27,224 nt of DNA from a virus: IMG/VR virus record IMGVR_UViG_3300008114_002791, positions 1 to 27,224 of that record; one strand, written 5' to 3'. Both the position numbers and the translations under genes were made by a program. Shown piece after piece: positions 1-27,224 of the stretch; the stretch's first letter is position 1, and the number at the start of each line of letters is the position of its first letter. A model generated the notes under the pieces. It was given only the letters and a program-made list of their open reading frames with translations. It was not told the origin of the DNA and ran no database searches.

Positions 1-563
1 ACATTGTATCTATTTCCATCTATTGGATCTTTTACGCCATGAACAAAGTTTTTGTTACCAGCCCACATAACTAAAGAATTTGCTTTAGGTTTAAATTGAT
101 AATTTCTATCAGGAAAATATACTTGACCACCAGAATAATTATCATTAATATATATATTACAGGATAAATAACCGTCCCAAGCATTTCTCCAATCAATAAA
201 TTCTTCCTCTTTAGGCTTTTGTCTATTTAAGCCATCTATAATATCAGTATGTACAGGTGTAATAGCACCTGGGGTGGCTATAGTAGCAGCAAGTAAATGT
301 GTGTCATCATCAATAAATTCTAAACCATAAAGTTCGGTTGCAGTTTCTATAATTTTTTTATTATACTTATCTTGTATCTCAATAATTTCTGAAGTAATAA
401 CCTTATCTATCTCTTCTTGAATATGTTGTCTTTTTTGTGGCTGTATTGATGATACCCAGTCTAAGAATTCCAACATTTTTTTATGATCATCATTATCCAT
501 AAAGTTTTCTTTAGTTTTAATTAAACTAATATCATTTCCTAAAATATCTACAAACTTATTCAT
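1..563 (-). CDS. 2OG-Fe(II) oxygenase, prolyl-4-hydroxylase-like (C-terminus cut by window edge)
   Basis: The reading frame is open from an ATG at 563 to the window edge (187 codons, no stop). The double-stranded beta-helix signature of Fe(II)/2-oxoglutarate dioxygenases is visible: HTD iron ligands at H105/D107, YINDNYSGGQVYF around the middle strand, the distal ligand H175 in FVHG and the 2OG-binding R185 in GNRY. Family members hydroxylate proline or other side chains using O2 and 2-oxoglutarate; the substrate cannot be read from sequence. Its ATG overlaps the stop of the upstream oxygenase as ATGA, so the two are translationally coupled. It is one of five such enzymes in the window. Confidence 0.85.
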   Translation of the reverse strand, partial: MNKFVDILGNDISLIKTKENFMDNDDHKKMLEFLDWVSSIQPQKRQHIQEEIDKVITSEIIEIQDKYNKKIIETATELYGLEFIDDDTHLLAATIATPGAITPVHTDIIDGLNRQKPKEEEFIDWRNAWDGYLSCNIYINDNYSGGQVYFPDRNYQFKPKANSLVMWAGNKNFVHGVKDPIDGNRYN

Positions 564-1276
564 TTTGTGTGATAGTCTTTATTCAAATCTCTTAAATATT
601 GTAAGTTTGCTCTATAAGGAAATGGTATCTTTGCTAATCTTGTATCTAATTCTCTTTGTGTGATGTTAGAAAAAAATGCAACTATTGTATATCTTGGATT
701 GCCCGCACCTATATCATGTATTTTATGCTCGTACACATAGGATGCTGGAAATAAAAACAATTGATTTGCTTTAGGTTTTATCTTAACTCCAAAGTGTATA
801 AACTCAAGTTCTCCACCTTCATAATCGTCATTTGGATAATAAACCATTGCCACAGTTCTTGGTGTTCCATAAGAATCATCTGGATGCATACCAAAATAAT
901 CACCTTCGGTATACTTACTTATTCTCCAATACTCTCTACTTTGTGGATCTAAATCATAATGCCAAAGGTATGAATCTACAATGTCTTCAAAAACTTTGCA
1001 TAACTCTAAATCTTTTTCTGGTTCATCAAATGTTATCCAAGTGCTTACACCCTTTTTGCCAACATCTTTTGAAATTTCATTTCCTTCTGAATCATAAATA
1101 TAATCCTCTCTAACAAATCTACCATCTTCATCTAATTTTTTGATATAGTCAATACCGCTTGGCCATACATTATTGTATATATGTATTCCTGGTGCTGGTT
1201 GTTCGTGTTTATAGTTGTTGCCTAAACGACTTTGAGTTATATTTATTTTTGCATTGGCTAATTTTATAGGATCCAA
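560..1276 (-). CDS. 2OG-Fe(II) oxygenase, prolyl-4-hydroxylase-like
   Basis: 238-residue protein with the 2OG dioxygenase core: H131-P-D133 ligands, a YYPNDDYEGGELEF strand, the KPKANQLFLFP turn, a distal His (H184, or less likely H187) and R195. The start is TTG, chosen because GAAAGG lies 7 nt upstream and no earlier ATG fits. A TGATATAAT extended -10 box at 1302-1310 (minus strand) gives a short leader. The C-terminal 35 residues after the fold are basic and aromatic. It is first in a two-gene unit with the next oxygenase (ATGA overlap). The fold call is strong; the substrate is unknown. Confidence 0.88.
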   Translation of the reverse strand: MDPIKLANAKINITQSRLGNNYKHEQPAPGIHIYNNVWPSGIDYIKKLDEDGRFVREDYIYDSEGNEISKDVGKKGVSTWITFDEPEKDLELCKVFEDIVDSYLWHYDLDPQSREYWRISKYTEGDYFGMHPDDSYGTPRTVAMVYYPNDDYEGGELEFIHFGVKIKPKANQLFLFPASYVYEHKIHDIGAGNPRYTIVAFFSNITQRELDTRLAKIPFPYRANLQYLRDLNKDYHTK

Positions 1277-1301
1277 TTAAATACCTTTCGCTATAACATT
1301 A

Positions 1302-1310
1302 ATTATATCA
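1302..1310 (-). promoter_or_regulatory. Extended -10 promoter for the 2OG oxygenase pair
   Basis: Minus-strand TGATATAAT (hexamer 1302-1307) lies between the methyltransferase stop and the TTG start at 1276. The predicted start of transcription near 1295 leaves a leader of about 18 nt carrying GAAAGG. There is no convincing -35. Confidence 0.55.
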
Positions 1311-1318
1311 TACATAGA

Positions 1319-1921
1319 TTAATCCTTTTTAATGTATATATCTGAGTATCCACAATATCCAAGGGCATATCCAACTACATACCAGTCGCTGTTGTTTAAA
1401 AAATTATTTACTGCCTCAACACACTCATATTCTTCTTGCTCAAAATAACTCCAAAAGGTGTAATCATTTATTCCTATGACTCCGCCCTTATTGATAAGTT
1501 TGTCACAGGCTTTTAAATAGCCAGATACTGAGTCATAGTCTTGAGATGCATCTATATAGATATAATCAAACTTTTGATCTATAGTTTTAATTGTATCGTT
1601 TATATCTCCAGCAATAGTTTTAATATTTTTATCTTTAAGTAGTTTTTTAACATAACTTTCATGATTTTCAGCAGTCCATCTTCCATACCTTGCACAAGGT
1701 TGATTAAAAAAATCTAATAAATATGATAAATCGAATTTTTTTCTATCTAATAACCATTTTGAATAATCTCCACCACCTGCACCTAACTCTAAATACAAGC
1801 CGTTATTGGGAATTATAGACAAAACATTTTCATCAAACCTGTCAGCAAAAAGTTTAGCATTAATTAGTTTTGATGTTTTTATATAATCAAATCTTTTATT
1901 TTCGCCTCTAAATTGCTCCAT
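1319..1921 (-). CDS. Class I SAM-dependent methyltransferase (Methyltransf_24-like)
   Basis: The Rossmann methyltransferase motif I is visible as LYLELGAGGGDYSKWLL, followed by an acidic end of strand beta4 (FDYIYIDASQDYDS) and the motif GGVIGINDYTF. This is the pattern of small-molecule or sugar methyltransferases of the Methyltransf_24 group. I place the start at the ATG at 1921 (MEQFRGENKRFD), not the longer TTG form at 1975. The reason is that TGCTACAAT lies 6 nt upstream, the fixed spacing seen at other leaderless genes here; the extra 18 codons would overlap the divergent gene. That gives 200 residues. It is divergent from the GT2/nucleotidyltransferase pair, so a role in sugar modification is an inference. 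Confidence 0.8.
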   Translation of the reverse strand: MEQFRGENKRFDYIKTSKLINAKLFADRFDENVLSIIPNNGLYLELGAGGGDYSKWLLDRKKFDLSYLLDFFNQPCARYGRWTAENHESYVKKLLKDKNIKTIAGDINDTIKTIDQKFDYIYIDASQDYDSVSGYLKACDKLINKGGVIGINDYTFWSYFEQEEYECVEAVNNFLNNSDWYVVGYALGYCGYSDIYIKKD

Positions 1922-1936
1922 GCTATAATTGTAGCA
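1921..1936. promoter_or_regulatory. Near-palindromic divergent leaderless promoters
   Basis: TGCTATAATTGTAGCA (1921-1936) reads TGCTACAATTATAGCA on the other strand. It therefore supplies an extended -10 in both directions: TATAAT 1924-1929 for the plus gene at 1938 (8 nt gap) and TACAAT 1928-1933 for the minus gene at 1921 (6 nt gap). Transcripts would start at or next to each ATG. Confidence 0.65.
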
Positions 1937-1937
1937 T

Positions 1938-2639
1938 ATGAACTCTACATCACTTATTACCGTGGCCTGGGGCAATAAATATAAAATTGTTATTCCTAGG
2001 TGGTGGCATTATATAGAAAGAATAAGAATTAAGCCAGATGAAATAATAATAGCACATCATCCAGATGATGATACTGGTGTTAGAGAGTTAGTTGAACAGC
2101 ATAAAGATTATAATATTAAATTGGTCGAATGTTATGAAAGAAATTATGCAAAAATGGCTAACACAGCAATAGGGGCAGTAACTTCAGAGTGGTTTATTCC
2201 AATTGGATTTGACGATTTCTTGTATCCTAATGCATTAGATTTTCAAAAAGTTGTAAGACCAGATGTTGATATTGTGCTGGCTTCTAGAGATGTAACAAGA
2301 GATAACATTTTTGTAGAAACAAGACCAGAAAACTTTACAAAATTTCACAGAATGCTACAGCCTACAGCAAACTGGGCCTCGCTAAGTAAAGGTTTTGAAG
2401 ATCATAGAGTTTTTCATAATAGCCCAATAAGAAAATCTTTATGGGAAAGACTTGGTGGATACCCAGACTATATAATAGCAGATTGGGCATTTTTCTTAAT
2501 TGCGTTACAAAATAATGTAAAAGTTCAGCATTGGTGTGCGGTAACTATTCTACAATATTGTAATTCAAAAACACTTAGTCAAAGTGAAGAAGCCTACAAT
2601 GAGATTCATGAATTAAGAAAATCTATGGGCTTAGAATGA
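1938..2639 (+). CDS. Family 2-like glycosyltransferase
   Basis: 233 residues with a GT-A-like N-terminal half: an opening strand SLITVAWGNKY, DEIIIAHHPDDD, then NTAIGAVTSEWFIPIGFDD, which corresponds to the acceptor-site and DXD region of GT2 enzymes (IGFDDFLYPNAL, about residues 92-103). Such enzymes move a sugar from a nucleotide-sugar to an acceptor; neither can be named here. The ATG sits 8 nt after a TATAAT box with no Shine-Dalgarno, so the mRNA is probably leaderless. It overlaps the next gene by ATGA, pairing a transferase with a nucleotidyltransferase that could make its donor. Confidence 0.75.
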   Translation: MNSTSLITVAWGNKYKIVIPRWWHYIERIRIKPDEIIIAHHPDDDTGVRELVEQHKDYNIKLVECYERNYAKMANTAIGAVTSEWFIPIGFDDFLYPNALDFQKVVRPDVDIVLASRDVTRDNIFVETRPENFTKFHRMLQPTANWASLSKGFEDHRVFHNSPIRKSLWERLGGYPDYIIADWAFFLIALQNNVKVQHWCAVTILQYCNSKTLSQSEEAYNEIHELRKSMGLE

Positions 2640-3304
2640 AAACCATAGGGTTGCTTCCAGCATCTGGCAAGGCATCAAGAATGAATGGTTTACCTAAGTT
2701 TGCTCTTCCTTGTGATGAAGACAACACATCTTTAATAGAAAGACAAGTTCAACAAATGAGTTTTTATGTTGATCAAATAGTTATAAGCACAACCAGCAAG
2801 TGGTATGAGTTAGTAAAATCTTTTAATTTAAACAAGGTAGAAATTATTATAATAGAACCATCTACTATGAATGATGCATTAGTTAAAATGTCAGAACAAT
2901 ATAAAGCAGATAACTATATAGTTGGAATGCCTGATACATATTTTCAAGGTGAAAACCCATATATAAAACTATCAAGTTCTATTAAAAATAACATGATCTC
3001 CATTGCATGTTGGCCAATGCATGATGAATTAAAGGGAAAAGTTGGTCAAGTTGAATTAGTTAAAAACTCTATCATCGACATAAAGGAAAAAGTAAATGAT
3101 TGTGATTATCCACATATGTGGGGTGCTTTTGCTTTAAATAGCACAATACTAAGCAAACTTAATAGATTTAATATGCATATAGGTGCAGACCTTGAATACT
3201 TAATAGTAGATGAATTAAACAATATGTATGCCTTTGAAGTAGATGGTGCATATTTTGATGCTGGCACCATAGATGGATATAGGGACTTGTTAAATAATAT
3301 CTAA
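2636..3304 (+). CDS. Sugar-phosphate nucleotidyltransferase-like protein
   Basis: 222 residues resembling the NTP_transferase (RmlA/GlmU N-terminal) fold. The N-terminal signature GLLPASGKASRMNGLPKFAL (residues 5-24) keeps the glycine-rich nucleotide loop, the Arg and the PK lysine. Later come GMPDTYF (metal-binding Asp position), a WGAFALN segment and DAGTIDGYRDLL near the C-terminus, matching the DxGTxxxY ending of the family. It would activate a sugar-phosphate to an NDP-sugar in the cytoplasm. It is coupled to the upstream GT2 by an ATGA overlap. Sugar identity is unknown. Confidence 0.8.
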   Translation: MKTIGLLPASGKASRMNGLPKFALPCDEDNTSLIERQVQQMSFYVDQIVISTTSKWYELVKSFNLNKVEIIIIEPSTMNDALVKMSEQYKADNYIVGMPDTYFQGENPYIKLSSSIKNNMISIACWPMHDELKGKVGQVELVKNSIIDIKEKVNDCDYPHMWGAFALNSTILSKLNRFNMHIGADLEYLIVDELNNMYAFEVDGAYFDAGTIDGYRDLLNNI

Positions 3305-3306
3305 TA

Positions 3307-3315
3307 TGATATAAT
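3307..3315 (+). promoter_or_regulatory. Extended -10 promoter for hsp20, with long leader
   Basis: TGATATAAT begins 3 nt after the upstream stop codon. A leader of about 48 nt follows, containing two purine-rich boxes: AGGAGGG at 3332-3338 and AAGGAG, which sits 6 nt before the ATG at 3370. It is one of the few promoters here with a leadered, strongly Shine-Dalgarno-driven mRNA. Confidence 0.55.
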
Positions 3316-3369
3316 TATATTGTCTGCTCTTAGGAGGGACAAAAACAACTCGCTGAAAAGGAGAAATAA

Positions 3370-3783
3370 ATGGTAACAACTATGTTGGATCTTTTTCAAG
3401 ATCCTTTTTTTGTTGGCTTTAACCGTGAGTTAGAGCGTTTCAAAAAAGTACAAACAAACAGTACTGGGTATCCACCTTATGATCTAATCAAAATTGATGA
3501 AGATACATATGAGGTAGATATTGCTCTTGCTGGCTTTGCCAAAGATGATATTGAAGTAACCGTAGATAACGGTTCTCTTGTCATTAAAGGTGAAAAGAAA
3601 GACAATACGGATGATTCCAAGACTGTATATAAGGGAATCAGTTCTCGTAAATTTACCCGCATTTTTGCACTGGGTGAATATATGGAAGTAACTAATGCTG
3701 AATTGCTTGATGGCTTGTTGACTGTAAAGATTGAAAGAATCATACCAGAAGACAAAAAGCCTAAACAAATTCAGGTAAAATAG
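3370..3783 (+). CDS. hsp20: Small heat-shock protein (Hsp20/alpha-crystallin, IbpA type)
   Basis: 137 residues. The alpha-crystallin domain runs from about GYPPYDLIKIDEDTYEVDI (residue 33 on) through AGFAKDDIEV, LVIKGEKK and GISSRKFTRIFALGEYMEV to the A-x-x-x-x-GLL motif (AELLDGLLTVKIE). It ends with a PEDKKPKQIQVK tail typical of IbpA. It is an ATP-independent holdase that forms oligomers and keeps unfolding proteins soluble. Hsp20 genes are recurrent in T4-like cyanophages, where they are usually near structural genes. Good SD (AAGGAG, 6 nt) and its own promoter suggest high expression. Confidence 0.93.
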   Translation: MVTTMLDLFQDPFFVGFNRELERFKKVQTNSTGYPPYDLIKIDEDTYEVDIALAGFAKDDIEVTVDNGSLVIKGEKKDNTDDSKTVYKGISSRKFTRIFALGEYMEVTNAELLDGLLTVKIERIIPEDKKPKQIQVK

Positions 3784-3864
3784 ACTCATAGTTATTTAAT
3801 TCGGATATTAACTAGAGGGACCTGAGCATGTCTGTAAACTGCTCTTTACTTTTTGATCACTGAT

Positions 3865-3873
3865 TGGTATACT
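3865..3873 (+). promoter_or_regulatory. Extended -10 promoter, leaderless start at 3880
   Basis: TGGTATACT with exactly 6 nt (ATATAT) before ATG 3880, and a weak -35 candidate TTTACT 17 bp upstream. This spacing puts the transcription start on the A of the ATG. Confidence 0.6.
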
Positions 3874-3879
3874 ATATAT

Positions 3880-4356
3880 ATGGCTAGATCAATGGTTCCA
3901 GACGATGTGCTTTATCCCTTTGAAGAATTTGTTATAAATAAAAATAAAACTTTAAAAGGCTTTATATATGATTATTTTGCCAAAGAGTGGTATTATCAAT
4001 GCCCTTCCTGTTTTGCTGACATTTATGGTCCTAGCAAAAAAGGTATAAGAAAAAATACTAAATATCATTACAAAGAAATTTGTGGTGGTGGTTGGTATGT
4101 TACAGTGACTGCAGAAGACTATAATGGAAATAAATTTTTAATAATGAATGCTCAAACTAATGATTATTCAGCAAAGGTATTGTCATATGTAATTAATTAT
4201 GCAGAAAAAAACAATATGAATTTAATTTATGATCTTACATGGGGAGGGGCTTGGATATTAAAAGGAGACAAGGATCAGTTAGCAGATTATATTTTTAATT
4301 CAAAATCTTTTGAACATATGCCATTAAACTTTACACATCATCAAGAAACTATATAA
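3880..4356 (+). CDS. Conserved-looking protein of unknown function
   Basis: 158 residues. I start it at MARSMVPDDVLY because of the leaderless promoter spacing; a 9-codon longer frame from 3853 would begin inside the promoter. It has one CxxC pair (QCPSCFADIYG) flanked by aromatic residues, a Gly-rich turn GGGWYVTV and a C-terminal WGGAWILKGDKDQL segment. I do not recognise the family. It stands alone between hsp20 and a convergent small gene, and shares a hairpin at its end. Confidence 0.65.
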   Translation: MARSMVPDDVLYPFEEFVINKNKTLKGFIYDYFAKEWYYQCPSCFADIYGPSKKGIRKNTKYHYKEICGGGWYVTVTAEDYNGNKFLIMNAQTNDYSAKVLSYVINYAEKNNMNLIYDLTWGGAWILKGDKDQLADYIFNSKSFEHMPLNFTHHQETI

Positions 4357-4372
4357 TTAATCTTGTTTCTTG
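4342..4372. terminator. Inverted repeat between convergent genes
   Basis: CAAGAAAC (4342-4349) and GTTTCTTG (4365-4372) form a perfect 8-bp stem with a 15-nt loop spanning both stop codons. There is no T-tract on either side, so it is at best a weak bidirectional terminator. Confidence 0.35.
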
Positions 4373-4509
4373 TGATTAACCACATATCTAGAAAATTTTT
4401 CTTTAATAGTTCCATCTTTTCTAACACGAACAATCCATCCATCTTTTATTTGAAATGGATTATGAGCATATTTTTTAAGTCTATTTTTTCTTAATCTATT
4501 ATTGCTCAT
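4357..4509 (-). CDS. Small basic protein, 50 residues
   Basis: The ORF runs MSNNRLRKNRLKKYAHNPFQ... to ...FSRYVVNHKKQD. The start overlaps the stop of the frame above as TAATG, a coupling used throughout this window, which supports it as real. The protein is strongly basic (Arg/Lys-rich N-terminus), with a central DGWIVRVRKDGTIKEKF stretch that looks like a small beta-hairpin. No family is recognised. Confidence 0.6.
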   Translation of the reverse strand: MSNNRLRKNRLKKYAHNPFQIKDGWIVRVRKDGTIKEKFSRYVVNHKKQD

Positions 4510-4712
4510 TATAAAACTATTCTATTTGATTTAGTATAATCTTTACCAAAGTCAGCAAATAATGCTTTATCTTTTTCAGCATTAACAATTCTTCTTGACC
4601 ATGCAAAACCAGCATCGCCACCCCATGCTAACCACATAATATATCCATTAGATGGATTGGCTTGATTGCCCCAGATGATTCTCCTCTTGCTAATTGTCCT
4701 GCACGAGTCCAA
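4509..4712 (-). pseudogene. Out-of-frame C-terminal remnant of the head-associated protein
   Basis: The frame that reaches the stop at 4509 encodes WGNQANPSNGYIMWLAWGG and then DAGFAWSRRIVNAEKDK. This is the usual ending of a phage C-terminal domain whose start (AGTSVGWTRAGQLARGE) is encoded in a different frame by the gene ending at 4628. The meaningful part begins near 4679; the residues before it (MDSCRTISKRR) are frame noise. About 20 residues that normally lie between the two halves are absent. Either a real deletion plus frameshift or an assembly collapse explains it. Confidence 0.6.
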
Positions 4713-5551
4713 CCAACTGATGTTCCAGCACCATTTGCTTTTCCATCTTCTTTAAATTTAATTGCTTTACGTGCTGCTGAACGTGCTCCTGCTGGTGGAG
4801 AATATCCATCTGCTTTTGACAAACCATCTGTTTCATAAACAACAGTATCGTCATCTTCCCAAAGATCATCTGCTTTTGCTGCAGGTACACAGTTAGGAAC
4901 TGGCTTACCATTTGCTCCTGGCTTCATACCACGTTGTACATATCCATCCCAACATGGGGCTTGCTTATTCATGTTGCCGCAGCAATCACTTTTCATTTCA
5001 TTTGCTTGACATACTGGACATTGTTCACAACTTACATTTAATTCTTTACATGTTGGACATCCGCAACCTTCATATTCTTTTTTTACATCATCTTCATCTT
5101 CTTCATCATCAGAAGATCCTGAAGACATAGACTTATCCATTTCTTCATCATTTTCCATATTAGGTAAAATCATTACATCTTTTGCTTTTGCACCAACAAA
5201 GTATTCTGTTTCTTCAAGTTCGCCTTCTTCCATTTCAAATAATTGAATTAAAATAGCAGGCTCTTCTGGTGATGCTTCAAGAGAATATTCTGATCCTGGC
5301 ATACCAAGCATTCCTTCTGTCATTACATGAACTACACGACCAACATACATTTCTTCTTCATGTGGTGCCATAACCATGTCGCCTTCTTTAACCATGGCTT
5401 TACCTATATTACCTTCAGAACGATTAATAGCATAAATTTGTGCTGCTGCTTCTTTTGCTGTTTTATGACAACCCATGACTGTACCGTCGTCTTTTAGGGC
5501 AGGGTACCCTTTACATCCGTATGAGCCTTTTGCTCCAACATGATATGGCAT
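4628..5551 (-). CDS. Phage head-associated/maturation-type protein, C-terminus frameshifted
   Basis: 307 residues in clear modules. Residues 1-50 (PYHVGAKGSYGCKGYPALK ... AAAQIYAINRSE) are a small domain common in phage head-maturation and capsid-adjacent proteins. Next is a beta-rich unit (VKEGDMVMAPHEEEMYVGRV), an acidic linker (SSGSSDDEEDEDD), a Cys-rich zinc-ribbon-like stretch (CGCPTCKELNVSCEQCPVC) and a CWDGYVQRGMKPGANGK motif. Last is the first half of a domain ending GQLARGE. From there the frame reads SSGAIKPIHLMDILCG and stops, whereas the expected continuation lies in another frame down to 4509. The ATG at 5551 is 6 nt after TGGTATAAT, so it is leaderless. Module assignments are from memory of phage families. 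Confidence 0.7.
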   Translation of the reverse strand: MPYHVGAKGSYGCKGYPALKDDGTVMGCHKTAKEAAAQIYAINRSEGNIGKAMVKEGDMVMAPHEEEMYVGRVVHVMTEGMLGMPGSEYSLEASPEEPAILIQLFEMEEGELEETEYFVGAKAKDVMILPNMENDEEMDKSMSSGSSDDEEDEDDVKKEYEGCGCPTCKELNVSCEQCPVCQANEMKSDCCGNMNKQAPCWDGYVQRGMKPGANGKPVPNCVPAAKADDLWEDDDTVVYETDGLSKADGYSPPAGARSAARKAIKFKEDGKANGAGTSVGWTRAGQLARGESSGAIKPIHLMDILCG

Positions 5552-5557
5552 AAATCC

Positions 5558-5583
5558 ATTATACCACCTCTTGGTGCTATAAT
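5558..5583. promoter_or_regulatory. Divergent leaderless promoter pair
   Basis: The minus strand carries TGGTATAAT (hexamer 5558-5563) and then 6 nt to the ATG at 5551. The plus strand carries TGCTATAAT (5575-5583) and then 6 nt to the ATG at 5590. Identical spacing on both sides of a 38-bp intergenic region; no recognisable -35 boxes or Shine-Dalgarno sequences. Confidence 0.7.
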
Positions 5584-5589
5584 TTCTAT

Positions 5590-6243
5590 ATGGTTTATGA
5601 AAAGTATTTAGAGCAGTTTGACAAAATAGGATATTCTGAAAATAGGATAGTTACAATATCAAACTTTATAAATAAAAACAGCCTTGCCCTAGTTAATCAC
5701 TGGCTAAAGGAATGTAGGGCAGAAGGTGGAATTGACAGAAATAATATAGATAACCAAGAAGTTATCAATATACTTATAGATAGTGAAAAAAGAATATATG
5801 ATCAAATATGCCAGCATTATGCTATACCATACAATGTTGACTTTGATTATAAAGCCTATATACCAAGTCATTTAATAAAGTGGAATCTTGGCTATGATAA
5901 ACCAATGCCAGTTCATTCTGATTGTGAACGTCCAGATGGATCTCCAGCAATGCATGATGGATATTATAAATATAATTTAGCAGCAATTTGTTATTTAAAT
6001 GATGAATATGTTGGAGGAAAAATATTTTTTCCAGAATTTAATAAAGAAATCAAACCAAATGCTGGAGATTTAATCATGTTTCCAGGAAAGTTTAAACATG
6101 GAGTTACTGGAGTAATTAGTGGAGATAGACACACCATGCTAACTTGGTTTAGGTTTAATGTTGAGGATAATATTGCTGATGAAGATTTGCCATATTCTGG
6201 TACTGCTCTTGGTGTTTTATTTAATAATGAGACAGGCAGTTAA
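5590..6243 (+). CDS. 2OG-Fe(II) oxygenase, prolyl-4-hydroxylase-like
   Basis: 217 residues with all catalytic positions of Fe(II)/2OG dioxygenases: H109-S-D111, LNDEYVGGKIFF, KPNAGDLIMFP, H170 in FKHG and R180. There is no signal peptide, so the enzyme is cytoplasmic. The region before the core is mainly helical. The mRNA is predicted to be leaderless. It converges on the holin-like gene. Its closest internal relatives are the oxygenases at 17772-18446 and 18427-19053. The reaction class is secure, the substrate is not. Confidence 0.9.
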   Translation: MVYEKYLEQFDKIGYSENRIVTISNFINKNSLALVNHWLKECRAEGGIDRNNIDNQEVINILIDSEKRIYDQICQHYAIPYNVDFDYKAYIPSHLIKWNLGYDKPMPVHSDCERPDGSPAMHDGYYKYNLAAICYLNDEYVGGKIFFPEFNKEIKPNAGDLIMFPGKFKHGVTGVISGDRHTMLTWFRFNVEDNIADEDLPYSGTALGVLFNNETGS

Positions 6244-6259
6244 TTAAAACCACCTGCCT
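6234..6259. terminator. Hairpin between convergent genes
   Basis: AGGCAG (6234-6239) pairs with CTGCCT (6254-6259) across a 14-nt loop, at the junction of the oxygenase and holin-like stop codons. A T-rich stretch follows 14 nt later on the plus strand. Plausible weak terminator. Confidence 0.35.
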
Positions 6260-6273
6260 CAAATCACACCTGT

Positions 6274-6516
6274 TTATTTTTTAGCAGGCTTCTTAGCAGA
6301 CTTAACTGCTTTTTCAACTTCTGTTACATCTGGAAGTCTTCCAAATGCTTTATCGTTTGGATTAATTGCACGTAATGCTACTGGTGCAATTGCTGCTATC
6401 AATGCGTATGCTAGATCTTTTGGATCTGTTACGCCAGTCATATACAATGCTAGTGCAGCACCAAGGACAGAACGTCCGTATGATGCAAGAGCAGCCTTTA
6501 GTTGTTTGTTATCCAT
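6274..6516 (-). CDS. Small holin-like membrane protein
   Basis: 80 residues. A positively charged start (MDNKQLKAALASYGRS) leads into VLGAALALYMTGVT and AYALIAAIAPVALRAINP, two short hydrophobic helices separated by a DPKDL turn. A Lys-rich tail follows (VKSAKKPAKK). This RS-VLGAALALY-TGVTDPK ... APV-LRAINPND pattern recurs in small phage proteins annotated as holin-like. A strong SD (AAGGAG, 6 nt) precedes the ATG. It would permeabilise the cell membrane in lysis, but no endolysin is next to it. A second holin-like gene sits at 25245. Confidence 0.65.
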   Translation of the reverse strand: MDNKQLKAALASYGRSVLGAALALYMTGVTDPKDLAYALIAAIAPVALRAINPNDKAFGRLPDVTEVEKAVKSAKKPAKK

Positions 6517-6559
6517 TATTTATTTCTCCTTTTTCTTTGAGCACTCAATATGCCCAAAC

Positions 6560-7282
6560 CTATGAGTAACTTTTCTTGGACCAAAAGTTTTTTTTGTATC
6601 CATTTTCCATTACTTTTTTAATTCCATAAGACATTTTTTTAAATTGTTTATCATTATATTCTAATCCTTGAGAAGTCCAATCTTCTCTTTTAATAAAAAT
6701 CATTTGATATATTGGAGTTCCAGCAGGTATCAAACCTTCAAACCCTTTCTTTACCATAAAAGGTATTGGTCCATTAACAGACCATTTATCTGTATCTATA
6801 ATACCATTCATTGTTAAGAATGGTAAGTCTAATCTATTTGCTGGATGAAAATATAATGTGCTATACCCTGCAGGAGTTTGAGGTTCCCACTGAGTTATCC
6901 AGTGAAACTCCGTAGTATAGTATCCATCAAAGTTTGGAAACACTCTTCTAGAATCAGTGTCATGTGCTCTTGTTGACAATGGTTTAATTGGTCCTGCCCA
7001 TTTATAATTTAAAATATCATTTCCTGTATTTGGATCAGTACCTAGATTAACAATTTCAACATCACATATTAATTCTTGAGTATATCCAGAAGTTAATGCA
7101 TCTATAAAAGGTGGACATTTTTTTGCTGTACCGTCTTCCCTATTACCTTTGAGTGTTGGTTGAAGAATTGGCATATCCTTAAACCATTTAGGTAAATAGT
7201 TTTTTGCAGACTGTGGTCGTGGAGTCATAAACTCTGCATCTTGACTAGATGGAATAAAGTTTACTTCTTGACTGTTGGTCAT
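6560..7282 (-). CDS. DUF6065-like phage protein, copy 1
   Basis: 240 residues. Family features shared with the genes at 19996 and 20760: an N-terminal P-x(n)-LPKWFKDMP motif, KKCPPFIDALTSGY, an aromatic FHWITQW, then PAGYSTLYFHPANRLDLPF, GIIDTDKW and GFEGLIPAGTPIYQMIFIKR-x-W. The second half recalls DUF6065 proteins (TPPGxxLxxxxPxN...GIVETDW), a family without known function; that link is from memory. No metal-binding HxD or P-loop is seen. It is coupled by ATGA to the small Cys protein upstream. Function unknown. Confidence 0.65.
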   Translation of the reverse strand: MTNSQEVNFIPSSQDAEFMTPRPQSAKNYLPKWFKDMPILQPTLKGNREDGTAKKCPPFIDALTSGYTQELICDVEIVNLGTDPNTGNDILNYKWAGPIKPLSTRAHDTDSRRVFPNFDGYYTTEFHWITQWEPQTPAGYSTLYFHPANRLDLPFLTMNGIIDTDKWSVNGPIPFMVKKGFEGLIPAGTPIYQMIFIKREDWTSQGLEYNDKQFKKMSYGIKKVMENGYKKNFWSKKSYS

Positions 7283-7446
7283 GATAAAAACATTGTCCTT
7301 TGTACCTGACTCATATGCAAGTCACATAAGTTTAATTCTCGTGGATGATCATTAAATATTCTTGTTGATTCTTCAGCACAAGAATATTCTTCACATACAC
7401 GAAAAGCACTCCAGGCTACCTCTGTTGGGTCTTTAAGCCTTATCAA
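7279..7446 (-). CDS. Small Cys-rich protein, 55 residues, TTG start
   Basis: The frame starts TTG at 7446 (MIRLKDPTEVAWSAFRVCEE) and ends ...VQRTMFLS at a TGA overlapping the next ATG (ATGA). A perfect GGAGGT lies 5 nt before the TTG. Cysteines at 18, 23 and 41 plus H44 (VCEEYSC ... LCDLH) could bind one zinc. The spacing resembles the C..C...CAHH arrangement of the DUF7455-like gene at 11929. It overlaps the previous gene by 14 nt. Likely a regulatory or adaptor micro-protein; the function is an inference. Confidence 0.65.
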   Translation of the reverse strand: MIRLKDPTEVAWSAFRVCEEYSCAEESTRIFNDHPRELNLCDLHMSQVQRTMFLS

Positions 7447-7876
7447 GATCTACCTCCTCTGGAACCAATTTCTTTAATTCATGAAATGAGTTGGATACAA
7501 CACTCATTTGATCTCTAGTATCTGTATCAAAAATAGCACCGTACTTATCATGAAACTCTACAATTGGACGTAAGTCTGTTATGACATTGCCTAATGTATT
7601 TTGTACATTTTCTATATATTCAAAAGCAGACTCTCTAGACTGATTAAGAAAAGTTATAAAACCTTCTTGAACATCTGTTTTTACAGACTCTTCTTTATCT
7701 CTATCTTTTAATTTATCAAGTAGAAAAGCATTTGTTGTAGTTGCATCTATTTGCATTTGAAATATCTTACTTAAAGCATCAGTATACTTGAACTTTAACC
7801 ATATGTTTTTTAATACAGTTGCCATAGACAATGCTGTAGTAAATATTAATAAAAATATTAACCAACTATTTTGCAT
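7433..7876 (-). CDS. Membrane-anchored coiled-coil protein
   Basis: 147 residues: one N-terminal transmembrane helix (WLIFLLIFTTALSMATVL, residues 4-21) followed by a mainly helical, charged region with heptad-like spacing to the C-terminus. This fits a membrane-anchored cytoplasmic coiled coil. It overlaps both neighbours (11 nt upstream, 14 nt downstream). No family is recognised. Confidence 0.6.
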   Translation of the reverse strand: MQNSWLIFLLIFTTALSMATVLKNIWLKFKYTDALSKIFQMQIDATTTNAFLLDKLKDRDKEESVKTDVQEGFITFLNQSRESAFEYIENVQNTLGNVITDLRPIVEFHDKYGAIFDTDTRDQMSVVSNSFHELKKLVPEEVDLDKA

Positions 7877-8105
7877 CTTTGATGGCCTCTCTTGTCAGTA
7901 AAACTATGGCACCATTTTGCTCCAATGCCTTTTTAACTTTAAATATGTACTGAACTGCTTCTATCTTTGAATCATGATCTAATTTAATCAAAGACCTAGC
8001 ATCTATTTTTACAGACAAAAAGTTATCGTTGTCTACAATCTGCACACCAAAGTTTTTAGGTGCAGTAATAGAACGAAAAGCCCTTTTCATGCTGTCAGTA
8101 TACAT
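7866..8105 (-). CDS. Unknown small protein, 79 residues
   Basis: Begins MYTDSMKRAFRSITAPKNFG and has an alternating beta/alpha pattern (VQIVDNDNFLSVKIDARSL, then helix IEAVQYIFKVKKALEQNG, then AIVLLTREA). This suggests a compact alpha/beta fold. It is first gene after a TGATATAAT promoter, with a 15-nt stretch containing AGG before the ATG, and overlaps the membrane protein gene by 11 nt. No family is recognised. Confidence 0.6.
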   Translation of the reverse strand: MYTDSMKRAFRSITAPKNFGVQIVDNDNFLSVKIDARSLIKLDHDSKIEAVQYIFKVKKALEQNGAIVLLTREAIKDAK

Positions 8106-8120
8106 TATTAGTCCTATAAC

Positions 8121-8129
8121 ATTATATCA
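8121..8129 (-). promoter_or_regulatory. Extended -10 promoter for the 8105-to-6274 unit
   Basis: Minus-strand TGATATAAT (hexamer 8121-8126) lies 15 nt before the ATG at 8105, leaving a leader of about 9 nt with AGGA. It starts a unit of five overlapping genes ending with the holin-like gene. Confidence 0.55.
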
Positions 8130-8136
8130 GAGGCTA

Positions 8137-8427
8137 TTATTTACTAGTACCCATGGTTAAGGTTTGCCAAATATTTGCCCAGATAGGTTTTGTTTTATGG
8201 TTATTAAATTCTCTAGATATTTCTCCTTGTTCAAGATAAATACCGCCCCAAACTCCCCATTCTTTTTGAGTGATTCCAACAGAAAAACATTCTTTCATAA
8301 CAGGACACCCTGAACATAGTTTGTCTATGGCTGGCCTAAGCATTAAATCATTTTCATATTTTTCAAAAAAAATGTTAGTGTCATATTTATAACATGATCC
8401 TTTTTCTTTCCATTCATGTTTTTTCAT
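8137..8427 (-). CDS. WhiB-like iron-sulfur transcription regulator
   Basis: 96 residues with the complete WhiB signature: C12, C38-x2-C41-x5-C47 (LCSGCPVMKECF), which hold a [4Fe-4S] cluster, then the G[VI]WGG turn (GVWGG, 58-62). The family is restricted to Actinobacteria and their phages and acts by binding the primary sigma factor. The C-terminal DNA-contact region is short and not notably basic (EISREFNNHKTKPIW). A phage copy could redirect host sigma factor to the many extended -10 promoters here, or block superinfection as reported for some actinophage WhiB proteins. It follows the 8429 gene by one nucleotide. Confidence 0.92.
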   Translation of the reverse strand: MKKHEWKEKGSCYKYDTNIFFEKYENDLMLRPAIDKLCSGCPVMKECFSVGITQKEWGVWGGIYLEQGEISREFNNHKTKPIWANIWQTLTMGTSK

Positions 8428-8428
8428 A

Positions 8429-8638
8429 TTATCCTACATATTTAGTTGGAATATTCCAACCATCTCTTGATGGTGAAAATATTTTTTTAATATACCATGC
8501 TCCATTAACAAAGGCACCAGCAGTAGACAAACGCCCCTTATCTGATTGTGTCATCTCTATTACATCCCAACCATCCCAAGACAACTTTTTATTATTTGAA
8601 ACAATTGATTCCATAACTTCTAATTTATCAATTATCAT
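8429..8638 (-). CDS. Unknown small protein, 69 residues
   Basis: The sequence contains SWDGWDVIEMTQSDKGRLS and GAFVNGAWYIKKIFSPSRDGW, rich in Trp and Gly with beta-strand character. It lies between the SpeD homologue (ATGA overlap) and WhiB and is probably co-translated with both. I do not recognise a family. Confidence 0.65.
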   Translation of the reverse strand: MIIDKLEVMESIVSNNKKLSWDGWDVIEMTQSDKGRLSTAGAFVNGAWYIKKIFSPSRDGWNIPTKYVG

Positions 8639-9015
8639 TTTGCACCTAAATCAATTGCTTTAAAGCCAGTCTCTCTATCAAACAGAATCCAATCCATTGA
8701 TTCAATTTGCATTTCTCTATCTATGTGTTCAAGAACAATATCTTTATCTAGTTCTCCACATGTGTATAAATCAAATTGCAACATTGCAGGATCTTTTTCA
8801 TCCCAAATGTGAAAAGCAATGTGGGATGTTTCAATCATTACTACTGCTGTTAAGCCACGATTTCCTTCTGCCTCAACATAAGAAGCAAATGGACCTTTAA
8901 TAATTTTCATTTGTATTGCATAAACTAGTCTTGTTAAAAAACCAACACCATCTTCTGGAGTTTTTAGTGGATTCTTTACTCTAGCATTAATTAATATGTG
9001 TTTATGTTGTAACAT
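8635..9015 (-). CDS. speD: SpeD-family pyruvoyl-dependent decarboxylase
   Basis: 126 residues from ATG 9015 (MLQHKHILINARVKNPL). The longer frame from 9078 overlaps the previous gene and adds non-conserved residues; AGAGAAAG lies upstream of the chosen start. Catalytic positions of AdoMet decarboxylase are kept: S64 (would become the pyruvoyl group after self-cleavage), H65, H69 and C86 in LYTCG. The residue before S64 is Thr where most SpeD proteins have Glu. SpeD makes decarboxylated AdoMet for spermidine; some phage and bacterial SpeD homologues have been reported to decarboxylate arginine or ornithine instead. Phages use polyamines to neutralise DNA. Confidence 0.85.
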   Translation of the reverse strand: MLQHKHILINARVKNPLKTPEDGVGFLTRLVYAIQMKIIKGPFASYVEAEGNRGLTAVVMIETSHIAFHIWDEKDPAMLQFDLYTCGELDKDIVLEHIDREMQIESMDWILFDRETGFKAIDLGAK

Positions 9016-9028
9016 TATTTTTCTTTCT

Positions 9029-9379
9029 CTAGTAGCGGAATATTCCAACTTCAACGTTGTGAAGTTCTGCTTCTGCAACTAATGCAGAAGGTTGATCCTG
9101 TGGAGTACTTAAATAAGCAAAGTATCCAATTGAATCAAAATTTTCTTTTAGCCAAGTTGGGGCAACTTTAAAAAATTTAATTTTCTTACCCCTTGCCCTT
9201 AATCCTCGCTCAGATAAATTTGAAAACTCTGAAACCATAGAATTAATTTTTGCTGGACCTGCTGAATAGATATAAAACTTAGTATCATCTTCTGGCAGTG
9301 ATGCTAGTGCTACACCCATAGCCCTGATGAATATGCTATAATCGTCAAAACTTTTGCTGCCCTGAACTGCAATTATCAT
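9029..9379 (-). CDS. SLOG/DUF2493-like Rossmannoid protein
   Basis: 116 residues opening with MIIAVQGSKSFDDYSIFIRA, close to the xxGSRxFDDY start of DUF2493/SLOG proteins, followed by FYIYSAGPAKINSMVSEFS where the nucleotide-sensing GxAxGxD motif would lie. The Arg of GSR is Lys here and the second motif is weak, so ligand binding is uncertain. SLOG domains sense or process nucleotide-derived ligands. Starts 2 nt after the upstream stop; downstream is SpeD. Confidence 0.55.
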   Translation of the reverse strand: MIIAVQGSKSFDDYSIFIRAMGVALASLPEDDTKFYIYSAGPAKINSMVSEFSNLSERGLRARGKKIKFFKVAPTWLKENFDSIGYFAYLSTPQDQPSALVAEAELHNVEVGIFRY

Positions 9380-9381
9380 AA

Positions 9382-9783
9382 CTATTCACCCTTTCTAAGT
9401 TGGTCTATAATAAAAAGCATCTTATCTAATTCTACCTTACTCATACCCATTGTGTCAACTACCTTAGCATTATCTTTATCTACATCCCCATTAATAATGT
9501 CAGACACATAAAATACGTTATTTTTAGTCCAATATGCCTTGCCATCTACAATCAATATCCTAATATTTACACTTTTAAGATGTTTTCTTGATTGATTATT
9601 TTTAGGAATATTTTTAGTTATTTGATCAACCTGTGGAAGAATTGGTGCTAAAATTTTATGTATATGGCTTTGGCTGTATTTAATTAAAAAAAATGGATCA
9701 CGTTTATTTTTTTTATTGATTAAGAATAAAGTAGATAAAAATAGTATAAGAGTTGTTGTTACTACACCTAATAAAAATTCCAT
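9382..9783 (-). CDS. Membrane-anchored unknown protein
   Basis: 133 residues. One N-terminal transmembrane helix (LLGVVTTTLILFLSTLFLIN, 4-23) with a following KKNKR stop-transfer, then a soluble domain with IRILIVDGKAYWTKNNVFYV and a helical end (MSKVELDKMLFIIDQLRKGE). The orientation is probably N-out, C-in. Tight spacing with both neighbours supports one transcript. No family is recognised. Confidence 0.6.
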   Translation of the reverse strand: MEFLLGVVTTTLILFLSTLFLINKKNKRDPFFLIKYSQSHIHKILAPILPQVDQITKNIPKNNQSRKHLKSVNIRILIVDGKAYWTKNNVFYVSDIINGDVDKDNAKVVDTMGMSKVELDKMLFIIDQLRKGE

Positions 9784-9788
9784 TTGTT

Positions 9789-10121
9789 TTATTCTTTTTC
9801 CATAATGATTCTAATTATTTCTTTTAATGTGTACTTATTATTTTCTTTTAACTTATCAACCTCTTCTTTATTAAAGGCTTTTGGTAATAAATTAATTGTT
9901 GGTTCTTTCTGAGTTACATCCATTGCTATAAAACCGTGCTGCCAAAGTGCCATGGTTTCTCTGGTAAAATATGTAGCCATCTCGTTATGAAGTTCTGGAT
10001 TAACATATTCTAATTTAGAAGTAAAATTATATAATGGTTCCCCAGTTTCAATGTCTATTCCAGCAACTTCTAAAGCACCAGATAAAATAAGATTGGCTAT
10101 AATATCTTGATTGTCACTCAT
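9789..10121 (-). CDS. Unknown protein, 110 residues
   Basis: A soluble acidic N-terminus (MSDNQDIIANLILSGALEVA), a DIETGEPLYNFT segment and a charged helical C-terminus (KEEVDKLKENNKYTLKEIIR). The pattern IETGEPLYxFTxKL...NPELxxE resembles small actinophage proteins without assigned function. It follows the nuclease remnant by 10 nt and has only a weak Shine-Dalgarno. Confidence 0.6.
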   Translation of the reverse strand: MSDNQDIIANLILSGALEVAGIDIETGEPLYNFTSKLEYVNPELHNEMATYFTRETMALWQHGFIAMDVTQKEPTINLLPKAFNKEEVDKLKENNKYTLKEIIRIIMEKE

Positions 10122-10131
10122 TGTTAAGTTT

Positions 10132-10413
10132 CTACTTTATTAACGATACAGAAAATGAAGTTTTCTTACAAGGTTTTAAACCTGTAATAATTGCATCTTT
10201 TTCTTTTTTATCAACGGATAGTGACCATCTAACTTTAATTGATACCCAGTTAGTTAAATATTCGCAAATGTATGCTTTGTTTGTTGGCAACCATTCTGCT
10301 GGATCTCTATCTGATTTTGATCTGTTCGATGCACCAGTTACTGCAATTAAATGTCTTAAATCAGTTTGATCATTTGCATAGACTTCACGTTTTTTAGCAT
10401 TCCATGCACTCAA
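10132..10413 (-). pseudogene. C-terminal part of a secreted HNH (GmrSD-C/DUF1524) nuclease, catalytic core missing
   Basis: From TTG at 10413: SAWNAKKREVYANDQTDLRH, then NRSKSDRDPAEWLPTN, C-x-YLTNWVSIKVRWSLSVD and a final Cys. These are the standard second half of the DUF1524-type HNH nucleases (REAxAND..NL..V...NRSKGDxDPAxWLP...C.Y...W..VK..Y.L). The immediately preceding part of the family, which carries the catalytic DIDHxVPLAEAW His, is absent from the window. The N-terminal half is in another frame in the gene at 10394. Either broken or an assembly collapse. Confidence 0.65.
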
Positions 10414-10654
10414 CAGTTGGCTTTACAATTGCTTCTGAAATAATAACTGCTTTTCTAGAATCACAACCATTACCAACACCAACCCAGTGTTTAAATTGTT
10501 CTCTTTTATATCCTGTACGAACTTCATCAGCAACCTTTAATGTGTTCAATGCTGATAGTGCATCTTTATATTTACTATCTACAGCATTTGCAGAAATGGT
10601 ATTTAAAGATAATACTGTTGCACAAATTGCAATTAAAATTTTATTTTGCACCAT
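10394..10654 (-). pseudogene. N-terminal part of a secreted HNH (DUF1524) nuclease
   Basis: 86 residues. A signal peptide (MVQNKILIAICATVLSLNTI, cleavage near ANA-VDS) is followed by LSALNTLKVADEVRTGYKRE and QFKHWVGVGNGCDSRKAVI, the conserved first third of secreted DUF1524 nucleases (GYxRxxFxHW...GCDTRxxVL). After EAIVKPTV the frame reads ECMEC and stops. About 40 expected residues, including the catalytic HNH histidine, are missing, and the remainder continues in a different frame at 10413. The start ATG lies inside the end of the 47-residue gene upstream. Confidence 0.65.
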
Positions 10655-10784
10655 TTGCTTTTACCCCCATATATCCTGTTTTCTTTTTATTCATGCTCCC
10701 TGGAACATGAAAACCACTTTTATTTGGTGCCTTAGCAATTCTTTTTTCTAAGGCTTTTTGAATTTTGTCGTGATGTTTACCCAT
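10641..10784 (-). CDS. Small basic protein, 47 residues
   Basis: MGKHHDKIQKALEKRIAKAP followed by NKSGFHVPGSMNKKKTGYMG, ending in NGAK. It has AGGAG 7 nt before ATG 10784 and overlaps the previous gene by 8 nt. It overlaps the nuclease signal-peptide gene by 14 nt. A helical basic first half and a Gly/Pro-rich second half suggest a nucleic-acid-binding or virion-associated peptide. Function is inference only. Confidence 0.6.
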   Translation of the reverse strand: MGKHHDKIQKALEKRIAKAPNKSGFHVPGSMNKKKTGYMGVKANGAK

Positions 10785-11469
10785 TATTTTCTCCTAGTTT
10801 TTCTACTTTAAAACTACTATCTTCATTATGCACAACACTTTTAATATTAGGTAGTTTAATTATCTTAGCATTTGGAAAATCAAGTTTAATCATTTCACTA
10901 ACTTGTTCAAAATGCAACAAATCATCTTTTGTCATCCCAGAAACATGTTTAACTCCCACAACAACTTGTGGGTTTATATACAAGGCATCTACATATTGTC
11001 CAGAATTTACTTCATTCCATGTTTGATAAGTATCTAACATTAAAGTAGTATCTTCTTTCCAATCAAAAAGACCAAACTTTCTAATAATAGTTATTGCTCT
11101 TGTTGGTAAAGCATCTTCATGACTATCACCAGTATTAACTATTTTATGATGAAATACCTCTGGATCTTCCCAAACTCTTGATGATGTATTCTCTATTGTA
11201 TCTACCCAAACTATAATATTGGGTTTTCCAAAAACATCTCTATGTTGTTGTAAATTAAATACTGAGTCAACAATAACTGGCTTATCCTGTGTTTGTTCTA
11301 GTGTTTTTGCTAATATACCAAGTTTATAATAATATTGTATTTCTGACATACCGCCAAAAACATCTGTATATCTTTGTCTATCTAGGTGCAAACCGTTAAT
11401 TCTATCTCTAACTGCATCTGCAATTTCTGTAGCACCAGATCCAGGCAAACCCATAAATTGAATTATCAT
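10777..11469 (-). CDS. APS-kinase/NMNAT-like two-domain protein with both active sites degenerate
   Basis: 230 residues from ATG 11469 (MIIQFMGLPGSGATE). Domain 1 (about 1-140) matches adenylylsulfate-kinase-like P-loop proteins, but the Walker A lysine is Ala (GLPGSGAT, K to A13). The second strand VIVDSVF and IIVWVDTIE remain. Domain 2 (about 140-230) matches the nucleotidyltransferase part that normally starts GRYQPWHxGH; here the same position reads DTYQTWNEVN (146-155), so the Arg and both His are lost. QVVVGVKHVSGMT, LHFEQV and IKLPNI still fit the family. Full length is retained, so it looks like a maintained pseudoenzyme rather than debris. It follows the related gene by 1 nt. Confidence 0.6.
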   Translation of the reverse strand: MIIQFMGLPGSGATEIADAVRDRINGLHLDRQRYTDVFGGMSEIQYYYKLGILAKTLEQTQDKPVIVDSVFNLQQHRDVFGKPNIIVWVDTIENTSSRVWEDPEVFHHKIVNTGDSHEDALPTRAITIIRKFGLFDWKEDTTLMLDTYQTWNEVNSGQYVDALYINPQVVVGVKHVSGMTKDDLLHFEQVSEMIKLDFPNAKIIKLPNIKSVVHNEDSSFKVEKLGENNG

Positions 11470-11470
11470 T

Positions 11471-11926
11471 TTAACTAAAGTGCCTATCGTATTGCAAAAC
11501 AACCTGTGCAATCATACTATCTATAGAACCCATAGATTTTGTTATTACAAAGTGGTATTCGTGTTCTAGTGGTGCTTCCCATTTAAAATCAGATGGAGCA
11601 TTTGGAACTGGAGTTGGAGGAACTGCATCTGCCTCATCAACTGTATCTACCCAAACACTTAGAGTGTTAGGAAAATAATCTGGATAATCTCTAAACTGTT
11701 CTCTTGCTTCTATTGTTGGAAAATATCCACTTGGAACAAAAAGTTCTATCTTATTTCTTGATGCCACTGTACCAATAGTTCTTAACCATCTTGCGTATGG
11801 TGACTCTGTACTTGCTGTAGGTAACTCTCTATCTGTGCAAAAAAAGCCACCCATTTTATCTGAAAAACCTTTTGCAACTTGATTTCTAGTTTCTGCGTCT
11901 AAACCAAAAAAATGAACTGTACGCAT
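11471..11926 (-). CDS. APS-kinase-like paralogue without a Walker A motif
   Basis: 151 residues. Its layout follows domain 1 of the next gene: strand-loop-helix VHFFGLDAETRNQVAKGF in place of a P-loop, GGFFCTDREL, then IELFVPSGYFPTIEARE and LSVWVDTVDEAD, which lines up with IIVWVDTIENT of its neighbour, then HFVITKSMGSIDSMIAQVV near the end. No GxxxxGK[ST] is present, so ATP binding by the usual route is unlikely. The two genes probably arose by tandem duplication and may form a heteromer. Function is not known. Confidence 0.5.
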   Translation of the reverse strand: MRTVHFFGLDAETRNQVAKGFSDKMGGFFCTDRELPTASTESPYARWLRTIGTVASRNKIELFVPSGYFPTIEAREQFRDYPDYFPNTLSVWVDTVDEADAVPPTPVPNAPSDFKWEAPLEHEYHFVITKSMGSIDSMIAQVVLQYDRHFS

Positions 11927-11928
11927 AA

Positions 11929-12171
11929 TTAGTCCTGTCCTTTCAACTTGTTTTCAATCAACTTATCTCTTTCATCTATTATGTTAATAGCAAATTTCAT
12001 AATCTTATCATATCCAACAGCGTTGTCAACAATTTTATTATAGTGATGTGCACAAAACAACAAGTCTCCATCTAGGCCTATAGCCTTTACATAGGCTTGT
12101 GCATTACACCTATCACATCTATCGTGTAATGTTAATAGATATTCTTTTTGATCAGAGGTTGTTTGAGTCAT
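11929..12171 (-). CDS. DUF7455-like actinobacterial zinc protein
   Basis: 80 residues from MTQTTSDQKE (ATG 12171, preferred to ATG 12177 because it lies 7 nt after a TATAAT box and matches the leaderless pattern). RCDRCNAQAYVKAIGLDGDL followed by LFCAHHYNKI is the hallmark of DUF7455 proteins of Actinobacteria (CDRCGAQAYV...LxFCAHH), a probable zinc knuckle. A helical, charged C-terminus (DERDKLIENKLKGQD) is added. It is first gene of the 12.2-to-8.1 kb unit. The exact role is unknown in hosts too. Confidence 0.75.
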   Translation of the reverse strand: MTQTTSDQKEYLLTLHDRCDRCNAQAYVKAIGLDGDLLFCAHHYNKIVDNAVGYDKIMKFAINIIDERDKLIENKLKGQD

Positions 12172-12178
12172 TAACATA

Positions 12179-12207
12179 ATTATACCTTTGTTTAGTAGTT
12201 ATATCAA
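12179..12207 (-). promoter_or_regulatory. Sigma70-like promoter with -35 and leaderless start
   Basis: On the minus strand, TTGATA (12202-12207) is followed by exactly 17 bp and TATAAT (12179-12184), then 7 nt to ATG 12171. It is the best full consensus promoter in the window; the TGn extension is replaced by AGG, consistent with a -35 compensating. Confidence 0.7.
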
Positions 12208-12210
12208 TTC

Positions 12211-12250
12211 TAGCATATACCGTGAATTTTGTCTAGTATGCTATTTTTTT
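12211..12250 (+). terminator. Hairpin plus T-tract on the plus strand
   Basis: TAGCATA (12211-12217) and TATGCTA (12237-12243) form a 7-bp stem with a 19-nt loop, followed by seven Ts (12244-12250) and more T-rich sequence. No plus-strand gene precedes it. It could stop antisense transcription entering the decoration operon, or be chance in AT-rich DNA. Confidence 0.3.
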
Positions 12251-12426
12251 CTTTTATCAGTTGAATAAAATCCATCACCATTAAATACACTGGCTACTGA
12301 ATCATATCTTCTGATCAAGGGTAAGTTGCATTTTTCACAACTATACCCTGGATCATTTTCCCTAATTGAGCGAACTTTTAAGTATTCTATTTGACATTTT
12401 TTACATATATATTCATAGATGGGCAT
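12241..12426 (-). CDS. FmdB-family zinc ribbon protein
   Basis: 61 residues beginning MPIYEYICKKCQIEYLKVRS, with a second pair CEKC at about 33 (CxxC...CxxC) and a hydrophobic IRRYDSVASVFNGDGFYSTD segment. This is the FmdB/CxxC_CXXC_SSSS pattern; the family is small, putatively regulatory, and common in Actinobacteria and phages. The start overlaps the upstream stop as TAATG. It ends the decoration operon. Confidence 0.85.
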   Translation of the reverse strand: MPIYEYICKKCQIEYLKVRSIRENDPGYSCEKCNLPLIRRYDSVASVFNGDGFYSTDKRKK

Positions 12427-12650
12427 TAATCCACCTTTTTACCAAACCTTGACCAGGCTCTTTCATGTAAATAATATCCAAGCATTTCACACATTGTATA
12501 CACTATTGCAAATGAACCAGCATATTCCCAGTGTGCTTCACCAGTAATTGCTTTTTCAAAAAAATATACTAACGTACCAACAAAAAATATGTGAACAATA
12601 GGCCAACTTATACTTTTATAAAAACTTCTTTTTTTAGATTCCTTTTTCAT
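12426..12650 (-). CDS. DUF2061-like membrane protein
   Basis: 74 residues from ATG 12650 (MKKESKKRSFYKSISWPIVH), chosen over the frame from 12692 because GGAG lies just upstream and the extra residues come from the neighbour's coding region. Two transmembrane helices (HIFFVGTLVYFFE and YAGSFAIVYTMCEMLGYYL) end in the LHERAWSRFGKK motif, matching the K[ST]xSWR...YYxHERxW pattern of DUF2061. That family has no assigned biochemical role. It overlaps the oxidoreductase gene by 17 nt. Confidence 0.7.
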   Translation of the reverse strand: MKKESKKRSFYKSISWPIVHIFFVGTLVYFFEKAITGEAHWEYAGSFAIVYTMCEMLGYYLHERAWSRFGKKVD

Positions 12651-13614
12651 ACGTCTCCATTTTCTTGAATAATTCATCAAACAATTCTGCAAATTTTACA
12701 GATTCATTTAGTGATAGTGTCCAAGTCTGTTCTCCTCTAATCTTTTTGGCAAATGAGTCTGCCATTAATTGATAAGGGTCACATGCTTTAAACTCTTCTA
12801 CCATTATACCATTTTTACCTTCAATAGTCAAACTACTTGGCTGTTTACAAGAAAAAAAAGCATCATTTTTATTGGTATATATCTTTCCTTCTGTTCCAGT
12901 TATAATTAATATATCTGTATTGGGAATATTTATTGAAGTGAGTATAGATGCCTGAGCATTGCCAACTGTGTAATTAATTTTTAAAGTTTCATCAACTTGG
13001 TTTGGATGCCAAACAACTTCAGTAGCAATATCTTTGACAGGGGCAAAATCAGTTATCCACAATGGTGCAACTGCAGAGTAAGGACCAAGGTCATAAAGAC
13101 TTCCTCCACCTAGTTCTTTGGTTGTTCTAATTTTATTTATATCATTTATTTGATAATGTGTGGCACTAGCATTAATTTTAGTAATTTGACCAATAACACC
13201 TGAGTCAACTAATTGTTTAATCCTGACAGTTCGAGGATGCCATCTATTCCAACTTGCCTCCATTAATAATTTGCCAGTACTTTCTGAAACCTTGATTGCT
13301 TCCTTTAGTTCTTGAGCATTCATTGCTATTGGTTTTTCACACAAAACATGTTTGCCAGCCTGCATAGCCTTAATTGACCAAGGAATGTGAAGGGAATTGG
13401 GAAGAGAGATGTAGACAGCCTCTACTTTTGGATCATCAAGTAAGTCTTGGTAATTGGTATAAATTTTTCCTGTAGGAGATAATACCCTTGCCCTATCAGC
13501 ATCTTTTGCCGCTACCGCATAAATTTCACCAAATAAAGAGTTTCTTAGTGCAGGGTAAAGGGCAATGCGAGCAATTAATCCTGCACCTATAAAACCAAAT
13601 CTAACTTTTTCCAT
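12634..13614 (-). CDS. Gfo/Idh/MocA-family NAD(P)-dependent oxidoreductase
   Basis: 326 residues, full family length. An N-terminal Rossmann fold has RFGFIGAGLIARIALYPALR (residues 5-24); then VEAVYISLPNSLH, the CEKP motif with catalytic K94, and a GGGSLYDLGPYS segment where the family usually has a D-x3-H dyad (here D-x3-Y). It typically oxidises or reduces a sugar or inositol ring hydroxyl, often making a rare sugar. Start is coupled to the glycosyltransferase by TAATG. In this operon it most likely shapes the sugar donor used by the neighbouring transferases; that is inference. Confidence 0.9.
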   Translation of the reverse strand: MEKVRFGFIGAGLIARIALYPALRNSLFGEIYAVAAKDADRARVLSPTGKIYTNYQDLLDDPKVEAVYISLPNSLHIPWSIKAMQAGKHVLCEKPIAMNAQELKEAIKVSESTGKLLMEASWNRWHPRTVRIKQLVDSGVIGQITKINASATHYQINDINKIRTTKELGGGSLYDLGPYSAVAPLWITDFAPVKDIATEVVWHPNQVDETLKINYTVGNAQASILTSINIPNTDILIITGTEGKIYTNKNDAFFSCKQPSSLTIEGKNGIMVEEFKACDPYQLMADSFAKKIRGEQTWTLSLNESVKFAELFDELFKKMETYEKGI

Positions 13615-14570
13615 TATGAATATGTTTTGCTATTAAGAACGCTTCTTCTTACTTGCCAATAATCTTCTTCTATGCCTATTTCATTATAAAAATCTATAAT
13701 ACTTCTTGTATAGTTTAAAAAGTTAAAGTATTTATTTTTACCCATTATCATTAATTTTTTAACTTCTTTTGTCATTTCATCATCATCAAAGATCCATATT
13801 CTAGTCCAGTGATTTGGATCATTACGATCAGTTCCAACAAACTTCCACCATCTTTCATCATAAGGAAATGAGTATTTAATGTCGTTACCAGCATAATGAA
13901 CTATATTATCAGCGTATGGGGCAACTACATCATAACCTTGACAATATACTGCTATAGATTGTTCTGGCTCTTCAAATGGAAATCTATGATATGAAGGAAA
14001 TTCTATTGCTTTAATGTCAGAACATTTTGCAAAAATAAAATTACAAGAAATATAATAATTTTTAAAATATTTTTCATTTATTTTATCTTTATCTAATATG
14101 GAGTCAAACTCAATAACTTCGCCGTGAAAGTCTAATTCATCAAAGTTTCCACCCATAATCCATTTTGTTTTCCAATTATACCTGCCCTGTACAACTGCTG
14201 TAGCCTGTCTAGATATAATTCTCTTTTCATTATTTTTAGTTAATTCTTCTATATCTTCTATTAAACACGTATCCCAATTAAGTTCAAAATCTGCATGAGC
14301 GTCTATCCCCAAGAAATATTGTTCATCGTCTATTAGACCCCTTATAGCCTCTCTAATGCCCACTATACCTGGCTGACCTTCTGCTATATCTTTGTCTCTA
14401 ACTATTTTTACGTTATTAAACATTGATAAATCTGGTTCTTCTTTATAATTTAACCCTAATCCAAATACAATATTTTCAGGATAGTAGGCAGTATCTAAAA
14501 TATGATTCATAGTATCAACTAAATGAGTATCTTCCCATGCTGGAATAGACACAAATATTTTTTTATTCAT
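13614..14570 (-). CDS. GT60-like glycosyltransferase (GlcNAc family, PF11397-type)
   Basis: 318 residues from ATG 14570 (MNKKIFVSIPAWEDTHLVDT), coupled to the carbamoyltransferase stop as ATGA. The family marks are the opening IFVSIxxxxDxxLxxT, the donor region EGQPGIVGIREAIRGL, and DxH in FLGIDAHADFELNWD (D90, H92), which fits the metal-binding DSH of the GlcNAc (PF11397) group. The best known member is the cytoplasmic Skp1 hydroxyproline GlcNAc-transferase of Dictyostelium. In this window it sits near two prolyl-hydroxylase-like genes. Donor and acceptor here are unproven. Confidence 0.75.
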   Translation of the reverse strand: MNKKIFVSIPAWEDTHLVDTMNHILDTAYYPENIVFGLGLNYKEEPDLSMFNNVKIVRDKDIAEGQPGIVGIREAIRGLIDDEQYFLGIDAHADFELNWDTCLIEDIEELTKNNEKRIISRQATAVVQGRYNWKTKWIMGGNFDELDFHGEVIEFDSILDKDKINEKYFKNYYISCNFIFAKCSDIKAIEFPSYHRFPFEEPEQSIAVYCQGYDVVAPYADNIVHYAGNDIKYSFPYDERWWKFVGTDRNDPNHWTRIWIFDDDEMTKEVKKLMIMGKNKYFNFLNYTRSIIDFYNEIGIEEDYWQVRRSVLNSKTYS

Positions 14571-16000
14571 TGTAATATTTTTGCTCCGTATGTTTGTTCC
14601 CAATTAATTATATCACTCTCATCATTAAGCAATGGTTGACCCTTAATGTTTAAACTAGTATTAAGTAAAACTGGTACCTTTGATATTTTGTACCATCTAG
14701 ACAACAAATCGTATAACCCAGGATGCTGATCTTTATTTACAGTCTGAACTCTGGAGGTACCATCTTTATGAACAACGGACGGTAACAAATCTGGCTTTAA
14801 ACACTTAACTGCATACTGCATATAAGGACTTGTAAAATTCATATCAAACCATTTACTTGCATGTTCTTCCATCACAACTGGTGCAAAGGGTCTAAAGAGT
14901 TCACGTTTTTTAATGTTATTAACCTTATCTTTAATGTTTGGATCTCGAGGGTCTGCCAATATACTTCTATTACCTAGTGCTCTTGGTCCATATTCTGCTC
15001 TTCCACTCGCTACCGCCGCAATTCCGTTATTCACTATTTCATTTAATGCTGCATATACTGGATAGTTATCTCCCAAATCATATCCAAGAAACGGTGTCTT
15101 AAAATCAACATGCTTTCCATACAGGGCTGCTGCAGCACCCAAAGAACTTCCAGCATCCCCAGGGTTTGGCATAATCCATACATCATCAAATATAGCCCAC
15201 AATATTGTATTAGCAGAACAGTTAAGAGCACACCCACCCATAAAAACTAATTTATCTTTTTGAGTTAATCTTTTTGCCATAAACATAAAATCTACTAACC
15301 TTATTTGATAAACTTCTTGCACTGCTGCTGCAATATCAAACCTATCTTGCTCAGTTATTTCTGATCCCCAATCAAAAATTCCTTTATGAAAATTATATTT
15401 TTGATAATCAATTGATGGAAAATACTCTAAAACTTTTTTCAGATATTTTTGTTTATCTCCATAGGCAGCCATGCCCATCATTATGTATTCTTCTTGGTTT
15501 GGCATCAGGCCAATCAATTGAGTAAAAGCAGAATAAAACAAACCAAAACTAAAAGGATAATTATCTTTGTATATTAACTTAATATCATTTCCTTCTCCAG
15601 TCCAAATGGTAGAGGTATTAAATTCTCCAATTGAGTCAAGTACTACTATTACTGCATCGTCAAACTTACTAGTATAGTATCCTGCTGCTGCATGTGAGTA
15701 ATGATGTTTAAAATTAGTCCTTGGTATTGCATTAAGATAGGTATGTTCAAACCAAGGCTTGCCGCCACCAAAACCACCACGAGTTGCAACTCTCAGTTTT
15801 TTTAAAAAAGGATTTTCATAGTAGGCTATTTGATCTGGAATCCCATACTCCAATGCATTATCTATTAAACCTTTATTAGTAAACCAGTCGTTTTTAATTT
15901 TGCTATATCTTTCTGCATGCCCAGAAAATAAAACCTTGTTATCTTTAATTAAAGATATAGAAGCATCATGAGTTGTTTCATTAATTCCCATTATTAGCAT
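14567..16000 (-). CDS. NodU/CmcH-family O-carbamoyltransferase
   Basis: 477 residues, somewhat shorter than the usual 550-600. The N-terminal Kae1-like domain has MGINETTHDASISL, and FKHHYSHAAAGYY with the iron/ATP-site histidines H99/H100/H103. Then come MMGMAAYGD, GGCALNCSANT and NPGDAGSSLGAA. The C-terminal YrdC-like part has GRAEYGPRALGNRS (333-346), KKRELFRPFAPVV and a final NTSLNIKGQPLLND. These enzymes transfer a carbamoyl group from carbamoyl phosphate (via carbamoyl-AMP) to a hydroxyl of a sugar or antibiotic. Start at 16000 is supported by GGAG 7 nt upstream; ATG 15991 is an alternative. It lies between a GT60 enzyme and SGNH enzymes. Confidence 0.92.
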   Translation of the reverse strand: MLIMGINETTHDASISLIKDNKVLFSGHAERYSKIKNDWFTNKGLIDNALEYGIPDQIAYYENPFLKKLRVATRGGFGGGKPWFEHTYLNAIPRTNFKHHYSHAAAGYYTSKFDDAVIVVLDSIGEFNTSTIWTGEGNDIKLIYKDNYPFSFGLFYSAFTQLIGLMPNQEEYIMMGMAAYGDKQKYLKKVLEYFPSIDYQKYNFHKGIFDWGSEITEQDRFDIAAAVQEVYQIRLVDFMFMAKRLTQKDKLVFMGGCALNCSANTILWAIFDDVWIMPNPGDAGSSLGAAAALYGKHVDFKTPFLGYDLGDNYPVYAALNEIVNNGIAAVASGRAEYGPRALGNRSILADPRDPNIKDKVNNIKKRELFRPFAPVVMEEHASKWFDMNFTSPYMQYAVKCLKPDLLPSVVHKDGTSRVQTVNKDQHPGLYDLLSRWYKISKVPVLLNTSLNIKGQPLLNDESDIINWEQTYGAKILQ

Positions 16001-16808
16001 TTGTGTACTCCGTTCTATCTAAAAATTCTACAGCCCATGCATAATGTGCAGCCTCGCTTGGATGACTGCTATCATTTCCTAAAATTGTCATAGAAGGATC
16101 AACATCCTGTATATACCTAAAAGTATTATCAGCAAATCTTTTATTATCTATTTGATAATAAGTATCAAAAGATTCTTTCATACTATTATGTGTTTTAATT
16201 TCATAATCATATATATCCAAATAAATAAAATCAGTTACTCCTGGAACAATATCAACCCAAGATGTTGTAATTAATTTAATATTTTTATTTTTACAATAAC
16301 TGTCCAATATGCTGTATAAATTATATACAAATAAATCTACGATTGTTCCCTCTCTACCATCCTTAGTATTAAATTTGTTCCAATCTCTACCGTAATTAGA
16401 AAAAAGAATAAATATATAATCTGGATCAGAATATTTTGCAATATATTTAAAAACATTTAAAAGTATTTCTACTGGTGACCCACCAGATAAACTTACATTA
16501 AAATATCCACTACACTTTTCTTTTTTATTTATCTCATCATACACTCTATAAGACCAACTTTTTTTAATATTATCCACTCCACAACCTGCTGTTATTGAAC
16601 ATCCAGCAAACAATAAATGTTTTTTATTATTATGTATTTTTGTAAAATCATCACTAAAATAATAATCATAAATATTGCTTTCAGAATTTGATTTTAAAAA
16701 TGGTCCAACTATATTTTTGTCTTTTGTTAATAAATGTTGAAAATATTGAGGAGTATCTTTTTTTTGTTGTTCAATTATTCTTTTATAACTATCTGCATAA
16801 TCGCTCAT
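15981..16808 (-). CDS. SGNH-hydrolase-like protein, copy 1
   Basis: 275 residues. SGNH blocks are visible: HLLFAGCSITAGCGV (nucleophile S71), FNVSLSGGSP (block II Gly), FILFSNYGRDW (N138, block III) and GNDSSHPSEAAHYAW (D246 and H249, block V). No signal peptide, so cytoplasmic; the first 60 residues are an unassigned extension. Such enzymes are esterases or O-acyltransferase partners acting on glycans. The gene ends overlapping the carbamoyltransferase start by 20 nt. The 68-bp gap upstream holds only AT-rich homopolymers and a weak AAAGAGA. Confidence 0.75.
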   Translation of the reverse strand: MSDYADSYKRIIEQQKKDTPQYFQHLLTKDKNIVGPFLKSNSESNIYDYYFSDDFTKIHNNKKHLLFAGCSITAGCGVDNIKKSWSYRVYDEINKKEKCSGYFNVSLSGGSPVEILLNVFKYIAKYSDPDYIFILFSNYGRDWNKFNTKDGREGTIVDLFVYNLYSILDSYCKNKNIKLITTSWVDIVPGVTDFIYLDIYDYEIKTHNSMKESFDTYYQIDNKRFADNTFRYIQDVDPSMTILGNDSSHPSEAAHYAWAVEFLDRTEYTNANNGN

Positions 16809-16876
16809 ATTAATAAATAAAATCTCTTTTTTTAAAATGTTTTTTATTTTTTTTTAACCAAAAATAAAATTTAATC

Positions 16877-17770
16877 TTATATATTATTTTTTTCATCTAG
16901 ATACCTCCCATAAAGATGTTTAAACCAAGCATAATGAAAAGCCTCTCCATGATGTTTTCCCATGTCTGCTGCAATAAAAAGATTTTTATTTTTTTTATTT
17001 TGTAATGAATATTCATATATGTCTTGTGCTATATCTTTTTCACTTAAAGTTTTAAAAGTTAAAGAGTTTTGTTCTAATTTGCTTATTTGTTCATATGGAT
17101 TTATTTCTGAAATACTTTTATAGAATCCATCCTCTCTATAACGATTGTTTACTGTTTTAATTTGAAAATTTGTTTCTTGTGTAGAATATTTTTTTGCTAA
17201 AGACTCTTCATCAAGATTAAGCCAAGTGGTAGCGAATAACTTTGTGTTATTTGTTTTGCATAATAATTCAAATTGATTGTATAATTCAGTAATTATACTA
17301 GTTAAACTAATTTCTGGATGATGAAAATATCTAATATCTCTTTCTATTTCTGGAAGTAATAAAAAGATTACATCAGGAAAAGAGTATTTTCGTATATACC
17401 TATTCACATTTACCAATGTTTCAAAAATACTTCCTCCGCATGCACCTAAATTAAAATACCCACTTACCTTTTCACTTTCTTTTATTTTTTGATATGTTCT
17501 GTAGGACCACACTTTTTTATATTCAATTCCTTCTCCAAAAGTATTTGAGCATCCAGCAAACAAAACATGCTTACCATTATGATTTGTAATAAACTCTTCA
17601 CTTCTAAAATAATTAGAATTAAGATTACACTCAATTCCAGTATTTTTTCTATCTGCAATCAATTGCTCATTTGGTGGATCTACCATAAAATCATTTGGAG
17701 ATTTTGCGTTAAACCAATAACTTGAATTTTCAATATCTTCTTCAAAGTTATTTTGTGGAAGGTTAAACAT
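16877..17770 (-). CDS. SGNH-hydrolase-like protein, copy 2 (possibly altered block III)
   Basis: 297 residues from ATG 17770 (MFNLPQNNFEED), with AGGTG 9-10 nt upstream; an in-frame GTG 12 nt earlier is also possible. It parallels copy 1: HVLFAGCSNTFGEGI (nucleophile S75), YFNLGACGGSIFETL and a terminal DMGKHHGEAFHYAWFKHLYG, which repeats copy 1's HPSEAAHYAW ending. At the block III position it reads LLLPEIERDI without the Asn, so esterase activity may be weakened or the role changed. It is probably an ancient tandem duplicate. Confidence 0.7.
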   Translation of the reverse strand: MFNLPQNNFEEDIENSSYWFNAKSPNDFMVDPPNEQLIADRKNTGIECNLNSNYFRSEEFITNHNGKHVLFAGCSNTFGEGIEYKKVWSYRTYQKIKESEKVSGYFNLGACGGSIFETLVNVNRYIRKYSFPDVIFLLLPEIERDIRYFHHPEISLTSIITELYNQFELLCKTNNTKLFATTWLNLDEESLAKKYSTQETNFQIKTVNNRYREDGFYKSISEINPYEQISKLEQNSLTFKTLSEKDIAQDIYEYSLQNKKNKNLFIAADMGKHHGEAFHYAWFKHLYGRYLDEKNNI

Positions 17771-17771
17771 T

Positions 17772-18446
17772 TTATTGTTCACCTGTTGAATTTCTTATCA
17801 TATGAGATGGGACATTATGAAACCATGTAGGAAGTGCATATCTTGGTCCTTTTATAACTGGAGCAACTTCATGTACATACAAAAAATTTGAAGGGAAAAA
17901 TATAACACTGCCAGCCTCTGGTTTTATAGTAACTTTAGATTGTTTAAATGTTATTTCACCACCAGCATAATCATCATTTAAATACAACAAAACAGATAAA
18001 ACTCTTGTACTTACGCCCTGATCTTGATGTGGTGGTAAATGTCCAGACTTATCATATCTTAATAAACTTGTTGTTTGTTCTTTTGCTTTAACATTTTTTT
18101 GTGCAAATGGATATAGTTTTGTTGAATAATGAAACAATGCCTGATCAATTGATCCATGTATTCTATAAGATATATTTCTTTGCTCATCTCTAAAAGGATC
18201 TTCTTCTAATATTTGCCCCATAGTTGGAACAAATTTTTGCCAACAAAAGATTTCTTTTGATTTAGAACTTTCATTTATCCAAGGCGTCCACTCTTGAACA
18301 ATAGTTTTAGATCTTATTTGATCATCACTATTTAAAAATCTTTCATCTAGGTCTTCTATGTTTCTTATAATTTGGTCTGTATTTTTTACAATATTCTTAT
18401 AGTATACTAACCCCAAATCTAAAACTTCATGATTGATTGAACTCAC
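17772..18446 (-). CDS. 2OG-Fe(II) oxygenase, prolyl-4-hydroxylase-like
   Basis: 224 residues, GTG start at 18446 overlapping the upstream oxygenase by 20 nt; no in-frame ATG lies nearby. The catalytic core is complete: SGHLPPHQDQG (H140, D142), LYLNDDYAGGEITF, KPEAGSVIFFP, VHEV (H192) and KGPRY (R202). This version, with LPPHxD and VHEVxPVxxGxRY, is the one closest to P4H-type enzymes in the window. It is adjacent to SGNH and GT genes, so it may hydroxylate the site later glycosylated. Confidence 0.9.
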   Translation of the reverse strand: MSSINHEVLDLGLVYYKNIVKNTDQIIRNIEDLDERFLNSDDQIRSKTIVQEWTPWINESSKSKEIFCWQKFVPTMGQILEEDPFRDEQRNISYRIHGSIDQALFHYSTKLYPFAQKNVKAKEQTTSLLRYDKSGHLPPHQDQGVSTRVLSVLLYLNDDYAGGEITFKQSKVTIKPEAGSVIFFPSNFLYVHEVAPVIKGPRYALPTWFHNVPSHMIRNSTGEQ

Positions 18447-19053
18447 GTTCTGCAGCCTCTCTTTCTAATGGATATTCTACGGCTTGCCAAGTTGGATTCT
18501 TATCTTCCCCCAAAAAGTCAGGGTCTGCATGTTCTGGAAGTGATGTGTGCATATATAATGCAGTATATCTATGTCCTTCAGTTACTTCAGTAATACCGTG
18601 AATATATTCTGTACCAGCACTTGGAAAAAATACTGCAGAATATTTTTTAGGTTGATAAACAAAATCTTGATTAGGAAAAAATATCTTACCACCTTGATAT
18701 TCTGGAGTTTCGTTTAAATAAATTATTGTACTAAATTCTATAAATGGTTCTGGGCCTTGAGCATCTAGGTGTAAACCACCCCTTGTTCCTTTGATCCAGT
18801 GAGATCCAAAACCTTTAAAAACATATATTGGATTAACAAATCCATTGTAAGACCTATGTATTTCATTAGCCTTGTTGCCATACTTAATCATAATATCCAT
18901 AACAGTTTTGTTGTATGGTAATGATGTACCGCCGTATCTTTTGCTATAGTATTCTGGATATGGATTAACTTCTGATGGGTTGTGTTGCTCCCTTATTAGG
19001 GTTTCTGCATCCTCTTTGGTTATAAAGTTGTCTATTACTGCAATTCTATGCAT
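18427..19053 (-). CDS. 2OG-Fe(II) oxygenase, prolyl-4-hydroxylase-like
   Basis: 208 residues from ATG 19053. Core residues: GGLHLDAQG (H95, D97), IYLNETPEYQGGKIFF, PKKYSAVFFPSAG, IHGI (H152) and GHRY (R162). The N-terminus (MHRIAVIDNFITKEDAETLI) is the usual family opening. It heads the downstream decoration operon from its own TGGTATAAT promoter with a 20-nt stretch containing AGG. Cytoplasmic, substrate unknown. Confidence 0.92.
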   Translation of the reverse strand: MHRIAVIDNFITKEDAETLIREQHNPSEVNPYPEYYSKRYGGTSLPYNKTVMDIMIKYGNKANEIHRSYNGFVNPIYVFKGFGSHWIKGTRGGLHLDAQGPEPFIEFSTIIYLNETPEYQGGKIFFPNQDFVYQPKKYSAVFFPSAGTEYIHGITEVTEGHRYTALYMHTSLPEHADPDFLGEDKNPTWQAVEYPLEREAAEREFNQS

Positions 19054-19073
19054 GCTATTCCTGTCTTTTTTCT

Positions 19074-19082
19074 ATTATACCA
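19074..19082 (-). promoter_or_regulatory. Extended -10 promoter of the decoration operon
   Basis: Minus-strand TGGTATAAT (hexamer 19074-19079) lies directly after the stop codon of the preceding gene and 20 nt before ATG 19053. A leader of about 13 nt carries GACAGG. It would drive the genes from 19053 down to 12241. Confidence 0.6.
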
Positions 19083-20006
19083 TTAATCAATATAGTTTAT
19101 CTTGGTCATAAACTTTTTTGAATCTATATCAGTAAATAAAGAGACGTCAGGATCATACTCTACATCATTGAGTGGAAAAGGTATGGGATTTAACTCATCA
19201 AGATTAACCCTATGCTTTCCTAGAAAAGAAACAACATCTCCCATTAAAGGCTCACTAATGTCTTCATATTTATTTTTTTGTTTTTTAAATAAGTCAATCA
19301 TTTCATTATAGTTATGATACTTAGAAAATGTTGTATATAGATATTCTATTGTGTCTGCTCCATCTTTTTTATAAAAACTATCTGGACAACTATATACCTT
19401 TATATGGTGAGCATAATACAAGATGGATAAAGTTTCTTCTTCACCATAATATTTCATATACCAAGGATATCCAATTTGTTGAAGTGTTGAGGTATGTCCA
19501 AAAATTAAATCTCTACTAACAAAGTATGTTCTATCTATATCATTAGTTATCTCTTCTTCTTTTTTTAAATAAAACAATCCATCATTACTTAAAGTTATTT
19601 TGTTTTTACCGCTAATTATAGACTGTTTGTCTTTAATATTTTGTAGCAAATATTCGTCCCAGTCTTGATTTAAGTATATGTTGTCTGATAATATTAATGT
19701 ATAAGAATACTGTGATTGCTTGAGCATATCATTTTTGTACTGACATGGACTCTTTATTTTATCCCAAACAACATGACTATAGTTGGCATCTTTTAAATTT
19801 TCAAAATATTCCCACTTTTCTAAAGCATTTTCATTATAAAAGCCAAACTGACTCCATTTTGTTAAAGGACTTTGATCAAAAATCTTAACAAATATTGTAT
19901 TTTTTTTAGAAGATTTATCTAACAAATTAGCAACAACATTCTTTAAGTTTTTATTTTTATAAGAATAAATTATTACATTTATTGGATTTGGTAAGTTATT
20001 CGTCAT
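19083..20006 (-). CDS. Glycosyltransferase-like protein (GT60-related, DxH altered)
   Basis: 307 residues. It shares the plan of the GT at 13614: opening NVIIYSYKNKNLKNVVANLL, a SPCQYKNDMLKQSQYSY segment that fits the GPxxAR-x-L donor region, and LILSDNIYLNQDWDEYL in place of the IDxHxxFxxxWD metal site (SDN where DxH is expected, D108). FGHTSTLQQIGYPWYMKYYG corresponds to the acceptor-side helix. Without the His it may use a different metal geometry or be inactive. It overlaps the upstream gene by 11 nt. Fold call moderate, function low. Confidence 0.55.
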   Translation of the reverse strand: MTNNLPNPINVIIYSYKNKNLKNVVANLLDKSSKKNTIFVKIFDQSPLTKWSQFGFYNENALEKWEYFENLKDANYSHVVWDKIKSPCQYKNDMLKQSQYSYTLILSDNIYLNQDWDEYLLQNIKDKQSIISGKNKITLSNDGLFYLKKEEEITNDIDRTYFVSRDLIFGHTSTLQQIGYPWYMKYYGEEETLSILYYAHHIKVYSCPDSFYKKDGADTIEYLYTTFSKYHNYNEMIDLFKKQKNKYEDISEPLMGDVVSFLGKHRVNLDELNPIPFPLNDVEYDPDVSLFTDIDSKKFMTKINYID

Positions 20007-20760
20007 AAAAGTCTTCTTTTAAACCTTTACCCCTAAATAGTTTTTTTCTCCAAGCAGTTTTTTTATAATAGCCATATAGTAGCGATCTTCTATTTTCTGC
20101 CTTAAATTCATGCTCATCAATTTTTTCTTGATTTGTATCTATTTCCATTTCCCAATTATCTCTTTTAAAAGGAACTATTTGAAAAAGTGGAGTACCCTTC
20201 TTAATGATTCCTTGAAAACCTCTCTTTAAAAAAAATGCTGTAAAAACTGGTAGTCCCCAAATATCCGATTCAACAATACCAGACATTGTAAGAAATGGTA
20301 AATCATATCTATTCATTGGATGTGTTATAAGTACAGAGTAACCTGGTGGAGTTTCATAATACCAATTCATTCTCCATCCATAATGTATGGGATGACAATT
20401 ATCTGGAACTGGAAGATCTATTGTTGGTCTTTTATCCATAATCATTATATTTTTATCCCAAGACAATGTTGGCTTTCCATTCTTATCTAATTCTACTAGC
20501 AAGTCATCTTCTAATAAATAATAATATCCAGCAGTTAGTGAATCAAAAAAGGGCATACACATTTTTGTTGCAACTCTAGCACCATCGCCACCTATATTGT
20601 TTACTGGAGAAAGATATTTTTCATCATTCCAGATTTCATGTTTTGCTAAAGACTTATACCATTCTGGTACATGTTTTACAGCAGGTTCTGGTGGAGTAAA
20701 TATATTTTGATAGTTTGGTCCCCCACCTGGAGTAAAAGATATTTTTAATGGATCTTTCAT
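19996..20760 (-). CDS. DUF6065-like phage protein, copy 3
   Basis: 254 residues with the same skeleton as copies 1 and 2: VKHVPEWYKSL near the N-terminus, KMCMPFFDSLTAGYYY, WRMNWYYETPPGYSVLITHP, MNRYDLPFLTMSGIVESD and GFQGIIKKGTPLFQIVPFKR-x-NW. A basic C-terminus (KKTAWRKKLFRGKGLKEDF) follows. TAATG coupling to the upstream copy. No catalytic signature is recognised. Conservation of P-x-GYS, HP-x-NR and KR-x-x-W across copies suggests a shared ligand or partner surface. Confidence 0.65.
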   Translation of the reverse strand: MKDPLKISFTPGGGPNYQNIFTPPEPAVKHVPEWYKSLAKHEIWNDEKYLSPVNNIGGDGARVATKMCMPFFDSLTAGYYYLLEDDLLVELDKNGKPTLSWDKNIMIMDKRPTIDLPVPDNCHPIHYGWRMNWYYETPPGYSVLITHPMNRYDLPFLTMSGIVESDIWGLPVFTAFFLKRGFQGIIKKGTPLFQIVPFKRDNWEMEIDTNQEKIDEHEFKAENRRSLLYGYYKKTAWRKKLFRGKGLKEDFYDE

Positions 20761-21488
20761 TATTTATATTCTTTTTTTTGTCTAAACTTTTCTTTATAAG
20801 AATTTCTAAAACTACTTCTAACTAAAAGTCTTTGTCTTTCAATTTCACCCTTTCCTTCAGAGTGAGAAACAAACTCTGATTCCCAACTCTCTCTTTTAAA
20901 AGGAATTGCTTGAATTAGAGGTGTTCCTTGTTTAATTATTCCTTCAAAACCTTTTTCAATATGCATTGAAAGATGTCCGTCTGAAGCAAATTTATCTGTA
21001 TCAACTATTGCTTCAAACATTTGAAATGGAACTGGATCTCTATGAAATGGATGAGTAAACAGTGTGCTATATCCTTTTGGAGTCATCATTGCCCAAAATG
21101 GTAGTATTCTAAATATTTGTTTATGATATCTTTCTAAGTTAACTGGATAGTTAGATACTTGCTCTGATGTATGAGTTGCAATCATATCATTTCCAAGAAA
21201 CTTTAATTCATTAGGAACACTCCAAGTTATCTTTTCTGGATTAGTAGCATTAATATATATATCCATTGGAACTTTAAAAATATATCCAGCAGTTATCAAA
21301 TCAAATATTGGCATACATCTTTTTATTGTGCTACTCATACCGCCTTTAGATATATACTCTTTAAACTCATCACCAATAAATCCTGGTTGTTGTTTATACC
21401 AATCTGGCATAGATTTAATTGATGGTTCTGGCTTTGGTACAAAAACCTCTGTTTTATCAGAAAAAGGATAAAAACTAACCTTGTTCAT
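20760..21488 (-). CDS. DUF6065-like phage protein, copy 2
   Basis: 242 residues: FVPKPEPSIKSMPDWYKQQP, IKRCMPIFDLITAGY, FRILPFWAMMTPKGYSTLFT, HPFHRDPVPFQMFEAIVDTD and GFEGIIKQGTPLIQAIPFKR. It has a basic C-terminus like the other copies. Its start overlaps the upstream gene by 14 nt and its stop is TAATG-coupled to copy 3, so the two are made together. Unknown function. Confidence 0.65.
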   Translation of the reverse strand: MNKVSFYPFSDKTEVFVPKPEPSIKSMPDWYKQQPGFIGDEFKEYISKGGMSSTIKRCMPIFDLITAGYIFKVPMDIYINATNPEKITWSVPNELKFLGNDMIATHTSEQVSNYPVNLERYHKQIFRILPFWAMMTPKGYSTLFTHPFHRDPVPFQMFEAIVDTDKFASDGHLSMHIEKGFEGIIKQGTPLIQAIPFKRESWESEFVSHSEGKGEIERQRLLVRSSFRNSYKEKFRQKKEYK

Positions 21489-22191
21489 AAAATCTCCTAA
21501 TCTCTTTTATCATTATATCATCTGCCCTAAAAACCATATTATACATTGGTGAAAGCCTTTTTACCTTACCATACTCGTTATCAATCATATGATCACCTAT
21601 TTTCTTAAATTGAAAATGAACAAATGGTGGCTCAATCTGATCTGTATTATTTAATATTTTTTTAAAGTTTATTGTATCTTCTAATATTAAAAAGGGTGAG
21701 TTGTCTGGCTGTTTAATATTAACAGATATATTATCATCAATAATCCAGGGTACATAAAATCTAAAAGTTTGATTAAAACATGTTGCAGGATCACCAAAGT
21801 CTTTCCTATCTGATAGGTAGTACTGTCTTATCCAGGGACGATCTAAATTCCACATAATCCTTTCACTATATGGTTCATCTCTTTCCATTGTATTAAGAAT
21901 CTCAGGACTACGAACTAAGAATATTTCAGCATGATTAGTTTGTTGAAGAGTAACTATATTATTATTAATACTTATTAATTTGGGTTTAGGATATAACTTA
22001 TTAACATAGAGATTAATTGGTTTGATAACATGGTTTGTATATTTTTCTTTAATGCCTTCAGTGTAACTAAGCCATCTTGACGGAACCCTAGACCTATGAT
22101 TAATCCATAAAAATGATTCAGACCTTGATTTATGCCATATAAAAAAGTCTTCTCTTAATTCAGAGATTGACTCATTACTGCTCTGCTTCAT
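21475..22191 (-). CDS. Unknown protein, possibly a distant member of the DUF6065-like group
   Basis: 238 residues, of a length matching its two downstream neighbours. It shows a Trp-rich N-terminus (FLWINHRSRVPSRWL), FRFYVPWIIDDNISVNIKQP, and a closing EYGKVKRLSPMYNMVFRADD. The order of strands loosely follows WxxxTPPGYSVLITHP ... GTPLFQIVPFKR in the neighbours, but the conserved residues themselves are not kept, so homology is only a suggestion. It starts inside the previous gene's end (17 nt overlap) with AAGGA upstream. Confidence 0.5.
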   Translation of the reverse strand: MKQSSNESISELREDFFIWHKSRSESFLWINHRSRVPSRWLSYTEGIKEKYTNHVIKPINLYVNKLYPKPKLISINNNIVTLQQTNHAEIFLVRSPEILNTMERDEPYSERIMWNLDRPWIRQYYLSDRKDFGDPATCFNQTFRFYVPWIIDDNISVNIKQPDNSPFLILEDTINFKKILNNTDQIEPPFVHFQFKKIGDHMIDNEYGKVKRLSPMYNMVFRADDIMIKEIRRFYEQG

Positions 22192-22660
22192 CCCAATCCT
22201 TACTAAGTAATTCTTTAGGTATAATTTTATACCCCTGTCTATCTATTCCTATCTCATATCCTTTTTCTGCTTCTATCCAACCTAACAATTTTACTCTTCT
22301 ATATTCTGAATCTATTAATTCAGCACCCCAAATTACCAAACCACGATTAAGATCTTTTTCACGTACTGCTGGACCAGACTGTGTTCTTACTCTTCTTACT
22401 TCTATGTTTGTTCCTACGTCTGGCATATCTTTATATTTCTTATGCTTTCTACCGTCCCAAACTGAGGCATGCCAATACTGGTTTGTATATTTAGCAACTG
22501 CTAATTCACAAATTGCTGATGCAGGTTGAGCATTTCTATCTTCTTCCATACTAGATCTATTGTAATATGAAGCATCTACTTTATTCCAATTCTCTGTATA
22601 TCTTCGCATACCTACCATATAGGCGTGTTCATATTCCCATGGTTCTAATTCAACTATCAA
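22175..22660 (-). CDS. Conserved phage protein, possibly PD-(D/E)XK-like
   Basis: 161 residues from TTG 22660, supported by AGGG 6 nt upstream. Order of motifs: ASAICELAVAKYTNQYWHAS, DVGTNIEVRRVRTQSG, VREKDLNRGLVIWGAEL and VKLLGWIEAEKG. The same order (GxxGExAxxKxxxxYWD...DVGxxQVRxxxxxxxxLIVRxxDxxxxxxLVxGxxPxxxxxGWI) occurs in many actinophage proteins. The E...DxG...ExR arrangement could be a PD-(D/E)XK-type nuclease core; I cannot confirm this. It is first protein gene after the tRNA cluster. Confidence 0.55.
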   Translation of the reverse strand: MIVELEPWEYEHAYMVGMRRYTENWNKVDASYYNRSSMEEDRNAQPASAICELAVAKYTNQYWHASVWDGRKHKKYKDMPDVGTNIEVRRVRTQSGPAVREKDLNRGLVIWGAELIDSEYRRVKLLGWIEAEKGYEIGIDRQGYKIIPKELLSKDWDEAEQ

Positions 22661-22687
22661 CTGTATCCCTATTCTGTTAGTGTTGCG

Positions 22688-22759
22688 AGCCTCGACTCAG
22701 GATTGAACTGAGGACCTTCCGCTTACAAGGCGGACGCACTACCACTGTGCTATCGAGGC
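22688..22759 (-). tRNA. tRNA-Thr (anticodon UGU)
   Basis: Acceptor GCCTCGA pairs with TCGAGGC, discriminator U. The anticodon stem TCCGC/GCGGA holds loop CTTGTAA, anticodon TGT. The T-arm is CTCAG TTCAATC CTGAG. CCA is not encoded, so the host nucleotidyltransferase must add it. It reads ACA, a frequent codon in AT-rich genes. Confidence 0.93.
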
Positions 22760-22760
22760 G

Positions 22761-22834
22761 TGGGAATAGTAGGACTTGAACCTACGGTAGCCGAATTATG
22801 AGTTCGGTGCCTTAACCTACTTGGCTATATTCCC
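22761..22834 (-). tRNA. tRNA with CAU anticodon (elongator Met or Ile2)
   Basis: Acceptor GGGAATA/TATTCCC, discriminator A. Anticodon stem CCGAA/TTCGG with loop CTCATAA. T-arm GTAGG TTCAAGT CCTAC. CCA not encoded. It pairs fully at position 1:72, so it is not an initiator. If modified by host TilS it would read AUA; sequence alone does not decide. Confidence 0.9.
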
Positions 22835-22836
22835 TT

Positions 22837-22912
22837 TGGCTGGCGTGGTAGGTCTCGATCCTACGACTTCGAAATTAACAGTTTCGCACTCTGCCAACTG
22901 AGTTACACGCCA
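22837..22912 (-). tRNA. tRNA-Asn (anticodon GUU), CCA encoded
   Basis: Acceptor TGGCGTG/CACGCCA (U1-A72, as in bacterial tRNA-Asn), discriminator G followed by an encoded CCA. Anticodon stem CGAAA/TTTCG with loop CTGTTAA. T-arm GTAGG ATCGAGA CCTAC. It is the only one of the three with encoded CCA. It lies 6 nt after the subtilase stop, so it is probably processed from the same transcript. Confidence 0.93.
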
Positions 22913-22918
22913 TCTTTT

Positions 22919-23779
22919 TTACTGTAAAACGTTTACCATTTTATCAGTAACAGTTAATCCTTTTTGCCACTGTGTTGCAACAGCAATCGTAGCAGAGGAA
23001 GTAGTTTGTGGTATTGACCCAAAAAATGCCGATTGATAATTCCATTTACCTTCTGGCAATACTCCAAAATAGTCTGTGTTAGTATCGTGATTTCCTACAG
23101 GAAAAGTAGATACTGATACAGTATCAGTAATACATGCTGGATAGTTTACTGGTTTTTTATTAGAATCATTTCCAGTAGATATAAATACTGGAATACCCTT
23201 AGACTTTAAACTAGAAACAGTTGTTCTAATTAATGGATCAACAACTTTAATATTAACCAAACCAGTTGGAGATAATCTACATTCTCCTGGCTTAGACATG
23301 TTCCCACTTAAGTTATAAGAAAAAGAAACTGCAGAAACAGTTGATGAATTTGCATCAACCCATTTTAATGCTGCAAGAAAATCATTTCCGTTTAAAATTC
23401 CAACTGCACCTTTGTTGTTAACTGTAGCAGATCTCAACAAAATTAAAGGTACCTCTGGATTATTTCTGCGAGCAACTTCAGCCATAGCGGTGCCATGATT
23501 TACTGCATCAGAAACTCTGGAAGATGGCTTTGCAGTATTTACACACTTATCTGTAGCAATACAAACAATAGTTGTGTTCGTAACTCTTGTATCAAAATAA
23601 CTATCAATGATTACAATTGGCTTACTATTAATTACAGGTGTTGGACTCGCAACCACAGGTGTTGGATTTGATGTAACAACTGGTGTTGGGACAACTACAG
23701 GTGTTGGACTCTCAACTGCATTTGCTGGAATTGCTAGTACTGAAAATAAAACAGATAAAACAATAAACATTTTTTTCAT
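22919..23779 (-). CDS. Secreted subtilisin-like serine protease (S8)
   Basis: 286 residues. Signal peptide MKKMFIVLSVLFSVLAIPAN-A, then a Pro-rich linker with repeated PTPVV (residues 25-49), then an S8 catalytic domain: VIIDSYFD (D59), NHGTAMAEV (H95), ISTGNDSN (oxyanion N204) and TTSSATIAVA (nucleophile S261 or S262, replacing the usual GTS). Two Cys pairs could be disulfides. It would act outside the cytoplasmic membrane, for example on host surface proteins or in virion maturation. SD GGAG before ATG 23779; TAATG coupling to the small gene upstream. The Thr in place of Gly before the Ser is unusual. Confidence 0.85.
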   Translation of the reverse strand: MKKMFIVLSVLFSVLAIPANAVESPTPVVVPTPVVTSNPTPVVASPTPVINSKPIVIIDSYFDTRVTNTTIVCIATDKCVNTAKPSSRVSDAVNHGTAMAEVARRNNPEVPLILLRSATVNNKGAVGILNGNDFLAALKWVDANSSTVSAVSFSYNLSGNMSKPGECRLSPTGLVNIKVVDPLIRTTVSSLKSKGIPVFISTGNDSNKKPVNYPACITDTVSVSTFPVGNHDTNTDYFGVLPEGKWNYQSAFFGSIPQTTSSATIAVATQWQKGLTVTDKMVNVLQ

Positions 23780-23955
23780 TAAGATAACTCCATTAATCTA
23801 ATTACATAACAACATGGGTCGCCACCTTGGTCCCACTCTTCTTGCTCTTCTTCACTCATGTATTGAAAACCACCATCATGAGTATTGCAATAAGGCTCAG
23901 TTACCCAACCCTTATCTATACCTTGTAATAACCAAATTTCAAATTCTGTATTCAT
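23779..23955 (-). CDS. Small conserved-type protein with THDG motif, 58 residues
   Basis: MNTEFEIWLLQGIDKGWVTE, then PYCNTHDGGFQYMSEEEQEE and WDQGGDPCCYVIRLMELS. The pattern W..QG..KGWV..P.C.THDG...EE......G.DPC...+L is a recurrent small protein of Actinobacteria and their phages with no assigned function; Cys/His residues suggest metal binding. ATG 23955 lies 6 nt after TATACT (leaderless), and the stop overlaps the subtilase ATG (TAATG). Confidence 0.8.
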   Translation of the reverse strand: MNTEFEIWLLQGIDKGWVTEPYCNTHDGGFQYMSEEEQEEWDQGGDPCCYVIRLMELS

Positions 23956-23961
23956 GTATCT

Positions 23962-23967
23962 AGTATA
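23962..23967 (-). promoter_or_regulatory. -10 box for the leaderless start at 23955
   Basis: Minus-strand TATACT, then AGATAC (6 nt), then ATG. It lies in a near-palindrome CTAGGTATATACTAG. The whole intergenic region is only 15 nt. Probably drives the small protein, the subtilase and perhaps the tRNAs. Confidence 0.55.
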
Positions 23968-23970
23968 TAC

Positions 23971-24492
23971 CTAGATGCTTACCGTGTCAATAGGACCAGT
24001 GCAAGATGTAGAAAAATTAATAGCAGCACCGACTGCTTGAATAACTCTATTTCTTCCGTTTTTTTGTTTTTGAGTAGAATATAATGATCCAAGTGCAAAT
24101 TCTGTTGCAGAACCCATTGCCAAATAATCTAAATCATATTCTGTTAGTGACATATCAACAGCACTATGCTCAAATATTCTTCCCTTAACAGCAATTATCA
24201 TTCCAAAATCTGAATCTTTAGAAACATCAACCCACCACTTATCATAAAAATCTCTAAGTGATATTAAAAACTTTGTATACATAAATTTATCTAAGTTACC
24301 TTCTGGAACAGGTGGTTTAAAGTTTAGTCTTATTCTTTCACCATCCATAGTGCCAGCATATCCTATTAAATATTGACCAGTTTTCCAAACCTTCGGTGCT
24401 TTTAAAGTAAGCATACTGTTATCATCTGATGCACCTCTGTCACCAGCCATATAAATTTTATTATCTTGTCTAACTACTGCTATGCACGTCAA
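23971..24492 (-). CDS. HslV/20S-proteasome-like Ntn hydrolase
   Basis: 173 residues from TTG 24492, with AAGAGG 6 nt upstream; the longer GTG frame from 24531 starts inside the promoter. After Met removal the chain starts at Thr1 (TCIAVVRQDNKIYMAGDRGA). Counting from it, D17 and K33 (KAPKVWK) fall exactly on the conserved proteasome positions. GYAGTMDGERI, YLAMGSATEFALGSL and a final CTGPIDTVSI fit HslV/beta subunits. The absence of a propeptide matches HslV. No HslU or ARC/Mpa ATPase is in the window. It probably forms a ring that degrades peptides or processes phage proteins; this is inference. Confidence 0.85.
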   Translation of the reverse strand: MTCIAVVRQDNKIYMAGDRGASDDNSMLTLKAPKVWKTGQYLIGYAGTMDGERIRLNFKPPVPEGNLDKFMYTKFLISLRDFYDKWWVDVSKDSDFGMIIAVKGRIFEHSAVDMSLTEYDLDYLAMGSATEFALGSLYSTQKQKNGRNRVIQAVGAAINFSTSCTGPIDTVSI

Positions 24493-24521
24493 AGTAGGCC
24501 TCTTTAATATAGTGTTACTAA

Positions 24522-24561
24522 AGTATACCACCTATCATTTTTATAGTCAACATGGTATACT
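24522..24561. promoter_or_regulatory. Divergent extended -10 pair, protease and methyltransferase
   Basis: Minus strand: TGGTATACT (hexamer 24522-24527) with a leader of about 22 nt to TTG 24492 and SD AAGAGG. Plus strand: TGGTATACT (24553-24561) with 7 nt to ATG 24569, so leaderless. The same nine bases are used on both strands, one leadered and one leaderless. Confidence 0.65.
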
Positions 24562-24568
24562 ACTATAT

Positions 24569-25252
24569 ATGGCTGGATTATTGACCCTGGGATCTGTACA
24601 TATTGGTAACATTTTAGATGTATCTCCTAGGACAATTAGAAGTATTGTTGAGCATGACGTAATTGCCGTAGAAAGCCTTAAAAAATTTAACAAACTATTG
24701 TCTGATTTAGAAATTGAGACAAATGCACATATTATAGAAATACCAAGTTGTGAAGAAATAAATGCAATTAATAATATAGTTCAAATATTATTAAATAATA
24801 AAAATGTATTAATACTATCTGATCAGGGAAATGCTGGTTTTCATGATCCAGGCAGTGGCTATGCCAATGTTGCACTAATGCACAATATAAAAGTAACCAC
24901 CATCCCTGGACCTAACTCAGTAATAACTTCACTTGTTGTTTCAGGTATGGCACATGGTGGTTTTATATATGGTTGCTACCCTAAAGATAGTAATGAGAAC
25001 AAAAAATTTCTTAATAAGTTTATAGATATTGATTATCCAATAGTATTCTTATGTGTTCCAAGTAAAGTTGAGCAAGTCTTAAATGATACCCTGGAAGTTT
25101 TTGGTGAAGACACACATTGTATTTATGCTCAAGATCTTACAATGTCAACTGAAACAATTTTTAGATGTACAGTAAAAGAAATGCTTTTAAAATATTATAA
25201 TAACGAACTCAACAGAGAATCCGTTATTATAATAAATAGAACTGCTAATTAG
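24569..25252 (+). CDS. rsmI: RsmI-like tetrapyrrole-methylase-family methyltransferase
   Basis: 227 residues from ATG 24569 (MAGLLTLGSVHIGNILDVSP); the 29-codon longer frame runs through the promoter. Residues 4-45 follow the RsmI start (xTPIGNLxDISPRAxxxLxxxDxIxxEDTR). SDQGNAGFHDPG (84-95) matches SDAGTPxISDPG, and TIPGPNS (111-117) matches the xPGPSA motif; GFIYGCYPKDSNENKKFL fits the GFxPxKxxxR segment. RsmI 2'-O-methylates C1402 of 16S rRNA in the ribosomal P site using SAM. It lacks about 60 C-terminal residues of typical RsmI. A phage-borne copy could modify host ribosomes during infection. The rRNA target is inferred. Confidence 0.8.
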   Translation: MAGLLTLGSVHIGNILDVSPRTIRSIVEHDVIAVESLKKFNKLLSDLEIETNAHIIEIPSCEEINAINNIVQILLNNKNVLILSDQGNAGFHDPGSGYANVALMHNIKVTTIPGPNSVITSLVVSGMAHGGFIYGCYPKDSNENKKFLNKFIDIDYPIVFLCVPSKVEQVLNDTLEVFGEDTHCIYAQDLTMSTETIFRCTVKEMLLKYYNNELNRESVIIINRTAN

Positions 25253-25541
25253 ATTTTTTGTCTACTGGGCTAAAAGCACTGTTAATTTCTTCAATGCTTA
25301 ATCTACCGTCATCAATAAATCCTCTTGCTAGTTTCTCAACTACTGTTGCTACTCCTAAACTTCCAGCAAGGATAATTGCTTTAACTGTATCAATACCTAC
25401 CAATGCTCCAGCACCAATGATTCCTAATCCGTTGGCTGCAAATACAGCGATTATTCTAAAAAGAATATTCTTAATGCTGCTTACTGCACCCATTGCCTTA
25501 TCATCATCTAACGCTACATCTAACTTATCTTTTTTCGCCAT
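25245..25541 (-). CDS. Holin-like membrane protein
   Basis: 98 residues: charged N-terminus (MAKKDKLDVALDDDKAMG), two hydrophobic helices (LFRIIAVFAANGLGIIGAGA and AIILAGSLGVATVVEKLARG) and a soluble acidic tail (DDGRLSIEEINSAF). This layout matches small class II phage holins of actinophages. Strong SD (AAGGAGGAG) before ATG 25541, which directly follows the stop of the membrane protein gene. It converges on the RsmI-like gene with an 8-nt overlap of ends. Confidence 0.65.
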   Translation of the reverse strand: MAKKDKLDVALDDDKAMGAVSSIKNILFRIIAVFAANGLGIIGAGALVGIDTVKAIILAGSLGVATVVEKLARGFIDDGRLSIEEINSAFSPVDKKSN

Positions 25542-25964
25542 TTATTCTTCTCCTCCTTCCCTTATTCCCATGGTAATTAACCATAAGAACAAAACCAGTA
25601 TGATTGAATACCCAACTATAGTTTTAGCACTACCTTCAAGAACAAGCCATGCTGCGAACATACCTAGTAATGTCCACAATTGATTTAGTGTTTCAATAAA
25701 TGCTTTTACTAGCCATGCCCAAAACAATGTTATTAATATCCATACTTTTTTGCATATAAATACAATTGCATTCTTTATAGAGTTAACTATCCATGCAACC
25801 ACTTGATATGCTTCTTTTACTATCTTCGAAACAAGATTAAGAACATATTTGATTACCGCCCAAACCTTGCTTAATACAAACTTAACTAGGTTTATTGGTA
25901 ACATGACTACGAACTTAACTGCTTTGAAGATAAACTTAAAAGGTTTTAATATTGCCTTTATCAT
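25542..25964 (-). CDS. Amphipathic/membrane protein, 140 residues
   Basis: Almost entirely hydrophobic with regularly spaced Lys/Trp (FKFIFKAVKFVVMLPINLVK; VWILITLFWAWLVKAFIETL). A final clear transmembrane helix (VGYSIILVLFLWLITMGI) and an acidic end follow. The N-terminal two thirds look like repeated amphipathic helices that lie in or across the membrane. It sits between the Pro/Thr protein and a holin-like gene, with ATGA overlap upstream, so a lysis or membrane-associated role is plausible. Confidence 0.6.
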   Translation of the reverse strand: MIKAILKPFKFIFKAVKFVVMLPINLVKFVLSKVWAVIKYVLNLVSKIVKEAYQVVAWIVNSIKNAIVFICKKVWILITLFWAWLVKAFIETLNQLWTLLGMFAAWLVLEGSAKTIVGYSIILVLFLWLITMGIREGGEE

Positions 25965-27224
25965 TTTATCCTCCTTATATTTCTTTTGATTTTAACCTTT
26001 GGTCTTCTCTTTATTTTTATTTTTTTCTTAGGCTTGACCTTTGGTTTTCTTCTTGCTTCTCCACCAGATGAGGCCTCAAATTCATTTCTTCTTTGAGGAT
26101 CTGAACCCTTACCGCTTGGTCCTGAGCCACCTGGTCCTGAACCACTTGGTGCAGATGGTGCACTTGGTGGAATTGATGTTACTGCAGCCATTGTTGCAAT
26201 TTGACTTGCTACAACTGCTGCAACAACAACATCTTGTGAATCTTCTCTTTCTTCTTCTGTCATGTCAGCACCCAATTGACCAAGTGCTTCTATAACTTGG
26301 CCAGGGTCTGACAGTAACTCTCCTACTAGGGCTGCAGGATCTGCCAATTGTTCAAATATAACAACAACGCCTGCTTCTAAAACAACACCTTCTTTATATT
26401 CAATTTCTTGATTAGGATCTAATTCTTCTAAAAATTCTATTAATTGTTCAGTATTTAATTCTTCAACTAAATCTGCTACTGGCATTGCTTCATCTACTGC
26501 ATAATTTTCTTGTAATAAATCTGCAATGTTTGATAACTGTTCAGTAGAAATTTCTTCATTGTTAACCAATAAATCATCAATTGCATTATTGACTTGTTCC
26601 TCAACTGGTATAATTTCTTCTGAAGGAGTTGGTTCTTGTGAAGGTTCGATTACAGATTCTGGTTGTGGCTCTTCTGTCACTTCTGGTTCTGGTTCCTGTG
26701 TCACTACTGGTTCTGGTTCGACAATTGGCTCAGGGGTTTGAGTTGGTTGAACTGGATCAGGATCTTGAGTCTGAGTTGGACTAGGTTCAGGTGTTGGAGT
26801 TGGGGTGGGTGTAGGAGTTATGGTTTCCGTAGGTGTAGGCGTTGGGGTTGGAGTAGGTGTTGGGGTTGGAGTAGGTGTTGGGGTTGGAGTAGGTGTTGGG
26901 GTTGCTGTAGGACTTGGTGTTGGACTTGGAGCAGGTGGCTGAGTAATAGTTTGAACACTTAATGGTTGAATAGGGCCATTTTGTGTGTATCTAGCACCAT
27001 ATCTAGCGTTAGCAGGTGCATTAGCACTTACTTCATAAGTTGGTGTCCATGTGTAATTTATTGGATTTACTTCTGCTAACATTCTTATATAAATTGGATT
27101 TCCAGAACTCTGTCCCCATACCATTACCTTCCAATCTACACATATAGAAGTTGCCGTAGATCCATATCTAACATATAAATTATTTCCATAACCCCATCCT
27201 GGACTCCATCCACCTGCTGCACTA
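25961..27224 (-). CDS. Pro/Thr-repeat protein, N-terminus cut by window edge
   Basis: The frame is open from the window edge (SAAGGWSPGWGYGNNLYVRY upstream of the first internal ATG at 27124) to TGA 25961, at least 421 residues. Order: a Gly/Tyr-rich beta domain (GNNLYVRYGSTATSICVDW ... WGQSSGNPIYIRML), a Pro-Thr tract, then PEPxV repeats. An acidic helical region follows (LVEELNTEQLIEFLEELDP), then a Gly/Ser/Pro linker and a very basic tail (KVKPKKKIKIKRRPKVKIKR). It looks like a virion surface or tail-associated protein with an extended glycosylatable stalk. It is the most evident Pro-rich candidate substrate for the hydroxylases and glycosyltransferases here. Confidence 0.65.
   Translation of the reverse strand, partial: SAAGGWSPGWGYGNNLYVRYGSTATSICVDWKVMVWGQSSGNPIYIRMLAEVNPINYTWTPTYEVSANAPANARYGARYTQNGPIQPLSVQTITQPPAPSPTPSPTATPTPTPTPTPTPTPTPTPTPTPTPTETITPTPTPTPTPEPSPTQTQDPDPVQPTQTPEPIVEPEPVVTQEPEPEVTEEPQPESVIEPSQEPTPSEEIIPVEEQVNNAIDDLLVNNEEISTEQLSNIADLLQENYAVDEAMPVADLVEELNTEQLIEFLEELDPNQEIEYKEGVVLEAGVVVIFEQLADPAALVGELLSDPGQVIEALGQLGADMTEEEREDSQDVVVAAVVASQIATMAAVTSIPPSAPSAPSGSGPGGSGPSGKGSDPQRRNEFEASSGGEARRKPKVKPKKKIKIKRRPKVKIKRNIRRIK
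26841..26904. repeat. 18-bp tandem repeat encoding (Thr-Pro)n
   Basis: GTTGGGGTTGGAGTAGGT occurs three times without a mismatch (26841-26858, 26859-26876, 26877-26894) and starts a fourth copy at 26895. It encodes alternating Thr/Pro on the minus strand. Perfect units imply recent slippage expansion inside a longer diverged Pro/Thr tract (about 26780-26935). Confidence 0.85.

Follow-up and report, generated by a model that had tools for sequence, protein, structure and literature searches.

Two genes, here called A and B, lie side by side on the minus strand of the window, which is the whole stretch of DNA analysed (27,224 nucleotides; a 27-kb virus record). Their order on that strand is A then B, and B starts one base past the stop codon of A. 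The features of the pair, and the gene preceding it, are:

11929–12177, minus strand: DUF7455 protein, directly upstream of A (Pfam E 6e-16)
11471–11926, minus strand: gene A, a 151-aa pseudokinase, homologous to the kinase domain and without a nucleotidyltransferase domain (hhalign, N-domain tree)
11885–11905, minus strand: G[LM]DxxxR where the P-loop of A would be, with an Arg that stands for the Walker A Lys and does not vary among the aligned members
11780–11824, minus strand: LP[MT]..ARWLR, a new conserved motif in place of the APS-site motif of A (alignment)
11720–11731, minus strand: SGYF, invariant in A (alignment)
10777–11469, minus strand: gene B, a dead two-domain protein (APS-kinase-like and HxGH nucleotidyltransferase-like) of 230 aa, matching phrog_10255
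11428–11451, minus strand: P-loop remnant GLPGSGAT, residues 7–14 of B (alignment with intact enzymes)
11005–11034, minus strand: DTYQTWNEVN, residues 146–155 of B, at the position of GRYQPWHEGH, the HxGH motif being lost
10777–10840, minus strand: shortened C-terminus of B, with a degenerate YGRDVGY and the ISATxKR tail missing (alignment)

The synteny extends to relative L031, where a DUF7455 gene lies directly upstream of an intact, single-copy B. The window also codes for a WhiB protein (8137–8427), which together with the DUF7455 protein (11929–12177) suggests an actinobacterial host, and the freshwater phage group carrying the dead pair probably infects actinobacteria. Other genes of the window include a phage-encoded S-adenosylmethionine decarboxylase-like gene (8635–9078), a NodU/TobZ-type carbamoyltransferase (14567–16000), with homologous ORFs near the same locus in L023, L019, L031, L153, L164 and L166, and, at 23971–25252, a divergent TP_methylase (RsmI-like) gene and a 186-aa protein which by eye resembles a proteasome-type hydrolase, with no Pfam match. 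On the other side of B, a gene for a secreted HNH-type nuclease (10132–10654, minus strand; GmrSD_C match in its intact relative in L019) has lost about 125 bp near 10410, which takes out the DVDHMVPL core and puts the remainder out of frame. The gene is whole in L002–L004, which are 98–100% identical elsewhere in this region, and the loss may reflect strain variation or faulty assembly.

The frame of B starts at the ATG at 11469 and stops at 10777–10779, giving 230 aa; the 244-aa version listed for it corresponds to an upstream TTG start, and the relatives favour the ATG. B matches the profile of phrog_10255 (“kinase”) across residues 2–225 (E 1e-15) and is 47–53% identical to intact enzymes, which places its homology far beyond chance. 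Its AlphaFold2 model (pLDDT 85.5, pTM 0.80) is a confident predicted fold with a kinase-like N-domain, and in a Foldseek comparison with 1d6j it reached a probability of 1.00 (E 6e-5), other small P-loop kinases scoring similarly. As modelled, the N-domain has a kinase fold like that of APS kinase (CysC).

The intact relatives of B are mostly 249–255 aa long (255 aa for the reference) and are built with the APS-kinase-like domain first and the HxGH nucleotidyltransferase domain second; intact phrog_10255-type examples are those of L030, L152, Clavibacter phage 33 and Stenotrophomonas phage DLP_6. They carry the motifs GLPGSGKT, NADxVRxxxNxDLGFSxEDR (the APS-kinase-like segment), GRFEDTN, GRYQPWHEGH, YGRDVGY and ISATxKR, from which their activity is predicted. 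The APS_kinase family (PF01583) is matched at E 3e-16 (E 2.8e-16 in L030), and the C-domain gives weaker matches to cytidylyltransferase-like and NMN adenylyltransferase models. SAR11 and SAR86 genomes encode the kinase and the nucleotidyltransferase domain separately, in two genes that overlap (4995–5776 in L227, 5001–5778 in L200). The recurrent neighbours at the SAR11 loci are a DMSP-demethylase-like protein, an enoyl-CoA hydratase and a MetF-like protein, with a methanethiol-oxidase-like protein in some, hinting at a role of the intact enzyme in sulfur or one-carbon metabolism. In Salvovirus-type phages, the start of the intact kinase-transferase gene is overlapped by the gene for what we take to be a NADAR-like protein (3553–3996 in both L024 and L026). 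Phage NADAR genes occur alongside NAD salvage genes (PMC9503650).

Against this reference, both of the signatures that a sequence-only reading had pointed out in B, the Lys-less GLPGSGAT and DTYQTWNEVN in the place of GRYQPWHxGH, were confirmed on the minus-strand ORF. Every member of the dead-B clade has Ala where the Walker A Lys should be, and neither the HxGH motif nor an ISxTxxR-type motif of HIGH nucleotidyltransferases is present in B. The APS-site motif N-x-DLGFS-xx-DR, present in the closest intact relatives, is deleted or replaced in both B and A; in B, six residues are missing across it and four more at GRFEDTN. With these deletions and the loss of the C-terminal ISATxKR tail, B measures 230 aa against 255, and the earlier description of it as a full-length protein had to be dropped. 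The assignment of the reference motifs, on which that reading depended, proved right: L023 is an intermediate with NRYQPWHKTN at the HxGH position, so the reference alignment holds, as is also borne out by the identity of B to the intact enzymes.

The whole clade to which the B of the window belongs shows these losses. Across 20 intact enzymes, 45 positions do not vary; of these, the window B keeps 15 (33%) and the dead Bs 13–18 (29–40%), while at the remaining positions 44–50% of dead B matches the nearest intact enzyme. The order of conservation is levelled or inverted in dead B, an effect that is statistically modest for any single sequence (p 0.03–0.6). All dead Bs examined share sixteen residues that none of the intact ones has, and the Gly-rich loop GLPGSG is unaltered in all dead Bs. 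In addition, B (10777–11469) looks mosaic: its N-domain groups with L023 (99/94), while its C-domain, together with gene A, groups with other members, a discordance which suggests recombination inside the gene.

Gene A has no Pfam or PHROG match above cut-off, phrog_10255 included, and no detectable A is found among GenBank phage records. Its origin is seen from a profile comparison of its family with that of B, by which A is homologous to the kinase domain (hhalign probability 95%, E 5e-8). The absence of a P-loop, also remarked on in the sequence-only reading, is equally clear, as GLDAETRN stands at that position in the A of the window. The structure model of A is of low confidence (pLDDT 63).

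Relaxed selection, with dN/dS near 1, was looked for in both genes and not seen. With a GY94-like codon model (own implementation, one omega for all sites), nine dead Bs give an omega of 0.084 and eight As from the window's clade one of 0.106, an omega of 1 being worse by 263 and 139 log-likelihood units, respectively. The corresponding values are 0.067 for the A of other phages, 0.018 for the full-length dead paralogues (D, described below) and 0.03 for intact B. Pairwise counts agree, with nearly all A pairs at 0.10–0.41 and the dead-B pairs at 0.05–0.34, and no relative, down to about 50–66% protein identity, has a broken frame. The dead pair is under constraint, though about three times more loosely than the intact enzyme. 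A and B are thus pseudoenzymes in the usual sense, as both have enzyme homology, lack the catalytic residues and are under purifying selection. This upholds the earlier proposal that both domains were catalytically ablated while the frame was kept, the motif losses being common to the clade.

Dead B occurs in the window and in at least 16 viral contigs, one of them a fragment not spanning A, and in the window and all of the at least 15 clade contigs that span both genes, A lies directly upstream of it (the contig counts for A, B and D are lower bounds; many contigs are fragments and some are near-copies of each other). In at least 16 further contigs, no more than about 3 kb separates A from a fully intact B, with A adjacent and upstream, for example in L152, L249, L250, L274 and L299, further upstream in L272 and L295–L298, or downstream in L164, L286, L287 and L293. 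At least 7 contigs of 7–109 kb carry A with no B found, so that A need not always act with B. A third form, the paralogue D, is dead too but of full length; its N-domain is of the A type and its transferase domain is ruined (GKFQPWTDSDLEK or GRFQDWNSKN). It was found in at least 7 contigs, at least 5 of which have an intact B elsewhere. The combination of a dead and an intact paralogue is thus found in related phages with the same A family, and was not encountered in the window's clade, where contigs of 91 and 61 kb each have a single B-type match, the dead one. The idea that the dead proteins regulate an intact copy elsewhere in the same phage was discarded, as these long contigs contain no intact copy. 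Of the coding of the 91-kb contig, 82% is shared with a 99.6-kb phage that has an intact B.

In trees of the N-domain, A and D form one clade (100/100) and dead B another (100/99), and the A of the window is sister to the A of L248 and L249, which adjoin an intact B (100/100). The same tree separates A from D incompletely (the AU test, at p 0.41, does not reject A as one clade). The C-domain tree, from which the motif and the tail were removed for most rows, groups dead B with D (100/99; AU p about 0.02 against two alternative placements). On a common origin of all dead forms, the N-domains are equivocal (89/85; AU p about 0.1), and long branches are involved. In either case A belongs to the older family, always P-loop-less, and B is dead only in the window's clade. 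Since A is already a pseudokinase in related phages with an intact B, the death of B is a separate, clade-specific step. A single, simultaneous degeneration of a tandem pair is not supported given the older A family, and the earlier picture of A and B as a simple degenerate tandem gives way to one in which the A family accompanies the intact enzyme in many phages and B died separately.

Of the known systems, NMN adenylyltransferase and the NadM-NadR HIGH superfamily are matched by the C-domain of the intact relatives, whereas B has neither HxGH nor ISATxKR. In NadR the transferase domain comes first and the kinase domain after it, while in B the kinase domain comes first and both domains are ablated. 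The NadR fusion of NMN adenylyltransferase and ribosylnicotinamide kinase has been described (PMC9503650). APS kinase (CysC, PF01583) is like B in the fold of the N-domain (Foldseek, 1d6j), but its P-loop Lys and N-x-DLGFS-xx-DR are missing in A and B, neither of which has a Pfam match to the family above cut-off. The closest resemblance is to the phrog_10255 enzymes, with which B shares homology over the full length, the domain order and, in L031, the upstream neighbour; the intact family has the catalytic motifs and the C-terminal tail, all of which B lacks.

The best-known cases of a pseudoenzyme partnering an active paralogue are eukaryotic. In trypanosomes, for AdoMetDC prozyme and deoxyhypusine synthase, a duplicate without catalytic residues is retained beside an active paralogue (PMC5201418, PMC3663545). 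These resemble the other phages in which A accompanies an intact B, and differ from the window's clade, where both partners are dead, the organism is a phage rather than a eukaryote, and the case is known from its sequence. Vaccinia virus B12 is a virus-encoded pseudokinase that acts by binding a host protein (PMC9175622). It is likewise a virus-encoded dead kinase homologue, but the kinase fold and the virus are unrelated, and it is a single gene rather than a pair.

Because the catalytic motifs are all lost and selection yet keeps both proteins intact, the role of A and B in the infected cell is very probably a non-enzymatic one, as far as can be judged from their sequences. The account that we prefer, with somewhat better than even confidence, is that they are a pseudoenzyme pair derived from a phage two-domain enzyme and now act by binding only, likely as a putative hetero-oligomer docking onto a protein. 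The two would be co-translated, and both are homologous to an APS-kinase-like plus HxGH nucleotidyltransferase-like phage enzyme. A may originally have been the dead partner subunit of the active enzyme, in the manner of a prozyme; the active subunit, B, would later have lost catalysis too in the window's clade, and the pair would have been kept for binding alone, most likely as a putative hetero-oligomer with a protein target, which may be the homologous enzyme of the host itself or some other host factor. Docking onto a protein is favoured over the trapping of a nucleotide, since the substrate-pocket motifs are lost in both domains. Among the non-catalytic roles named in the sequence-only reading, binding or scaffolding therefore stands as the best one, while the decoy of a nucleotide signal is disfavoured.

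That decoy would work as a sponge, the dead pockets still able to bind, and thereby sequester, either the nucleotide once used as substrate or an immune signal related to it. The unaltered GLPGSG loop of the dead Bs is compatible with it, as are the invariant Arg of A at the Walker Lys position and the presumed NADAR-like gene beside intact relatives in Salvovirus-type phages. However, the APS-site motif, GRFEDTN, HxGH, YGRD and ISATxKR are lost or deleted, so that the pocket contacts are gone and not catalysis alone, and A has no Gly loop, which makes this unlikely. Rather unlikely, though still a contender, is that the fold of A has been re-tooled, its former P-loop/APS pocket having become a new conserved site (G[LM]DxxxR, LP[MT]..ARWLR and SGYF) and A and B together a new type of phage effector, one that might inhibit or sense a nucleotide-based pathway of the host or a defence system. 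The replacement of the P-loop of A by strictly conserved motifs does resemble a specific site rather than decay, and with the 16 residues fixed in the dead Bs examined and found in none of the intact ones it could even indicate a repurposed catalyst, with a composite or new active site formed by A and B, for instance via the invariant D and R of A. We regard such a catalyst as distinctly unlikely, as HxGH is in neither protein, A has no phosphate-binding loop, B has no Lys, and no known catalytic motif is recognisable in either.

Phage genes can also be recruited as structural proteins, and A and B might reuse the fold in the virion. The neighbours are DUF7455, a WhiB-like regulator, an S-adenosylmethionine decarboxylase and oxygenase-like genes, with no recognisable virion genes among them, and we find this improbable. 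Ordinary pseudogenisation, in which recently inactivated genes are being lost, would account for the missing catalytic residues and the small deletions, and the nearby HNH-type gene of the window has itself suffered a 125-bp deletion. It was nevertheless rejected as scarcely credible: the frames are open in relatives down to about 50–66% identity, the omegas of 0.084 and 0.106 have overwhelming likelihood support, and the losses are fixed and shared by the clade rather than scattered.

Pseudoenzymes as such are already known. A review of them names no phage case, and the open-access literature searched gave no precedent for an auxiliary enzyme of a phage that has a dead partner conserved beside it or for a clade with both dead, nor a direct precedent for a fused APS-kinase/adenylyltransferase phage enzyme or for phage pseudoenzymes. 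For virome surveys, such genes risk being counted as sulfur-metabolism auxiliary genes (cysC) though they appear, from their motifs, to be incapable of catalysis. The genomes of this phage group show a graded series, from the intact enzyme alone, through the intact enzyme with a dead partner and the intact enzyme with a full-length dead paralogue, to both dead, and this makes it directly testable how and why a metabolic enzyme turns into a non-catalytic protein.
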